64,000 bases of DNA from assembly GCA_001314865.1 (NCBI GenBank), contig LJZR01000022.1, forward strand, positions 1 to 64,000, read 5' to 3'. The position numbers and the translations under genes were made by a program. Positions within the stretch are counted from its first letter, which is position 1. Each line of letters begins with the position of its first letter. The notes beneath the pieces were generated by a model. That model was not told where the DNA came from. It worked only from the letters and a program-made list of their open reading frames with translations, and searched no databases. Below are positions 1 to 64,000 of the stretch, one piece after another. This stretch comes from Phormidesmis priestleyi Ana. GTDB taxonomy: Bacteria; Cyanobacteriota; Cyanobacteriia; Phormidesmidales; Phormidesmidaceae.

Positions 1-358
1 GTGCGGATACAATCGCCACTCGCCGCGTTCCACAGCTTCACCGTCTTGTCAGAACTGCCGGAGGCCAACTGCTCGCCATCCGGGCTATACACCACCGACC
101 AAACCCCATTCTCATGACCAGAGAGGGTGCGGATACAATCGCCACTCGCCGCGTTCCACAGCTTCACCGTCTTGTCAGCACTGCCGGAGGCCAACTGCTC
201 GCCATCCGGGCTATACACCACCGACCAAACCAAATTCTCATGACCAGAGAGGGTGCGGATACAATCGCCACTCGCCGCGTTCCACAGCTTCACCGTATTG
301 TCAGAACTGCCGGAGGCCAACTGCTCGCCATCCGGGCTATACACCACCGAATTAATTC
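1..358 (-). repeat. 126-bp nearly identical WD40-coding tandem repeats
   Basis: Three copies start at 1, 127 and 253, each 126 nt (42 codons, one WD40 blade). They differ at only a few bases: for example cttgtcagaact, cttgtcagcact and attgtcagaact at the equivalent site. The third copy diverges after the shared ACCACCGA. Each encodes a blade of the type SPDGEQLASGS-D-TVKLWNAASG. The array continues beyond the left edge. Confidence 0.95.
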
Positions 359-3035
359 CCTGTGAGTGAGCCGAGTAAATTAAAACAATTTGCCCCGTCG
401 CCACATCCCACACCTGTAAAGTGCCTTTGCTATCACCAATCGCCAAATGAGTGCCATCTGGACTGTAAGCCACTGAATTCACGCCGCCTAGCACCGTAGA
501 AAAAGGAGCCTCAGCCAGCTGAGCCTCGCGCAAATTCACCCGGCGCAAAAAGGTTTTGGAAAAGTCCACCCCTTGCAGCTTAGCGCCCCGCAAATCGGTA
601 TCTATCAACGCATGGGGCGTTTTCGCTAGCATCAGCTGCGCCACATTCCCGCCCAGGTAGCCAACTGCTTTGAGCGTTCGCTGCGCCGTCGCCTGCAACA
701 AGGGCAACAGTTGTTCTCGCATCGTCACTTCTGCCAACATCGGATGCGCTAAATCCAACACGGCCTTAGCCAGCTTGGATTGCCCCAACAGCGGCAGCAG
801 CTCATCTAGCGACATTTGTGCAAAGCGTTGCAGCCCTGCGATCATGGCTGGCTCACCCTGCTCATTGCACAGTCGCCTAAAGTAGCCATCCCAGGTGTAG
901 TCACTGCTAGGCAGCGCCTCATCCAAATGCGACTGCTGCTGCGCCACTGCCGTAAAATCTGCTGCGAGTGCCCCCAGCGAAGCCACAATCTTATACGCCA
1001 CAAAAAACTCCAACAACGACCGATGCGCCGGGCTGTAATCGCCCTCTGAGTTGCGAATCAGCATCGTTTGCCCCATCATGTCGTAACGCCAGTGATCCAG
1101 CTCTTTTTCTTCCTTCACCCGCTCGGCAAACATCTGTTGCAATCGCGCCGGAAACGCCCGATAGTTCAAACTCATCTGATCGGTCGAAAGCATCTCCCAA
1201 GACAGCTCACACAAAAAGTAAAGCTTATCGGCCAAGGAGGTAAACGTCCGCTCGCTCTTAATATCAGTCTTCATTTTGCGCGTCACCGCATACAGATACA
1301 CCCGCGCCATATCCACCGGCTTACCCGCCTCAATGTCCGGCAACGCCTCCAATATCAAATCCACCATCACCGGACGCCGTGCCAAATCCAACAGTTGCGG
1401 ATTGCCCATCACCTGCTGCACCGCCGCCTCATTCGCCTTGTGGCCCAGCAATTGCGCAATTTGCCCATCGTCAAACTTCGCCAGCTCCAACACCTCAAAC
1501 TGCGGCGGCTCCCCCGTCAGCTTTGCCGTCGAAGCCTTGCGCTCTGCCCCCAGCGTTTCGCGCCCCTCAATCGCATCGGGAAAATGCTCCGTCCGGCAGG
1601 TCAATATCGCCTTCGCCCCCGGCACCACCACCCGCGCCAGCTCCCAAAAGTTATCAATCATGGCCTGCCGATCTACCCGTGCCGCCATTTCATCAAACCC
1701 ATCAAAAATTAGCAGCAGCTTCCCCATTTTATTCAGCTGCTCAAAGGCGCTATATCCTGGCAGCGGAATCTCATGCTTACGAAAGAAAAACTCCGAAAAC
1801 AGCGACTCCATACTCACCGCCTTGGCATAGTCGCGCAGCGGAATCACCAACGGCAACCGAGGCCGAGCGATGCCTTTTCTCTTGGCCTCCTTATATTCCT
1901 GCAAGGCCAGCCAAGCATAATGCATCACAAACCAAGTCTTACCCGTGCCAAACTCTCCCAACACCGACAAATGTTCTTTAGAAGAATCCGCCAACCACTG
2001 ATCCACATAGCCTTCTATCCAGCCCTCAGCTTCCCCATAGTGACTCACGCCCAGCAGCACCTTGGTTTTAGGATCAATCTCTTCTTTTGAGCAACCCAAC
2101 GAAATATAGTTTGCATCAATCTGGCGGCTCGTAATCTCTTCCTCTAACCAGGCTAAATAATTGCTAAAGTCGGCATCTTCATCTAGCAGCTCATCTAACG
2201 TGTAGCAAGAGATCGCCTCATACTGCTCATCATCCTTCACAGCTTTGCGAACACCGCTGCTCACCCGCATGTTAGAAACTAGCCAACCCTCATCGGCTTT
2301 GTGTTGTTCAACAGATTCTTGCAGCGATCGCAAGTCGGCAATCTTGGCTTCGCCTTCCACACCCCGCACCACCACTCTGTCGTATCGCTTCCGCCGCACT
2401 GGAATCGTAATGATCCGTTCAAAGAACTTCTCTGCCGTTACTTGATGCGCTTCCTGCCCATACCCCAACACCTCAAACCAAGCATCCAACTGCTCCGCCA
2501 GCGAATTCATTTGATCGATAACTGGCGATAGCTGCGCCCTAAGCTGCTTTATCTCTTTCTGTATTTCGCTTAATATCACCGTTTGAAGCTGTTCTTTCGG
2601 CGTTTGGCTCCGCTTCACCACACCGATAAAGGCAGCAAAGAAAAGTTTTCCCTCCTGCTGCATATCAATATTTTGCGCACGAATGGCATTACCAATACCA
2701 TTCCACTCATTGCCATAATCCTGCCAGTCCAGCCGCTCTGCTAGCGCCGAGCCTAACGGTGTCACATCCCACCGATCAAACGCTTGCTTAAAAGCCTCCT
2801 TAATCGCAGGCTCTGCAAATAGCCGTAGCAGCGCTTCTGCCTTCCCCGCCTCATCAGCCAGCCCATACTCCACCAACGTATAGGCATAAATCCCGCTAAA
2901 GTCAGCCGGTGGATGTTCCGCGTCTAAACCGCAGTCCTTCAACGTTTTGATAAAAAGCTGATTGCGTTGCACCTGCTTTGCAGCGGGAGATGCGATCGCC
3001 CTCAAAACAATCGGAATAACCTTCAGGAGTTCCAT
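1..3035 (-). CDS. NACHT-WD40 STAND protein with endonuclease-like N-terminal region (C-terminus cut by window edge)
   Basis: The frame is open from an ATG at 3035 to the left edge (at least 1011 residues), so the C-terminus is missing. Residues 1-200 form a helical region I do not recognise. Around 200-285 is a block that looks like the restriction-endonuclease-like domain common in cyanobacterial NACHT proteins (motifs RYDRVVV, GEAKIADL, CYTLDELLDEDADF). A Walker A GEFGTGKT lies at 360-367 and a Walker B LLIFDGFDE ends at 449, which defines the NACHT ATPase. About 808-835 has a pentapeptide-like DLRGAKLQGVDF stretch, and from about 842 WD40 repeats begin. STAND NTPases of this layout act as ligand-triggered switches; bacterial NACHT proteins include anti-phage effectors. 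A defence or self-recognition role is inference. A putative stand-alone regulator is the alternative. No partner gene is visible on the right side. Confidence 0.85.
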   Translation of the reverse strand, partial: MELLKVIPIVLRAIASPAAKQVQRNQLFIKTLKDCGLDAEHPPADFSGIYAYTLVEYGLADEAGKAEALLRLFAEPAIKEAFKQAFDRWDVTPLGSALAERLDWQDYGNEWNGIGNAIRAQNIDMQQEGKLFFAAFIGVVKRSQTPKEQLQTVILSEIQKEIKQLRAQLSPVIDQMNSLAEQLDAWFEVLGYGQEAHQVTAEKFFERIITIPVRRKRYDRVVVRGVEGEAKIADLRSLQESVEQHKADEGWLVSNMRVSSGVRKAVKDDEQYEAISCYTLDELLDEDADFSNYLAWLEEEITSRQIDANYISLGCSKEEIDPKTKVLLGVSHYGEAEGWIEGYVDQWLADSSKEHLSVLGEFGTGKTWFVMHYAWLALQEYKEAKRKGIARPRLPLVIPLRDYAKAVSMESLFSEFFFRKHEIPLPGYSAFEQLNKMGKLLLIFDGFDEMAARVDRQAMIDNFWELARVVVPGAKAILTCRTEHFPDAIEGRETLGAERKASTAKLTGEPPQFEVLELAKFDDGQIAQLLGHKANEAAVQQVMGNPQLLDLARRPVMVDLILEALPDIEAGKPVDMARVYLYAVTRKMKTDIKSERTFTSLADKLYFLCELSWEMLSTDQMSLNYRAFPARLQQMFAERVKEEKELDHWRYDMMGQTMLIRNSEGDYSPAHRSLLEFFVAYKIVASLGALAADFTAVAQQQSHLDEALPSSDYTWDGYFRRLCNEQGEPAMIAGLQRFAQMSLDELLPLLGQSKLAKAVLDLAHPMLAEVTMREQLLPLLQATAQRTLKAVGYLGGNVAQLMLAKTPHALIDTDLRGAKLQGVDFSKTFLRRVNLREAQLAEAPFSTVLGGVNSVAYSPDGTHLAIGDSKGTLQVWDVATGQIVLIYSAHSQGINSVVYSPDGEQLASGSSDNTVKLWNAASGDCIRTLSGHENLVWSVVYSPDGEQLASGSADKTVKLWNAASGDCIRTLSGHENGVWSVVYSPDGEQLASGSSDKTVKLWNAASGDCIR

Positions 3036-3371
3036 AGCTGCCTTAAAAATCTATAGCTGTAAGAGATAGGCAAAAAATAAAGTACTGCTTTCCCTTCACC
3101 CTGGCGAGAAGGACTTTGACTCTGGCTCCCTTCTCCCCAGGGAGAAGGACTTTGACTCTGGCTCCCTTCTCCCCAGGGAGAAGGGTTGGGGATGAGGGCT
3201 TCGGTCATCATGATAGTTAGGACATTATTAAAGCGCATTTCCCTAAGTCTTCTGATCGCCCGCTGAGAGCATCGTATTACAAGTGCTGCGATCGCATCGC
3301 CTTTTCAGGAAATTGTGCGATCGCAGCACCCACCTTTAACAAAGCCGTTTTTCTACAAACTCGGCCAAACC
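3036..3371. repeat. Intergenic region with 36-bp hairpin-forming tandem repeat
   Basis: About 2.9 copies of a 36-nt unit lie at 3085-3195 (the agaaggac core recurs at 3107, 3143 and 3179). Each unit carries an inverted repeat of the form CCCTTCTC...GAGAAGGG (e.g. 3164-3185). The sequence resembles the dispersed 'PSPLGEG' palindromes scattered in many cyanobacterial genomes. An open frame across it gives only repetitive Ser-Pro-Gly-Glu-Gly peptide and I do not consider it a gene. No other feature is seen up to the nitroreductase stop. Confidence 0.75.
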
Positions 3372-4022
3372 CTACACAACCTCCACCATCTCATCATGGG
3401 GATAGCGCACCTTCGCCAGCTCCGCATACTTATCCGCAGCCGAGCGATGGCCCGCCGCGCAAGCCACCACCGTCGCAAACCCCGACCCCAGCAAATTCAG
3501 CACCTTGTCATATCCCGCAGGCTCAATCCCCTCCAGCGGGCAAGTATCTACCCCCAGCACTGCCGCACTCGTCATAAAATTGCCCAGCGCAATATATGCC
3601 TGAGAGGTCGCCCAATCATTCACATTTAGGCTGCGCGGCCCCTGCACCACATCACTCACAATCATATTGCGATAACCCGCCAACGACTCAACCGGCACCT
3701 CCCGCGTCGTCGCCGTACTTTCCATCAGCCGATCCACATCCGCCGCCGACAAATTCTTTTTAATCGTAAACACTACCAAATGAGAGCAATCTGTAATTTG
3801 GTCTTGGTTCCAAGAAAGCGGCTTAAGCTGAGCCTTAACAGCCGGATCAGTCACAACAATGAACTTCCAAGGCTGCAATCCATAAGACGAAGGCGTCAGC
3901 ACCAAAGAATCTTCTAAAGCCTGCCAAACCTCGTCAGCAACTGGCTGATTCGGATCAAACTGTTTAGTCGCATAGCGCCAATTGAGCTGTTCTAACAAAT
4001 CCGAGGGTGAAAGTGTAGCCAT
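3372..4022 (-). CDS. Nitroreductase-family NAD(P)H oxidoreductase
   Basis: The 216-residue protein has the flavin nitroreductase fold. The N-terminal WRYATKQFDP is the usual FMN-contacting start, followed by SSYGLQPWKFIVV, the common 'S-x-x-x-x-Q-P-W-x-F' signature. Near the C-terminus PLEGIEPAGYDKVL and AAGHRS match the second FMN-binding part. Family members reduce nitroaromatics, quinones or pteridines with NAD(P)H as FMN homodimers in the cytosol; the closest named type is NfsB/YfkO-like. The length is normal. It stands alone, with the next gene divergent. The exact substrate cannot be told from sequence. Confidence 0.85.
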   Translation of the reverse strand: MATLSPSDLLEQLNWRYATKQFDPNQPVADEVWQALEDSLVLTPSSYGLQPWKFIVVTDPAVKAQLKPLSWNQDQITDCSHLVVFTIKKNLSAADVDRLMESTATTREVPVESLAGYRNMIVSDVVQGPRSLNVNDWATSQAYIALGNFMTSAAVLGVDTCPLEGIEPAGYDKVLNLLGSGFATVVACAAGHRSAADKYAELAKVRYPHDEMVEVV

Positions 4023-4208
4023 AGAAATATCGAAAAATATCGTTAGTAGTAAACCTCTCGGATTATACTCAGCTCACTCTAAATTCTGCTTAAAATAGCC
4101 TATTTCCTAAAAAAATCCCCCAAAGAAAGGCCTAAGAAAAGGCCTGAGAAAACCACACTTCAATAGAATCATGACTATGGCCTTCCAATATATTTATTCC
4201 AGATATTC

Positions 4209-5327
4209 ATGATGAGTCGTACTTATTCTCATTCAGATTCTTATTCAGATTCTCATTCCGATTCTCACTCAGATAGTTTGGCCCAGTCGCTCACCCAGCA
4301 GCTATACAGCGCATGGCAGCAGGCAGTGGCTAACAATAAACTCATTAATCAGTTCATCGCTACTACAGATGATACTGAAGGACGCTGGCTTCAAGGAGAT
4401 GCGATCGCCTTTGGCATTAAGCATCACAACGGTCAAAACACCTACTACGCCCGCAACCTCACCCAAAACCGCCCCATCCAAGGCGCAGTCGAAGAAAAAC
4501 AAATAGACGGACTCGGTTTTACCTGTCAGTTCAACGGTTATCGCGCCCTGCGCCCCGGCGGTCAGCCCAAGCCCGTTGGCCGCCAAGCCGACATTTCACC
4601 CGATCCTGAGCGCTGCCGGTTCTCTTGTCAAAACCCGCGCGATCCGCTCAGCCTGCTCAACCGCCAACCCCTCCTCCAGCGCCCTCTCCAACATTTCGTT
4701 TGGAGAGCCTACTACAACGCCGCCCCTATCGATCCAGATGGCCATTTTCTATGGGTGCCGACAGATTCCACCACGGGCCTGGTTCATTTACCTCAGCGAC
4801 TTTCTCTCAAGCTATTAGAAGATGCCTTTACATTGTTTCAACAGTTAGAACATACGTTGTTGTTTTTTAACTCGCTCCATTCGGGCGCATCGGTCAATCA
4901 TATTCACTTTCAGGCGATGAACTACGCTCAGCCCTTGCCCGCTGAGTTATGGCCGCTAGCAAAGCGATCGCCCGGTCGCCCAGATTTGCCAGACTACGAT
5001 TTGCTAGAAGGCTATCCGGCCAACGTCATGGTGTTTTCAGTCCAATCCAACCCACAGACGGTTTTCAAATGGATTGACATCATGCAACAGCAGGAGATTC
5101 CATTTAACCTGATGTTTTTGGGCGATCGCCTCATTTTGATCCCCAGAAGCGCCGACCATGAAATTGTCTCCGAGTTTCCGGGCAACAGCATCGCTGCTTT
5201 AGGAATGTGCGGCAAAATTATTACAGTTGATCGCGCAGGCTATTTGCAGGCGAATAAGGAAGCTATCGAAAGCGCATTTGCGAAAATGACGCTAGATGTT
5301 TTTGGGGCGATCGCAAAATCTAAGTAG
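4209..5327 (+). CDS. DUF4922 / HIT-superfamily nucleotidyltransferase-like protein
   Basis: The 372-residue protein contains VNHIHFQA at 229-236, a His-x-His-x-Gln motif of the GalT/HIT superfamily. It most resembles the form in plant VTC2-type GDP-hexose phosphorylases and the DUF4922 proteins of cyanobacteria. The preceding LHSGAS also fits Ap4A phosphorylase-like enzymes. A phosphorolytic or nucleotidyl-transfer reaction on a nucleotide sugar or dinucleotide is therefore likely, but the substrate is unknown. The first ~25 residues are an unusual Ser-Asp-Ser-His repeat made from a 12-nt DNA repeat at 4226-4275. A later start would remove it, but no better ATG with a ribosome site is evident. 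The gene is monocistronic. Confidence 0.75.
   Translation: MMSRTYSHSDSYSDSHSDSHSDSLAQSLTQQLYSAWQQAVANNKLINQFIATTDDTEGRWLQGDAIAFGIKHHNGQNTYYARNLTQNRPIQGAVEEKQIDGLGFTCQFNGYRALRPGGQPKPVGRQADISPDPERCRFSCQNPRDPLSLLNRQPLLQRPLQHFVWRAYYNAAPIDPDGHFLWVPTDSTTGLVHLPQRLSLKLLEDAFTLFQQLEHTLLFFNSLHSGASVNHIHFQAMNYAQPLPAELWPLAKRSPGRPDLPDYDLLEGYPANVMVFSVQSNPQTVFKWIDIMQQQEIPFNLMFLGDRLILIPRSADHEIVSEFPGNSIAALGMCGKIITVDRAGYLQANKEAIESAFAKMTLDVFGAIAKSK
4226..4275 (+). repeat. 12-nt in-frame repeat encoding Ser-Asp-Ser-His/Tyr
   Basis: The unit tctcattcagat and close variants repeat about four times directly after the start codon of the DUF4922 gene. The period of 12 keeps frame. Confidence 0.85.
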
Positions 5328-5440
5328 GATGGGGCATAGAGGTATTGCAAAGATTTGTGTCTCTTTCTCTCCGATGACAGACGCTGCATTGAAAAGCCCT
5401 GCCTACTATGTAGCTGAACACCTTTTGAGGCAGTTAGATT

Positions 5441-5668
5441 ATGAAAGACGATACAACTTTGGTTAATGACATTTTGGAACAGCCCTATGCTGAGCCCGCA
5501 ACTAGCTGGCGAGCTGGCTTCGTCCCCAGTGCTGAGATTTGGAACGGTCGCTTGGCGATGTTTGGTTTCTTAGCAGCAGCGCTAACTGAGATCTTTACAG
5601 GTCAAGGGTTCCTTCATTTTTGGGGCTTGGTAAACAACGTAGCCTCTACGACGACGCTGCCAAACTAA
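5441..5668 (+). CDS. High-light-inducible chlorophyll-binding protein (HLIP/SCP)
   Basis: The 75-residue one-helix protein carries the chlorophyll-binding helix AEIWNGRLAMFGFLAA, with the Glu and Asn-Gly-Arg of the ExxNGRxAMxGF motif, followed by ALTEIFTG. Such thylakoid proteins dimerise, bind chlorophyll and carotenoid, and protect photosystem II assembly intermediates under high light. GAGG about 10 nt before the ATG supports the start. It is a single gene followed by a strong hairpin. Regulation by light stress is known for the family; no motif for it is visible here. Confidence 0.93.
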   Translation: MKDDTTLVNDILEQPYAEPATSWRAGFVPSAEIWNGRLAMFGFLAAALTEIFTGQGFLHFWGLVNNVASTTTLPN

Positions 5669-5725
5669 GCGTTACCCAACTAAACCCAAACTAGGCCCAA
5701 GCTAGGTCTATAGTTCGACAAATTA

Positions 5726-5763
5726 AGAACGCGCACTACACCGATTCGTGTAGTGCGCGTTCT
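5726..5763 (+). terminator. Strong hairpin downstream of the HLIP gene
   Basis: A perfect 16-bp stem (5726-5741 with 5748-5763) encloses a 6-nt loop. No long T tract follows (agttta), so it may act as a transcript end or a stabilising structure. Confidence 0.7.
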
Positions 5764-5910
5764 AGTTTATGGAAATATTGCGCTAAAGGATTGCGCTGAA
5801 GTATGGACTAAGTAGCCAAGCAAAATAAATTACAAAATACTAACAGATGGTTTAACTCACTCGTAATGCCCCCTTAAAAATATAAGATTTGTCCCTTGAG
5901 CCAATAATGG

Positions 5911-5970
5911 GTTTCCCCAAGTTTGGGGGCTCTGAGTCCGGTTCCCCCCAAATTTGGGGGGTTAGGGGGG
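5911..5970. repeat. G/C-tract palindromes in the HLIP-S41 intergenic region
   Basis: CCCCAAGTTTGGGG (5915-5928) is followed by the perfect 18-bp palindrome at 5944-5961 (six C, AAATTT, six G) and a further run of G. Palindromes of this kind are scattered between cyanobacterial genes. Apart from these and the 5726 hairpin, the 5669-6032 interval shows nothing. Confidence 0.75.
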
Positions 5971-6032
5971 CATCGGGATTTAGGTAATTAATTATGCACA
6001 TCTACTTACGGCGCTCTTTAGATCTCTATTTG

Positions 6033-8192
6033 TTAGATCTCTATTTTTCTGGCTGCAACATATTCGTTATTTTCATAGCCTGCCAGCCTTAACTGCTGGG
6101 CATTAGCGGGCAAATCAATCTCAAAATTACACTCGCCGGATTCAATATCCAAGGTTTTTACCGGTCTGCCGTCAACATATACATCTAGCCGTGAAAGGCC
6201 AGCCGTGGTTGCATTTACTGACAAAGATGACTTTGTTTTTTGAATTTTAACGCTCAGTTCTCTAACCGGCATTTGCTTGAGTAAGTCGCCCGCTTGATTA
6301 ATCAAATCCAGGTTCGCTTCTAGTAAGTCTCGCTTGGTCATGGCATGGAGCGAGTCGGGAACTACGCCCAAATCTTCCAGCGGGGTTCCTGCCAACGCGC
6401 CGACTCGCAGCGTTCGCCGAATGGCGACTCGCATACTCGCACCCTTGGGCAAATCCTGGTAGGGCGTTTCGCTATCGGCAGGCTCAGGTACGGTCAATAG
6501 AGCTTGTAGCAAGCCATGCGTCCAAACATTCGCACCGCCTGCGCCCATATTGGCATCTACGCCCAAAATATGGCCAATGTTGTGATCCCGAAAACCCGCT
6601 GCGAAAATATCGGTTGCACTATAACAACGCGCGTCGGTAATTAAGACAACGGGACCATGGTACTTTTGCCCTATTTGGTTGGCAAATTCGGGGGGCGTAA
6701 TCGAAAAACCGCGAGAATAAACAGCGCCGGTTTGTACCGAGTCTAGGATGGAATCCACCCAGGGGCTTAGGTCAATGCCAACTGGATTGGTGCGATGGCG
6801 ATCGCAGATTCGAGCATTCAGCGCGGTATTAATAAACTGCGTCGGTTCAGGCGTAATTTCTCCCGGAGTCAGCGTCTGTAAAAGCCCTTCGCTGGCAAAA
6901 ATATGGCCGCCACCATTGCCCCGAACATCAATAATAAGACCGTTTTGCGGCAGCAGTTCAATCAGGGTGATGAACTCTTTTATAAAGGCGTCTGGATCGT
7001 CAATATTAAAGGTGAAAATGCGAATGTAGCCAAAGGTACCCGCTGAGGTTGTCACGCTTTTAGCCGAAAAAATGCCCGGTAAGGCGCTTTCAATGCCCTC
7101 AGCAGCAGGTTTTTGGCGTTTAGCAGGCTTCTTACTCGCTTTTTGTTCTTCGGCTACAATTTGCGGGGCAAACAGCATTTTTTTGGCCCGCTGCAAAATA
7201 TCTGCCTGAATATCAGTCCCTAAGCAAGCGGCATTTTTGCTGATGGCATCGGCATCTACTCGGCTTGGATCGGCCACTAGCGGCGTGACTAACCACTCTT
7301 GCTGCATAGTACGGCTAACGCCATCAAGATCTTCGTAGCCAATGTCAACCCATAGCGCATCGGGTGGCAGCGAACCTTGCAACGGACGTAGCGTCAGTCC
7401 TTCAATGCCTCGGGCGTAGCGAGCGGCAAGGTTGCTGCCCGCATGTTCATTCGCAGAGACTTCTACCGCGCGCCGAATCGGAACGCCGTTCCAAGTGATG
7501 ATTTTCACCCCTCGTTTGAAATATCGGTGAGAAAAGCCCTGCACGAAGTGGCTAGCAAGGTATTGAGGTCGGCCATCTTCAGTGTATTCTTCAATGTCGA
7601 AAGGGAGGAAGGCGACTTTTTCGGCGAAGGGTTCTGGCAGCAGATAGTTGGTATGCAGATCGCGAACAGAGGTGAATACTTCGAGCATGTCGCGGTGAAA
7701 CTGATATTCACTGCCCATGCTCTCAGGTGTGGATCGAGCGAGCTGATGCTGTATCAGTTTGAGCTTTTGCACGGGGGCGATACCATGCATCGATTCTTTG
7801 TGCGGTAGATGAACAAAGTTTTCACTGATTAAAAGAATCGCCTGGCTGACGATCTGTTTTCGTTCCTCTAAGCTGAGGGACTGCACTGACTCTAGGAAGG
7901 TGGGCAGGTTTGAGGTTGCTGCCATTTGCGATCGCACCGCAGGATGCGTCGCCTGTAAAAATTCTAAGGTTGGATCAAGCGAAACGGAGGGTGACAATTC
8001 TTCGGCAGAAGACGCTGCTTTTTTATCTTTAGCGCTTTTATCTTTAGCACTTTTACTGGTAGCGCTTTTACTGGTAGAACCTTTATCTTTCAGGCCAGTA
8101 GCCGTATTACTTTTTTCGACTAATTTTTTAGCAGTCGCGCTTTTATCCGTATTGGTGTTTTTGCTTTGTTTAGATGTACTTTTCTTTGCCAT
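6033..8192 (-). CDS. S41-family peptidase (Ctp/tricorn-like), atypical catalytic site
   Basis: The ATG at 8192 gives 719 residues; an upstream in-frame start at 8243 would add 17 unconvincing residues. Residues 1-60 are Lys/Ser/Ala-rich low complexity. The region around DLHTNYLLPEPF resembles the N-terminal part of S41 cores, then come DVRGNGGG and RCYSATDIFAAG, in which Ser525 is the expected nucleophile. In CtpA the catalytic Lys lies 25 residues after that Ser in a FGKG motif. Here the equivalent stretch reads NMGAGG and has no Lys, so a tricorn-type Ser/His mechanism or loss of activity is possible. No signal peptide is seen. The C-terminal ~100 residues look like a small beta domain. Function is otherwise unknown. 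Confidence 0.8.
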   Translation of the reverse strand: MAKKSTSKQSKNTNTDKSATAKKLVEKSNTATGLKDKGSTSKSATSKSAKDKSAKDKKAASSAEELSPSVSLDPTLEFLQATHPAVRSQMAATSNLPTFLESVQSLSLEERKQIVSQAILLISENFVHLPHKESMHGIAPVQKLKLIQHQLARSTPESMGSEYQFHRDMLEVFTSVRDLHTNYLLPEPFAEKVAFLPFDIEEYTEDGRPQYLASHFVQGFSHRYFKRGVKIITWNGVPIRRAVEVSANEHAGSNLAARYARGIEGLTLRPLQGSLPPDALWVDIGYEDLDGVSRTMQQEWLVTPLVADPSRVDADAISKNAACLGTDIQADILQRAKKMLFAPQIVAEEQKASKKPAKRQKPAAEGIESALPGIFSAKSVTTSAGTFGYIRIFTFNIDDPDAFIKEFITLIELLPQNGLIIDVRGNGGGHIFASEGLLQTLTPGEITPEPTQFINTALNARICDRHRTNPVGIDLSPWVDSILDSVQTGAVYSRGFSITPPEFANQIGQKYHGPVVLITDARCYSATDIFAAGFRDHNIGHILGVDANMGAGGANVWTHGLLQALLTVPEPADSETPYQDLPKGASMRVAIRRTLRVGALAGTPLEDLGVVPDSLHAMTKRDLLEANLDLINQAGDLLKQMPVRELSVKIQKTKSSLSVNATTAGLSRLDVYVDGRPVKTLDIESGECNFEIDLPANAQQLRLAGYENNEYVAARKIEI

Positions 8193-8628
8193 GAAGAGCG
8201 AACCCCTGTAGTGAATACTGGTATCAAGTGATTTCCTTATCAAAGGATCGGCTCTGTCATTGCGCCAAACCTCTCTCTCGAAAATCTGCCTAAAATATCA
8301 GCGCCTTGACTGACGGTTGATACATTACGGTACTGAGCATTCCAGTGTCCGTAAATAATATGACCAAAATTACACTATTTAGGCTGCGTTTGCAGACCGT
8401 TTATCGCTTTTATATGATGTGTCGTATTAACAACATCCATGAGTGAATTTGCCGAGTAAAGCGGCAGAATCACTGGGGTGCGCCGATAGCTCAGATACCC
8501 GAACTCAAAGAAAGACTCACTTTCAACAAACTGCATCTTCAAGATTTCTGAGATGTCACAATTTGCACAAATTTGAACATTATTTGTACATGACAAGCCC
8601 GTGCCTATTCACGCGCCTATTCACTCGC
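8193..8628. other. Intergenic region, nothing recognised
   Basis: This interval of 436 bases lies between two genes on the minus strand. It holds a possible 73-codon minus-strand frame (8375-8596) without family resemblance or a convincing ribosome site. I see no RNA gene or clear terminator. Confidence 0.5.
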
Positions 8629-9519
8629 CTATTCAATGGCGATCGCCAAATCATAAGTCGCATTTCCTCGGGTGCCGCCCACAATAATTTGATACTCGCC
8701 CGTATGGGGCAAGAAGAACCTATCCTCAACGATTTCAGTCCCTAAAATTATGCCGCCCGGCGCAACAACATCAAAAACGGCATTATTCTCTAAAGAAGAA
8801 ATAGAGAGAAACATCTGTTGCCCGCCTTGGGCAGTGAGTGTGTAAAGATCGCGATCGCCCCTGACCACTGCGCCGCTCATCGTTGATCCATTGGTGCCTG
8901 CCTCAAAGAAAACCGCCGTCGTTTTTACTTGGTTGGCGCTCTCTGTTAGGTCTTTTGCTTCTAATCCACTGTCGTTTTGAAAAGCTTTGTTGACGATATC
9001 GCAACTGACACCGCTGAGTGTTTCTCGGTCTGTGCGCAGCTCGTTGGGGCCAACTTTCCAGGTCTCTTGAGCATTTTGCTGGTCGTATTCAATCCAGGTG
9101 GTAATGTCTAAATTGAGATTGCTACCGTCGATTGTGCCGTCTAGCGCTTGTGTGTAGCTGGTGTAGTAGCCCGCTTTGTCGTCGTGGATGCTGCCCTGAC
9201 TGTTGCCCGTGATGCGATCGCTCGCCTCCACGGTAATACGGGTTTGAATATCTTCCGTATCATTACTCAATTCGTAGCAGTACTGGCCGGGTTTTAACGC
9301 TGGTGCCAGCGGCTTGGGTCGATCTTTGGTGCTGTTTTTCTCATCGGCAACGGCCTGATTGTCAGCCGCTCCTGTTTTGTCAGTTGCTGTAGGCGTTTGC
9401 CCCTCGGTGGTTTGGGCTGTTTTGTCAGCCGAGGCCGAGGTGTCGTTGTTGGGTGTAGCGTTGCAGCCTACGAGTGTCGCTAATAACAACAAAGAGAAAA
9501 AACAAGAAGTTACCCGCAT
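8629..9519 (-). CDS. Lipoprotein with C-terminal PPC-like beta domain
   Basis: The 296-residue protein starts with a lipoprotein signal, MRVTSC followed by a hydrophobic run to LVGC (Cys19), then a Thr/Ala/Asp-rich linker to about residue 70. The middle part has no recognised family. The last ~90 residues (SGAVVRGDRDLYTLTA, MFLSISSLENNAVFDV, YQIIVGGTRGNATYDL) resemble the bacterial pre-peptidase C-terminal domain, a beta sandwich found on secreted cyanobacterial proteins. It is probably anchored in a membrane and exposed to the periplasm. A 13-nt repeat array sits directly upstream of its start. Confidence 0.7.
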   Translation of the reverse strand: MRVTSCFFSLLLLATLVGCNATPNNDTSASADKTAQTTEGQTPTATDKTGAADNQAVADEKNSTKDRPKPLAPALKPGQYCYELSNDTEDIQTRITVEASDRITGNSQGSIHDDKAGYYTSYTQALDGTIDGSNLNLDITTWIEYDQQNAQETWKVGPNELRTDRETLSGVSCDIVNKAFQNDSGLEAKDLTESANQVKTTAVFFEAGTNGSTMSGAVVRGDRDLYTLTAQGGQQMFLSISSLENNAVFDVVAPGGIILGTEIVEDRFFLPHTGEYQIIVGGTRGNATYDLAIAIE

Positions 9520-9536
9520 CAGTCATGCCTCAAAAA

Positions 9537-9618
9537 TATCTCAAGCCACAATTATCTCAAGCCAATATCTCAAGCCAATATCTCAAGTCACTATCTCAAG
9601 TCACTATCTCAAGCCATA
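9537..9618. repeat. 13-nt tandem repeat upstream of the lipoprotein gene
   Basis: About six copies of tatctcaagccaa (variants with -gtcac) run head to tail. The 13-nt period is not a multiple of three, which fits non-coding DNA. It starts 18 nt upstream of the minus-strand start codon at 9519, in its leader or promoter. Confidence 0.9.
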
Positions 9619-9782
9619 TCGACTGGATAACTCTAGCCAGATCACTTTATCCTGATAGCGGGACAAGTGCGATCGCATGTGACCAATTGCGCTAATTGGT
9701 TAGTTCTCAAGGCGAAGGTGATGGGATGTGACGGGAAGCATAGAGTCGGTGCCCTATCATTATTTTGCTGTAGACCGCAATC

Positions 9783-12614
9783 ATGGCTCAGTCAACGACG
9801 AGTAGTGTTTTCTTAGCTCTCTCTCAGCATCGCCATGGCCGACTGGCGGGGCAGGTTGAGGATCTTTCCATTCCCGATTTTATTCGCTTTTTAGAGCGAA
9901 CCACGCGAGACTTCAAGCAGTTTCTCAAAGTGATTGATTTGATCAACAATCAATCACTAGAGCCCATGCTAGATGAGCTGTTAGAGACGTTTACGCTGAA
10001 AATTGGTCAGATTCTACAGGCGGATCGAACGACAATTTTTGTGGTGGACGAGGCCCGCCAAGAGCTATGGTCCAAAGTGGCTCAAGGAAACAGCCGAGAA
10101 GCGAGCCAGCCAGAGAATCAGTCCCAGAATCAGTCCCAGAATCAGTCCCAGAACCAAAAAGATAGCAAATTTAGCGGGGCTGAAAGCTTAGAGATCAGGC
10201 TGCCTCTCAACAAAGGAATCGCAGGCTATGTCGCTTCGACTGGTCAGGTACTCAACATTCCAGATGCCTATGCCGACAGCCGCTTTAGCGATGCGACTGA
10301 TCGGAAAACGGGCTATCGGACACGGAATATTTTATGTATGCCCGTGATGAGCAGTGAAGGGCAGGTGGTTGCGATCGCGCAAATTTTGAACAAACGAGGC
10401 ACAGAACCCTTCTCTGCTGAAGACGAGGCTCGCTTTGCCGAATTTGCTCCCTCAATTGGCATTTTGCTAGAGACCTGTCAGTCCTTTTACCTGGCGGCTC
10501 GTAATCAAAAAGGCGTAGCGGCTTTGCTCAAAGCCATCTCCTCTATGGAGCAAAGCCTAAACTTAGAAGTGACCTTACAGTCGGTTATGGCCGCCGCCCG
10601 CAGTCTCATGCAGGCCGACAGAAGCACGCTGTGGCTGCTCGATGAAGCCAACAACGCGCTGTGGTCTCAGGTGCAAAGCGCCGACGGCCAATCACTGATT
10701 GATCTGCGATTGCCCGCTGATAAAGGCATCGTTGGGCATGTCGCCCAAACCGCTGAAACGCTCAACATTATGGACGCCTATTGCGATCCCCGATTCGATG
10801 TTTCCGCCGACTTGAAAACCGGCTACCGAACGCGAAATATTTTGTGTATGCCCGTGTTTAACTCCAGCGGCAAGCTGATGGGCGTTAGCCAGCTCATCAA
10901 CAAGCTGCAAGGTCAGTTTACGCCGGTTGACGAGGCATTTATGCGAGCCTTCAACACGCAGGCAGGCATCGCGCTCGAAAATGCGCAGCTGTTTCAGGAA
11001 ATTTTGCTAGAAAAGCAGTATCAAAAAGACATTTTAGAGAGTTTGTCAGATGCGGTAATCTCCACTGATATGGCGGGGCGGATTGTCACGATTAATGAGG
11101 CGGCGCTGAAGCTCATGGGCTGCCCGGTAGGCGAGACGACTGACTACCGGGGCGGCCTAAATAGCGATGTTCAAGAGCGTGTGAATGTGGCGGCAGCGCA
11201 GCGATGGCAGCAAATGCTCAAGGGACGATACCTATGGGAGGTACTGCCTTTGGCCAAACTGCGCGATCGCCTAGAAGACAGCCTCACCAATGGCGCACGT
11301 CACTATGTACCCGAGCAAAGTCTGCGAGTATCTGTGGCCTTGGCGCCTTGGCTGCAAGCACCGCCCTCTCTGGCCGACCGAATTAAAGAGCATTTAGGGC
11401 GCAGCTCGGTTGGCCAGTTGAGGCAGCGTAGTCAGGTGAGCCAGCGGCCAAGGCCCGAGAGCTGCATCTTGGTTGTGCCCGATCACTCAAACCAGTCTGA
11501 CCCCGAAGCAGAAAGCTATTTGCTGTGGGGATCTGATCAGCGGCTAACCTCTTCTGAACATGTGTTGAGCTGGAATAAAAGCATCAACCTAACGGTGAGC
11601 CCGTTGAGTACACCTCAACTGCCAGAAGGCACCCCAGAAGGCGCACCAGAAGGCACATCAGTTCAGTCTCAAGGCATGGTCAGGGGCAGTGTCAGGGGCG
11701 GGCTGGTCGTCCTTGAGGATATCAGTCAGGAAAAGCGGATGAAAACGACGCTGTATCGATATATGACGCCAAGCGTGGCAGATAGGGTGATGGCCTTGGG
11801 CGAGGATGTGCTCATGGTCGGAGAGCGCAAAGACGTAACGGTGCTATTTTCAGATATTCGAGGCTATACCACCTTAACCGAGGCGCTAGAGGCTGCCGAT
11901 GTGGTGTCGATGCTCAACGAATACTTTGAAACCATGGTCGAAGCGGTGTTCCACTGCGAAGGCACCTTAGATAAATTCATTGGCGATGCGTTAATGGCGG
12001 TGTTTGGAGCGCCGTTGCCCTTGGTCAATCACGCCAGTTCGGCAGTGAAGTCGGCGTTGGATATGCGGCGGCGGCTGGTGGCGTTTAATCGCGATCGCCT
12101 TGCCAAAGGTCAGCCCGAGTTGCGTGTTGGCATTGGACTCAGCTCAGGCGAAGTTGTATCGGGCAACATTGGTTCTCAACGCAAAATGGACTACACCGTC
12201 ATTGGTGATGGCGTAAACTTGAGCGCCCGGTTAGAGAGCATTACCAAGCAATATGGCTGCGATATTGTGCTCAGCGAGCATACCTACGCGCGCTGTCGGG
12301 ATGAAGTATGGGTGCGCGAGCTAGATGTCATTCGTGTCAAAGGCAAGTTAGAGCCCGTGAAAATATATGAGCTCATCGGCGATCAATCAGAGCCTTTGAG
12401 CGAAGCGACTCAAGCTTTTTTAAAGCTATATACCCAGGCGAGAGAAGCCTATACCCACAGATCTTTTCATCTCGCTATTTCACTATTTGACCAAGCCCTA
12501 AAAATGCAGCCAGAAGACAAAGCGGTGGCCATTCATTTAGAACGCGCCCAGGCATATATACAGCACCCGCCTGCGGTAGATTGGGATGGTGTACATGTAA
12601 TGATGACCAAGTAA
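9783..12614 (+). CDS. cyaB: Class III adenylate cyclase, GAF-GAF-PAS-CHD-TPR (CyaB1/CyaB2 type)
   Basis: The 943-residue protein has the layout of Anabaena CyaB1/B2. There are two GAF domains (about 55-235 and 255-410, each with GYRTRNILCMPV), a PAS-like segment starting near 418 and a class III cyclase domain near 680-860. The C-terminal ~70 residues are TPR-like. Metal aspartates D691 (FSDIRGYT) and D735 (FIGDALMAVF) and the adenine-selecting Lys731 are present, as is DGVNLSARLE for transition-state stabilisation; ATP is therefore the expected substrate. In the homologues the GAF domains bind cyclic nucleotides and give positive feedback. A 12-nt repeat (about 10113-10155) expands an Asn-Gln-Ser-Gln loop inside the first GAF. 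The protein is cytosolic. Confidence 0.93.
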   Translation: MAQSTTSSVFLALSQHRHGRLAGQVEDLSIPDFIRFLERTTRDFKQFLKVIDLINNQSLEPMLDELLETFTLKIGQILQADRTTIFVVDEARQELWSKVAQGNSREASQPENQSQNQSQNQSQNQKDSKFSGAESLEIRLPLNKGIAGYVASTGQVLNIPDAYADSRFSDATDRKTGYRTRNILCMPVMSSEGQVVAIAQILNKRGTEPFSAEDEARFAEFAPSIGILLETCQSFYLAARNQKGVAALLKAISSMEQSLNLEVTLQSVMAAARSLMQADRSTLWLLDEANNALWSQVQSADGQSLIDLRLPADKGIVGHVAQTAETLNIMDAYCDPRFDVSADLKTGYRTRNILCMPVFNSSGKLMGVSQLINKLQGQFTPVDEAFMRAFNTQAGIALENAQLFQEILLEKQYQKDILESLSDAVISTDMAGRIVTINEAALKLMGCPVGETTDYRGGLNSDVQERVNVAAAQRWQQMLKGRYLWEVLPLAKLRDRLEDSLTNGARHYVPEQSLRVSVALAPWLQAPPSLADRIKEHLGRSSVGQLRQRSQVSQRPRPESCILVVPDHSNQSDPEAESYLLWGSDQRLTSSEHVLSWNKSINLTVSPLSTPQLPEGTPEGAPEGTSVQSQGMVRGSVRGGLVVLEDISQEKRMKTTLYRYMTPSVADRVMALGEDVLMVGERKDVTVLFSDIRGYTTLTEALEAADVVSMLNEYFETMVEAVFHCEGTLDKFIGDALMAVFGAPLPLVNHASSAVKSALDMRRRLVAFNRDRLAKGQPELRVGIGLSSGEVVSGNIGSQRKMDYTVIGDGVNLSARLESITKQYGCDIVLSEHTYARCRDEVWVRELDVIRVKGKLEPVKIYELIGDQSEPLSEATQAFLKLYTQAREAYTHRSFHLAISLFDQALKMQPEDKAVAIHLERAQAYIQHPPAVDWDGVHVMMTK

Positions 12615-12696
12615 AACGCTCAGAAAACGCCAAGTAAGACGTTAGCTTTGACCTAGATTCTGATCTCATTTTGACCTCATTCTATTTCGACGCCCC

Positions 12697-13446
12697 ATGA
12701 CTAATGCCTCAACAGACAATCAAAAGCTATACGAGGGCAAGGCCAAGATCATCTACGCAACTGATGATCCAGAGGTTTTGATCACTTATTTCAAAGATGA
12801 CGCAACGGCCTTTAATGCGCAAAAGAAAGGGCAAATTACCAACAAGGGCGTGGTTAACTGCAAAATCACAACGCATCTGTATGGCCTACTCGCCCAAAAA
12901 GGGGTTCAGACGCATTTGCTAGAGACCATTAGCGACCGAGAAATGCGCGTAAAGCGGGTTGCTATTGTGCCGTTAGAGGTGGTCGTGCGCAATATTGCTG
13001 CGGGCAGCCTGTGCAAGCAAACGGGGCTGCCATTGGGGACACTGCTAGAACCGTCACTGGTGGAGTTTTACTACAAAAATGACGATTTGGGCGATCCGCT
13101 GCTGACGCGCGATCGCATTTTTGCCATGGACCTGGCCTCTGCCCAGCAGCTCGACCAGTTGGTTGCCCAGGCCCAGCAGGTCAACCAAGTACTGAGCGAA
13201 TTTTTTATCAGCTGTGGCATTACCCTGGTGGACTTTAAGCTGGAATTTGGCGTAGACCAAGCCGGACAGCTGCTCCTAGCCGATGAAATTAGCCCTGATA
13301 CCTGCCGCCTATGGGATGCCAACGAAGCCGATGAGAAAAAGCGGGTGATGGACAAAGACCGCTTCCGTCAGGACTTAGGCGATGTGGCAGAGGGCTATCA
13401 AACGGTGCTCAGCCGAATTTTGACGCAGTTGGCGCAGCCATCATAA
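12697..13446 (+). CDS. purC: Phosphoribosylaminoimidazole-succinocarboxamide synthase
   Basis: The 249-residue SAICAR synthase joins CAIR and aspartate with ATP in purine synthesis. It shows LYEGKAKIIYATDDPE at the N-terminus, EVVVRNIAAGSL, LVDFKLEFG and DEISPDTCRLWD, all family hallmarks in the right order and at normal length. It follows the cyclase gene by 82 nt on the same strand but probably has its own promoter. No clear ribosome site is visible before the ATG. Confidence 0.97.
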   Translation: MTNASTDNQKLYEGKAKIIYATDDPEVLITYFKDDATAFNAQKKGQITNKGVVNCKITTHLYGLLAQKGVQTHLLETISDREMRVKRVAIVPLEVVVRNIAAGSLCKQTGLPLGTLLEPSLVEFYYKNDDLGDPLLTRDRIFAMDLASAQQLDQLVAQAQQVNQVLSEFFISCGITLVDFKLEFGVDQAGQLLLADEISPDTCRLWDANEADEKKRVMDKDRFRQDLGDVAEGYQTVLSRILTQLAQPS

Positions 13447-13889
13447 GCACAGCGCTGCTGTGGCTGGTGTCCTAAAAAGCGCTATCTAGCGATTGATCGG
13501 CGATCGCCATTTAGTGCTATCTAGCGCCATCTAGCGCCGTCAATCGTCATCAGCCGCTGTCAATTGGCCGGTCAACTCTGTACGCAGACGCCTCTGTATC
13601 AAATTAACGCTTGCCCATCATTGCTGTCTTCCTCGGGTCTCTACCGTGCAGCCTCTGCTTCTGGCACAGTGAATTTTCGTACGACGGTTGACAGTACTGT
13701 AAAATCGGTCGAAATTGATTTAGTCTGAGCAGGCTTTATGCCCCGGTGTGTGGGCGCTTGTTTTAAAGCGGTGATTGCTAAATTTTTTACCCATACTGAT
13801 TTGAGATCACTCGGGTTGAAAGATTGGGCAATCACCAGCAATAACGGCGCTGTGAGGAGTGAACTTATAAAAGTAAGGATTGACTGGTT
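13447..13889. repeat. Intergenic region with degenerate TAGCGC-type repeats
   Basis: Between purC and bamA, 13478-13545 contains several imperfect copies of gctatctagcg(cc), among them a HIP1 octamer at 13499-13508. The rest carries a TTGACA-like hexamer (13688-13693), but no matching -10 box that I can defend. No coding potential is convincing. Confidence 0.55.
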
Positions 13890-16307
13890 ATGCGTGTATC
13901 CCCGGCTCTTTTAGCCTGCTGTAGTTTGGTTGCGATCGCCGGTTTACCAGGTCGAGCAGCTGAAGCTGCCGCCAAGTTGTCAACCCCGTCAACAGCTGAC
14001 TCTGCGGTCAGTCCAGCCTCAGCCAAAAATAGTAACTCACAGCTAGCGTTAGAAACCGCAGCAAACCGCTCGCGTCTAGAGCCTGTGGTTGAGCAACCCG
14101 AGCAACTGCTCACAGCCGAAATTTCCTCTCAGCCCTCCCTATCGCGTTTGCTAGTTGGAACCGATCGCTCCGCCCCCGTTCAGTTCGCACAGGAGCAATC
14201 TGATCCGCCAGTGGGCAATCCAGTACTGCTCGAGCCCCCTGGAGAGGAGGAACTCATTGATGAGGAGCCGCTCATTGAGGTGCCGGTTGATGCCGACGGA
14301 ATTGATTTAGACGATGCCGATATTGTCGAGCCGATCGAAGGTGATATGGCCGACCCCGACGAGGTTGAACCGGGCGACATTGAAATTGACATCAATGAAG
14401 ATGTTTTAGAAGACTCGGTTCCTGCGGCACCGAATAACACGCTGCCCGTCCCCGCTGAAACGCCTGCTGAGATAGAAGCAGACGAGACCGCACCGACCGG
14501 AGAAGCCGAGGCCGAGACCCGAGTTCTGGTCGCCGAGGTAGAGGTGGTTTCCTCTAACCCCCAAAGACCGCTGACTGACGAGCTAGTAGATGCGGTGTAC
14601 CGCGTTGTCGGAACCGTTCCGGGCCGCACGACTACCCGCACCCAGCTGCAAGAAGATATTAACGACATCTTTGGCACGGGCTTTTTCTCCAACGTGCGAG
14701 CCGAGCCCGCTGATACACCGCTAGGGGTAAAGGTGACATTTTTTGTAGAGCCCAACCCTGTGCTGACCAGCGTTGATGTGCGTAACCGCCAGGTACTTCC
14801 CGATGAAGTGATCGATGAGGTTTTTGCCGACCAGTATGGCGAAATTTTGAACCTGCGCGACTTTCAAAATTCGGTGTTAGATCTTAACGAGTGGTATCAG
14901 GAAAACGGCTATGTGCTAGCTCAGGTCGCGCCAGCACCCCAGCAGCAAAGCGATGACGGCACCATCACGCTAATTGCCACTGAAGGCGTCGTGGAATCTC
15001 TGGAGGTGCGCTACATCAACGCCGACGGCGAGACAATGGATGAAGACGGCAACCCCATCAGGGGTAAAACACGTGACTTCATCATTACGCGCGAGTTTGA
15101 GACGCAGCCAGGAGATGTGTTTCAAGAGAGCGTTGTGCGCGATGACCTGGGCCGAGCAGTGGGTCTGGGCATTTTAGAAGATATCCGCTTGTCTTTAGAT
15201 CCGGGCGATGAAGATCCCTCCAAAGTGAAGGTCATTGTCAACATTGCCGAGCGAGATACTGGCTCTATTGGCGCGTCTTTGGGCTTTAACCTGCGCGGCG
15301 ATTTGTTTGGCCAGCTCAGCTACAACGAAGATAACTTTGGTGGCAATAATCAAAAGCTGCGAACCGAAGGCCGAGTCACCACGCGCGGTGACTTTCTCTT
15401 TGACGTCAGCTTTACCGATCCGTGGATTGCCGGTGATCCCTATCGCACTTCCTACACGGCTAGCCTATTCAATCGGCGTTCTACCTCACTCATTTTTGAC
15501 AACGCGCCCGATGACGGGCAAGACGTTGATTTGCCTAACGGCGATACGCCGCGTATTAACCGACTGGGCGGCGGCATTAGTTTTAGCCGTCCGCTAGACA
15601 ACGGGCTGTCGCTGTCGTTAGGAACTCAGTATGAACGGATCGCAGTGGTCGATGCTGACGGCAGCGTAGAGCCTAGAGATGAGCTGGGCAATTTGCTCAC
15701 AGCTAGTGATAACGGTCGAGATGACTTGTTTACGGTGCAGTTTGGCGCAGTGCTTGATAGGCGCAATAACCCCGTTGTGCCAACGAGCGGTAGCTTGTTC
15801 CGCTTGGGCACCGAGCAGTCAGTGCCGCTAGGCAATGGCAGCATCTTTTACAACAAAATTCAGGGCAGTTACAGCCAGTATGTGCCTGTTAACTTCTTTG
15901 GTAATGAGAGCGGGCGCGAGACGATTGCCTTCAATTTGCAAGGCGGTACTATCCTAGGCGATTTGCCTCCTTACGAGGCTTTTCCACTCGGCGGGGGTAA
16001 TTCTATTCGCGGCTATGAAGAAGGCGAGGTTGGCGCCGGGCGCTCTTTTGTGTTGGGCACGGTAGAGTACCGCTTTCCGCTCTTTAGTGAGTTCTTAAAT
16101 GGGGCAATTTTTGCTGACTATGGCAGTGACTTGGGCTCAGGTGATGCGGTGCCGGGTAATCCTGGGCCTGTGCGCGGCAAGCCGGGAAGCGGGTTTGGCT
16201 ATGGTGCGGGTGTACGGGTGCAAACGCCGCTGGGCGCACTTAGACTGGACTATGGCCTCAGTGATGAGGGCAGCCGTTTCCACTTTGGCTTTGGAGAACG
16301 CTTCTAA
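13890..16307 (+). CDS. bamA: Outer-membrane assembly protein BamA/Omp85
   Basis: The 805-residue protein has a cleavable signal peptide (hydrophobic [13 protein letters not shown], Ala-rich site near 25), a long acidic Pro/Glu/Asp linker to about 210 and three POTRA domains (about 212-460). The last ~340 residues form the beta barrel: repeated aromatic strands, [15 protein letters not shown] as the VRGF/Y-type motif, and a C-terminal Phe (FGFGERF). It inserts beta-barrel proteins into the outer membrane and is the cyanobacterial relative of chloroplast Toc75. AAGGA lies 10 nt before the ATG. Its stop overlaps the lpxC start by one base (TAATG), which indicates coupled translation and a shared envelope-biogenesis operon. 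Confidence 0.95.
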
Positions 16308-17293
16308 TGGCAGTGAATCAGCAGGCGGTAAATCAGCAGGCAGTGAATCAGCGGACATTGGGTGCGATCGCGACAGCCACTGGCGTTGGGTTGCACCTGG
16401 GTCAGCACACGAGGGTGCGACTCATTCCGGCTGAGCCGGGTGCTGGTCGCTACTTTGTTCGCACTGACCTGCCTCAAGCTCAGCCTATCGCCGCTGTCGT
16501 GACGAATGTGGTTAAAACCCAGCTTTCTACTGAGCTGGGAGCGGTGGGGCTGATGACTCAACAGCCCGCCGAACAGCCCGCCGAACAGCCCGCCGAACAG
16601 TCCGCCGAACAGCCGCCGACAGTGCGCACGGTGGAACACCTGCTATCTGCGTTGATGGCCCTGGAAATAGATAATGTGCGAATTGAGATAGATGGGCCTG
16701 AAGTGCCCTTACTCGACGGTTCTGCAAAAGAATGGATGGCGCTGCTGTTGGCAGCAGGCTACGCTGAGCAGCCCGCTGCTAAAGACCTGCCTGCTGCGGT
16801 AGAGACTCCGATCTCTGTGCAATCAGGCGATGCGCTAGTGACGGCATTTCCTAGCTCAGAACTGCGGTTTAGCTATGGCATTGACTTTGAGCTGGCGCCC
16901 ATCGGCAATCAGTGGCACAGCTGGTCACCGCCATGCCCGGCTCACAAAACCACTCAGGAACGGGCGAAAACAGAAGCCCTCACGATGGCTGAAAGCTTTG
17001 CTGCTGAAATTGCGCCTGCTCGCACTTTTGGGCTGGCCGATCAGATTGATTATTTGCGATCGCAAGGTCTGATTAAAGGCGGTAGCTTAGACAATGCGCT
17101 GGTATGTAGCGCTGAAGGCTGGCTGAATCCACCCCTGCGGTTTCCAAATGAGCCTGCTCGGCACAAGCTGTTGGACCTAATGGGTGACTTAAGCCTGCTG
17201 GGCGATATCCCCATCGCTCATTACGTAGCGTACAAAGCGAGTCATGGGCTGCATATCGCCCTAGCCAACAAGCTGCTAGCCAGAAGCTGTTAG
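16307..17293 (+). CDS. lpxC: UDP-3-O-acyl-N-acetylglucosamine deacetylase
   Basis: This is the committed step of lipid A synthesis, a Zn-dependent deacetylase (328 residues, normal is about 300). The catalytic Glu110-His111 (TVEHLLSAL) and zinc ligands His286 and Asp290 (HKLLDLMGD) are present, with the E. coli spacing of four between the latter two. GSLDNALV and [13 protein letters not shown] are also typical. A Pro-Ala-Glu-Gln repeat of 12-nt units (16561-16617) sits just before the active-site helix, in a loop that is shorter in other LpxC proteins. The stop codon lies inside a 14-nt tandem repeat (17270-17325). Confidence 0.95.
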
Positions 17294-17325
17294 TCAGAAG
17301 CTGTTAGCCAGAAGCTGCTAGCGCA
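17270..17325. repeat. 14-nt tandem repeat across the lpxC stop codon
   Basis: Four copies of aagctg(c/t)tag(c/t)cag begin at 17270, 17284, 17298 and 17312. The first encodes the C-terminal Lys-Leu-Leu-Ala and the second contains the lpxC TAG stop (17291-17293). The 14-nt period breaks frame, so array growth would move or remake the end of LpxC. Confidence 0.9.
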
Positions 17326-17605
17326 AGACAGCCGTAAGATGCCTGGGCAGCAGGCGAGCTGAGCAAATTAAGCTTTTTTTAACTTATTCATAGCGCAGCG
17401 CACCGTCTAATGGCAAAATCGTGAGGGGTTTCCCATGCAAGCTTCAATCACTTGAATCTCTCTCTCACATAGAAGGTCTCTCAAGTGATGTATTGGCTAG
17501 CCGTTGTCGGATGCATTTGCACGATGGTTAGTCGCTTAGCCCTGAGTACATAAAGATCTGAGAAGATCTGAGCGATCGCTAATGTATTAAGCTAAGGGGC
17601 CAAAG
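17294..17605. other. lpxC-fabZ spacer
   Basis: Beyond the end of the 14-nt repeat, this 312-base spacer shows no gene, RNA or clear terminator. Its 3' end has overlapping gccaaaga motifs (17600-17640) that run into the fabZ start. Confidence 0.5.
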
Positions 17606-18265
17606 ATGGCCAAAGATAGCCAAAGCTATTGGCCAAAGCTAAATGGTTTACTCCTCGCTGCTACGACTTTAAAACTTCCTATGCCAACTCGTGCTCCCGC
17701 CTCCGCCGACTCAGCTCAGTCTGTTTCTCCTCAAGAAGGGTCAAAAAACGCCGAAAACAATGGCCAAGCCCCTTCTGCGGAAAACTCTACAGACAGCGCC
17801 CTGATATCGGCAACTGATACTCCACCGGCTAAAACCACCTACACGCTGGAAGAAATTCAGCAGCTCTTACCCCATCGCTACCCGTTTGCCTTGGTAGATC
17901 GAATTACTGAATATGTGGCTGGAGAGCGGGCCGTGGGGCTTAAAAATGTGACCTTTAATGAGCCTCACTTTCAGGGTCACTTTCCGGGCAGGCCGATTAT
18001 GCCGGGTGTTTTAATTGTAGAGGCGATGGCTCAGGTCGGCGGAATTGTGCTCTCGCAGGTGCCCGGTATTGATGGGCGGCTGTGTGTGTTTGCTGGGATC
18101 GATAAGGTTAAGTTTCGGCGGCCCGTTGTACCGGGCGATCAGCTGATTATCACCACTGAAATGATTACGATTAAAAGGCTGCGCTTTGGCAAGATGAAAT
18201 CACGCGCCGTGGTAGATGGACAATTGGCCTGCGAAGGTACATTGATGTTTTCTGTGCTCGACTAA
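17606..18265 (+). CDS. fabZ: 3-hydroxyacyl-ACP dehydratase
   Basis: FabZ dehydrates 3-hydroxyacyl-ACP in fatty-acid elongation; its place between lpxC and lpxA is the usual bacterial arrangement and balances acyl supply for lipid A. The catalytic pair is His125 ([11 protein letters not shown]) and Glu139 (VEAMAQ), spaced 14 apart as in E. coli. [13 protein letters not shown] opens the hot-dog fold near residue 85. The 219-residue length is longer than usual (about 150) because of a Ser/Ala/Asn-rich N-terminal extension. AAGG about 8 nt upstream supports the ATG at 17606; an ATG at 17681 is the alternative. Confidence 0.94.
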
Positions 18266-18388
18266 AGGCGGTCAGATTTGCGAACTGACCCTACCTACCT
18301 GACTTTTGTCGCTCTGTACCTTTAATATGCATCTATCGATTTGCCTGACTGATTTTAGCCCGATTCGTTCGGTGGCTCTGCTGGAGGC

Positions 18389-19207
18389 ATGGCTTTGACT
18401 ACTCTGATTCATCCTACAGCTGTGATTTATGCGGGCGCGCAGATTCATCCGAGCGCTCGCATTGGCCCCTATGCAGTAATTGGCGAAAAAGTAAGTGTGG
18501 GGGCCGACACCAGTATCGGTGCTCATGTGGTGATTGAGGGCTACACCAAAGTGGGCGATCGCAATCGAATTTTTCCCCATGCCGCGATTGGCCTAGAGCC
18601 TCAAGATCTTAAATACGATGGCTCAATGAGCCTAGTGGAAATTGGCGATGACAATGCCATTCGCGAATGCGTCACCATTAATCGACCCACTCGGCTCGGC
18701 GAAGTAACCCGGCTGGGTAATCACAATTTACTCATGGCTTACTCTCATGTGGCCCACAACTGCGAAATTGCCGATCGGGTGATTATTGCAAACTCTGTTG
18801 CCCTGGCAGGGCATGTGTCTATTGAGTCTCATGCGAGGCTGAGCGGCCTAGTGGGCGTGCATCAGTTTGTTCATATTGGCCGCTATGCCATGATTGGCGG
18901 CATGAGCCGGATAGAAAGGGATGTGCCCCCTTACACATTGGTAGAGGGCAATCCGTCCCGCGTCCGGGGGCTCAACCAAGTGCTGCTACGCCGTTCGGGG
19001 ATTGCTGAAGAGTCGGGCGGGCAGGTTTATAAAGAGCTCAGAGAGGCGTTTCGCCTGCTGTACCGATCGGGGCTGACCCTAGAAGAAGCCATTAGCAAGC
19101 TAGAGGGGATGATCGATAATGTGCATGTGCGGCATCTGTACGAGTTCTTAAAGTCATCGGCGCAGGAAAAAGGACGGCGCGGGCCGACACCGGGGCGGCG
19201 AAAGTGA
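18389..19207 (+). CDS. lpxA: UDP-N-acetylglucosamine O-acyltransferase
   Basis: This is the first lipid A enzyme (272 residues, normal length). The N-terminal two thirds are hexapeptide repeats of a left-handed beta helix (ligand-rich turns such as IHPSARIGPYAVIG). The catalytic His is His142 in VALAGHVSIES, followed by GLVGVHQFVHIGRYAMIGG. The C-terminal helical part is present. A GGAGG lies almost against the ATG. The last codon overlaps lpxB by 4 nt. Confidence 0.96.
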   Translation: MALTTLIHPTAVIYAGAQIHPSARIGPYAVIGEKVSVGADTSIGAHVVIEGYTKVGDRNRIFPHAAIGLEPQDLKYDGSMSLVEIGDDNAIRECVTINRPTRLGEVTRLGNHNLLMAYSHVAHNCEIADRVIIANSVALAGHVSIESHARLSGLVGVHQFVHIGRYAMIGGMSRIERDVPPYTLVEGNPSRVRGLNQVLLRRSGIAEESGGQVYKELREAFRLLYRSGLTLEEAISKLEGMIDNVHVRHLYEFLKSSAQEKGRRGPTPGRRK

Positions 19208-20412
19208 CGGCAAACGAAACGATAAAATCGACCATTCGAATTTTTATTCATACGGGTGAGGTCTCTGGCGATTTGCAGGGGGGCTTGCTGGCAAGTGCGC
19301 TATACCGGCAGGCAGAAAAACGCCAGCTGAAGAATTTGCAGGTGGAAGGGGTCGGCGGGCAGCGGATGGCCGATGCGGGCGTGAAGATCATTTACAACAC
19401 GGTTAAGCTCAGCTCAATTGGGTTGATTGAAGCGCTGCCTTTTTTAAAGGAAGGACGCAGAGCTCAAAAGCGCGTGAATCAACATCTGTTCGAGAGTCCG
19501 CCCGATCTAATGGTGCTGCTCGACTATATGGGGCCGAATATTGCGGTGGGTAAGCTGATGCGATCGCATCGGCCAGATTTGCCGATTGTCTATTACATTG
19601 CGCCTCAGCAGTGGGTGTTTTCGACTAAAAAAGACACTCAAAATGTGCTGGATGTGAGCGATAAGCTGCTGGCAATTTTTCCCGAAGAGGCCACCTACTA
19701 CCAGCAAGCAGGTGCCAACGTTCGCTGGGTGGGTCATCCGCTGGTGGATATTTTAGCTGACCCTATCTCCAAAAATGAGGCCAGATCCGATTTGCAAATT
19801 GAGCCAGCAGCGCAGGTCGTGACGCTGCTGCCAGCCTCACGGCAGCAGGAGCTAAAGTACATTATGCCGAGGATGTTTGAGGCCGCCAGGCTGGTTCAGC
19901 AGGCGCAGCCCCAAGTGACGTTTTTAATTCCGCTATCGCGGTTAGACTTTGAACCGATGGTGATCGATGCCGTTGAACGCTATGGGCTCAATGCAAGGCT
20001 CATTCATAAGGCAGATGGGCAAAAGGCGATCGCCGCCGCAGATCTAGTGATTAATAAATCTGGCACCGTTAACCTAGAAGTTGCCTTGATGAACGTGCCG
20101 CAGGTGGTCACTTACCGACTGAGCAATTTGACCGGCTTTATTGCTAAATATGTGGTGCGATTTACTGGCGACTATGTTTCGCCAGTCAACCTCATGGAAA
20201 ATCAGCCGATTGTGCCGGAGCTGCTGCAATGGGACGCGACGCCTGAAAAAATTAGCGCAGAGGCGTTGGCGCTGCTGAACGATCCGTGTAAGCGTGAGGC
20301 CATGCTAAAGGGCTACGCGCAGATGCGGCAGGCGATGGGCGAGGTGGGCGTGTGCGATCGCGCCGCTAATGAAATATTAGACATGCTGCCTGCCCGCTAT
20401 GCTCTACACTAG
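19204..20412 (+). CDS. lpxB: Lipid-A-disaccharide synthase
   Basis: This GT19 glycosyltransferase of 402 residues condenses UDP-diacylglucosamine with lipid X on the inner membrane. HTGEVSGDLQGG at the N-terminus, DYMGPNIAVGKLM, YYIAPQQWVFS and NKSGTVNLEVALMNVPQVVTY match the family. The start is GTG, overlapping the lpxA stop as GTGA (19204-19207), a translational coupling signal. lpxD is not in this cluster and must lie elsewhere. Confidence 0.96.
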   Translation: MTANETIKSTIRIFIHTGEVSGDLQGGLLASALYRQAEKRQLKNLQVEGVGGQRMADAGVKIIYNTVKLSSIGLIEALPFLKEGRRAQKRVNQHLFESPPDLMVLLDYMGPNIAVGKLMRSHRPDLPIVYYIAPQQWVFSTKKDTQNVLDVSDKLLAIFPEEATYYQQAGANVRWVGHPLVDILADPISKNEARSDLQIEPAAQVVTLLPASRQQELKYIMPRMFEAARLVQQAQPQVTFLIPLSRLDFEPMVIDAVERYGLNARLIHKADGQKAIAAADLVINKSGTVNLEVALMNVPQVVTYRLSNLTGFIAKYVVRFTGDYVSPVNLMENQPIVPELLQWDATPEKISAEALALLNDPCKREAMLKGYAQMRQAMGEVGVCDRAANEILDMLPARYALH

Positions 20413-20481
20413 GGCAGAAAATAATCGCGCTTTGTAGTATTACATTGATTCTACAGATACTTATAAAGTGCTTTGGCGGGT

Positions 20482-20488
20482 AGGAGGT
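20482..20488 (+). promoter_or_regulatory. Ribosome-binding site that fixes the exbB start
   Basis: AGGAGGT lies 5 nt before the GTG at 20494. It rules out the upstream in-frame TTG at 20473, which would place the Shine-Dalgarno sequence inside the coding region. Confidence 0.85.
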
Positions 20489-20493
20489 CATTA

Positions 20494-21228
20494 GTGAACA
20501 TTTCAGAACTATTTAGGCAGGGCGGCATCGCCATGTGGCCGCTGCTGTTTTTATCCATTTTGGCGCTGGGCACCATCATGGAACGAATTTGGTTTTGGTC
20601 TAAAATTTTGACCCGAGAGCGTGAGGTCTCGGGCCGGGTTCTAGAGGCCGCCCGGCGTGAATGGTCTGCGGCCACTCAAATTTCTCAGCGTGGGAGCGGT
20701 TTGCCCATGGGGCGGTTTTTGTACGGCGCTCTCAAACTCAAGGATCAAGACCCTGAAGTTTTTCGCCTAGCGCTAGAAACCTCAGCGAACGAAGAACTCG
20801 CGACGATGCGTCGGGGTGAAAAAATATTAGAAGCAGTGATTGCACTTTCCCCCTTGCTGGGTCTGCTAGGCACCGTTGTGGGCCTAATTAACTCTTTAGG
20901 TTCCATTCAACTCAATGATTTAGGCGTCGGCGATGCCACGGCAGGCACTGCCCTGGGCATTGGTGAGGCGCTCATCAGTACGGCGGCAGGTCTAATTATC
21001 GCAATTGTGAGCTTGGCCTTTTACCGGCTGTTCCAAGGGTTTGTATTTGGTCAGGCTAAAATGTTCCAGCTTGCAGGCAATGAGCTAGAGCTGTTGTACC
21101 GTCAGGCTTGGGCCTATACCGATGGCAAGCCTAGCTTGCTGAGCGAAAACCTCATTAATACCCCGCCTTCACCGATGGTCGATACACCTTTGCCGGAACC
21201 CGATATTAAGAAGCCGAAAGTATTTTGA
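20494..21228 (+). CDS. exbB: MotA/TolQ/ExbB-family proton channel subunit
   Basis: The 244-residue inner-membrane protein starts at a GTG with a strong ribosome site. It has one N-terminal helix (GIAMWPLLFLSILALGTI), a cytoplasmic loop, and two C-terminal helices (LSPLLGLLGTVVGLI and GIGEALISTAAGLIIAIVSL) with the GxxGTVxG and EAL-x-TAAGL family motifs. With ExbD it converts proton motive force into work on TonB-dependent outer-membrane transport. exbD follows by 78 nt. The placement after lpxB suggests an envelope function, but the two blocks need not share a transcript. Confidence 0.9.
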   Translation: MNISELFRQGGIAMWPLLFLSILALGTIMERIWFWSKILTREREVSGRVLEAARREWSAATQISQRGSGLPMGRFLYGALKLKDQDPEVFRLALETSANEELATMRRGEKILEAVIALSPLLGLLGTVVGLINSLGSIQLNDLGVGDATAGTALGIGEALISTAAGLIIAIVSLAFYRLFQGFVFGQAKMFQLAGNELELLYRQAWAYTDGKPSLLSENLINTPPSPMVDTPLPEPDIKKPKVF

Positions 21229-21306
21229 TAGGTTCCGTGCGTACCCGCACCTTCTGAATGAGATGTTCTTAGCCTATGCAATCCTCTTTATTGTTCAGTT
21301 ACCGCA

Positions 21307-21957
21307 ATGAAACTTGACCTCGATAACCGTCCATCAGATGTGCAGATTGAAATTCTGCCGATGATCGATGTGATCTTCTGCATTTTGACTTTCTTTATTT
21401 TGGCGGCGGTGGGGCTGACTCGGCAGCAGGCGATCGCCCTCGACTTACCGGCTGTTAACAACAGCGCACCGGTGGAAGGGAACAGTCGCGATCGCCTCTA
21501 TGTAAGCGTAGACAGCGCCGGACAAGTCTATGTAGACAAAAGCCCCGTACCGTTAGGGTTGCTCTACGATGTACTACAGCAGCACCAGCAAATTGCGCCC
21601 AACGGTACGATTGTGCTGTATGCCTCTCGGAGCGCTCGCTACGAAGATGTCATTAAAGTATTAGATTTGCTGCGCTCAGTAGGGGGCGATCGCGTGGCCC
21701 TAGCCACCTTGCCCAGTGACGCCTCACTCGACCCTACCCAGGAAGCGAAAACGTTAGAAGACGTTCTGCGAGAGCAGGGCGTTGAGCTGCCTGAAGGCCA
21801 AACTGCGCCACCCCTCGGCAGCCCCAACAGCGAAAGCGGCATTGGCATTGAGCCGATTCCTTCTGGCGGCCAGCTGACTTCTCCTAGCGGCCTACCGCCA
21901 ATTTCGCCTGAGCCGATTGCACCAGCTGCACCCTCTCCCGGTTCGAGTCAGCCATAG
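21307..21957 (+). CDS. exbD: Biopolymer transport protein ExbD/TolR
   Basis: The 216-residue protein has a short cytoplasmic start, one membrane helix with the essential proton-conducting Asp (PMIDVIFCILTFFILAAVG), a periplasmic ExbD domain to about 135 (GQVYVDKSPVPL, RSARYEDVIKVLDLLRSVG) and a long Pro/Ser-rich C-terminal tail (about 150-216) not found in E. coli ExbD. It is the partner of the upstream ExbB. Confidence 0.92.
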   Translation: MKLDLDNRPSDVQIEILPMIDVIFCILTFFILAAVGLTRQQAIALDLPAVNNSAPVEGNSRDRLYVSVDSAGQVYVDKSPVPLGLLYDVLQQHQQIAPNGTIVLYASRSARYEDVIKVLDLLRSVGGDRVALATLPSDASLDPTQEAKTLEDVLREQGVELPEGQTAPPLGSPNSESGIGIEPIPSGGQLTSPSGLPPISPEPIAPAAPSPGSSQP

Positions 21958-22045
21958 GCAAACCCGATTTACCGTCTTGAGCCCCGCAGCAAGATAAGAT
22001 AGCAAGGTTGAAATAGAGGGTTAAGAGGCCCGCGATTTTTTTGCG

Positions 22046-22564
22046 ATGAAGCATACGCTATCTGTACTGGTTGAAGATGAAGCGGGCGTTTTAACCCGCA
22101 TAGCGGGATTGTTTGCCCGACGCGGTTTTAACATTGAGAGTTTAGCCGTTGGCCCCGCCGAGCAACCCGGCATTTCGCGGATCACAATGGTGGTGCCTGG
22201 TGATGATGCCGTGATTGAGCAGCTAACCAAGCAGCTTTTTAAGCTCATCAACGTCCTTAAAGTAGACGACATCACCGAAACGCCCAGCGTAGAGCGTGAG
22301 CTAATGCTGCTAAAGGTTAAAGCCAACGGTGCCAACCGGGCTGAGGTCGTTGGCCTAGCGCAAATCTTTAGAGCGCGCGTCGTCGATGTTTCTGAAGAGT
22401 CACTCACCCTAGAGGTTGTTGGTGACCCCGGCAAAATGGTTGCGATTGAGCAGGTGCTCAATCGCTTTGGTATTACTGAAATTGCCCGCACGGGTAAAAT
22501 CGCCCTCACGAGAGAATCTGGGGTTAACACAGAGTATCTAAAGTCTTTAGAAAGCCGAGTTTAA
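22046..22564 (+). CDS. ilvN: Acetolactate synthase regulatory (small) subunit
   Basis: The 172-residue protein starts with the ACT domain ([36 protein letters not shown]), the valine-sensing part, followed by the C-terminal ALS_ss_C domain ([28 protein letters not shown]). It activates and confers valine feedback on the IlvB catalytic subunit. The large subunit is not adjacent; the TPP enzyme at 34.3 kb is probably not its partner. The next gene starts 2 nt after the stop. Confidence 0.95.
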
Positions 22565-22566
22565 AA

Positions 22567-23196
22567 ATGCCAAAGGCTGCCTGTGCCGGATTTCTTCATG
22601 CTCATTCTGAAGCATGGCAAAGTGCAACTGTTCATCCTTTTTTACAGCAGTGTCAGCAGGGTACGCTTGTGCCTGCGCAGTTCAATACCTGGTTGGTTCA
22701 GGACTATTTGTTTGTAATTGAGTTTACGCGGTTTGCCGGACGGCTGCTTGCGGCTGCTCCGGTAGCCCACTTTGACACCCTACTCGGCGGCCTAACCGTG
22801 ATTAAGGACGAGTTGCAGTGGTTTGAGAGTAAGGCCCAAGAACGAGGCTTAGCCATGCCTGCGGCGATGCAGCCGACTTGTCAGGCTTACTGCCTCTTTA
22901 TGCAGGGTCTCATGCGTGAATCTTATGCAGTGCAGGCTGTTGCCTTTTGGGCGATTGAGCGGGCCTACAATCAGGGTTGGCAGGGTCATAGCCCTATGCC
23001 TGAGCCCTACACAGAGTTTGGTGATCGGTGGGGTAATGAGCGTTTTACCGACTATGTTGGGGTGCTAGAGCAGCAGGCAAATAGCGCGTTAGCACTGGCG
23101 ACTGATGCTGAGCTTGCACGGGCAGAAAAGGTGGTTTTAGAGGTGGCCCGACTGGAAAAAGACTTTTGGCAAATGGCGTTTGCAGCAGCGGATTAA
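22567..23196 (+). CDS. TenA-family protein (Glu-type, TenA_E)
   Basis: The 209-residue all-helical protein shows TenA landmarks: WQSATVHPFLQQ, FNTWLVQDYLFVIEF, and the helix AVAFWAIERAYNQGW. In Cys-type thiaminase II the position before the aromatic-Trp pair is the catalytic Cys (PCYW); here it is Ala (VAFW), with Glu three residues after the Trp. It thus fits the TenA_E group, which acts in salvage of thiamin pyrimidine breakdown products rather than as a classical thiaminase. It is transcribed with ilvN (2-nt gap); IlvB needs thiamin diphosphate, so a functional link is conceivable but unproven. Confidence 0.8.
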   Translation: MPKAACAGFLHAHSEAWQSATVHPFLQQCQQGTLVPAQFNTWLVQDYLFVIEFTRFAGRLLAAAPVAHFDTLLGGLTVIKDELQWFESKAQERGLAMPAAMQPTCQAYCLFMQGLMRESYAVQAVAFWAIERAYNQGWQGHSPMPEPYTEFGDRWGNERFTDYVGVLEQQANSALALATDAELARAEKVVLEVARLEKDFWQMAFAAAD

Positions 23197-23235
23197 AGCA
23201 TTTTGACTGCGCAAGCGTCCTACTGCGCAAAATCC

Positions 23236-24240
23236 TTACTGCACGAATCCCATTGCCGCTTTTACTTTTTGGAGGGTAGGGGTGGCCACTGCCTGCGCTT
23301 TCTCTTTGCCATTGGCGAGCACCTGCTGGAGGTAGGTGCGATCGCTCATTAGCTCATTGTATTTGGCCTGAATAGGCGCTAGTGCCGCCACTGTGGTCTC
23401 AGCGAGCAGCGGTTTAAACTGTCCCCAACCCATGTCTTGGCATTCAGCTGCCACTGCCGTTTTGCTTTGATTAGAGAGCAGCTGATAAAGCCCTAGCAAG
23501 TTGTTGCACTCTGGCCGCTGAGGATTGTCGAACTCCAAACCTCGCTCTGGATCGGTTTTAGCCCGCTTAATTTTTTTAGTAATGACCTCAGGTGGATCAA
23601 TCAAATCAATCCGGCTTTGGTCAGATGGATCAGACTTTGACATTTTTTTAGTGCCATCAGTCAGGCTCATGACTCGCGCACCGGCCTCACGAATGAGTGC
23701 CTCAGGGATCTTAAGCACTGGATTTTCCTCACTGCCAAACTGAAAATTCAGCCTAGCGGCAATATCGCGCGTTAGCTCCAAATGCTGCTTTTGATCTTCG
23801 CCAACAGGCACCAGGTCTGGCTCATAGAGCAAAATATCAGCTGCTTGTAACACCGGATAGTCCATCAGTCCCATGCTGACATTTTCGCCTTGCTTCACGG
23901 CTTTTTCTTTAAACTGAATCATCCGCTCTAGCCAGCCTAGCGGCGTAATGCAATTAAAAATCCATGCCAGTTCGCTATGCTCAGGTAGCTGAGACTGCAC
24001 AAAAATAGTGGAGTTGTCGGGATCAATGCCACAGGCAATGTAGGTCGCGGCTATTTTGAGCGTGTTTTCGGCCAGCAGCTTAGGATCGTGAGGCACTGTA
24101 ATGGCATGCAAATCGGCCATAAACAAAAAGCAGTCGTGGCTCTCTTGCAGCTCTACCCAGTTGCGAATCGCACCCAAATAATTGCCCAAGTGCATGTTGC
24201 CGGTTGTTTGGATGCCTGAAAGAATGCGGGGCTGAGCCAT
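23236..24240 (-). CDS. trpS: Tryptophanyl-tRNA synthetase
   Basis: This class I synthetase of 334 residues charges tRNA-Trp. GIQTTGNMHLGNYLGA holds the HIGH-type motif (GNMHLGN), KMSKSD is the KMSKS loop, and PVLQAADILLY and GEDQKQHLEL are characteristic TrpRS sequences. It converges with tenA, with 39 nt between the stop codons. Confidence 0.97.
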   Translation of the reverse strand: MAQPRILSGIQTTGNMHLGNYLGAIRNWVELQESHDCFLFMADLHAITVPHDPKLLAENTLKIAATYIACGIDPDNSTIFVQSQLPEHSELAWIFNCITPLGWLERMIQFKEKAVKQGENVSMGLMDYPVLQAADILLYEPDLVPVGEDQKQHLELTRDIAARLNFQFGSEENPVLKIPEALIREAGARVMSLTDGTKKMSKSDPSDQSRIDLIDPPEVITKKIKRAKTDPERGLEFDNPQRPECNNLLGLYQLLSNQSKTAVAAECQDMGWGQFKPLLAETTVAALAPIQAKYNELMSDRTYLQQVLANGKEKAQAVATPTLQKVKAAMGFVQ

Positions 24241-24370
24241 GAGGAATGATTGTCACAATTACTTTGCGACATTTTACCGCGTGCGCTACCTATCTTGCTG
24301 CCTCTCGTCTAATTGACTACTAATTGACTAACTACTAATTGACTATTGGTCTGACTGAATCTTGGCAGTC

Positions 24371-24922
24371 TTACTGAATCTCGGCAGTCAGCACTGAGGC
24401 ATCTTGGGGGCCTAGCGTCAGCGCTAGCGGTCTATCTGCTTCAAAGGCTTTAACGGCCTGACGATAGACGTCATTGTTGGTCGGGAGCGTTTTGGCTTCA
24501 CCACTTTGATTAAAGGTGATGTTGTAGTCTACTTTTTTAATGACTTCGGGCGATCGCGGAATCTCAGCTCTTTTGCGCCGATCTTCAATATCATCAACCG
24601 TTGGTTCTGGCGGCAGCACCGGCCACCACAGCCCTTTGCTATCTGGGCCAGAACCTGCCGCCTCAGGCCGAATGCCATTGACATTGACCACGGTAGTAGA
24701 TTCAAACTGCTCTAGGCGTCGATCATTGGGTCGATCCTGGTTGGCGTTTCTAGGGTTGTACTCTACCTGCCAAACATAGGTTGTGGCAGCGGTCGCTTCA
24801 AAGTCGGCGGTTGCTTCAAAGGCGTTGGTGCTGACCTGATTGCAGCTCACAACGGAGGCTAGCAAGGCGCAAGCAATCGGTAGGGTCGGGGCAAACCAAG
24901 CGGGCCGATGAGAACGATTCAT
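24371..24922 (-). CDS. Putative lipoprotein of unknown function
   Basis: From an ATG at 24922 the protein has 183 residues; an in-frame start at 24970 adds 16 residues that do not look like part of a signal. A hydrophobic signal (PTLPIACALLASVVSC) ends in a lipobox Cys. The mature part has no recognised domain; it is polar, with the conserved-looking WWPVLPPEPTVDDIEDRR. It is probably a membrane-anchored periplasmic protein. Between it and trpS is AT-rich DNA with short aattgacta repeats (24309-24345). Confidence 0.6.
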   Translation of the reverse strand: MNRSHRPAWFAPTLPIACALLASVVSCNQVSTNAFEATADFEATAATTYVWQVEYNPRNANQDRPNDRRLEQFESTTVVNVNGIRPEAAGSGPDSKGLWWPVLPPEPTVDDIEDRRKRAEIPRSPEVIKKVDYNITFNQSGEAKTLPTNNDVYRQAVKAFEADRPLALTLGPQDASVLTAEIQ

Positions 24923-25088
24923 TTTTGGGCTGAACATTCTATATTTGTATTGCTTTATACAAAAATACACTCTGCGCCCCTAGCTTAGCGCTATGTGCCA
25001 TAAAGCAAATATATTTTATACCTAATATTTTGAAAATACTGGGAGTCTTATCAAAATACTTGGATTTTGAAAAATACTTGAAAGATAT

Positions 25089-26024
25089 CTAAGATGCAAG
25101 ATATTCAAGAGAGGCAAAGTATTCAAGCACTTCTCTGACCACACCGCTTTTGCCATGACAGTGAACTCTGATGACCTCGCCGGTGAGTACTTGAGTATCT
25201 TTTAGCTGCTTTACGCAGTTAGATACGGAGTGGTCAACATAGCTCGTAATGGTGACCACTAGGTCGCAGTTGCTAATTTTGTCTCTAATTTGGTGTCGGC
25301 TGTTACTTTCTCGGCTGTGAGGCGGTACGTGAATGCAGCGCTTAAGGCCATACTTTTTAAGTTCTTCAGCAACTTCGCGATGCGTGGTTTCATGCCCGCC
25401 CACGAGCGCTAGCGATACATTCGATAAATCAATCGTGATCTCGGCGGCAGTGTCTTCATTGCTGTTTCCAGTCCTGTCTCCCTTGCTGTTTCCATTGCTG
25501 TTTCCATTGCTAAAGATATCGCCAAGGTTATCAGAGCTGTTTGAAAAGTCGGCTTGATTGCCGAGTAGTCTTTTACTGGCTTCATCTAAGCTGGCGGTAT
25601 CAGCATCGTAGGCTGGGTCGTTGTACGCACGAATTTCTAGCTTGTGCTCTAACACGGCGATTCTGCCTTGAAGGGCGGCATTTTCGCTTTCCAGCTTTTG
25701 AATATGCGATCGCATTTTGCTGGTCTCAGTGTCTAAATCTTTATTTTCTTTGTCGGCGTAGTTAAAAAGGATGTTTAACTCATTGCAATCGCGCTGTAGC
25801 AGACTGCGATCGCGCTGCAATTTTTCATGCTTTTTTTGCAGCTGCGTTATTTTGTGCTGAAGCGTATCATGCTCCTGCTGAAGTGTTCCACAGTTTTCCT
25901 GAAGACGGTCGTAGGCCACTTGCAGCCTCATTAGCTGCTGAGCTAACTGTTGCTTTTGATACCGATCTTTTCCGGTCGCACCCTGCAAAAAGAGCTGAAT
26001 CGGTTGAATTAAAGATTTAAACAT
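25089..26024 (-). CDS. Coiled-coil protein with C-terminal DUF2325 domain
   Basis: The 311-residue protein has a long coiled coil (about 25-125, heptads rich in Leu/Gln/Lys), a Ser/Asn/Gly linker partly built of 12-nt repeats (25461-25512), and from about 200 a DUF2325 domain. The domain shows ALVGGHETTHREVAEELKK, VPPHSRES, NCDLVVTITSYVDHS and VIRVHCHGKSGV. The fold is predicted Rossmann-like with conserved His/Cys/Ser residues that could bind a metal or nucleotide. The biochemical role of DUF2325 is not established to my knowledge. It is monocistronic. Confidence 0.75.
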   Translation of the reverse strand: MFKSLIQPIQLFLQGATGKDRYQKQQLAQQLMRLQVAYDRLQENCGTLQQEHDTLQHKITQLQKKHEKLQRDRSLLQRDCNELNILFNYADKENKDLDTETSKMRSHIQKLESENAALQGRIAVLEHKLEIRAYNDPAYDADTASLDEASKRLLGNQADFSNSSDNLGDIFSNGNSNGNSKGDRTGNSNEDTAAEITIDLSNVSLALVGGHETTHREVAEELKKYGLKRCIHVPPHSRESNSRHQIRDKISNCDLVVTITSYVDHSVSNCVKQLKDTQVLTGEVIRVHCHGKSGVVREVLEYFASLEYLAS

Positions 26025-26225
26025 GGGCCCCGATGATTGGTTAGATCACTTGATAGGTCACGTACTTAAGTCACTTATATTAATAGGTTACTTATGATTT
26101 ATTTTGATGGTTATTTTTTGGCCAACAATATTTGATAGCCCTGACAGCTAATAACCATTAAATCTAACATAGCGGCTTTAATCAAAAACTGGCCACCTTT
26201 CCCCCTTTTCTATTGTTTCTCTTGA

Positions 26226-27215
26226 TTACGTTAGGTTGTCTTTTATGAATGCGTGAATAATATCCTCAAAGCTGCGATCGCGTGTGAATCCGAGAGCGAT
26301 CGCGCGATTCACCTCGAACTGGCTAGGCCAGCTAGCAACAATCCGAGAAATACTCTCCTCTGGCTCATATTGAATAAAATCAGCAGTAGATTGCCCTGAA
26401 ACTCGTACCAGAGACTCAACCATTGCTTGCACGGTAAGGGTTAGCCCAGGCAGATTAATCGTGCGGTTAGCCTCAAAATTGTAGTTGCTCAGGCTGAGCG
26501 CATGCACTAAGTTGGCCGTCACCGTTTCAGGACTCGCTAACCACAGCGGCAGCCGGGTATCGACCGGGCAAATCGCCGCCTGCCCGTTCAAGGGTTCTCG
26601 AATAATACTGCTGGCAAAAGAAGACGCCGCTGCGTTTGGCTTGCCAGGCCGTACGACCACAGTTGGCAAGCGCAGCACTACTCCATTGATAAATCCTTTG
26701 CGAGTATAGTCGTTGACCCATAGCTCTGCGATCGCCTTTTGCGTGCCGTAAGATGACTGCGGCGTTACCGCTGTTTTATCGGTAATTACATCAGGCAGTT
26801 CACCGCCAAATACCGCCAAAGAACTCGCAAAAATAAGCTGAGCGCCTGTCGCCTGATGACGAATCGCCTCTAACAAGTTGCGCGTACCATCGGCATTGAC
26901 CGCCACCCCGAGATCAAACTTGGCCTCAGCCTGAGAGCTGACCACGGCGGCCAGGTGATACACCGCTGTGATATCCGGCGTAATCAGTGCCTTAACCGCT
27001 TTGGCATTGGTAAGGTCTACCTGCCTGCTGACAATCGTTGCTTGATCGGTTGCTTGATTGGCTGCTTGATTGGCTGCTTGATCGGCGGTGTTCTGAAAAT
27101 TAGGCAGCGTCATTACATCCGCTAGGGTCAGTCGTTTGACCTGGGGATGGTGCAACAACTGCCTCGCTAACCGCTGACCTAAAAAGCCTGCCCCACCCGT
27201 AATTAAAATATGCAC
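26226..27215 (-). CDS. NAD-dependent epimerase/dehydratase, D-erythronate dehydrogenase-like
   Basis: The 329-residue extended SDR starts with GTG. Its Rossmann motif is TGGAGFLGQRLA, and YGTQKAIAELWV holds the catalytic Tyr-x-x-x-Lys. SSLAVFGGELP and VVRPGKPNAAASSF are close to DenD-type enzymes that oxidise D-erythronate with NAD+. An Ala-Asn-Gln repeat (12-nt units, 27038-27086) lengthens the loop after the second beta strand. No other erythronate catabolic gene is nearby, so the substrate is uncertain. Confidence 0.8.
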   Translation of the reverse strand: MHILITGGAGFLGQRLARQLLHHPQVKRLTLADVMTLPNFQNTADQAANQAANQATDQATIVSRQVDLTNAKAVKALITPDITAVYHLAAVVSSQAEAKFDLGVAVNADGTRNLLEAIRHQATGAQLIFASSLAVFGGELPDVITDKTAVTPQSSYGTQKAIAELWVNDYTRKGFINGVVLRLPTVVVRPGKPNAAASSFASSIIREPLNGQAAICPVDTRLPLWLASPETVTANLVHALSLSNYNFEANRTINLPGLTLTVQAMVESLVRVSGQSTADFIQYEPEESISRIVASWPSQFEVNRAIALGFTRDRSFEDIIHAFIKDNLT

Positions 27216-27518
27216 TGAATCTTCCTGATAAATAGGGCTACGAGATAAATAAATCTATTTTTCCATATTTACTCAAAGCAATCCTTTTTCGAGATGATTC
27301 AATTGGGCAGGACTCGTTCAATGGAGTCTGTTGTTTTTTCAGAATAAGAAAATAATCTGTTTTTGAGAATTCTTTATTTGATCTTTTTTGAGCTTCTTTG
27401 AGCTTCTTTGAGCTGAGGTTCGTTGAATACATGAATACGCCATGATTATAAAGTGACGGCAACGATTACACTATTCGCTAGACTCCATCCTCGATGTTTT
27501 GCGTGTTATAACCGGCCT
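27216..27518. other. Divergent intergenic region
   Basis: This AT-rich promoter region separates the epimerase and the 27519 gene. It contains three close copies of ttgagcttctt (27390-27415). A 74-codon minus-strand frame here has no supporting features. No RNA gene is seen. Confidence 0.5.
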
Positions 27519-28586
27519 ATGACTTTTCCCTTTGATGCTGCCGCGACTCAAAAGCGCGTTGATAAGTTTTGGCAACTGCCCGCTAGCTTTGGTATGGAGC
27601 GTAATGCCTATCACAATTATTTGAATGAGATTGTGAGCGATCGCTATGCGCTGATCAACGGCCTGCATATTTTGAGAGACGAGCTTCAACTGGCTGCTCA
27701 AAGCCCTACTGCCGTAAAGGCTTGTGGGGCAGACCTGAGCTTGCCAAGTGTCGTAACGACTTTGGCTTATACAAACTGTGGCGATCGCATTCATCAGGGT
27801 GAAGCCACCAAGCGCTACCGAGACGTGGTTGCCTCTCGCTTTGCGACCCTCTCTGAAATTGGTGAACTGAAGCTAGAAGCCTTTTTCCCAGCAGGTGGCG
27901 GCACCGACAACGGCGCTACACTCGCCCATGTGACCGTCGCCCACGAGCTAGACGAAAACCTTAAGAAGATGCTCTACTCAGGCAATTCACAGTCTATTTC
28001 GCTAGTGGCGATTGACCTTAAAACTCACGTAGGCCGACTGCGAGAAGGCGGGAAGCATGTTGTATATGGTAAAACCCGCGAAGCGCCCTGGCGTGAACCT
28101 CGGGCAGCCTGCGGAGCGATAGTGGGTGCGCTCACTAGCTATCATCCCAACAATCTTATTCACCGTCGAATTCGCGATGACCTAGGAGAACAAAACTTTC
28201 AATACCTTTCGGGCAGTCAAATTCTGAGCGATGAGGGAGTTGACATTACTATGGCAGTAGCCGCCGTCATCGTCGCGCTTCGCGGCATTCGTAATACGGC
28301 ATTAGCACTTTCTCAGGAGCTAGACGAACGTGGGGTCGCCCACCTGACTGCAAGCACAACTGTTAACCGACCCTCTCGGGACGATTTGGTAATTTATTTA
28401 GCCCGTGCAACGGTGTTTAACGGCAAAGTCCGGATTCAAGGCTTGGGCACTCATGCCGAAAAGTATGGTGGCCAGTTGGGAGAACATGCCGGAGAAAAAC
28501 GCCTACAGCTGCGCTATGCAGATTGGGACAACGAGAATCTGCCCATAGAGGAAATTGTCTATCATGTTCGGGCCTCTGGCATGTAG
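27519..28586 (+). CDS. Protein of unknown function
   Basis: I do not recognise this 355-residue protein. The ATG at 27519 begins MTFPFDAA; a GTG at 27453 would add 22 residues with poor protein character. It is soluble, with no signal peptide or membrane segment. Distinct motifs are FFPAGGGTDNGATLAHVTVAHELDE (about 127-151, Gly-rich followed by His/Asp/Glu), YSGNSQSISLVAIDLKTHVGRL, YGKTREAPWREPRAACGAI and a C-terminal VRIQGLGTHAEKYGGQLG. The many charged motifs suggest an enzyme. Its last 25 bases overlap the 3' end of the convergent fur gene. Codon use and a HIP1 site look native. Confidence 0.7.
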   Translation: MTFPFDAAATQKRVDKFWQLPASFGMERNAYHNYLNEIVSDRYALINGLHILRDELQLAAQSPTAVKACGADLSLPSVVTTLAYTNCGDRIHQGEATKRYRDVVASRFATLSEIGELKLEAFFPAGGGTDNGATLAHVTVAHELDENLKKMLYSGNSQSISLVAIDLKTHVGRLREGGKHVVYGKTREAPWREPRAACGAIVGALTSYHPNNLIHRRIRDDLGEQNFQYLSGSQILSDEGVDITMAVAAVIVALRGIRNTALALSQELDERGVAHLTASTTVNRPSRDDLVIYLARATVFNGKVRIQGLGTHAEKYGGQLGEHAGEKRLQLRYADWDNENLPIEEIVYHVRASGM

Positions 28587-29014
28587 CACTTAGAACAAAT
28601 TCCATACAGAGTTAGCTGACAGTCTAAAACCTGGTAACCAGATGTTTCGGCGGTTTTTTTGCCGATTTCAGAGATAGAAGACTCAGAAAATTCCAGCGTT
28701 TGATTGCAATGTACGCACACCAGATGGTGGTGATCAAGCATAGGACGATTGAGTTCGTAGTGTTTGTGTCCTTCGGCTAGTTCTAGCTCTCTTAGCAGTC
28801 CCATATAAACCATTAGGTGAAGTGTCCTATAAACCGTAGATAAGCTGATATGCTCGCCATCTTCCTCCAATGCCTGATGGAGGTTTTCTGCACTTAAATG
28901 CTCGCCTTGAGTGAGCGCCATAAATATCCTTAAAACCTTCTGACGCTGCGGAGTCGAGCGGAATCCTCTGGCGTTTAGCTCATGTTTAAGGGCCGTATCG
29001 GACAGAAAGGTCAC
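28562..29014 (-). CDS. fur: Ferric uptake regulator (FurA-like)
   Basis: The 150-residue metalloregulator (GTG start) has an N-terminal winged helix (RGFRSTPQRQKVLRIFM, HLSAENLHQAL, ISLSTVYRTLHLMVYMGLL), then the metal/dimer part LDHHHLVCVHC and ICSKC (two Cys-x-x-Cys pairs). The ELELAEGHKHYELN linker is close to cyanobacterial FurA rather than Zur or PerR. With Fe(II) it represses iron-uptake and some photosynthetic genes. A candidate Fur box lies 20 nt before its start, suggesting autoregulation. The 3' ends of this gene and the convergent 27519 gene overlap by 25 bp. Confidence 0.93.
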   Translation of the reverse strand: MTFLSDTALKHELNARGFRSTPQRQKVLRIFMALTQGEHLSAENLHQALEEDGEHISLSTVYRTLHLMVYMGLLRELELAEGHKHYELNRPMLDHHHLVCVHCNQTLEFSESSISEIGKKTAETSGYQVLDCQLTLYGICSKCYMPEART

Positions 29015-29461
29015 AACCTTATTTCCTTTTCAAGTTAGTAATCATTCTTATTTAGAATCCTTGAAAAAGTCAAGCTATTCATGAAAATAAGGTTCTGAAG
29101 TAGTATGTTTTCCTTTCAGTTAAAGCATTTCAGCCTTTATGGAGTACAGGTCAACTGATCTAAGCTTATAGGAATATATTTTAATAGCGGATTTAAAGCG
29201 GCTCTTGCTAAGGACACCGCGTAAAAAATACCTGCTTACAGTTCGGCATGGTGTCGCAGGGGGCATTTAATGAAAATATATGTCAATTGATTTTATTCCG
29301 AGCTTTCCCAAACAGTGTCGATTGGCGTTGTTTTGTGGGTGCTAATTTTGCCTAAGTTCTGAAACATAAGCATTTCAGCATTGATTTTGTAAGATGTTCG
29401 CAGTAATATTGGTGGGAGCCTTTCCCGATTAAGGATGGTGCCCGATTAAGGATGGTGTTTA
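29015..29461. other. Divergent intergenic region between fur and a small membrane-protein gene
   Basis: Besides the candidate Fur box, there is an inverted repeat AACCTTATTT (29015-29025 region) / AAATAAGGTT (29083-29092 region) about 60 nt apart. A direct repeat cccgattaaggatggtg occurs twice (29424-29457), the second copy supplying AAGGA as the ribosome site for the 29462 gene. No RNA gene is recognised. Confidence 0.5.
29034..29052 (-). promoter_or_regulatory. Candidate Fur box upstream of fur
   Basis: The minus-strand 19-mer AATAAGAATGATTACTAAC matches 12 of 19 positions of the classical box GATAATGATAATCATTATC (my own alignment). It lies 20-38 nt upstream of the GTG. The score is moderate in AT-rich DNA. 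Confidence 0.4.
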
Positions 29462-29839
29462 ATGAACGATGTCGGTTTCGACCCTACTCGCTGGAGCTAT
29501 TGGCTGCTGATAGTTTGCTTTATTGGCGTATCGACTTGGGGATTGTATCTATCTTGGCAGTGGGCCTCAGAAATTCGCTCACAAGCTGACTTAAAAAGAA
29601 AGCGAGCTAAGCTGGCTCGCCGGCTGATGGTGGAAATGCACGGCATGTCTTACTGTTCGCCTAAGAACAAGCAAGTGCATAAAGACATGGGCATTACAAA
29701 ATCAAGGCGTGATCCATCCTTTGAAAATCGGGAAGATCGCACTGGTAACGCTTACTCTGGTAGGAGAAGTGGGCAACCCCAACGTACGGGCTATGAAGAA
29801 ATAACACCCGGCTACTTAAAGGAGTCTCAAAGCGAATAG
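29462..29839 (+). CDS. Small single-span membrane protein of unknown function
   Basis: The 125-residue protein has one membrane helix (about 14-32, YWLLIVCFIGVSTWGLYLS), then a basic stretch (SQADLKRKRAKLARRLM) that predicts a cytosolic C-terminus by the positive-inside rule. The tail is polar and probably disordered. I recognise no family. AAGGATGG about 10 nt upstream of the ATG supports the start. Confidence 0.6.
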   Translation: MNDVGFDPTRWSYWLLIVCFIGVSTWGLYLSWQWASEIRSQADLKRKRAKLARRLMVEMHGMSYCSPKNKQVHKDMGITKSRRDPSFENREDRTGNAYSGRRSGQPQRTGYEEITPGYLKESQSE

Positions 29840-29911
29840 CCTTTTATAGCCTTTTCGGGAAAGTGCTTTTTAATTCTTTCTTTAAGCTGTTTTTCCAAGC
29901 TATTTTTTCGA

Positions 29912-30622
29912 TTATTTCTTGAGCTGTTTGTCTTGCACTATTTTTTGAACGATGGCAATACCTGACTCGCATGTGACCTGGCTATAGCTGCCGCCGGGAA
30001 TAGTCACAAGGTGAGGGCCCGCTTTACAGCGTTTTAGGCAGCCTATAGCGCGAACAGTAATAGTGTTTTGAGACGGGTGAGTTGTTGGAAAGGCTTGTGC
30101 GATCGCCCCACTCACTGCCGAACTCCCCCGCTGACGACAGCTAGAACCATGACATACCAGTACTTGAACTGACTGGCTACTAGCTATAGACGGTTCGAGC
30201 TTAGACGGTTCGAGCTTAGACGGTTCGAGCTTAGACGGTTCAATCGGCTTTATCTGAGGGGCGGCAGACAGCTTCGAAATTTCAGTCGCTTGCCATTCTA
30301 GCTGCCCGCTATGCCGGTTCACGATTTGCTTGCCCACTACCCTGATCCAGTCTTGAGGGATCAAGTAGCGGTACATCATGCGGCGTAAATCTTTGCTGAG
30401 CAAGATTGGCTGAGCTTGGGACTGCTGAGCTTGAGACTGTTGAGCTTGAGACTCTACCTGAGGCTGTATCACCTCTACAGAAATCCTTTGGTAAGGAGAC
30501 TTTTCTCCGGGTAAAAATGAGAGAAAGCGTCCTTGCAGGCAAAAGTGAACGGTGCTGCTGCTATTACCGATGTTTGTACCGATGTTTATACCGATGTTTG
30601 CCTGATCTGTTGCGATCGCCAT
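29912..30622 (-). CDS. Thioredoxin-like [2Fe-2S] ferredoxin-domain protein
   Basis: The 236-residue protein has an N-terminal ~100-residue part without clear family (VHFCLQGRFLSFLPGEKSPY, a possible small beta domain), then a linker of Glu-Pro-Ser-Lys-Leu repeats, then a thioredoxin-like 2Fe-2S domain from about 150. The four expected cluster ligands are the Cys-x4-Cys of VCHGSSCRQRG and the Cys-x3-Cys of AIGCLKRCKAGP. Such domains transfer electrons, as in NuoE and HoxE-like modules; the partner is unknown. Two 15-nt repeats lie in the gene (30187-30240 and 30411-30455). A candidate Fur box lies upstream. Confidence 0.8.
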   Translation of the reverse strand: MAIATDQANIGINIGTNIGNSSSTVHFCLQGRFLSFLPGEKSPYQRISVEVIQPQVESQAQQSQAQQSQAQPILLSKDLRRMMYRYLIPQDWIRVVGKQIVNRHSGQLEWQATEISKLSAAPQIKPIEPSKLEPSKLEPSKLEPSIASSQSVQVLVCHGSSCRQRGSSAVSGAIAQAFPTTHPSQNTITVRAIGCLKRCKAGPHLVTIPGGSYSQVTCESGIAIVQKIVQDKQLKK

Positions 30623-30685
30623 GTGAGCCGGGCACTCAGCCTTACCAAAACTAAATGCCTTCTATCTTAGCGCCATTTTAAGATC

Positions 30686-30704
30686 CTTATTGAGAATTAT
30701 TCTG
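30686..30704 (-). promoter_or_regulatory. Weak candidate Fur box upstream of the 2Fe-2S gene
   Basis: The minus-strand CAGAATAATTCTCAATAAG matches 11 of 19 positions of the classical box and lies 64-82 nt before the ATG at 30622. It is listed because it falls between two better candidates; alone it would not be convincing. Confidence 0.25.
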
Positions 30705-31035
30705 TTAAGTCTCCTGTCAAAGCTCCTGTCAAAGCTCCTGTCAAAGCTCTATGAATACCTATGAACTTTTCTTCGATTCAGTAGCACCGCTGGCCCCAGC
30801 ATTCAATTCAGCTACGCCTTCTTCCCGCTTAATCCTTAAACAGATAAGGATCTTAGAATTGAGCGATCCCGATTGATAACGCTGGCAAAACTTTCTTGAC
30901 ATTAATTATCAACTAAGGGTATAAATAAGCATATGAGAAACAGTCTCATTGTATAAGCCATTAACTCAGGGTTAGCTAATGGATCTACATAGCTGTCTAG
31001 TAATGTTATCTAGTCGCTGGCTATCAGGAAAAAGC

Positions 31036-31070
31036 AAAAAAGCAGCTAACCGCTGACGGCTGCTGCTTTT
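31036..31070 (-). terminator. Rho-independent-like terminator of dps
   Basis: Read on the minus strand, AAAAGCAGC pairs with GCTGCTTTT (stem 9 bp, 31038-31046 with 31062-31070) and is followed by six T. It lies about 120 nt after the dps stop. The A-rich opposite side makes it potentially bidirectional. Confidence 0.65.
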
Positions 31071-31187
31071 AAACACGATAAATACTTGGATGAGACTTTG
31101 GTGTTGTGAATCAGAATTTACCGATGGCCAAGCACCAATGGCCAAGCACCGATGGCTGAGCTTAGTTTAGATGCCTAGTCTACAACC

Positions 31188-31724
31188 CTAATTTAACTGT
31201 ACCAACGTATCGGAGACGAGAAAATGATTTAAATGGTAAGCGCGTTCTTCGGTCTTTAGCAAAATGCCTTCATATAGATGCCGAGTCGCTCTATCTCCTA
31301 AGCTTTCTGCTTGCGACGCATTGCGTCGTAATACCTGAATAATCGCTTGTTCGGCCCTTAGGTCGTTTTCAACCATCTGGCGGCAGCCGTAAATACCGTC
31401 CGGCTCCTGCTCAAAGCAGCACAGTTTAGCAAGTGTCGCAAAGCTCGCAGCTGGTACGCCGCCAAGTCCATCTAGGCGCTCGCCAACATCATGCACATGT
31501 CCTTTCGTGGCATCGTAGCTTTCTTCAAAAAACTGATGTAGCTGATAAAATTCAGCACCCTCAACTACAAAGTGATGCTTTTGATATTGAACGTAGATGC
31601 CTTGCATGCTGGCAAGTACGATGTTCAGTCCTTCACAAACGGGCTCTGTAACAGATTTTTCTAGCAGGATAGCGTTGTCGCCAACCTGTCCAAAAGGGGT
31701 AATGACAGCAGTTGAAGTAACCAT
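31188..31724 (-). CDS. dps: Dps-family ferritin-like protein
   Basis: The ATG at 31724 gives 178 residues (usual for Dps); an upstream in-frame start at 31784 adds 20 residues. The ferritin-like four-helix bundle shows [28 protein letters not shown] followed by [16 protein letters not shown], the inter-subunit ferroxidase site with His, Asp and Glu. C-terminal helices follow ([32 protein letters not shown]). Dps dodecamers oxidise Fe(II) with peroxide and store iron. Upstream is the best candidate Fur box of the window. Confidence 0.92.
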
Positions 31725-32255
31725 ATTGTTCAATCCTTTATCTCGGTCGATGAGCCTAGTATAGTCGCTTATTGAGAAACCCACATGCCTTAAAAATCAA
31801 TGTTTTCCCCCTATAGACTGATATATATTCTCATTAACTTATGCATCTGATGTACTTGCTGTATCCGCTAATTAATCCGCTTATTTAGTACTACGTCAGC
31901 ATTACACCACACTCTGTTGCCATGACCATTATCGTGGCCTGGCTAAACCTTGAGCAAAGCGCTATTGAAATTACCTTCTAGTTAAAGTCACTATTTATAT
32001 TTGCAACGGGTAACCATTTACTTGGTCTTTTCAGTTTTGCTTATCAATCTTAATAGAAGATCTTCTCACTAATTTTATTTAAGCGTTTATGCCATGGTCA
32101 ACTGATCCTCACTCAATCCTCGCTCAATCCTCTGTTGGCCGCATACATTTGAAAAAGCAATGATTCTCCGCTTTCTTACTATTTGAAAATAATTTCTATT
32201 TGTCTTTTTCTTAGTCATTTGCTCAGTCATTTTGTTATCCGGAGATTTTAGTTAA
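31725..32255. other. Divergent intergenic region between dps and the 32256 gene
   Basis: AT-rich DNA. Apart from the candidate Fur box I see only a short duplication (tcctcactcaatcctcgctcaatcctc, 32105-32131) and no RNA gene or coding frame. Confidence 0.5.
31820..31838 (-). promoter_or_regulatory. Candidate Fur box upstream of dps
   Basis: The minus-strand GTTAATGAGAATATATATC matches 14 of 19 positions of GATAATGATAATCATTATC and lies 96-114 nt before the dps ATG. A PerR-type regulator could recognise a similar site. Confidence 0.45.
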
Positions 32256-32576
32256 GTGCTCATGTCTAATTCTGTATTTTCTGGTTTCACCTCTGGTTCT
32301 GCGTCGTCTTCCCATGAGTCAGCAACCCCAACGTTAGATGAACTCACTAACATTACCGTGTGCTGTGAAGATCGTTGGCAGGTGTATCACCGTCTGCAAG
32401 AGCTAGATATTAGCTGTCAATGCAGTAGCTTTGAGCCTTTACAAGTCACGATTAAAACAGCCTCAGAGGCAATTCAGCTATGGAGCATTGTCAAGCGCGT
32501 GTCTCAGCCACAACAAAGCCTCATTAGGGACTTAACAGTAAGCTGGCAATTACCCTGCTATCGGGCCAATACCTAG
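32256..32576 (+). CDS. Small conserved cyanobacterial protein of unknown function
   Basis: The 106-residue protein has a Ser-rich N-terminus, then [41 protein letters not shown]. The VYHRLQEL...IQLWSVV pattern is familiar from small conserved cyanobacterial proteins, but no function is known to me. GGAG at 32241 is 11 nt before the GTG (32256); the ATG at 32262 is also possible. The 3' end overlaps the convergent fructokinase gene by 4 nt. Confidence 0.7.
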
Positions 32577-33466
32577 CTTGCGGCCTGCTGTGCCAAAACA
32601 AAAGCGCCTAAAATTCCTGCCTGGCCGCCTAGTTTGGGTGGCACGATATAGTCAGCGATATTGTCGGTAATTTGCGGCACGTTTATATAGTCATTCAGCT
32701 TTTTGCGTACCTGCTCGCGCACCTGCGAAAAAAGCTGTTTTTGCTCCATTACGCCGCCGCCGATCACAATTCGTTCGGGCGAAAGCATCAAAATAAAGTT
32801 CACTAAGCCTGTTGCTAAATAGTTCGCTTCCAATGCCCAAGCCGGATGGTCATCGGGCAGTGAAGCGCCCTTTTGCTGCCATCGTTGCTCTATCGCAAAG
32901 CCGGAAGCTAAGCCTTCTAGGCAGTCTTGATGAAAAGGACAGCAGCCTAAAAAAGGATCTACCGACAGGTCATGCGGAATTAAGATATGGCCCATTTCTG
33001 GATGCAGTAGGCCGTGAATGGGTTTGCCGCCGACCAAGCCACCGCCACCAATCCCAGTGCCCACTGTAAGATAGATGAAAGTCTCTAAGCCTTGAGCATT
33101 TCCCCACTGGTGCTCGCCTAACGCAGCCGCGTTGACATCGGTATCAAACCCAACGGGTACTTTTAGCTCACGCTTAATGACACCTGCAAAATCAATTTGC
33201 TGCCAGGCAGGTTTGGGTGTGTCTAAAAACCAGCCGAAGGTATTAGAGTGGGTTCGCACATCTACCGGGCCAAAAGCGCCAATGCCAATAGCCGCCATAT
33301 CGCCTTCTTTTTCGGTTTGCTGACGGAAAAAGCTAATGACCTGAGCGAGTGTTTCTTGAGGCGTTGTTGTGGGGATTCGGGCAGTTGCTCGGATGTCATC
33401 GGGGCCAGTGCCCACTGCGCATACAAATTTAGTGCCACCTGCTTCAATTCCGCCTAAAAGTGCCAT
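32573..33466 (-). CDS. ROK-family fructokinase
   Basis: The 297-residue ATP-dependent sugar kinase has [15 protein letters not shown] (phosphate loop), [15 protein letters not shown] with the sugar-binding Asp, [12 protein letters not shown], and [12 protein letters not shown] with the catalytic-site His/Glu. The Zn module typical of bacterial fructokinases follows ([15 protein letters not shown], Cys-Cys/His/Cys). It phosphorylates fructose to fructose-6-phosphate, probably from sucrose breakdown. No sucrose gene is adjacent. Confidence 0.92.
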
Positions 33467-33661
33467 GCTGTTTTCTCTGGATGGGGCTTTTTTCTTACCT
33501 AGCTGGCTAAACGAGCCGTATTCTGAATTTTTCGATTTTACTCCGAGCAGTCTCTTCTTAGCGGATAATTCCTTATGAGGTTGAGCGGGCGATCGCGTAT
33601 GATTTAATTCTAAGGATACAGGACAATTTTTGTCTTATCTTCTGTTTTATCAATAGCGGCT

Positions 33662-34153
33662 ATGTTTTACTGCAATCGAATCTTCTCTTTGAGTTTTTCG
33701 CTGGCCGCAGCGGCTGCTTTCAGCCTCCTCACTGCCTGTTCTACATTTCCTTCTACCACTTCAGATGTTTCTACCACGTCAGATGTTTCTGCCACGTCAG
33801 ATGTTTCTACCACGTCAGATGTTTCTAAGCCCGCAACGCCAAGTCCTCAGGGTGCGGTCACACAGCCTATTAATGAGTCTAACGTGAGCGAGATGGCTGA
33901 GCTGATCATTCAAATAAAGGATCAGATTCAAATGGGTGAATATGACACGGCCAAAGCGACCTTCGAGAAGATTGAAAAAACATGGGAAAGTACGAAGGGA
34001 GGTGTTCAAGCCCATAATCAGCCTGCCTTTAACGCAATTATTGTGCATTTAGAAAATATCAAAAAGGGCTTGGAAAAGAGCCCGCAAAACGTTGCTAATC
34101 TTCTCAGTGACTTAACGCTGCTCGAAACAGTAGTGTACCGTTTATCTCAGTAG
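33662..34153 (+). CDS. Lipoprotein with helical domain of unknown function
   Basis: The 163-residue protein has a lipoprotein signal ending in FSLLTAC (Cys26), then four in-frame copies of Thr-Thr-Ser-Asp-Val-Ser (18-nt units, 33752-33827) as a spacer. A helical part follows (MAELIIQIKDQIQMGEYDTAKATFEKIEKTWESTK, HLENIKKGLE, LLSDLTLLETVVYRLS) that resembles DUF4363-like periplasmic proteins. This resemblance is weak. It probably sits on the periplasmic face of a membrane. Confidence 0.6.
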   Translation: MFYCNRIFSLSFSLAAAAAFSLLTACSTFPSTTSDVSTTSDVSATSDVSTTSDVSKPATPSPQGAVTQPINESNVSEMAELIIQIKDQIQMGEYDTAKATFEKIEKTWESTKGGVQAHNQPAFNAIIVHLENIKKGLEKSPQNVANLLSDLTLLETVVYRLSQ

Positions 34154-34283
34154 CTATTGTAGACAACGTTTATGTACGAACAAAAGTGGATGCCAGTGAC
34201 AAATGCTATGCTTCTGAAGCGATCGTTAGAAAAGAAAGCATTGAAATAGGATACTGACAGAGGGCATCGTTAAAGCGGGCTAT

Positions 34284-35942
34284 TTACGGTTTTGGGCTCG
34301 GTAGGGGACAGCTAAGTGCTTTAGCATGCTCACTGAACAGCAGATTTTCTCGATAGTCAATGGGGCAGTCAATAACAGCCGGAACGTCTTGCGCGAGAGC
34401 TTCTTTGAGAGTCGGAATGAAATCTGCGGCCGATTCAATTCGGTAGCCTTTGAGGTTCATACTTTCAGCGAATTTAACAAAGTCGGGATTGTTGAACTTA
34501 ATGAAAGCAGAGGCTTGATAGTGAGATTGTTGCTTCCATTCAATAAGGCCGTAGCCGCCGTCGTTAAAGATAATGGTGACGAAAACAGTGCCGATGCGAT
34601 GGGCGGTTTCTAGCTCCTGGCAGTTCATCATGAATCCGCCATCGCCCGTGACGGCAACTACTTTGCGGTTGGGATGTACCAGCTTGGCCGCGATGCCGCC
34701 TGGAATGGCAATTCCCATTGAGGCAAACCCATTAGAGATCAGGCAGGTGTTAGGCTCGGCGCAGTGATAGTGGCGAGCAATCCACATTTTATGGGCACCC
34801 ACATCAGAGATCACAATGTCTTCAGGCGCGAGTACCTGACGCAAGTCGTATAGTAGCTTTTGGGGTTTGATTGGAAATCCCGTATCTGTCGCATATTGGT
34901 CGTAGTTTTGCTGCATATCAGCGCGGAGATTGGCAAACTGTGGATGGATGGTTTCACTCTCTGCTTTGTTCATTTTTTGAGAGATTTCATCTAAGGCATC
35001 GGAAATATCGCCGATTACTTCAACGGTCGGAATATAGCTGCTGTCAATTTCAGCGGCGGTTGGAGAGATATGCACAATGGGCAAATGACCCTGAGGGTTC
35101 CATTTTTTGGGGCTGTATTCAATTAGGTCGTAGCCGATGGCTATAATCAGGTCGCTTTCATCTACGGCGCAGGCGATGTAGTCGCGCTGCTGAAGACCGA
35201 CTGTCCAGAGCGATCGCGCGTCCCGATAGTCTATGACGCCCTTTCCCATAAAGGTATTGGTCACTGCAATGCCAAACTTGGTGGCAAAGCGGCGAATCGC
35301 GTCACTAGCCCGATTGCGAATCGCGCCGTTGCCTACCAAAATCATCGGTTTTGTGGCTTGATCAATCGCGGCAGCTGCCTGATCCAAACTCTCTATTGAG
35401 GCCACGGAAGGCTCGGGAAGATTAACCCGCAAGGGCTCTCCCATTGCAGCCATATCGGCCACGTTCTCGGGGAGGTCAATATGCACGGCTCCAGGGGGCT
35501 CATTTTGGGCCAGCTTAAAGGCCTTACGAACAATTTCAGCGGTGTTACTGGGCTGTACTACCTGTTTGTTCCACTTAGTCACGGGCGCAAACATGGCCAC
35601 TAGGTCTAAATACTGATGAGATTCAATATGCATTCGATCGGTGCCGACTTGCCCCGTAATGGCCACTAGCGGCGCCCGGTCTAAATTGGCATCGGCGACG
35701 CCCGTCATTAAGTTGGTTGCGCCTGGGCCCAGGGTTGAAAGGCACACGCCTGCTTTGCCCGTTAACCGGCCATATACATCGGCCATAAACGCCGCGCCTT
35801 GCTCGTGCCGGGTGGTAATGAACTTAATAGAAGAGTGTTTTAAGGCCTGAAGCAGCTGTAAATTTTCTTCTCCAGGGAGGCCAAAAATATATTCTACGCC
35901 TTCGTTTTCTAGGCAGCGGACGAGCAGTTCAGCAGTATTCAT
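34284..35942 (-). CDS. 2-oxoglutarate decarboxylase (ThDP enzyme, acetolactate-synthase fold)
   Basis: The 552-residue ThDP enzyme has PGEENL, the cofactor-activating Glu47 (TTRHEQGAAFMADVYGR) and the ThDP/Mg motif GDGGFMMNCQELE...NDGGYG. By family alone it reads as an acetolactate synthase large subunit. It lies 22 nt downstream of SSADH on the same strand, the arrangement of SynPCC7002_A2770/A2771, which Zhang and Bryant (2011) showed to be 2-oxoglutarate decarboxylase and SSADH. Its N-terminus also agrees with that protein as I remember it. It would convert 2-oxoglutarate to succinic semialdehyde and CO2, replacing 2-oxoglutarate dehydrogenase. No regulatory subunit is adjacent. A second ATG three bases upstream (35945) is equivalent. 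Confidence 0.85.
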   Translation of the reverse strand: MNTAELLVRCLENEGVEYIFGLPGEENLQLLQALKHSSIKFITTRHEQGAAFMADVYGRLTGKAGVCLSTLGPGATNLMTGVADANLDRAPLVAITGQVGTDRMHIESHQYLDLVAMFAPVTKWNKQVVQPSNTAEIVRKAFKLAQNEPPGAVHIDLPENVADMAAMGEPLRVNLPEPSVASIESLDQAAAAIDQATKPMILVGNGAIRNRASDAIRRFATKFGIAVTNTFMGKGVIDYRDARSLWTVGLQQRDYIACAVDESDLIIAIGYDLIEYSPKKWNPQGHLPIVHISPTAAEIDSSYIPTVEVIGDISDALDEISQKMNKAESETIHPQFANLRADMQQNYDQYATDTGFPIKPQKLLYDLRQVLAPEDIVISDVGAHKMWIARHYHCAEPNTCLISNGFASMGIAIPGGIAAKLVHPNRKVVAVTGDGGFMMNCQELETAHRIGTVFVTIIFNDGGYGLIEWKQQSHYQASAFIKFNNPDFVKFAESMNLKGYRIESAADFIPTLKEALAQDVPAVIDCPIDYRENLLFSEHAKALSCPLPSPKP

Positions 35943-35964
35943 CAATTAGCCCTTCAATTAGCCC

Positions 35965-37356
35965 TTATTTGATCCACACAGATTTAACATTCACAAATTC
36001 CAGTAGGCCATAGCGGGCGAGTTCTCGTCCGTAGCCCGATTGTTTAATCCCGCCAAAGGGCAGTCGTGGATCGGATTTGACTAGGCCGTTGATGAAAACA
36101 GCGCCTGCGTCTAACTGGTTAATGAACTGCTGTTGCTCTACCGGGTCGGTCGTCCAGACGCTGGCACCTAGGCCAAAGGCTGTGTTATTTGCGAGGGCGA
36201 TCGCCTGCGCTATATCTGCCACCCGAAACACCAGCGCCACCGGGCCAAAAAACTCTTCCTGGTCGGCAGGGGTGCCCGGTGGAATGGCTGTAAGAATGGT
36301 CGGTGGGTAAAAGTTGCCTTGCTGAAGTTCGGCGGGCAGCTGCCGTTTGAGCGCGGCAATATCTCCTCCGACTAAGGCCGTTGCGCCCAAGTTCAGACAT
36401 TTTTGCACCTGTGCGTCTAGGTCTTTTAAGATCTCTGGGGTGGCCAAAGGGCCGATATCCGTGTCTGGCTTTAGCGGATCGCCGACTTTTTGCTGAGCAA
36501 ATTTCTCAGCGAATCCGGCTTCAAAGGCGTCGGCAATGTCGCCCACCAAAATAAATCGCTTAGCGGCAATGCAAGACTGGCCGTTGTTGAGCAAGCGAGC
36601 GGTGGTGGCAGTGGCGATCGCCTGCTCCAAATCTGCGCTAGGCAGCACGATGAAGGGATCGCTGCCACCGAGCTCTAGGACGGCTTTTTTGATATGGCGG
36701 GCCGCCGTTTGCGCTACCGCTGCGCCAGCAGGGCCGCTGCCCGTGAGCGTAACCGCTTTTACCCGAGCGTCGGCAATCACAGCCTCTACGGCTGCTGCGC
36801 CGATCAGCAGGGTTTGAAACATGCCGGGTGGAAAGCCCGCCTGCGTAAACAGGGAGGCGATCGCAAGTGCCGACTGCGGCACGTTAGACGCATGCTTGAG
36901 CAGTACTGGATTGCCCGTCATTAGGGCAGGCGCAGCGGCGCGAAACACCTGCCAAAAAGGATAATTCCAGGGCATGACGGCGAGTAGCGGGCCCAATGGC
37001 AAAAAGCGCACATAGCTGTGGCTCGCGTCGGTAGTGGCCGCCTCATCCTGCAAAAAGCCCGCTGCCTCATCGGCATAGTAGCGGCAGACCCAGGCGCATT
37101 TTTCAACTTCAGCGATCGCGCTCTTTAGCGTTTTGCCCATTTCCAGCGTCATTAGTCGAGCCAAAGACTCTTTTTGCTCAAGTAGCAAATCTGCCGATTG
37201 ATGTAGCCAGCGCGATCGCTGATCTAAGTCCACGGTGGCATAGTTCATCCCTGTTTCGTGAGCCAGAGATAGCGCCTCTTCGATCTCTTGGGATGTCAGC
37301 GCTGCATAGCTTTTTAGGGTTTCTCCAGTCGTTGGATTAATGCTCGCAATTGTCAT
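35965..37356 (-). CDS. gabD: Succinate-semialdehyde dehydrogenase (NADP+)
   Basis: The 463-residue aldehyde dehydrogenase oxidises succinic semialdehyde to succinate. The catalytic Cys is Cys262 (NNGQSCIAAKRF), the general base is the Glu of LELGGSDPF, and the cofactor segment is KHASNVPQ with Lys154 and Ser157. These numbers coincide with those I recall for the crystallised Synechococcus PCC 7002 enzyme, in which Ser157 favours NADP+. It is the first gene of an operon with the decarboxylase. The upstream region has short gccgtactttt repeats (37371-37425). Confidence 0.93.
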   Translation of the reverse strand: MTIASINPTTGETLKSYAALTSQEIEEALSLAHETGMNYATVDLDQRSRWLHQSADLLLEQKESLARLMTLEMGKTLKSAIAEVEKCAWVCRYYADEAAGFLQDEAATTDASHSYVRFLPLGPLLAVMPWNYPFWQVFRAAAPALMTGNPVLLKHASNVPQSALAIASLFTQAGFPPGMFQTLLIGAAAVEAVIADARVKAVTLTGSGPAGAAVAQTAARHIKKAVLELGGSDPFIVLPSADLEQAIATATTARLLNNGQSCIAAKRFILVGDIADAFEAGFAEKFAQQKVGDPLKPDTDIGPLATPEILKDLDAQVQKCLNLGATALVGGDIAALKRQLPAELQQGNFYPPTILTAIPPGTPADQEEFFGPVALVFRVADIAQAIALANNTAFGLGASVWTTDPVEQQQFINQLDAGAVFINGLVKSDPRLPFGGIKQSGYGRELARYGLLEFVNVKSVWIK

Positions 37357-37662
37357 AACGCCCCCGTGCCTATGCCGTACTTTTTGCCGTGCTTTTCCTA
37401 TGCCGTACTTTTCCTATCCCGTACCTTTAAATCCTTGCCACATCTCGATACTCACTCAAACAGTCTCTCGTAAGTTCTATCTTTCTTATCGGCAAAGTCA
37501 GCAGTTCGTATAGATTGTTTACTATTGCCTGCATTTCCGGCATTTCTAAGGTGGTACTCTAGTCGCAGCACTAATTCCCCCCTTTGGATTTTGCGCAATC
37601 GTTACTAAAGCGCTACCGTTTAGGCTACTAGGCATATTTTATTTAAACTCTAGATTTATTAC
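37357..37662. other. Divergent promoter region between SSADH and glgX
   Basis: It contains three or four imperfect copies of cctatgccgtactttt (37370-37428) next to the SSADH start. The remainder is AT-rich, probably holding both promoters; no defined box stands out. Confidence 0.5.
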
Positions 37663-39792
37663 ATGGATATTCGTCAGTTACCCGGTACGGCAAATGAACT
37701 GGGCGCAACTTGGGACGGCAAGGGGACAAACTTCGCATTATTTAGTGAAAACGCAACCCGAGTAGATCTATGCCTGTTTGATGAGCAGGGCAACGAGACG
37801 CGATATCCGCTCAATGAGGTGTATAACTTTGTCTGGCATAGCTATTTGTTGGGCGTTGGGCCGGGGCAGCAGTATGGTTTTAGAGTGCATGGCCCCTACG
37901 AGCCGCAAAATGGGCATCGATTCAATCCCCACAAGCTGCTGATTGACCCGTACGCGCTAGCGATTGCAGGCAATGTGGTCTCCTCTCAGGCAACCTTTGG
38001 CTACCAGTGGCACGAACCCTCCGAAGACCTTAGCTACGATGAAACAGACAGCGCCGAATCAGTCCCCAAATGTATCGTCGTTGATACCCAGTTTGACTGG
38101 GAAGGTGACCAGCGCCTAGAGACGCCTTGGAACCAAACGTTTATTTACGAGATGCATGTTAAAGGTTTCACTCAGCAGCATCCTAAAATTCCTAAAAAAA
38201 TCAGAGGAACCTATGCTGGGCTGGCCCATCCGGCAGCCATTAAGCATATTAAATCCCTGGGGATTACGGCTGTAGAACTGATGCCAATTCACCATTTTCA
38301 TGAGTCACCCGGTTACCTCGCGAGTAAGGGCCTAAGCAACTACTGGGGCTATGACTCGCTCAACTACTTTTCACCCCATTCAAGCTACAGCTCAGCGGGT
38401 GAGATGGGTGAACAGGTCATTGAGTTCAAACAAATGGTGAAAGCGCTTCATGCAGAGGGCATAGAAGTGATTCTTGACGTGGTGTACAACCATACCGGTG
38501 AAGGGAACCAAATGGGCCCTACGCTGAGCTTTCGAGGCATTGACAACGCTGCCTACTACCGTTTGGTAAAAGACAACGAGCGCTACTACATGGACTACAC
38601 GGGCTGCGGCAACTCGCTGCGTGTCAGTCATCCGCAGGTACTCAAGCTGCTGATGGACAGTTTGCGCTACTGGGTGCAAGAGATGCATGTTGATGGATTT
38701 CGGTTCGATTTGGCTTCGGCACTGGCGCGCGAGATGTATGAAGTAGGAACGCTAGCAACGTTTTTTGACATTATTCATCAAGACCCAGTGATTTCTAAGG
38801 TAAAGCTGATTGCAGAGCCCTGGGATGTGGGTGAAGGCGGCTATCAGGTAGGTAAGTTTCCGCTGCTGTGGTCGGAGTGGAACGGGCGATATCGGGATAC
38901 GGTACGAGACTTTTGGCGGGGTGAGGACGCGACTTTAGGAGAGTTTGCCGCGCGCTTTACGGGTAGCTCGGATTTGTATGAGCATACGGGCAGACGGCCT
39001 CATGCCAGCGTGAACTTTATCACTGCCCATGATGGTTTTACGCTCAAAGATTTGGTGAGCTACAACAACAAACATAATGAGAGCAACGGTGAAGATAATC
39101 GCGATGGAGAAGAGCACAATCGCTCATGGAACTGCGGGGTAGAGGGAAAAACCAACAACCCAGAGATTGTGCAGCTAAGGGGCCAGCAGCAGCGTAATTT
39201 TTTGGCGACCTTGATGCTGTCGCAGGGCGTGCCAATGCTGCTAGCGGGTGATGAAATGGGGCGATCGCAAGCCGGTAACAACAATACCTACTGCCATGAC
39301 GACGAGCTGTCATGGATAAACTGGTCGCTCACAGATGAAAACAAGGATTTGTTGCGCTACACCCAGAAGCTCATTACTTTGGCAAAACAACATCCTATAT
39401 TTGGTCGTCGCAACTGGTTTTACGGTCGAAAAATTCACGGTTCAGAGATTTTTGACATTGGCTGGTTCAATGTAGAAGGCGGCACTATGCATGAGGAATG
39501 GAATGCAGGATTTGTCAAAACGCTGACAGTGTTTTTGAACGGTGAGGGCATTGCAACCCCTTCGCACCGAGGCGAGCAGGTGTTTGACGACAGCTTTTTA
39601 ATTATGTTCAACGCGCATTATGAACTGTTGGAGTTTGCCCTGCCCGAGAATTTGCGGGATCTCAAATGGCGATTGCTGATAGACACCAAAAAAGAAGGCT
39701 TTGCAAAGCGAGTCAAGACCTATCGCAAAGCAGACAAAGTACCCGTTGCCGCACGGAGTTTAGTTGTGCTTAAGAGTCCTCTTCAAAAGTAG
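37663..39792 (+). CDS. glgX: Glycogen debranching enzyme (GH13, isoamylase type)
   Basis: The 709-residue protein has an N-terminal CBM48 domain (GATWDGKGTNFALFSENATRVDLCLFD) and a GH13 barrel with all active-site regions: DVVYNHTGEG, DGFRFDLASALARE (nucleophile Asp), LIAEPWD (acid/base Glu) and FITAHDGFTL (transition-state Asp). The SYNNKHNESNGEDNRDGEEHN loop is typical of GlgX/TreX, which cut alpha-1,6 branches of glycogen. Length is normal. It is monocistronic. Confidence 0.96.
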   Translation: MDIRQLPGTANELGATWDGKGTNFALFSENATRVDLCLFDEQGNETRYPLNEVYNFVWHSYLLGVGPGQQYGFRVHGPYEPQNGHRFNPHKLLIDPYALAIAGNVVSSQATFGYQWHEPSEDLSYDETDSAESVPKCIVVDTQFDWEGDQRLETPWNQTFIYEMHVKGFTQQHPKIPKKIRGTYAGLAHPAAIKHIKSLGITAVELMPIHHFHESPGYLASKGLSNYWGYDSLNYFSPHSSYSSAGEMGEQVIEFKQMVKALHAEGIEVILDVVYNHTGEGNQMGPTLSFRGIDNAAYYRLVKDNERYYMDYTGCGNSLRVSHPQVLKLLMDSLRYWVQEMHVDGFRFDLASALAREMYEVGTLATFFDIIHQDPVISKVKLIAEPWDVGEGGYQVGKFPLLWSEWNGRYRDTVRDFWRGEDATLGEFAARFTGSSDLYEHTGRRPHASVNFITAHDGFTLKDLVSYNNKHNESNGEDNRDGEEHNRSWNCGVEGKTNNPEIVQLRGQQQRNFLATLMLSQGVPMLLAGDEMGRSQAGNNNTYCHDDELSWINWSLTDENKDLLRYTQKLITLAKQHPIFGRRNWFYGRKIHGSEIFDIGWFNVEGGTMHEEWNAGFVKTLTVFLNGEGIATPSHRGEQVFDDSFLIMFNAHYELLEFALPENLRDLKWRLLIDTKKEGFAKRVKTYRKADKVPVAARSLVVLKSPLQK

Positions 39793-39947
39793 TCCTAAAA
39801 AAATAGTTCCAACAATAGCTCCAAAATTCAAAATATAGACTGATGAGGCACTAGGCAGTCCGTAGATAAAATCATCCCACAGTCATGGAATTTTATGACT
39901 AGACTCGCTGTTGGTTGAAATTTGACTGAACTTTTGATCCTGTGATC

Positions 39948-39977
39948 ACAAATTTTGATCATACAAATTTTGATCAT
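39948..39977. repeat. 15-nt direct repeat upstream of the SLC13 permease gene
   Basis: Two perfect tandem copies of acaaattttgatcat, with an additional ttgatcctgtgatcac just before. The repeated TGATCA half-sites could bind a regulator. Confidence 0.7.
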
Positions 39978-40072
39978 ATTGGAACAGAGGTGATCTACAA
40001 TTCTCGGTTGAAATTCTCAATTGACAGGGTTACTCCCGTAAAATACCACTCATGCTTTGAGGGCTTGTAAGG

Positions 40073-41986
40073 ATGTCTGTAAGACTCGCGCTGCGGCAAC
40101 GACAGGTACAAAGGAAGTTATTCCTCGCAGCCTGCGTCATGATTAGTTTGGTGCTGGTATTTTTGTTTTATCGGTTTGATGAATTTACGGCGATCGCCAC
40201 CATCCCCTTACAGGTGATGCCATGGCAGGCTTGGCTTGCGATCGCCGTCACTATCGCTGCCTTTTTGGGCAATGCCCTGACCCCCTTACCGCCCGACATT
40301 GTGTTCTTAGGCGCAGCCGCTGTGCTCTTTTTGAGCGGCGTGTTAGATGAAAAAACAGCCCTGGCTGGATTTAGCAACTCAGGCATGATCACCGTTGGGG
40401 TTCTGTATATCGTTGTCACTGGCCTACAGCAAACGGGAGCCTTGCAGTGGGTATCACAGCAGGTGTTGGGAATGCCTAAAACGCCTTCTAGAGCATTGGT
40501 TCGTCTCATGCTGCCGGTGATGGGTGCGAGTGCCTTTCTCAATAACACGCCGGTGGTGGCGATGTTTATTCCGGTGGTCAATGACTGGTGCCGAAAGCTG
40601 AGGTTTAGTCCATCTAAGCTGATGATCCCGCTGAGCTATGCGGCTATTTTTGGCGGGCTATGTTCTTTAATTGGAACCAGCACTAATTTGGTCGTCAACG
40701 GACTGTTGATAGAGGCTACTCAAGATGCTGGGCTGAAGATTTTTGACATTGCTTGGGTGGGGGTGCCCTGTGCCTTGGCAGGTTTTTTGTTTCTCTTTTT
40801 CACCCAGAACTGGCTGCTGCCCGACCGTCAGGCGATTTTGAGCAACACAGACGATATTCGTCAGTACACCATCGAAATGAAGGTGCCGCCGGGTAGTCCG
40901 CTTAAGGGCAAAACCGTCGAAAAGGCGGGGTTGCGTCATCTGCCTGATCTCTATTTGGTTGAGATTCAAAGGGGTATGCAGGTGATCTCAGCTGTTGGCT
41001 CTCAAGAGGTTTTGCAAGCGGAAGACCAGCTGTCGTTTGTGGGCGTCATTGACTCTGTTTTAGACTTGCAGCGAATTCGAGGGTTAGAACCTGCCACCGA
41101 TCAGGTGACTAAGCTAGAGAGCCCTCGCACTGAGCGCTGTTTGATTGAGGCGGTGGTGTCTAATACCTGTCCGGTGCTGGGCCAAACCATTCGCGAAAGC
41201 CAGTTTCGTACTCGGTACAATGCGGTGGTGGTGGCGGCGGCTCGCAATGGCGATCGCCTGACCAATAAAATAGGAGATATTCGCCTCAGATCCGGAGACA
41301 CCCTACTGCTCGAAACCGCCGACTCTTTTATTCGCGATCGCCGCATCTCGCGAGATTTTTATCTCATTAGCACGGTGCCAAATTCTGAGCCTATGCGGTA
41401 CGAGCGATCGCGATGGGCGCTGATTTTAACTGTTTTAATGGTTCTCTTAGCTGCCGTTGGCTGGCTGACGATGCTTCAGGCCGCTACGTTGGCTGCTGTT
41501 GGGATGGTGGTCTTTGGCTGCTGCTCGCCCTCTCAGGCTATTCGCGGCATTGACTGGTCGGTGCTGTTGGTTATTGCCGCTGCCCTGGCGCTTGGTCAGG
41601 CATTGGAGGTGAGTGGGGCCGCTGTCGCGATCGCCAATGGCTTTATCCGCTTGGCCGGGAGCAATCCCTTTTGGGTGCTAGTCGCTGTCTACGCGATCAC
41701 AACCATTTTGACTGAAATTATCACCAACAATGCCGCCGCCGCCCTTATTTTTCCAATTGCACTCGCGATCGCCAATCAGCTTGACGTGAGCTACTTACCC
41801 TTTGTTATTGCGATTATGGTTGCGGCTTCTGCTAGCTTCGCCACCCCCATTGGCTACCAAACTAATCTCATGGTGTACGGCCCCGGCGGCTACAAGTTCT
41901 CCGACTTTATGCGAGTTGGCATCCCGCTAAATCTGCTGTATGGCCTGATCACGGTGCTGATTACCCCATTCGTTTATCCTTTTTAA
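40073..41986 (+). CDS. SLC13-family permease with two RCK_C (TrkA-C) domains
   Basis: The 637-residue inner-membrane transporter has about 5-6 N-terminal helices, a cytosolic insert (about 260-420) with two TrkA-C-like domains (IEMKVPPGSPLKGKTVEKAGL and IGDIRLRSGDTLLLE), and C-terminal helices with the DASS signatures ITEIITNNAAAALIFPIA and ASFATPIGYQTNLMVYGPGGY. This layout matches cyanobacterial and algal sodium/sulfate transporters of the SLT/sll0640 kind. Substrate by inference: sulfate or another divalent anion. TAAGG immediately precedes the ATG. Confidence 0.88.
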   Translation: MSVRLALRQRQVQRKLFLAACVMISLVLVFLFYRFDEFTAIATIPLQVMPWQAWLAIAVTIAAFLGNALTPLPPDIVFLGAAAVLFLSGVLDEKTALAGFSNSGMITVGVLYIVVTGLQQTGALQWVSQQVLGMPKTPSRALVRLMLPVMGASAFLNNTPVVAMFIPVVNDWCRKLRFSPSKLMIPLSYAAIFGGLCSLIGTSTNLVVNGLLIEATQDAGLKIFDIAWVGVPCALAGFLFLFFTQNWLLPDRQAILSNTDDIRQYTIEMKVPPGSPLKGKTVEKAGLRHLPDLYLVEIQRGMQVISAVGSQEVLQAEDQLSFVGVIDSVLDLQRIRGLEPATDQVTKLESPRTERCLIEAVVSNTCPVLGQTIRESQFRTRYNAVVVAAARNGDRLTNKIGDIRLRSGDTLLLETADSFIRDRRISRDFYLISTVPNSEPMRYERSRWALILTVLMVLLAAVGWLTMLQAATLAAVGMVVFGCCSPSQAIRGIDWSVLLVIAAALALGQALEVSGAAVAIANGFIRLAGSNPFWVLVAVYAITTILTEIITNNAAAALIFPIALAIANQLDVSYLPFVIAIMVAASASFATPIGYQTNLMVYGPGGYKFSDFMRVGIPLNLLYGLITVLITPFVYPF

Positions 41987-42078
41987 TCTCGGTTATCCCT
42001 CGATTGTGCAGACCGAAACTTGCCTATGCTACGCAGTTGGCTGATTATTCTTTATATTAGGTACATCAAAATGGTTGG

Positions 42079-43983
42079 ATGGGTTTGAGCATGGGTGAGT
42101 ATGCAGACGAGCAATATGTAGGCAAGCAGCGTGTGAACTGGCTGAATCGGATTAAACGCAGTCGGCTGGTCAGTCGGTTTATCAGTCGGCCAGTCAGACT
42201 ATGCGTCAGACTATGCTTGCTCGGACTGCTCATGTGCGGCCTAACCATTGCCCTATCTAGCTGTACCAACCTAGAAAATACCCCGCTCAATGCCCTACGG
42301 CTTGACAACTTTAGAACCACCGAAGGCAAAACCCCCACGCTCATTAGAGTGGTCTCAGGCGAACCCAAAACCTTTAACTATTACTTGTCTCAAGAGAGCA
42401 CCAGCACCGAGGTGTTGGCCATGATGTACGAAGGGCTGGTGAGCACTGATCCGATTACGGGCGATGTCATTCCTAAGCTGTCAGAGTCCTGGACGATTTC
42501 AGAAGACGGCAAAACGATTGTATACACGCTTAAAAGGGATTTGAAATGGTCAGATGGTGAGCCCTTAACGGTAGAGGATGTGCTCTTTACCTTTAACGAC
42601 ATCGTACTGAATGAAGATGTCCCGACCGATACGCGCGATGTGCTGCGAATTGGGGCAGAAGGCAAGCTTCCCACCGTGCGCAAACTCGACAATCGTCGAG
42701 TCGAGTTCAAAATTCCTGAACCCTTTGCGCCTTTTTTACGAGTCACTGGCATCGCTATTATGCCAAAGCACATTTTACAAGACACCATTACCAACAAAAA
42801 TAGCGACGGCAATCCGCTGTATCTCACAACTTGGGGCACTAACACCAATCCGACCGAAATTGTTAGCAACGGCCCTTATACCATCAAGCAGTTTGTGCCG
42901 GGAGAGCGGATTGTTTTTCAGCGTAATCCTTACTACTGGAACAAAGGTGCCAGTGGCGAGCAGCCCTACATCACTGAAATGGCTTGGCCGGTCGTGGCCT
43001 CTGCTGATGCCGAATTTGTGCGCTTCCGCTCGGGCGACGCCGATTTGCTCAACGTCACACCGGATAACTTTGCGCTGATTAAGCAAGATGAAGCACAGGG
43101 TAACTACACGGTATACAACGGAGGCCCCACCAGTACTCGCCTCTTTTTAACCTTTAATCTTAACAAGGGCTCAATAGACGGTAAGCCTGTTGTTGACCCC
43201 ATTAAGTCAGCTTGGTTCAATACGCTAGCGTTTCGCCAAGCTGTTGCCTACGCAATTGACCGCGACACCATGCTCAACAATATTTTTAAGGGGCTCGGTG
43301 AGCTGCAAAACTCTCAAATTGCGCCCCAAAGCCCTTACCATGCAGATTCTGGCATTCCTGTTTATGACTATGATTTAGAAGCGGCCCGTGAGCTTCTACA
43401 GTCGGCAGGCTTTGTGTACAAAGGCACTGAATTATACGACGCCCAAGACAATCGGGTTGAGTTTACGGTTCAAACCAACGCCGGTAACAAAATTCGAGAG
43501 TTTGCAGGTGCCCAAATTAAGCAAGACTTGGATCGCTTGGGGATTAAAGTGAACTTTCAGCCGATGGACTTTAACAAATTGGTCGAAAATTTAGACACCA
43601 CCTTAAACTGGGACGCCATTATTTTAGGCTTTGGTGCGGGCGTAGAACCTAACAGCAGCGCCAACCTATGGCTTACTAACGGCGGACTGCATTTGTTTAA
43701 TCAGCAGCCGGTAGGCCAGCCGCCTTTGCCCAACCGCGAAGTATACGACTGGGAGCAAAAGATTAGTGACTTGTATGTAAAGGCTGCTCAGGAGCTAGAC
43801 GAGGCTCAGCGAAAGGCGCTTTACTTTGAGACTCAAAAGCTGGTTCAGGAAAATCTGCCTTTTATTCATTTGGTTGGGCAGTACTCTATGAGCGCAGTGC
43901 GTAACCGCGTTCAAAATGTGCGCTACACAGAGTTAGGCGGCGTACTGTGGAATATAGAGTCGCTGAAGCTCGTAGAACAGTAG
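42079..43983 (+). CDS. ABC transporter substrate-binding lipoprotein, family 5
   Basis: The 634-residue protein has a long basic N-terminus and a signal helix ending in IALSSC (lipobox Cys about 61). The peptide/nickel-type binding fold follows: VVSGEPKTFNYYLSQES, MMYEGLVSTDP, LSESWTISEDGKTIVYTLKRDLKWSDGEPLTVEDVLFTFND and GPYTIKQFVPGERIVFQRNPYYW. It should deliver a peptide or similar solute to a permease whose genes are not nearby. The Ser-Arg-x repeat in the N-terminus comes from (gtcag)-like DNA repeats (42160-42215); a start at 42091 is possible. Confidence 0.9.
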   Translation: MGLSMGEYADEQYVGKQRVNWLNRIKRSRLVSRFISRPVRLCVRLCLLGLLMCGLTIALSSCTNLENTPLNALRLDNFRTTEGKTPTLIRVVSGEPKTFNYYLSQESTSTEVLAMMYEGLVSTDPITGDVIPKLSESWTISEDGKTIVYTLKRDLKWSDGEPLTVEDVLFTFNDIVLNEDVPTDTRDVLRIGAEGKLPTVRKLDNRRVEFKIPEPFAPFLRVTGIAIMPKHILQDTITNKNSDGNPLYLTTWGTNTNPTEIVSNGPYTIKQFVPGERIVFQRNPYYWNKGASGEQPYITEMAWPVVASADAEFVRFRSGDADLLNVTPDNFALIKQDEAQGNYTVYNGGPTSTRLFLTFNLNKGSIDGKPVVDPIKSAWFNTLAFRQAVAYAIDRDTMLNNIFKGLGELQNSQIAPQSPYHADSGIPVYDYDLEAARELLQSAGFVYKGTELYDAQDNRVEFTVQTNAGNKIREFAGAQIKQDLDRLGIKVNFQPMDFNKLVENLDTTLNWDAIILGFGAGVEPNSSANLWLTNGGLHLFNQQPVGQPPLPNREVYDWEQKISDLYVKAAQELDEAQRKALYFETQKLVQENLPFIHLVGQYSMSAVRNRVQNVRYTELGGVLWNIESLKLVEQ

Positions 43984-44174
43984 TTTAACAGCCTTTAGGG
44001 CGGATGCTTGGGAGAAGGATTAAGAGACTAACTGGATTTTTTCTAAGTTTTCTTTCACGCAGAGCAATACGGAACATTAAGGTGAGTCTTAAGCTTTACT
44101 GTGATTAAGGCAGGGAGCGAAACCGATCCGTCATAATCTAATCTAAGCTTTGAACACCCTGCTAACCGGCGCGT

Positions 44175-45350
44175 ATGGATCAGATTGAACAAGCCTATAG
44201 AGTGTTAGAGCTAGATCCTGGCGCTTCAATGTTTCAGGTGAATCAGGCCTATAAGGATCTGGTGTTTATTTGGCATCCGGATCGAGTTCCGAGCGATCGC
44301 ACCCGCCTGAGAGAAAAAGCCGAGAATAAGCTTAAGCAACTCAATGAGGCGCGTTCCTTTTTGCGATCGCAGTTCAAAGACGGCAAACTCTCTGATAGCA
44401 AATCCACTGCCGACACCCCTAGCAAATCTGCGGCTCGAACCACCCGGTCAACTGAAAGCGCAGCGAGCAGAGCTTCAGCCTACGCTCGCAATGGCCGCTA
44501 TCGCCCTGGTGATGACTCTACCTATCGCCCTTACAGTCGCACAGGTAGTAGCAGCCAATCTAATAACGGCAGTAGTAGCTACCGTCCGCCTTACGAGGCC
44601 TATCGCCGCGCCGCCAGCAGCTACGCCTCTAACAACAACTACAACAGCTACAGCTCATCGAACTATCCCAGCAGCGCCTGGCCGCGTAAAGACCAGAGCA
44701 GTGGCCAGAATAATGGCCAGAGTAACGGTCAGAATAATGGCCAGAGTAACGGCCAGAATAATGGCCAAAGTAATAGCCAAAGTAACGACCAGAGTAATAG
44801 CCAGAGTAGTGGCAAGACCGAGCGAGCGGCCAGCAAAAGCGCCGCCTCACCGACCGACAGCCGCGTTAGCCAACCATCAGCACCAACCTCAGCCAACCTC
44901 AAGCAGAATAGAACAGCGCAATCCTCCTATCCCTCGGCAGCGAGTGTTTACCCACAGGCTGCCGCTCACTCGCGTGCCAAACGAGACCCCGACCTCAGCG
45001 GCGCTGATATGCGAGGCGCCAACCTCAAAGAGAAAGACTTCTCTGGACGTAACCTCAGCGGTGCGGATTTGAGTGGCGCGGATCTTAGCGACACCTTCAT
45101 GCACAAAGTCAACCTCAACCGCGCCAACCTTCGAAAAGCCCGATTGTTCCGCGCCAATTTACTCCAGGCTGACCTCAGCCATGCTGATCTGAGCGGTGCA
45201 GATTTGATCGGGGCTGACCTGAGTGGGGCTGATCTGAGTGGGGCTGACCTGAGTGGCGCCAAAGTTGGCTATGGCGACAAGATTATGGTTAAGCTGCTCG
45301 GCGCCCGACTCACCGGGACCATCATGCCTAATGGTCGAATCCATGACTAG
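44175..45350 (+). CDS. J-domain protein fused to pentapeptide repeats
   Basis: The 391-residue protein starts with a J domain (residues 3-65) whose HPD is at 34-36 (FIWHPDRVP), the Hsp70-stimulating motif. A Ser/Tyr/Arg/Asn-rich low-complexity linker follows, including about ten 4-residue Gln-(S/N)-Asn-Gly repeats (12-nt units, 44700-44813). From about 272 to 375 come A(D/N)LSG pentapeptide repeats (at least 18), which form a right-handed quadrilateral helix. No zinc or substrate domain of classical DnaJ is present, so it is a specialised co-chaperone that would bring DnaK to something held by the pentapeptide helix. Soluble. Confidence 0.88.
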   Translation: MDQIEQAYRVLELDPGASMFQVNQAYKDLVFIWHPDRVPSDRTRLREKAENKLKQLNEARSFLRSQFKDGKLSDSKSTADTPSKSAARTTRSTESAASRASAYARNGRYRPGDDSTYRPYSRTGSSSQSNNGSSSYRPPYEAYRRAASSYASNNNYNSYSSSNYPSSAWPRKDQSSGQNNGQSNGQNNGQSNGQNNGQSNSQSNDQSNSQSSGKTERAASKSAASPTDSRVSQPSAPTSANLKQNRTAQSSYPSAASVYPQAAAHSRAKRDPDLSGADMRGANLKEKDFSGRNLSGADLSGADLSDTFMHKVNLNRANLRKARLFRANLLQADLSHADLSGADLIGADLSGADLSGADLSGAKVGYGDKIMVKLLGARLTGTIMPNGRIHD

Positions 45351-45448
45351 TCGCAGCAAAAATTCGTATAAAAAAGTGCGTGGATTTGGTTGAAAGCGCG
45401 TGTATGTATGACTAGTTGGGGCTGAGGAAACCCGCTAAAATGATTCCG

Positions 45449-45504
45449 CACAGGTTTTGCCGCGCAAGTTTTGCAGCACAGGTTTTGCCGCACAGGTTTT
45501 GCGT
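45449..45504. repeat. 14-nt tandem repeat between the two J-domain genes
   Basis: Four copies of cacaggttttgccg (variant cgcaagttttgcag) start at 45449, 45463, 45477 and 45491. The period breaks frame, consistent with non-coding DNA. Confidence 0.9.
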
Positions 45505-45594
45505 AACTGCGCTCTGCTATCTCTATATTTTGTCTTTTGCTGAGCATTCAGCTAAACGATTCATCCTAAGCATTCCATCCTAAGCGTTCCATCC

Positions 45595-47271
45595 ATGCCT
45601 TCTTCTCCCGGCGATTACTATCGACGCCTGCGCTTACCCCAGAATGCTAGCCATCAAGAAATAAAGGCGGCTTTTCGTCGCCTAGCCAAACAGTATCACC
45701 CTGATTTGCATCCAAATCGGCCCAATGCGCTCAGGCAGTTTCGGGCTTTGCGCGAGGCGTACGAAGTGTTAGTAGACCGGGTCAGAAGGCAGCGCTACGA
45801 TCAGTGTCAGCAGGGCTATAGCCCTGAACGGGCGATAACCCATCCGCAAACGCCTGCTGACTTTTATATTCGCGGTGTTCGCTATACGCTTGCTCGGCGC
45901 TATCGGGCGGCGCTAGGCGACTATAACCAGGCGATCGCGCTTGATGAAGACTTTTCAGAAGCCTACTTACGCAGGGCTGAAGTCCGCTACCTCATGGGAG
46001 ATGATTCGGGCGTACTGGCCGACTGCCAAAGGGCGATCGCTCTCAACTCTATAGAGAGTAGAACTTACTTTTATCAGGGCATGGCTCGCTACCGGCTCAA
46101 TTATGTGCAAAGCGCGATCGCTGCCTTTTCTGATGCCATCACCTGTGACCCCGAAGACGCCCAATACTACTATCGCCGAGGCTTAGCTCACCAGGATCTG
46201 CACCAGATTGACGAAGCGGCTAAAGACTTTAGACGCGCCGCTTGGCTGTACCGCGAGCAGGGACAAGTGGGCAGCTACCATCAGCTTCAGCAGTACCTCA
46301 AGCAGTTTGGCACTGCTGGGCGATCAAGGCCCATCAAGTTTTTGGGCCACATTGCTCAGCATCTCACCGACTGGCGGCCCCATTGGCTCGCGGGTCCAAA
46401 AAATCCTCAATCTGTACGGGCTTCTCGCCACCGCCGCACCAGTGATTTATCGATTGAAAAAACGATTAAAAACAACAAGCTGGCGCCCCGATTCTCTGAT
46501 CAGCCCAATCCTACCCGTCGGCCTGTCGATCACGGTATAGCTCGCGACAACTTGAAAAATACGGCTAAAAACGCTGCCAAAAACGCCACTAATCTACCTG
46601 GCCGATGGCCTACACTTTCCGGGCAAGCCTACTGGGCACCGGGCGTCAGCTCTAGGCCTGACCACGATTATCGCCCCTACCGCCGGTTTCGCTGGCCGAC
46701 GATCTCCAGCGTCACATCCATGCTAAAGCTGCTGAGCAATCCTGCTGGTGAAATGCTGCCGCTTTACTACCGGCTCTCTCATCGGCAAACTAGCCTAGTG
46801 GGCTACGGCCTAGCGGTACTGGCCAATCTGATGTTTGTGCTAGGCGGGGTTAAACATACTACCGAAAGCAGCTGGCTGGTGGCTTCGCAGCTATGGGCAT
46901 CCGGCGCGATGATGTTTGTGAGCATGGTGCTAGTCGTGGCCCTGACTCGTTTGGGCCTACGTGTTCGGAGCCTTTGGGTAGCCGATATGTTCATCCTAGG
47001 GACGACGATGCTGCCGTTAGGCATCCTGACTGTTATCAGCGCCATCACTCGTCTCTTTGTACCGCAGCTGCTGTCGCCTTCGTCTTTATGGATGGCTGAT
47101 GCTTTCCTCTTAGCTGTTCTACTATGGGCGATCGCCCAATCGCTAATCACGCTTTATAGCGGCGTCTCTCATATTCATACCTTCTCTGAAAAGCTATCGG
47201 CCTGGTTTGCGCCCGTTGTTTTGGCTTTAGGTTTGGCAACAGGCGTCGGTACCTGGACGCTGTTAGGTTGA
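45595..47271 (+). CDS. J-domain/TPR protein with five C-terminal membrane helices
   Basis: The 558-residue protein begins with a J domain (5-70, HPD at 35-37 in QYHPDLHP), then three or four TPR repeats (about 85-220: YRAALGDYNQAIALDEDFSEAYLRRAEV and following), a basic linker, and five predicted membrane helices (about 395-558: GYGLAVLANLMFVLGGV, MMFVSMVLVVALTRL, and others). The J domain and TPR would face the cytosol. A membrane-tethered DnaK recruiter is the natural inference; target unknown. It is the second J-domain gene in a row on this strand. Confidence 0.85.
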   Translation: MPSSPGDYYRRLRLPQNASHQEIKAAFRRLAKQYHPDLHPNRPNALRQFRALREAYEVLVDRVRRQRYDQCQQGYSPERAITHPQTPADFYIRGVRYTLARRYRAALGDYNQAIALDEDFSEAYLRRAEVRYLMGDDSGVLADCQRAIALNSIESRTYFYQGMARYRLNYVQSAIAAFSDAITCDPEDAQYYYRRGLAHQDLHQIDEAAKDFRRAAWLYREQGQVGSYHQLQQYLKQFGTAGRSRPIKFLGHIAQHLTDWRPHWLAGPKNPQSVRASRHRRTSDLSIEKTIKNNKLAPRFSDQPNPTRRPVDHGIARDNLKNTAKNAAKNATNLPGRWPTLSGQAYWAPGVSSRPDHDYRPYRRFRWPTISSVTSMLKLLSNPAGEMLPLYYRLSHRQTSLVGYGLAVLANLMFVLGGVKHTTESSWLVASQLWASGAMMFVSMVLVVALTRLGLRVRSLWVADMFILGTTMLPLGILTVISAITRLFVPQLLSPSSLWMADAFLLAVLLWAIAQSLITLYSGVSHIHTFSEKLSAWFAPVVLALGLATGVGTWTLLG

Positions 47272-47343
47272 TAGGCTGGTGAGGTTGATAGATTTAAGTT
47301 TGCGCGTCAAAATGTAAAGGAATATGAATCGCTGTGTTAATTT

Positions 47344-48627
47344 ATGCTCGCCGATCTTGATAGCTCTCTTGATAGCTCAGCACGGCCCCTGGAAAGCCCA
47401 GAAGCCCTTCGGTCAAAAAATGGATCGATCAACGCTCATCTGCAAACTTACGATGTCGTGATTGTGGGTGGGGGCATTGTCGGGCTTACCTGCGCCTGTA
47501 GTTTACGAAACTCGGGGCTGCAAATAGCCGTGATTGAAGCGCAAACCGCCGAGCATGCAGCCGGACGGCAGCGGGCCTATGCGTTTTCTCCGGTATCGGC
47601 CAGCATCTTAAAAGGTTTGGGTCTGTGGGAGAGGGTAGGCCCCCAGCTGACGCACTTTCAGCGAGTCAAGCTATCAGATGCCGACTATCCCAAGGCGATT
47701 ACCTTTCGGCCCCAGGATGGCCGCAGCGATGCGGTGTACTACTCGGCTGAACATACCGTGCTGATGGCTGCGCTTCAGGAGGCCGTTCGCGCGGCGAAAA
47801 ATGTTGACTATTGGTGCGAGAGCCAAATCGTTGAGACTGAATCCGCCACAGCGCTGATTGTAGAACGACAGGGCCAGCAGTATCGTTTTCAAACCCAGCT
47901 TTTGATAGGGGCAGATGGGGCAAGGTCGTGGGTACGCAACCTCGCCAACATTAAAACCGTTGGCTGGAAATACTGGCAGTCTTGCATTACTGCCGTGCTT
48001 AAGCCTGAAAGGCCTCATTGCAACACGGCCTACGAAAAATTTTGGCCCAGTGGTCCTTTTGCCATTTTGCCCCTGCCGAACAATCACTGCCAAATCGTAT
48101 GGACTGCGCCTCACGAAGAAGCTGAAGCCCTACTAAACCTACCCGAAGCGGCGTTTTTGCAAGCGCTCCAAGCTCGGTACGGATCTGATATGGGCGCACT
48201 GACGCTAGTCAACAAACCCGCTATGTTTCCGGTACAGCTCATGCAAAGCCGGGAATACGTGCGAGCGGGCATTGCGCTCATTGGCGATGCTGCCCACTGC
48301 TGCCATCCCGTCGGTGGGCAGGGGCTTAACATGGGCATTCGTGATGCCACTGCCCTCGCCGAAGTGCTCCAGCAAGCCGCTAGCCGAGGAGAAAATATAG
48401 GCAGCCTGATTGTCCTTAAACGCTACCAACGATGGCGTAGGACCGAGAACTGGTTTACGCTGAGTCTTACCGATTTGCTCAATCGTTCTTTTTCCAACCG
48501 GTTTTTACCGCTGCTCATTTCGCGTCGTGCTGGCATTTGGATTCTCGACAGCGTTGGCCCGCTCAAGCGCTTAATCCTTCAGCTGATGACTGGCTTTTTC
48601 GGTAGGCTTCCTCTCAAAGCCCGGTAA
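47344..48627 (+). CDS. UbiH/COQ6-family FAD-dependent monooxygenase
   Basis: The 427-residue flavoprotein has a dinucleotide fold VVIVGGGIVGLTCACSL, the DG-type motif LIGADGARSWVR and the second FAD motif GIALIGDAAHCCHPVGGQGLNMGIRDA, all typical of aromatic-ring hydroxylases acting on quinone precursors. Cyanobacteria lack ubiquinone; their UbiH-like protein (slr1300 type) is thought to act in plastoquinone or related quinone metabolism. The first ~30 residues are extra. The next gene follows by 61 nt and may be co-transcribed. Confidence 0.88.
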   Translation: MLADLDSSLDSSARPLESPEALRSKNGSINAHLQTYDVVIVGGGIVGLTCACSLRNSGLQIAVIEAQTAEHAAGRQRAYAFSPVSASILKGLGLWERVGPQLTHFQRVKLSDADYPKAITFRPQDGRSDAVYYSAEHTVLMAALQEAVRAAKNVDYWCESQIVETESATALIVERQGQQYRFQTQLLIGADGARSWVRNLANIKTVGWKYWQSCITAVLKPERPHCNTAYEKFWPSGPFAILPLPNNHCQIVWTAPHEEAEALLNLPEAAFLQALQARYGSDMGALTLVNKPAMFPVQLMQSREYVRAGIALIGDAAHCCHPVGGQGLNMGIRDATALAEVLQQAASRGENIGSLIVLKRYQRWRRTENWFTLSLTDLLNRSFSNRFLPLLISRRAGIWILDSVGPLKRLILQLMTGFFGRLPLKAR

Positions 48628-48688
48628 AAAGCCCGGCAAAATCTCACTAAAAATCTCACCCAAAAGCCCCGTGAAAAAACGTTCCTAA

Positions 48689-49978
48689 ATGCCCACAACC
48701 CTTGCGCTGATTGCTCACGACAGCCAAAAAGACGCCCTTGCTGGCTTTGTAAGAGAGTACGAGGCTTTGCTGGTTGGCTATCAGCTGATCGCTACTTTCC
48801 AAACGGGTGATTACCTTCGTCAAGCTACTGACTTCCCCGTACAGCAGTTGCTTCCCGGCGAAATGGGGGGTGATTTGCAAATCGCTGCCCGCGTGGCTGA
48901 AGGCCAAATAGCTGCTGTTATTTTTCTGGCTGACGCCCTCAATGCTCCTTACTATCAGGCGGATATTTCGCCACTGCTGCGCGTGTGTCAGCTGCACAAT
49001 GTGCCGCTAGCAACCAACTTAGCCACTGCTCGGGCTGTGGTGCTGGCTTTAGCTAAAAGCCGGATTGCTCACCTCATTTTTAATCCGATTGCAGGTCAGG
49101 GCAATCCTAATCAAGATCTCAAGCTCATTCGCGCTATTTTAGAGCCCCAGATTCAGCTCAATGTTGTGATGACTGAGCCTGATGTGAGTCCGGTAGAACA
49201 GGCAAAGATGGCGATCGCATCTGGCGCTGATTTAATTATTGCCTCGGGCGGTGACGGTACTATTTCTGCTGTTGCCGAAGCCGTCATGCAAACTGGTATT
49301 CCTCTCGGTGTAATTCCACGCGGTACTGCCAATGCCTTTTCAGTGGCGCTGGGCATTCCTACTAACCTACGCGCTGCCTGCGAAACTATTTTAGCGGGCA
49401 CTACCCGTCAGGTGGATGTGGCTACCTGTAACGGCGCGCCTATGGTGCTGCTCGCAGGCATTGGCTTTGAAGCCGAAACCGTCGAACGCGCCAACCGAGA
49501 CATGAAAAATAGGTTTGGCTTTTTTGCCTATATCGTTGCTGGAATGCAGCAGCTTGCCGATCAGCAAGCCTTCGCCGCTGAACTAGAAATCAGCGGCCAA
49601 GTCAGCAAGTTTGACTGCGGCGCAATTACTGTCGCTAATGCCGCACCGCCTACCTCAGTGATGGCCCAAGGCTTTGGTGAAGTCGTTACCGATGATGGCC
49701 TGCTCGATATCACCATCGGCCTCACTCAACGCGAAGCTCAGGGGCTAGGCGCAAGGCTACAGGGAGTCGGCGCGATCGCTGAACTCTTTACCGCTGCGAT
49801 CGCCAAGCGCCCAACCCAAAACGAAAACATCCTCAGCTTACGCGCACCTAGTATTAAAGTCACCACCGACCCGCCGCAAAAAGTCGTCGTCGATGGTGAA
49901 ATTATTGGCACCACGCCCGTTGAGTTTGAATGCATCAATAAAGGGTTGACCCTCTTAGCCCCCCTCGCCAACGGATAA
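48689..49978 (+). CDS. Methylglyoxal-synthase-like domain fused to a DAGK/YegS-type lipid kinase
   Basis: The 429-residue protein has an MGS-like domain (1-125) and a diacylglycerol/sphingosine-kinase-like catalytic domain (about 130-425). In the first, His10, Asp62 (GGD), Asp82 and Asp92 match E. coli MgsA His19, Asp71, Asp91 and Asp101 with a constant offset of 9. The position of His98 is Tyr89 (NAPYYQAD instead of NAVPHDPD), so normal methylglyoxal synthase activity is doubtful. In the second, IFNPIAGQGNP and the nucleotide motif SGGDGTISAVAEA (GGDGT 187-191) and IPRGTANAFSVALGI are intact. It probably phosphorylates a lipid at the membrane, with the MGS-like part sensing a phosphorylated metabolite. 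Confidence 0.9.
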   Translation: MPTTLALIAHDSQKDALAGFVREYEALLVGYQLIATFQTGDYLRQATDFPVQQLLPGEMGGDLQIAARVAEGQIAAVIFLADALNAPYYQADISPLLRVCQLHNVPLATNLATARAVVLALAKSRIAHLIFNPIAGQGNPNQDLKLIRAILEPQIQLNVVMTEPDVSPVEQAKMAIASGADLIIASGGDGTISAVAEAVMQTGIPLGVIPRGTANAFSVALGIPTNLRAACETILAGTTRQVDVATCNGAPMVLLAGIGFEAETVERANRDMKNRFGFFAYIVAGMQQLADQQAFAAELEISGQVSKFDCGAITVANAAPPTSVMAQGFGEVVTDDGLLDITIGLTQREAQGLGARLQGVGAIAELFTAAIAKRPTQNENILSLRAPSIKVTTDPPQKVVVDGEIIGTTPVEFECINKGLTLLAPLANG

Positions 49979-50000
49979 ATAACCAGTCTGATAAATAACC

Positions 50001-50037
50001 AGACTGGTAAATAGCCAGACTGGTTATTTACCAGTCT
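50001..50037. terminator. Hairpin between the MGS-lipid-kinase gene and glgB
   Basis: A perfect 13-bp stem (50001-50013 with 50025-50037) encloses an 11-nt loop. It lies within four alternating copies of ccagactggt/accagtct (49982-50037), between converging genes. No T run follows, so it may terminate in both directions only weakly. Confidence 0.6.
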
Positions 50038-50127
50038 TAACCTCTGGTAGCCGCTAAGAGTCCCCTTCGGGTCTGCTGTTCTAGTTCAGAGTCCTTTGGT
50101 TTCCGGGTTCTTTAGTTTCCGGAGCCT

Positions 50128-52428
50128 CTAGTTCCCTGCAGCTAGTTCAGCGGCCTCAGTTTTTTGCACATCTAGCTTCAGCATAATCACACTCAAAGGT
50201 GGCAGCGTTAAGTCTAGCGAATAGGCGCGGCTATGAAAGGCCCAGTCCTCCGACCACTTACCGCCCAAGTTGCCAATATTAGCCCCGCCAAACTCACGCG
50301 CATCGCTGTTAAAAATCTCGCGATAGTAGCCCTTAGTCGGCACGCCAACTCGGTAGTGACTATGAGGCTGAGGCGTAAAGTTACACACCGTGAGAATAAA
50401 CTCATCGCTCTCTTTGTCAAACCGCAGGAAAGAGACCACGCTGTGCCGATTATCGCTACAGTCCACCCACTCAAACCCCTCCTGAGAGAAGTCTTGCGTG
50501 TACAGCGCTGGCTCACGACGGTACAGGTAGTTCAGCCGCTCAATACAGTGCTTAAGCTGCTTATGCGCTTCAAACTGCAACAAATGCCATTCCAAGTCGC
50601 CCCATACATTCCACTCGCTCCACTGACCAAACTCCATGCCCATGAACATCGTCTTTTTACCGGGATGGGCATACATGTAGGTAAACAGCGCCCGTAGGTT
50701 CGCCATTTTTTGCCAGTCGTCACCGGGCATTTTGCCAATCATATGACTCTTGCCATGCACCACCTCGTCATGAGAGAGCGCTAGCATGAAGTTTTCACTA
50801 AAGGCATACCAAATGCTGAACGTAATGTTGTTTTGGTGAAACTGTCTAAACCACGGGTCCATCTCGAAGTAATCGAGAACATCATTCATCCAGCCCATGT
50901 TCCACTTGAGGTTAAAGCCCAATCCCCCGACATAGGTTGGCCAAGATACCATCGGCCAAGATGTAGACTCTTCGGCAATGGAAAGCGCTCCTGGATAGTG
51001 GCTAAACAGCACATGGTTGACTTGCTTGAGGCACTCTGCCGCTTCAATGTTTTCTCGGCCACCATATTCGTTTGCCACCCACTCTCCCGGCTCCCGGCAG
51101 TAGTCTAAATACAGCATCGAAGCGACCGCATCAACCCGGATGCCGTCAATATGATACTTATCAAACCAAAACAGTGCATTGGCAATTAAAAAGTTACGAA
51201 CCTCATTGCGGCCATAGTTGAACACAAGCGTGCCCCATTCCTTGTGCTCACCACGACGAGGATCGGCATGTTCGTATAGGTGTGTACCATCAAAAAAAGC
51301 TAGTCCGTGACCGTCTTTAGGGAAATGCCCAGGCACCCAGTCCACAATGATGCCAATGCCATGCTGATGGCATTGGTCTACAAAGTACATAAAATCGTCG
51401 GGACTGCCATAGCGAGAGGTTGGGGCAAAATAACCCGTGACCTGATAGCCCCAAGAGCCATCAAACGGATGCTCTGCCACTGGCATGACTTCAATATGGG
51501 TATATCCCATCTCTTGCACATAGGGAATTAGCTTGGCAGCCAGTTCCCGATAGGTTAAAAACCGGGCACCGGGCTTGAGGTCAGCTACGGTGACCACAGG
51601 CGCATCGCTGCCATCGGCCTGCTTTGCGGGCTCTGCGGATGGCGCATGTAGCCATGATCCTAAATGCAGTTCGTACACGGCAATGGGCTGACTCATCGCA
51701 TCAGTTTGGCGGCGATGCTCCATCCAGTCGTTGTCTTTCCATTTGTATTGGGTGAGGTCAGTAACTATCGAGGCTGTTTTAGGCCGCACTTCTTGTTGAA
51801 AGCCATACGGATCAGATTTTTCGTAGATATGACCGTCGTTATTCTTAACTTCGTACTTATAGGTATCACCTACTTTGAGCTGCGGAATAAACAAATCCCA
51901 AATGCCGCCGCCGTTTTTGCGCATTTGGTGCTGCCGCCCATCCCAGTTGTTGAAGTCGCCCATCACCGAAATATTTCGGGCGTTGGGTGCCCACACGGCG
52001 AAGTACACACCTGCAATGCCAGCTTGCTCCATGGGGTGAGCGCCCATTTTTTCATAAATGCGCTGGTGGTTGCCTTCGCCAAAGAGGTGAATGTCAAAGT
52101 CGGTAATAACCGGGGACTTAAAGGCGTAGGGGTCATAAACGACATGCTCACAAGCGCCTTCTTTGTAGCGAATTTGGTAGTTCACCAGTTCTTCAACATC
52201 AATGATTGCTTCAAAGAACTGAGGATGCTGATCGTTGCTCATGGCGTACTCTGTACGCGCACCCGGCAGCAATACCCATGCCATATCGGCATTAGGCAAA
52301 TAGCTGCGAATCACCCAAACCTGCTTGCCATCTTGCTCAATGGGGTGAGGCCCTAAAACTTCAAAAGGATTTTGGTGCTGATTCCAGACAACTCGCTCAA
52401 TTTGTTCAAGCGCAATCGTTGACGACAT
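50128..52428 (-). CDS. glgB: 1,4-alpha-glucan branching enzyme
   Basis: The 766-residue GH13 enzyme introduces alpha-1,6 branches into glycogen. It has two N-terminal CBM48-like modules (NPFEVLGPHPIEQDGKQVW and GVYFAVWAPNARNISVMGDFNNWDG) and a barrel with DWVPGHFP, DGIRVDAVASMLYLDY (nucleophile Asp), SIAEEST (acid/base Glu) and LSHDEVVHGK. The C-terminal all-beta domain is complete. Length and order are canonical for long-type bacterial GlgB. Confidence 0.97.
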   Translation of the reverse strand: MSSTIALEQIERVVWNQHQNPFEVLGPHPIEQDGKQVWVIRSYLPNADMAWVLLPGARTEYAMSNDQHPQFFEAIIDVEELVNYQIRYKEGACEHVVYDPYAFKSPVITDFDIHLFGEGNHQRIYEKMGAHPMEQAGIAGVYFAVWAPNARNISVMGDFNNWDGRQHQMRKNGGGIWDLFIPQLKVGDTYKYEVKNNDGHIYEKSDPYGFQQEVRPKTASIVTDLTQYKWKDNDWMEHRRQTDAMSQPIAVYELHLGSWLHAPSAEPAKQADGSDAPVVTVADLKPGARFLTYRELAAKLIPYVQEMGYTHIEVMPVAEHPFDGSWGYQVTGYFAPTSRYGSPDDFMYFVDQCHQHGIGIIVDWVPGHFPKDGHGLAFFDGTHLYEHADPRRGEHKEWGTLVFNYGRNEVRNFLIANALFWFDKYHIDGIRVDAVASMLYLDYCREPGEWVANEYGGRENIEAAECLKQVNHVLFSHYPGALSIAEESTSWPMVSWPTYVGGLGFNLKWNMGWMNDVLDYFEMDPWFRQFHQNNITFSIWYAFSENFMLALSHDEVVHGKSHMIGKMPGDDWQKMANLRALFTYMYAHPGKKTMFMGMEFGQWSEWNVWGDLEWHLLQFEAHKQLKHCIERLNYLYRREPALYTQDFSQEGFEWVDCSDNRHSVVSFLRFDKESDEFILTVCNFTPQPHSHYRVGVPTKGYYREIFNSDAREFGGANIGNLGGKWSEDWAFHSRAYSLDLTLPPLSVIMLKLDVQKTEAAELAAGN

Positions 52429-52636
52429 ATAAACTACCCGTTCTTCATAATTGTTAATTTGAAAAGCGCTAACGGTTGTGGGCCAGCACGGTTATTGAGA
52501 GGTGTTATTGAGAGGTGTTTTTGATATGTTTGTTAGCTTAACAAAACGTAGTGACCTTAGGGAGCTTTTCAACGCTAAAACATTCCATAGCACTAGGCTT
52601 TGGTACTACATCTTTACTACTAACTAACCCGATTTA

Positions 52637-53062
52637 CTATCTAACGAAAGGGAGAATAGGTGTAACTGCGCGTCTGATTTGCAGTAAGAAAATTAGATAG
52701 CGAATGTCATTGCTCAGCGTTGGGGTGAGTGCGGGTGTCGCAAGCTCTGTCTGTAGCTGCGCATATTCAGCGGCGCTTAGGGGTTCGCCTGTTAGAGGCG
52801 ATCGCGCTGCTGTAATAATTTCTGTCCGCAAAATCTCTTCCGGAATTTCTTCAGGCGCTTCAGTAAAGGGTTCTTCAGCAAAGGGTTCTGGCGCTGTTTC
52901 TGGTGCTATTTTGGACGTGGTATCGGCGCTCTTTGGGGAGGTTTCCCCTAGTGGCAGCGGTGCTGCGATCGCACCCATACTATTCACCGAAACGAATATT
53001 CCACCAAATATTCCACCTAGCAGCACAACAATTCCCCTGTACGCCGTCAATCGTACGAGCAT
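52637..53062 (-). CDS. Small conserved cyanobacterial protein with N-terminal membrane/signal helix
   Basis: The ATG at 53062 is preceded by TTGAGGA seven bases upstream, the best ribosome site, and gives 141 residues; starts at 53119 or earlier run into the tetranucleotide repeat. The N-terminal helix (GIVVLLGGIFGGIFVSV) is a signal or anchor, followed by an acidic Pro/Glu linker. The conserved-looking end is LRTEIITAARSPLTGEPLSAAEY, RYLIFLLQIRRAVTPILPF, a pattern I associate with small proteins in many cyanobacteria; the function is unknown. Confidence 0.65.
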   Translation of the reverse strand: MLVRLTAYRGIVVLLGGIFGGIFVSVNSMGAIAAPLPLGETSPKSADTTSKIAPETAPEPFAEEPFTEAPEEIPEEILRTEIITAARSPLTGEPLSAAEYAQLQTELATPALTPTLSNDIRYLIFLLQIRRAVTPILPFVR

Positions 53063-53140
53063 AAGCACTTCCTCAAGACAGCTACCATAGTGTCCCATAA
53101 GATATCGGTAGAACTTCATTAGTATCCTAAATTTGTGGAT

Positions 53141-53232
53141 ACCGATTGACCGACCGATTGACTGAATGATTGACCGATCGATTGACTGACCGATCGATTG
53201 ACCGACCGACTGACCGACTGACTGACCAACCG
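53141..53232. repeat. Degenerate tetranucleotide repeat, 23 units
   Basis: Twenty-three consecutive 4-nt units fit A-(C/T)-(C/T)-G or a one-base variant (accg, attg, actg, atcg; aatg and acca once each) in unbroken phase. The array lies between two divergent genes and ends 18 nt before the ATG at 53251, so it occupies most of a shared promoter and leader region. Confidence 0.9.
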
Positions 53233-53250
53233 AAGGAATCACCTACAGCT

Positions 53251-54093
53251 ATGAATTTTATCAAAGGGCATTCTCCTAAGACCCAGGCAATTGCCAAAGG
53301 ACTGCTTGCCGCAGCCGTAATAACGGGTGTAGGCGGCGTCGCGCAGGCTCAGACACTGCTACAGCAGCAGGGTACGCTAGCGCCAATGGAAGATGCCTAC
53401 ATGTTTGAAGGCGAGACTGGTCAGGTGATGACAATTGAGCTAAAAAGCGAAGAATTCGATACGATGCTGATGCTTAGAGGGCCAGATGGTGAAGTCATTA
53501 CCTCTAACGACGACTACGGCGGTACTTTGAATTCCACCATTGTCATCGAACTGCCTGAGTCAGGCACCTATAGCGCGGTTGCTAGCTCATTTGGGGGCGA
53601 CGGTGGTAGCTACCAAATCGAAGTTCGTCCTGCGAGTGAATACGAGCAGGTCTTTAGCCGCGCTTATGACCTATCTCTCTCCGAAGACTTTGACGATTCG
53701 ATTGAAACTTATAATGCGGCCATTGAGCTTAACGATACTGATCCAGCGGCTTACTTAGGGCGCGCAGAAGCCCGGATTGGTAAGGCCTACAGAGAAGCCT
53801 CTATTGTTGGCTCTATCGGCTCAGATCCGTTGCCTAGTGAGGCTGTTGAGAGTGTTGTTGCCGATTTCCTTAAGGCTGCCGACCTGCTAGAGCAAGCTGG
53901 CCAAAGCGGCCCTGCGCAGTCACTGCGTGAGCAGGCCCAGTATTTTTTAGGTGAGCCCCCAGCCACTGACCCGATGCCTGCTAGTCCGGATGTTGCGCCA
54001 GAGGATACTGCTCCTGATTTGATACCTATCCCTGTTGAACCAGATGGCGGGATCGGTGATGGTGCGACGCCTTTGCCCGAAGCTACAGACTAA
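53251..54093 (+). CDS. Exported protein with PPC domain and TPR-like segment
   Basis: The ATG at 53251 gives 280 residues. The signal peptide (GLLAAAVITGVGGVAQAQ) has a plausible AQA cleavage site. Residues about 35-125 are a PPC-type beta domain (MFEGETGQVMTIELKSEEFDTMLML, GPDGEVITSNDDYGG, GTYSAVASSFGGDGGSYQIEV). One or two TPR-like repeats follow (AYDLSLSEDFDDSIETYNAAIELNDTDPAAYLGRAEA). The tail is acidic and Pro-rich. It is probably periplasmic. AAGGA lies 13 nt upstream, just after the tetranucleotide repeat. Confidence 0.78.
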   Translation: MNFIKGHSPKTQAIAKGLLAAAVITGVGGVAQAQTLLQQQGTLAPMEDAYMFEGETGQVMTIELKSEEFDTMLMLRGPDGEVITSNDDYGGTLNSTIVIELPESGTYSAVASSFGGDGGSYQIEVRPASEYEQVFSRAYDLSLSEDFDDSIETYNAAIELNDTDPAAYLGRAEARIGKAYREASIVGSIGSDPLPSEAVESVVADFLKAADLLEQAGQSGPAQSLREQAQYFLGEPPATDPMPASPDVAPEDTAPDLIPIPVEPDGGIGDGATPLPEATD

Positions 54094-54259
54094 ATCTATC
54101 TAAATCTACCTAAATCTACCTAAATCTCCAGACTCCATTCACAGCGTCTGCGTTTGCTGAAAAGTCTGCGTTTGTTGAATGGTTAAGATTGCACTGGACA
54201 TAAAGCCTAAGTCCAGTACGATTTAGGCTGTTTTGCGATGACTCAAGGTTTTGCGCTAC

Positions 54260-54457
54260 TCACGCTACCTTTTGCAATACGCCTTGAATCAAGCTCAAAT
54301 CGCTGATTTGAGTGCGATGGCCGCATTTAGAGCATACTGTGCTGGGCTTGTAAGCCGTCTTTGCGGCCTCATCCCCGACCGCAGGCGTATGCCAGTCAAT
54401 GTACACTCGCTGGCATTGAGGGCATTTCACCATGATGTTTTTGGGGGGCGTTGTCAT
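54260..54457 (-). CDS. Small zinc-ribbon protein
   Basis: The 65-residue protein begins MTTPPKNIMVKCPQC and carries two Cys-x-x-Cys pairs (CPQC and CSKC) that would bind zinc, with the intervening IDWHTPAVGD. Upstream in-frame codons overlap the preceding EamA gene and do not look coding. It is third in a row after the copper chaperone and the EamA transporter (23-nt gap to the latter) and may be co-transcribed. Function unknown. Confidence 0.65.
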   Translation of the reverse strand: MTTPPKNIMVKCPQCQRVYIDWHTPAVGDEAAKTAYKPSTVCSKCGHRTQISDLSLIQGVLQKVA

Positions 54458-54480
54458 ACGGGTCACACAGTACAGCGTTA

Positions 54481-55404
54481 TTAATTGATTTTGATTTTCA
54501 GCAGCTTTAGCGCTCGCCCGTCTAGAATTGCCAGGCCCGATAGAATACAGCTCATGCCGATGATGGCGGCCAGATCTAACCGGTCGGACAAGAATACCGC
54601 ACCCAGCACCAGCGTGCTGAGTGGAACCAAAAATGACACGAGTGACGTATTGACGACGCCTGCCTGCGCCAGCAGTCGGTAGTAAATGAGGTAGGCGATC
54701 GCGGTTGGAAAAACGCCTAAGCACAGTAATGCCAGCCCCGCCGACCAGCGCCAGTTCGTCACAAGCAGACTCGGTGAGGTGGGATCTACCAGCCCTAACA
54801 CAATGACAAATGTCGCCATAATGACGGCCCCTGATGTCACCGTCATTGTAGAGAGTAACTGCGAAGGCACTGTGTTGAACCGGCTGCCCACGAAGCCGCC
54901 GATTGCATAAAAAAGCGCCGCACCTAAAATGGCTAGCTCGCCTAATCCCCCCAGGTCAAAACCGCGCAACACTTCCGGGCCAATTAAGACAATTACTCCG
55001 GCAAATCCGAGCGCTACCCCAAACCCGCGCACGACCGTGAGTCGTTCGCCGACTAAAAACACCGCCAGTACGACCGTAAACAGCGGGGTTGCTGCAATTA
55101 AAATAGACGCTAGGCTAGCGCTAATGTGTTGCTGCCCCCATACAATTAGGCCAAAGGGCAGCAGATTGCTTAGCAGGCTTAGTCCAGCGCATTTTAGCCA
55201 GAGCGATCGCGATAAAGTACTGAGTTCTAACCGGAGCTTTTCCTGCCACAGTAAGGCCCCGTTAAGCACCAACGCTGCCAAACCCATCCGCCCCGTTACA
55301 ATCAGCAACGGCGAAAAGGTCGGTAGCGCCACCTCCATAAAAATGAAAGCGCTGCCCCAAAAAAAGGACAGCACCCCTAGCCACAGCCATTGACGTAAAG
55401 ACAT
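54481..55404 (-). CDS. EamA/DMT-family transporter
   Basis: The 307-residue protein has ten predicted membrane helices in two EamA repeats (MSLRQWLWLGVLSFFWGSAF opens the first; GGLGELAILGAALFYAIGGFV the second), and VPLSTLVLGAVFLSDRL as the typical end motif. Such permeases export amino acids or other metabolites; the substrate is unknown. It starts 8 nt after the atx1 stop, so the two are co-transcribed. Confidence 0.88.
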   Translation of the reverse strand: MSLRQWLWLGVLSFFWGSAFIFMEVALPTFSPLLIVTGRMGLAALVLNGALLWQEKLRLELSTLSRSLWLKCAGLSLLSNLLPFGLIVWGQQHISASLASILIAATPLFTVVLAVFLVGERLTVVRGFGVALGFAGVIVLIGPEVLRGFDLGGLGELAILGAALFYAIGGFVGSRFNTVPSQLLSTMTVTSGAVIMATFVIVLGLVDPTSPSLLVTNWRWSAGLALLCLGVFPTAIAYLIYYRLLAQAGVVNTSLVSFLVPLSTLVLGAVFLSDRLDLAAIIGMSCILSGLAILDGRALKLLKIKIN

Positions 55405-55412
55405 CTTGATAG

Positions 55413-55613
55413 CTATGCAGCGACCTTGTGGCCTGCGATCTCAATCGCCTGTTTCACCGAGGACTCAGAGAGTGAATCGGAATCTACTTCCACTGTTTTT
55501 TTCTCGATATCTACGTTCACAGTGGCATTCGTATCGTGAACCTTAATTTCCTTGGTGATCGTATCTGCGCAGCCGCCACAGACGATTGAAGGCACCTTTA
55601 AAGTCATGCTCAT
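55413..55613 (-). CDS. Copper chaperone (Atx1-like HMA domain)
   Basis: The 66-residue ferredoxin-like metallochaperone has the Cu(I)-binding pair Cys12/Cys15 (VPSIVCGGCADTI) and His62 in the AGHKV loop. The His in this loop is a known feature of cyanobacterial Atx1, which carries copper from the CtaA importer to the PacS ATPase for thylakoid plastocyanin. No copper ATPase is adjacent. A second ATG at 55607 is equally possible. Confidence 0.9.
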   Translation of the reverse strand: MSMTLKVPSIVCGGCADTITKEIKVHDTNATVNVDIEKKTVEVDSDSLSESSVKQAIEIAGHKVAA

Positions 55614-55773
55614 ACAGCAAGCTCTCCTAGTAATATTGGCTTGTTCAGGCTTTGATCGTACTCTTTAGCCGGATCGTTTTTCTCCACCTCTCGGCCTGTT
55701 TCTTCCCATAGGTGGGTCTTTGTGCTCTTTCTGAAGAGAGATTTCTTTCCAGAGCAAGCGTTCTGGGTCAACT

Positions 55774-57087
55774 TTATAGGCCGCCGACAAACCGACCTGG
55801 ACTTAGCTGGTTGTTAGGATCAAATTTTTCTTTAATTGCTTTCATTACATCTAGCGCATTGCCTTCATAGCCCCATACATCTAGCTTTGCTTTAACTGCC
55901 TTGGGGGCCTGTAAAACGGTTAGGAAGCCCGCATTTTTTTGACAATGCGATCGCACTTTCGCCAATCCCGCTAACAGCTCATTTTCTAGCCGTTCATCGG
56001 TCAACCGCTCTGCTATCTCTACCTGAATCCAGCCTAGCCCGCTACTGCCATACAAACGCACTTGCGCCCCCGGAAAAACCATATCTGCCAACTCAATTAA
56101 CCAGGGAATTCCACTGGGCCTTAAGCCCACCTTACACAGTAGTGTGTCTGCCCTAATGGCCTGTGCCGATTGTCGCCAGTAGGCCTCATCGGCCTCTCCA
56201 TCTAGCTGCTTGCAGGCCATGCCATGCGTTGTGGCAATTTTTTTTAGCCGCTCGGTCTGCTCTTCTACCCCTGCCTCAATTCCTTGAAAGCGAGCCACCA
56301 AACTCGTTCCTTCGGCAGCTGTTCGATCCACCACCACGTCCATCGCTACGGGTGTTAGGCCCGATAGTCGCACCTCTGCTGTGGCGGCCTCAATGGCTTG
56401 CAAACCAGCCGATAGAAGCAGCGATCGCGAACAGCGTTGTACCGGGTACAGTCGAAACGTCAGCTCGCTCAAAATCCCTAGGCTGCCGTAGCTGCCTGTC
56501 AGCAGCTTCATCAGGTCATAACCTGCGACATTTTTCACCACACGCCCGCCTGCCCGTGCTAGCTCGCCATCGTAGCGGGCAAACTGCACGCCAATCAACA
56601 TATCTCGCAGCCCGCCGTAGCGCTGCCGTAGTGACCCGGTATCGGCAGTGGCAACAACTCCGCCCACACTTGCCAACTGGTCAAAGGCCGGATCAATGGC
56701 CAAACTCTGCTGCTGCTCAGCGAGTACCTGCTGCAAGGCTGTAATCTTGAGCCCAGGCTCTACCGTCACCGTGTAGTCGCCCACTGCGTGCTCTACGATC
56801 CGGTTTAGCCGAGCCGTGCTGATGACAATATCAATGCCATGGGCCAATCCGCCCCATCCCAGCTTGCTGCCCTGACCCATAGGCATTATGCGCCAGCCAT
56901 GTTGAGCTGCGATCGCCATTACCTGGCCTAGCTGATCACTCGTATTCGGCAGGGCTACACAGGCTGGAGGGGCTTCAGTAGCGATTGCGCTCATTACTTG
57001 CAGCTGCTGGCGAGGCTCAACCGCATCCCAAAGCTGTATGCCATCACTACCGATTGCATCAGATAACAGCGCTGCTATTTTATTCAT
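55774..57087 (-). CDS. glcE: Glycolate dehydrogenase FAD-binding subunit GlcE
   Basis: The 437-residue protein is a member of the FAD-linked oxidase family (PCMH fold). It shows MPMGQGSKLGWGGLA, TVTVEPGLKITALQQVL, SVGGVVATADTGSLRQRYGGLRDMLIG (the flavin-pyrophosphate region), GRVVKNVAGYDLMKLLTGSYGSLGIL and the C-terminal DPNNQLSPGRFVGG. It matches GlcE rather than the longer GlcD. It serves photorespiratory oxidation of glycolate to glyoxylate. GlcD and GlcF are not adjacent, which is common in cyanobacteria. Confidence 0.92.
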   Translation of the reverse strand: MNKIAALLSDAIGSDGIQLWDAVEPRQQLQVMSAIATEAPPACVALPNTSDQLGQVMAIAAQHGWRIMPMGQGSKLGWGGLAHGIDIVISTARLNRIVEHAVGDYTVTVEPGLKITALQQVLAEQQQSLAIDPAFDQLASVGGVVATADTGSLRQRYGGLRDMLIGVQFARYDGELARAGGRVVKNVAGYDLMKLLTGSYGSLGILSELTFRLYPVQRCSRSLLLSAGLQAIEAATAEVRLSGLTPVAMDVVVDRTAAEGTSLVARFQGIEAGVEEQTERLKKIATTHGMACKQLDGEADEAYWRQSAQAIRADTLLCKVGLRPSGIPWLIELADMVFPGAQVRLYGSSGLGWIQVEIAERLTDERLENELLAGLAKVRSHCQKNAGFLTVLQAPKAVKAKLDVWGYEGNALDVMKAIKEKFDPNNQLSPGRFVGGL

Positions 57088-57118
57088 TTCTATGCTCTGT
57101 AAACGTAGTCTTTAGATT

Positions 57119-57146
57119 GTGCCAGTTCCGGTAACAGAACTGGCAC
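57119..57146 (-). terminator. Hairpin between the GST gene and glcE
   Basis: A perfect 10-bp inverted repeat GTGCCAGTTC/GAACTGGCAC with an 8-nt loop lies between the GST stop (57171) and the glcE start (57087) on the minus strand. No T run follows; it may be a weak terminator or an mRNA-end structure. Confidence 0.5.
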
Positions 57147-57170
57147 GAGAACTAGTCACAGCAATGGGGC

Positions 57171-57971
57171 CTAATCAATGCCAATTGCGACTGGCCCAGT
57201 CACATTCGCGCCCGCACTCGGTTTGTTTCCTCGCATTTTGCGGAAGTTACCGTACAGCTGATCACGCCACAGCCAAAACGACTCAAAGGCGGGATCGTCA
57301 ACCAGTCCAGGCACGCCCTTATTGCAGATGCCGACAGGTAAGTCGAGGTAAATTTCTGAGGGAAACTTTAGATACATTGACAGTCCTGCTACGGCGAAGT
57401 CGGCCAGCGTCGGCTGATCGCCACAGAGGTAGGGCTGCGTCTCTAAAATCAAACACAGCGATTCTAAATCCTGGCGCAAAATTTCCATTGCCGACTTCAC
57501 CGCATCTGCCCCAAAGCCAACGCCTGTGCCTAACAGGCTCAAAACATCGCTAGGGACAGCACCCACCACATTTTTAACCAGGTCAGGCGTGGAAATCGGG
57601 AGTAGCGCCGTCCTAAAGTTAGGATGCTGATTGAATGCACCAATCATCGCTTTGCGCGCATTCAGGCCAATCGATTCATCGGCCCAAGCTTCCATCATCA
57701 AGCACAGCCCTTTCTCTTTTGGCGTGACGGGGATCACGGGCCGTTCAGGGTATTTGCGTTCTAGGTAGCGGGCGATCGCACTCGAATCAGGCACTACTTC
57801 ATCGCCATCTTTGAGCACTGGCACCTGCCGCTGTCCTGACATTCTATAGAGATCTATCTGGCCTAACCCTGGGGTAACTTCAATGGTTTGATAGGGCAAT
57901 TGCTTGTAATCCAATAGCAGCCTTACCTTTTCGCTGTAGTGAGAGGCTTCAAACTGATAAAGCTCTAACAT
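57171..57971 (-). CDS. Glutathione S-transferase family protein
   Basis: The 266-residue protein has a thioredoxin-like N-terminal domain (LYQFEASHYSEKVRLLLDY, QRQVPVLKDGDEVVPDSSAIARYLE, with the cis-Pro and the glutathione-binding Asp-Ser) and an all-helical C-terminal domain with the N-capping motif PTLADFAVAGLSMYL. In place of a catalytic Cys or Ser at the first helix it has SHYSEKV. Cytosolic; the target of conjugation or reduction is unknown. Confidence 0.88.
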   Translation of the reverse strand: MLELYQFEASHYSEKVRLLLDYKQLPYQTIEVTPGLGQIDLYRMSGQRQVPVLKDGDEVVPDSSAIARYLERKYPERPVIPVTPKEKGLCLMMEAWADESIGLNARKAMIGAFNQHPNFRTALLPISTPDLVKNVVGAVPSDVLSLLGTGVGFGADAVKSAMEILRQDLESLCLILETQPYLCGDQPTLADFAVAGLSMYLKFPSEIYLDLPVGICNKGVPGLVDDPAFESFWLWRDQLYGNFRKMRGNKPSAGANVTGPVAIGID

Positions 57972-58366
57972 TCAAACGGGTCCTTTTATTTAATAGATGT
58001 TCAGAGAGAAAGTCCGTGTAACAACCATTGCTACACTTCTTTTTTTACAAGGGGTTAGCCCTGGTTTACGGCAGCAATTCAGAAGCAGATTTTTCTTATT
58101 TTTAGCCGTAATAGTATCTTGACGGCTTTATTTCAAATCCGCATCTATCTATTTGCAAACTATTTCAACGTCAGGTTTTTCGGTATCCTTAATGCAAGCT
58201 TAATGAACTTTCGTAAACGCTTTACGAAAGTAAGTAAATTAAGCGAAGAGGTTTGATACATAATCGGCCAGATAGCGGACAGCCTACTCTCCCTACTGGT
58301 GAATAGATGTAAAAACTTCTGATTTTCAATCCAGAAAACACACAAAGACTCACGGAATTAGGTTCT
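57972..58366. other. Divergent intergenic region with a perfect hairpin
   Basis: It contains an 11-bp inverted repeat ACTTTCGTAAA/TTTACGAAAGT with a 3-nt loop (58207-58231), about 140 nt before the fasciclin gene. No gene or known RNA family is seen in the rest. Confidence 0.6.
58207..58231. promoter_or_regulatory. 11-bp perfect inverted repeat, possible operator
   Basis: The repeat is AT-rich at the centre with a 3-nt spacer, lies between two divergent genes and is not followed by a T run, so an operator or leader hairpin is as likely as a terminator. Confidence 0.4.
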
Positions 58367-59485
58367 ATGCAAACTAACAACAGCCCCCGATTTATTGGCC
58401 ATCAAGCCCATCAACAGGCCAAAAGCTTAATGATTGGACTTGTCGCCAGCAGTATTGGAGCCTTTGTAGCGCTGCCTAGCGTTGCCATGCCACAACTAGG
58501 CACAACTGCCGTTGAAGCGACTGAAGCTACTACTACTACTACTACTACTGATGCCGCAGACCTAGCACCTGTCGATGCGCCGCTGTCTGTAGACTCTTCG
58601 GTAGAAACTCCTTTAGAGGAAGTGGCTGAGCCCACGGCTGAAACGCTACCCTTAGCTGAAGCCGATGAAATAGATGAAACTACTGCCGTTGAAGCTGAAG
58701 CCGATGCTGTAGAAGCCGATGCCACCGCTGATGTCACTATGGAAGAAGCTGAGGTTGTAGAAACCGAAGCGATGACAGAAGAAGCTGACGTCGTAGAAGC
58801 CGATGCCATCGTAGAAGACGAGACGATTATTGAGTCTGAAGCGATGGAAGCTGCGCCGCTAGTCGAAACCGATGTCATGGAAGACGAGTCGGCGGTTGAA
58901 GCGGAAGGTACAGAAGTTGCCCCTGTTGCTGAAACTGCGCCCCTAGAAGAGGAAGCCGCCGTAGAAGAAGCTGCCGTAGAAGAAGAGGTCATAGAAGGCG
59001 ACGACGCTGAAGTTTCAGAAGAGATGAGCACTGAAGAGTTCACAATTACCGAACTCACCAGCAACAGCGACTCTTTTGAAACCTTAGCGGCTGCCCTCGA
59101 AGCAGCGGATCTGAGTGCAGTGCTCAGTGGCGAAGGTCCTTTTACTGTGTTTGCGCCGACTGATGAAGCCTTTGCAGACCTGCCTGAAGGCGCTGTAGAG
59201 CAGCTGCTACTGCCTGAGAATAAGGATCTCCTGGTTCAGGTGCTCACTTACCATGTTGTGCCTGGCATGGTTCTGTCTACCGACTTAGAAACGGGTAATG
59301 TAGCGACGGTTGAAGGCAGCGAAATTGCTGTTGAAGTGGGCGATACTGTGACTGTAGACAATGCAAACGTTATCTTTGCGGATGTGGCTGCTAGTAACGG
59401 CGTCATTCATGTGATTGATCGGGTTATTTTGCCACCGGCTCCTGATGCGGATGCCGATATCGACAGCAGTGAGTCGATTCAGTAA
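58367..59485 (+). CDS. Exported fasciclin (FAS1) domain protein with acidic repeat region
   Basis: The 372-residue protein has a hydrophobic signal ([22 protein letters not shown]). Residues about 45-225 are a Glu/Ala/Val/Thr-rich, strongly acidic region with degenerate repeats (e.g. [22 protein letters not shown]) and a Thr run from (ACT)n. One FAS1 domain follows at about 230-360 ([57 protein letters not shown]). FAS1 proteins mediate adhesion in matrices; this one is probably secreted or on the cell surface. A 12-nt repeat follows the stop (59485-59523), then a terminator. Confidence 0.88.
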
Positions 59486-59691
59486 TCGGCTCAGCAGTCG
59501 GCTCAGCAGTCGAACCAGCAGTCGATGCACGCTTTGATTGACTGTTTAGCTTGACTGTTCAGATTGACTGTTCAGCTTGACGGTTTAGATTGACTTAACT
59601 TTTCTAGGCACCCATGTTCAACAGCCATGGGTAGCCGTTTAGATAAAACGCTTGTGTAGTTCCCATCTCTTATTTACGTCTTGTGTTAATT

Positions 59692-59726
59692 CCTCCCTCG
59701 GCTCAAGAGCCAGGGAGGTTTTTTTT
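59692..59726 (+). terminator. Rho-independent terminator after the fasciclin gene
   Basis: CCTCCCT pairs with AGGGAGG around an inner GGCTC/GAGCC-type stem, directly followed by eight T (59719-59726). It is the clearest intrinsic terminator in the window. Confidence 0.9.
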
Positions 59727-59749
59727 GCTAGGTTTTTTTGATTTTTTGA

Positions 59750-60505
59750 CTAATTGCTGGTGTCTGCTACTGAAGTTTTGACGGTTACCTCGTTAAATCC
59801 AGTGCTTTTGAGGAGTTGCGTAACGACTAGCTCAGCTCGACTATTGGCTTGGTCTAAAATATTTTGCTCGCGGGCTGCCTGCTCAATTTTCACGAGCGCT
59901 TCTTTTTGGGCCATTTCTTGCAGTTCGGGGGCTCTGTCGGGCCCTAGGCTTAAAAAGCCTCGACTGTAGTCGTACACGTTGGACCGGGTAACGTCTATTT
60001 TGGTATCTAGAATTTCGGCGGGTGGCAGCGTCAGGGTAATTTGGGTGCCTTCTGCTGAGGTTACGACATCTGTAGGTGTCAGCTTTTCGAGGTTTACGCC
60101 TGCGCGTACTTCACCATAGGCCACATATAGCAGGTTAGTGGTCCCAATGGTGTAGTCGCCCAGTTTGCGATCGCTCTGCGTAGGCACGACCGCCTCCATG
60201 GTAAATACTGCCGTGGTTAGCTCGCTGACGCTGCGTACTTGCTCGACGACTATTGTGCGGATATCAACCTTTTCTTCGGGAGGCTGAAGCGTTAGCGCGG
60301 TTTGCATACCTTCTATAAACTGAGCGCCCGAGCGCATGAAGGCAAGCCCCGCTAGGCTTGCGAGCATGACAGCGCCGCCAGTTGTCGCGATCGCCAACAG
60401 CTTTAGCAGCTGACCAATTGAGGATGACTTTCGCTCACGGCTATAGCGCCCTCGTCTGACCGGCACAGGTTGTTGGCGATAGGGATTAGGGAGTCGAGAC
60501 TTCAT
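59750..60505 (-). CDS. DUF4230 membrane-anchored protein
   Basis: The ATG at 60505 gives 251 residues; a TTG three codons earlier is less likely. The basic N-terminus (QQPVPVRRGRYSRERK) is followed by one membrane helix (LLAIATTGGAVMLASLAGLAF), then the DUF4230 domain with VSELTTAVFTMEAVVPTQSD, LLYVAYGEVRAGVNLEKL, ITLTLPPAEILDTKID and a coiled helix (MAQKEALVKIEQAAREQNIL). The domain faces the periplasm or lumen. Function is not known to me. Confidence 0.8.
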   Translation of the reverse strand: MKSRLPNPYRQQPVPVRRGRYSRERKSSSIGQLLKLLAIATTGGAVMLASLAGLAFMRSGAQFIEGMQTALTLQPPEEKVDIRTIVVEQVRSVSELTTAVFTMEAVVPTQSDRKLGDYTIGTTNLLYVAYGEVRAGVNLEKLTPTDVVTSAEGTQITLTLPPAEILDTKIDVTRSNVYDYSRGFLSLGPDRAPELQEMAQKEALVKIEQAAREQNILDQANSRAELVVTQLLKSTGFNEVTVKTSVADTSN

Positions 60506-60620
60506 GGCGAGCAAATCAGGTTAATGATTGTATTCTACGAGCACTCATCCTACCGAACATACCCGCTAAGGGGAACGTCATGAGCATAGATCTCTAGGTG
60601 AATCAAATCTACGGATAGAT

Positions 60621-62096
60621 CTACTTGTGACGAATATGTTCGTACACCCCAACATACTGATCGCCCGGTGTTTTCCAGGAGTAGTCGTAAACCATTCCCT
60701 GCTTGGCTAGCTGTGCAAATAGCTGAGGCTCATTGTGATATAAATCGAGTGCTCTACCCAGGGCAGACTCTAGCGCTACGCGATCGTTTTGATAGAACAC
60801 AAATCCATTGCGGGTTTCAAGCGGATGGGTTTCATCGTAGTCCCAGTCAAAAATAGTGTTGACCAATCCACCTACTCCCCTGACCACAGGTACGGTGCCG
60901 TACTTGAGGCTGATAATTTGGGTCAGACCGCAGGGCTCATAGTTACTGGGCACAATAATAATGTCGGCTGCTGCATAAATCATATGCGCTAACTCTTCCT
61001 GAAAGCCAATTTCTAAATGGCAGTCAGGATTGTCATTTAAAAACAGCTTTTCATGCCAAAACCAGTCGTTAATCGAAGACTCTGAGGCCGAGCCGAGCAT
61101 GACAAACTGCGTTTCTCTGTCAAGGCAGTAATACAGCGCATGATGAACCTGATGCATGCCTTTTTGTTGGTCTAACCGGCCAATGAATGCCACGAGCGGT
61201 TGGTTGCTTTCTCTGAGCAAAAATCTCTCTCGGAGTGCCTTTTTGTTGATCACTTTATTTTCAAAGTCGTCAATTGAAAAGGTCATTTCGATTTGGTCGT
61301 CAACTTCTGGGCTCCAAATGCCGTAGTCGATACCGTTGAGAATACCGCCAAACTTTGACTGATGAGCGGCTAGCGTGGGCTGTAAGCCACAGCCGACTTC
61401 GGTAAATCGTGCTTCCCAGGCGTGGTGGGGAGACACTGTATTGACATAGTTGGCGTATACAATGCCGCCTTTCATAAAGTTAATGGCCATCGGGTTGCCG
61501 TTGTCCATTAGCTGCTCGGGGGTGAAATAATACTCGGCTCGGTTTAGCCCGGTTGCCTGTAGAACTTCTACGCCCCAGGTGCCCTGATGCTTAAAGTTGT
61601 GAATGGTGTAGCATACGCGCTGCTTTTCCATGCCGTGATACTGGTACATTTCAAAGAGCATGACGGGAACGAGCCCGGTTTGCCAGTCGTGGCAGTGAAT
61701 GACGTCTGGCCGTTTGCCGCTTTTTAACAAAAACTCTAGGGCGGCTTTGCTAAAGAAGGCGAAGCGCATTTGGTCGTCCCAGTCGCCATATACTTTGCCT
61801 CGGTTAAAGTAGCGATCGCCCGAATGCGGATCGATAAAAAAGCACAGCTGACCATGCACCCAGCCGCACTCTACCGAGCAGTGAATGGCACCGCCAAACC
61901 AAGGCACATACAGGTCGCGGTATGCTTCATGGAGCCCCCAAATATGGTCGTAGCGCATGCAGTCGTATTTGGGCAAAACCAGCTCCACGCAATGCCCGCG
62001 TGAGGTCAGCTCGCGGCTGAGGCCAAAGACCACATCGCCCAAGCCTCCGGCTTTGATCACAGGTGCGCATTCGGAAGCCATTTGCACGACATACAT
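60621..62096 (-). CDS. glgA: Glycogen synthase, type II (GlgA2-like)
   Basis: The 491-residue GT5 enzyme elongates alpha-1,4-glucan from ADP-glucose. The N-terminal KAGGLGDVVFGLSREL is the KxGGLxDV substrate motif; the C-terminal half has FIGRLDQQKGMHQVHHA and PSNYEPCGLTQIISLKYGTVPVVRGVGGLVNT. The sequence style (LPKYDCMRYDHIWGLHEAYRDL, HNFKHQGTWGVEVL) corresponds to cyanobacterial GlgA2 (sll1393 type) rather than GlgA1. A GH57 gene is divergent from it across 300 bases. Confidence 0.95.
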   Translation of the reverse strand: MYVVQMASECAPVIKAGGLGDVVFGLSRELTSRGHCVELVLPKYDCMRYDHIWGLHEAYRDLYVPWFGGAIHCSVECGWVHGQLCFFIDPHSGDRYFNRGKVYGDWDDQMRFAFFSKAALEFLLKSGKRPDVIHCHDWQTGLVPVMLFEMYQYHGMEKQRVCYTIHNFKHQGTWGVEVLQATGLNRAEYYFTPEQLMDNGNPMAINFMKGGIVYANYVNTVSPHHAWEARFTEVGCGLQPTLAAHQSKFGGILNGIDYGIWSPEVDDQIEMTFSIDDFENKVINKKALRERFLLRESNQPLVAFIGRLDQQKGMHQVHHALYYCLDRETQFVMLGSASESSINDWFWHEKLFLNDNPDCHLEIGFQEELAHMIYAAADIIIVPSNYEPCGLTQIISLKYGTVPVVRGVGGLVNTIFDWDYDETHPLETRNGFVFYQNDRVALESALGRALDLYHNEPQLFAQLAKQGMVYDYSWKTPGDQYVGVYEHIRHK

Positions 62097-62396
62097 ACTC
62101 GACAGTCCTCGACGGTTGCTTATTGAAAGTTTATGTTTATAGGTTTATTCAAGCAGAAATAGGTAAGTGCTTCACAAGAGTGCGAAGTAAATTTTGCGGT
62201 TGGCCGCGCCGCCTTTGAGGGTTGAGTTTTCTAAAATGCCTCTACAGAAAGGATTGAGCGAGTTGCTTAGCCAAAATAAATGCTTGAGCTAGCCGTCAAC
62301 CTAAACGGTTTTGATAAAAGGCTTCACCTTACTTATTGCTGATTTGCTTTTTTCGGCGGTATATAGAAAGGTGGATAACCTTCACAGGTGCTTTTT
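62097..62396. other. glgA-GH57 divergent promoter region
   Basis: This interval of 300 bases probably contains both promoters. I see no repeat array, hairpin or defined regulator site in it. Confidence 0.5.
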
Positions 62397-63902
62397 ATGA
62401 TTGCAACCGCCCCGAGCAAATCTTCGCTGCCTCAGGATATGGCTAATGATATGCGCAATGGGTTACCCAACCTATGTGGGCAGGAAAGTGCGATCGCTGC
62501 CATTACTCACCACACTGACCCCATCTTTTTGGTCGATACCCCGCTGCGCCTTGAAAACATTACCGCTGGATTTGCCTGTGCCCTCCATATGCACCAGCCT
62601 ACGATTCCAGCTGGGCCTAACGGCACGCCCATCAGCAACCTCCAGCACATGTTTGAAAACCCTAACGAAGGCGACAATCACAACGCCTCTGTGTTTGGCT
62701 GGTGCTACCGACGTATGGGCGAATGGATACCGCAGCTCGTGAGTCAGGGCGATAATCCGCGTATTATGCTCGACTACTCAGGCAATTTGTTTTGGGCTTT
62801 TCGCCAAATGGGTCGCGAAGATATCATTAACGACCTCAAGCGACTGTGCGAGCCCGAGTATCAGCCCTATGTAGAGTGGATGGGGACAATGTGGAGCCAT
62901 GCGGTAGTGCCCTCTACGCCTATTCCAGACATTAAGCTGCATATTCAGGCGTGGCAGCACCATTTTGCCGCAATGTTTGGAGAGGAGGCGCTGAGGCGAG
63001 TGAAGGGCTTTTCGCCGCCGGAGATGCATTTGCCCAATCATCCGGACACGCTGTATGAGTACATCAAAGCGCTCAAGGAATGCGGCTATCGCTGGCTGCT
63101 GGTACAAGAGCATTCGGTAGAACGCCTAGACGGCAGCAGCTTACACCATGACGACAAGTACATTCCCAATCGCTTGGTGGCGCGTAACTCTCACGGTGAG
63201 ACGATCAGCATTACGGCTTTGATTAAAACGCAGGGTAGCGATACAAAGCTGGTGGCGCAGATGCAGCCTTACCACGAAGCAAAAAGTCGGGGTCGTCAGC
63301 AAATTGGCGAAGTATCGGTGCCCTGCTGTGTGTCACAAATTGCCGATGGTGAAAACGGCGGTGTGATGATGAATGAGTATGGCCGCGACTTTGTGCCTTT
63401 TTGGCAGGGCATTCGAGACAATGGCCTTGGCACAGAGGGCGTGGTTGGGCTCAATGGCACAGAATATATTGAGCTTATTGAGGCCGCTGGCGTGAATCCG
63501 GATAACTATCCCATTTGCCAGGCGATTAGCCAGCACAAGATTTGGCAGCGGGTGAGCCCAGATACGGCCACACCAGAGGCGGTGGAGGCTGCCATTAAAG
63601 AACTTTCTGAAACCGATCATCAGTTCCATATGGATGGGGCTTCTTGGACGGATGATTTGAGCTGGGTGAAGGGCTATGAAAATGTGTTGGAGCCGATGAA
63701 TCAGCTTAGCGCCAAGTTTCATGCCAAGTACGACCCGCTGGTGCAGGCAGATGCGAGCGTGACGCAACGAGCAGATTATCAGGAGGCGTTGCTGTATTTG
63801 TTGTTGGTAGAAACAAGCTGTTTTCGCTACTGGGGCCAAGGCACCTGGACAGACTATGCCCAAGAACTATATCGCCGAGGGGAGGCGCTGCTCGCTAGCT
63901 GA
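62397..63902 (+). CDS. Glycoside hydrolase family 57 protein
   Basis: The ATG at 62397 gives 501 residues; a GTG three codons upstream is less likely. GH57 landmarks are FACALHMHQPTIP (His-Gln-Pro, first conserved region), RIMLDYSGNLFW, KGFSPPEMHLPNHPDTLYEYIKAL with the candidate nucleophile Glu (PPEM), LVQEHSVERL and a later DGASWTDDL region. GH57 enzymes include amylases, 4-alpha-glucanotransferases and branching enzymes. Divergence from glgA supports a role on glycogen; the precise activity is open. Confidence 0.85.
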   Translation: MIATAPSKSSLPQDMANDMRNGLPNLCGQESAIAAITHHTDPIFLVDTPLRLENITAGFACALHMHQPTIPAGPNGTPISNLQHMFENPNEGDNHNASVFGWCYRRMGEWIPQLVSQGDNPRIMLDYSGNLFWAFRQMGREDIINDLKRLCEPEYQPYVEWMGTMWSHAVVPSTPIPDIKLHIQAWQHHFAAMFGEEALRRVKGFSPPEMHLPNHPDTLYEYIKALKECGYRWLLVQEHSVERLDGSSLHHDDKYIPNRLVARNSHGETISITALIKTQGSDTKLVAQMQPYHEAKSRGRQQIGEVSVPCCVSQIADGENGGVMMNEYGRDFVPFWQGIRDNGLGTEGVVGLNGTEYIELIEAAGVNPDNYPICQAISQHKIWQRVSPDTATPEAVEAAIKELSETDHQFHMDGASWTDDLSWVKGYENVLEPMNQLSAKFHAKYDPLVQADASVTQRADYQEALLYLLLVETSCFRYWGQGTWTDYAQELYRRGEALLAS

Positions 63903-64000
63903 GTTCGATTGAAATCGGGTTTAATTAAACATTTTCGGCTTCAAAAAGCTCACAAGTTCACCTGAGTTGGCCTTTAGCGATTGCCATGTGCTGCCGCTAA

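Follow-up and report, generated by a model that had tools for sequence, protein, structure and literature searches.

Methylglyoxal synthase (MGS) joined to a kinase-like domain is already known from cyanobacteria. In Synechocystis sp. PCC 6803, sll0036 encodes an MGS motif together with a motif that its authors call a NAD-kinase without an ATP site, a fusion present in certain cyanobacteria, and the knock-out of this gene lowers methylglyoxal, giving in vivo support for methylglyoxal production (PMC11897720). In the chemistry of MGS, D71 acts as the base, H19 holds O3, and the phosphate is bound by K23, S65, and T45-G49; His98 reportedly matters more for conformation than for the chemistry itself (PMC7843640). 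A non-catalytic MGS-fold domain attached to another enzyme is known as well, from carbamoyl phosphate synthetase (CPS), where the allosteric L4 domain of CPS1 adopts an MGS-like fold (PMC4655335). The solved bacterial members of the YegS/BmrU/DgkB kinases measure about 300 aa and have no such domain.

We analyzed a window of 64,000 nucleotides from Phormidesmis priestleyi Ana, a stretch whose plus strand encodes, at positions 48689 to 49978 including the stop codon, a protein of 429 aa with an ATG start and no internal stops. Pfam matched MGS at residues 19 to 109 (43.6 bits, cut-off 24.1), DAGK_cat at residues 128 to 247 (101.7 bits), and YegS_C at residues 258 to 423 (43.0 bits). NCBIfam assigned the protein to the PRK00861 lipid kinases (441.9 bits, cut-off 293), and the cut-off of TIGR00147 was also exceeded (134.0 against 118.65). 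The fusion of an MGS domain to a lipid kinase, which a sequence-only reading of this DNA had proposed, was thus borne out on one open reading frame. The MGS-like domain (residues 1 to 123; 48689 to 49057, plus strand), matched by Pfam and in fold by Thermus MGS 1wo8, clearly descends from the methylglyoxal synthase family, since the protein passes the PRK05234 cut-off (123.2 bits against 84); it misses the cut-off of TIGR00160 (MGSA), with 135.8 bits against 146.9.

The kinase half (residues 126 to 429; 49064 to 49975, plus strand) contains the motifs GGDGT, PRGTANAF, DDGLLDI, and VDGE, and GGDGT and IPRGTANAF are both found intact, as had been claimed. An alignment to DgkB (2qv7) matched the GGDGT, GT(A/V)N, and VDGE motifs. 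No NAD kinase model of NCBIfam reached its cut-off, the best one giving 19.8 bits against 316, and Pfam NAD_kinase was passed at 33.7 (cut-off 25.5), far under the 101.7 bits of DAGK_cat. By these motifs and scores, the second half is an intact PRK00861-type (DgkB/YegS-like) lipid kinase. Its scores and models are like those of the PRK00861/YegS-BmrU/DgkB kinases, but here the kinase is preceded by an MGS-derived domain.

To number the active site, we aligned the protein to E. coli MgsA (L119), with which it shares its fold. The window protein keeps the equivalents of the catalytic H19 and D71 (H10 and D62) and of D91 and D101 (D82 and D92), but carries Tyr89 in place of the catalytic H98. This list had been given correctly from the sequence; beyond it, we found F37 for G46, Q38 for T47, P56 for S65, E58 for P67, and A83 for P92. 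The phosphate loop G46-G49 therefore reads F-Q-T-G (residues 37 to 40; 48797 to 48808), S65-G66-P67 reads P-G-E (residues 56 to 58; 48854 to 48862), and D91-D101 reads DALNAPYYQAD (residues 82 to 92; 48932 to 48964), all on the plus strand. Within the phosphate-binding set of K23, T45, T47, T48, S65, and G66, the first, second, fourth, and last residues are retained, while Gln replaces T47 and Pro replaces S65. The kinase fusion itself further separates the window protein from the E. coli enzyme.

The published primers for sll0036 match loci L004/L005 at 25/30 and 28-29/31 bases, which suggests that these loci probably come from the sll0036 lineage. Their proteins align full-length with the window protein and have the same two-domain build as Sll0036, but they keep H19, D71, D91, H98, and D101, whereas the window protein lacks H98. 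The second half is a lipid-kinase domain with GGDGT both in L004/L005 and in the window, in contrast to the NAD-kinase label given to Sll0036 (PMC11897720). In the five genomes of genus g8, the primer pattern did not recover sll0036 itself, so the residues compared here are those of L004/L005.

We then compared one genome from each of seven species of the window's genus (L034-L040); the protein of a Leptolyngbya foveolarum MAG (L120) is identical to that of L040 at all residues compared. The His98 position reads Y, S, C, A, A, C, and Y across the seven species. The proposal that the His-to-Tyr exchange is meaningful was therefore not borne out, and the expectation of Tyr throughout, put forward as a check, fails with four residue types in seven species. 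We reject Tyr as a selected replacement: Tyr89 is no fixed substitute, and the position is free to drift. Since a His98 equivalent is absent from all seven, a sequencing artefact is ruled out too. Could a neighboring His take over? None lies between residues 11 and 102 of the window protein, and H103 is no candidate because intact fusions carry a His there as well, alongside His98. A His stands one place earlier (E. coli 97) in L037 and L039 and two places earlier in L038, and that loop has no His in L034, L035, L036, and L040. A neighboring His as substitute, named beforehand as grounds for refutation, was therefore rejected.

The drift extends beyond this position. Columns 94 to 100 (window residues 85 to 91) average 4.0 residue types where the whole domain averages 2.2, making them the most variable seven-residue stretch of the MGS domain in the genus; in catalytically intact relatives the same columns are among the best conserved stretches (1.29 residue types, mean 1.86). 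Ser65 is Pro in all seven species, H19 is retained in six and replaced by Gln in L038, and D101 is Ser in L040.

Selection was measured with a codon model, because pairwise NG86 dN/dS was partly saturated. In the genus, the MGS half had an omega of 0.126 and the kinase half one of 0.057, compared with 0.066 and 0.069, respectively, in a set of intact fusions (f1). With this value, and with no stop or frameshift in the fusion gene in any of the seven species, constraint on the MGS half is relaxed, not lifted, and the decayed domain is under purifying selection. No other MgsA was found in any of the seven genomes, the single match in each being the fusion. Matches to the MGS superfamily in the window's genome were the fusion and two frames of 1094 and 535 aa, which we take, from their lengths, to be CarB and PurH.

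An AlphaFold2 model built from 27 aligned sequences had a mean pLDDT of 80. In the MGS half, values were mostly 82 to 95 and fell to 69 in the block of residues 81 to 90, which contains Tyr89. The modeled half superimposed on Thermus MGS 1wo8 with a Z score of 22.1 (1.8 Å over 121 residues), so the decayed domain is predicted to retain the MGS fold. The modeled kinase half matched sphingosine kinase 1 (Z 28.8) and DgkB (Z 27.7), that is, about 28 for lipid kinases against 15.8 for NAD kinases.

Many fusions of the same build were recovered from the cyanobacterial genomes searched, and GGDGT was kept in every fused kinase. Tabulating eleven active-site positions revealed a large set of fusions whose site is complete, alongside several sets that have lost it in part or altogether. 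We built a kinase-half tree of 86 fusions, of which 35 have H19, D71, and H98 and 51 do not, and placed the state of the catalytic triad on it. At least seven transitions between the intact and the lost state are required, and well-supported (starred) branches force every one of them; the drawn tree read under loss only gives eight losses. The tree itself gives no polarity; we assumed loss, because a complete site is common to standalone enzymes and repeated rebuilding is unlikely. On that assumption, the MGS site would have been lost about seven separate times among related fusions. The ratio of MGS to kinase amino-acid distances was 2.04 in the window's genus and 1.8 to 2.5 in five other decayed groups, compared with 0.67 to 1.10 in six intact groups; the exception among the decayed groups was g148, with D71E and H98N fixed and a ratio of 0.72. 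The fusions L056, L057, and L060, with fixed D71E and H98N and a slowly evolving MGS half, may have acquired a new conserved function. Three genomes (G170, G388, and G442) contain both an intact and a decayed fusion.

Decay outside the genus is selective: A18, G69, G70, D71, R107, C109, A117, N119, and A123 are kept in 80 to 98% of decayed copies, compared with 16 to 34% for K23, T45, T48, and G66 and none for H98. This pattern fits a retained fold or retained contacts rather than a retained phosphate pocket. The MGS-kinase fusion itself is already known (PMC11897720), and for the repeated decay of its MGS half we found no precedent in the literature searched, a search that was incomplete; papers on MGS pseudoenzymes or on the kinetics of H98Q were not found there either. 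These repeated losses beside a kinase that always stays intact run from a full enzyme to an erased site, and the origin of a pseudoenzyme can be followed and tested along this natural series.

We consider it reasonably probable that the MGS half of the window fusion is a pseudo-MGS, a folded domain retained for assembly or regulation on a lipid kinase that still works. The ancestor would have been a cyanobacterial bifunctional protein of the Sll0036 type, combining a working MGS with a DgkB/YegS-type lipid kinase, and the catalytic site of the MGS would have been lost by the time of the genus ancestor. The kinase would still be an ATP-dependent lipid kinase, probably acting on diacylglycerol, and the MGS half would survive as a folded pseudoenzyme with no need for its catalytic loops. 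Its most likely remaining task would be structural or allosteric: to keep the kinase assembled as an oligomer and possibly to tune how active it is. This explanation builds on the domain anatomy, the loss of the catalytic loops throughout the genus, the parallel losses elsewhere, the purifying selection, and the lack of a replacement MGS; from these we infer the kinase activity, its substrate, and the role left to the MGS half. The genus would then presumably lack MGS activity, and annotation from the MGS domain would credit it with a toxic-metabolite pathway that is probably absent. The conserved part would be an unexplored lipid kinase in a protein named for its other half, and the one paper that we found about such a fusion labels the second half an inactive NAD kinase (PMC11897720).

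A more specific role, as a ligand sensor, appears fairly unlikely. Here the old pocket would bind phosphate, dihydroxyacetone phosphate (DHAP), or a related anion and switch the lipid kinase, much as in CPS. A sensor of triose phosphate or phosphate is conceivable in this genus, since K14, T36, T39, G57, D62, and D82 do not vary among its seven species. Yet retention there of phosphate- and substrate-contact residues (0.86) is on a par with that of other positions conserved in intact copies (0.84), and the invariant pocket is therefore no positive sign of ligand binding. The His would not be needed for binding: among the structure matches, the E. coli mutants H98N and H98Q (1s89, 1s8a) are complexes with phosphoglycolic acid, and binding of a substrate analogue is therefore possible at a site without His98. 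Changes have also reached S65 and part of the phosphate loop, however, and K23, T45, T48, and G66 are rare in decayed copies outside the genus. The CPS precedent speaks for a sensor, as its L4 domain is allosteric and the modeled MGS half matches the MGS-like fold of E. coli CPS (1a9x) with a Z score of 14.5. In both, an MGS-fold domain, non-catalytic in CPS and presumably so here, is attached to an ATP-using enzyme (CarB or CPS1 L4 in the case of CPS), but in CPS the partner is unrelated, the domain is C-terminal with 18% identity, and the ligand is established. In other cyanobacteria, moreover, MGS-like domains are found linked to cNMP-binding or FHA-like partners. Of the sensor-from-enzyme proposal in the sequence-only reading, the former enzyme domain, the damaged site, and the intact lipid kinase stand, and the domain is still held by selection; the specific His-to-Tyr exchange does not stand. 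The broader version, in which decayed MGS domains bind phosphate, DHAP, or another metabolite to switch the lipid kinase, a conversion made several times independently from one ancestral bifunctional fusion, seems unlikely to us; if true, it would link carbon or phosphate status to membrane lipids.

It is quite improbable that the protein is still an MGS, weaker or differently tuned, that tolerates Tyr, Cys, Ser, or Ala at the His98 position. Several points nevertheless count against a pseudo-MGS. The base D71, H19 (in six of the seven species), D91, K23, T45, T48, and G66 are still present in the genus, so some activity could remain. T47Q also occurs in L004/L005, near sll0036 by primers, and S65P accompanies an intact His98 in L024, L049, and L050. 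Standalone MGS homologues of Clostridia have Ser or Tyr at His98 with most other site residues intact, and His98 is held not to be critical to the chemistry itself (PMC7843640); for both reasons, its loss alone is no proof of inactivity. The PRK05234 cut-off is met, and the fusion is the sole MGS candidate of the genus. Against continued catalysis stand the unconstrained loop 94 to 100, the loss of H19 and of D101 in single species, Pro at S65 throughout, an MGS-half omega twice that of the kinase half, and the missed TIGR00160 cut-off. Annotation as an inactive MGS would thus rest on the combined changes and the drift, and residual activity may persist. The standalone Clostridia proteins (L156, L159, L162, L171, L188, and L198) combine Ser or Tyr at His98 and Asn at D101 with an intact phosphate loop; homologues with Ser or Tyr and an intact loop come from Faecalibacterium and another Clostridia MAG, among others.

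That the MGS half is a passive remnant, headed for loss and doing nothing except leaving the kinase undisturbed, would suit its faster evolution and the occurrence of the same kinase type without it in the window's genome and relatives, but is very improbable given its omega, its uninterrupted frame in all seven species, and the 80 to 98% retention of GGD, R107, C109, A117, N119, and A123 in decayed copies across the phylum.

Directly upstream of the fusion gene lies a gene for a UbiH/COQ6-family FAD-dependent hydroxylase (47344 to 48627, plus strand; PRK07364, 581.5 bits, cut-off 487). Such a gene precedes the fusion in all seven species, with a spacing of about 60 bases in the window. Given the same neighbor and short spacing in each, co-transcription of the two genes is probable in this genus; none of the other loci examined showed the pairing. 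Inverted repeats that span and follow the stop codon of the fusion gene (49971 to 50037) may form a transcription terminator. A link to glycogen through the downstream glgB was rejected, as glgB is not conserved in the genus, being absent from the flanks of about 1.5 kb of L035, L037, L038, L039, and L040 and from within 4 kb in L120. In four loci of one genus (L016, L018, L019, and L020), an intact fusion directly follows a gene that by eye resembles glycogen phosphorylase. The fused kinase is not alone in the window's genome, which also encodes a standalone PRK00861 kinase, and several congeners have similar standalone kinases. On the minus strand of the window, a 201-aa frame (52637 to 53242) opens with GQS(V/I)GQS-type repeats, possibly not its real N terminus.

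Other arrangements of these domains were also encountered. A stop codon separates an intact-looking MGS half from the kinase half in L100 (342-1670), a locus of genome G387. Proteins with a fully intact MGS site occur in a family of small cyanobacterial genomes that we guess to be picocyanobacterial (L026, 1462-2412, and L027-L032); in L026 and L027, Pfam confirmed a cyclic-nucleotide-binding domain ahead of MGS, and three of these genomes also have an MGS-kinase fusion with an erased MGS site. In a genome of another family, which we guess to be Nostoc-like, L200 (552-2552) encodes a 666-aa protein with an N terminus that is FHA-like by eye and a C-terminal MGS-like domain in which D71 is Tyr and H98 is Gly; four similar loci were seen (L073 and L076-L078). 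Finally, L079 (1196-3268) joins a diacylglycerol-kinase-type domain and a PAP2 phosphatase domain in one open reading frame, which would place a lipid kinase and a possible opposing phosphatase in a single chain.
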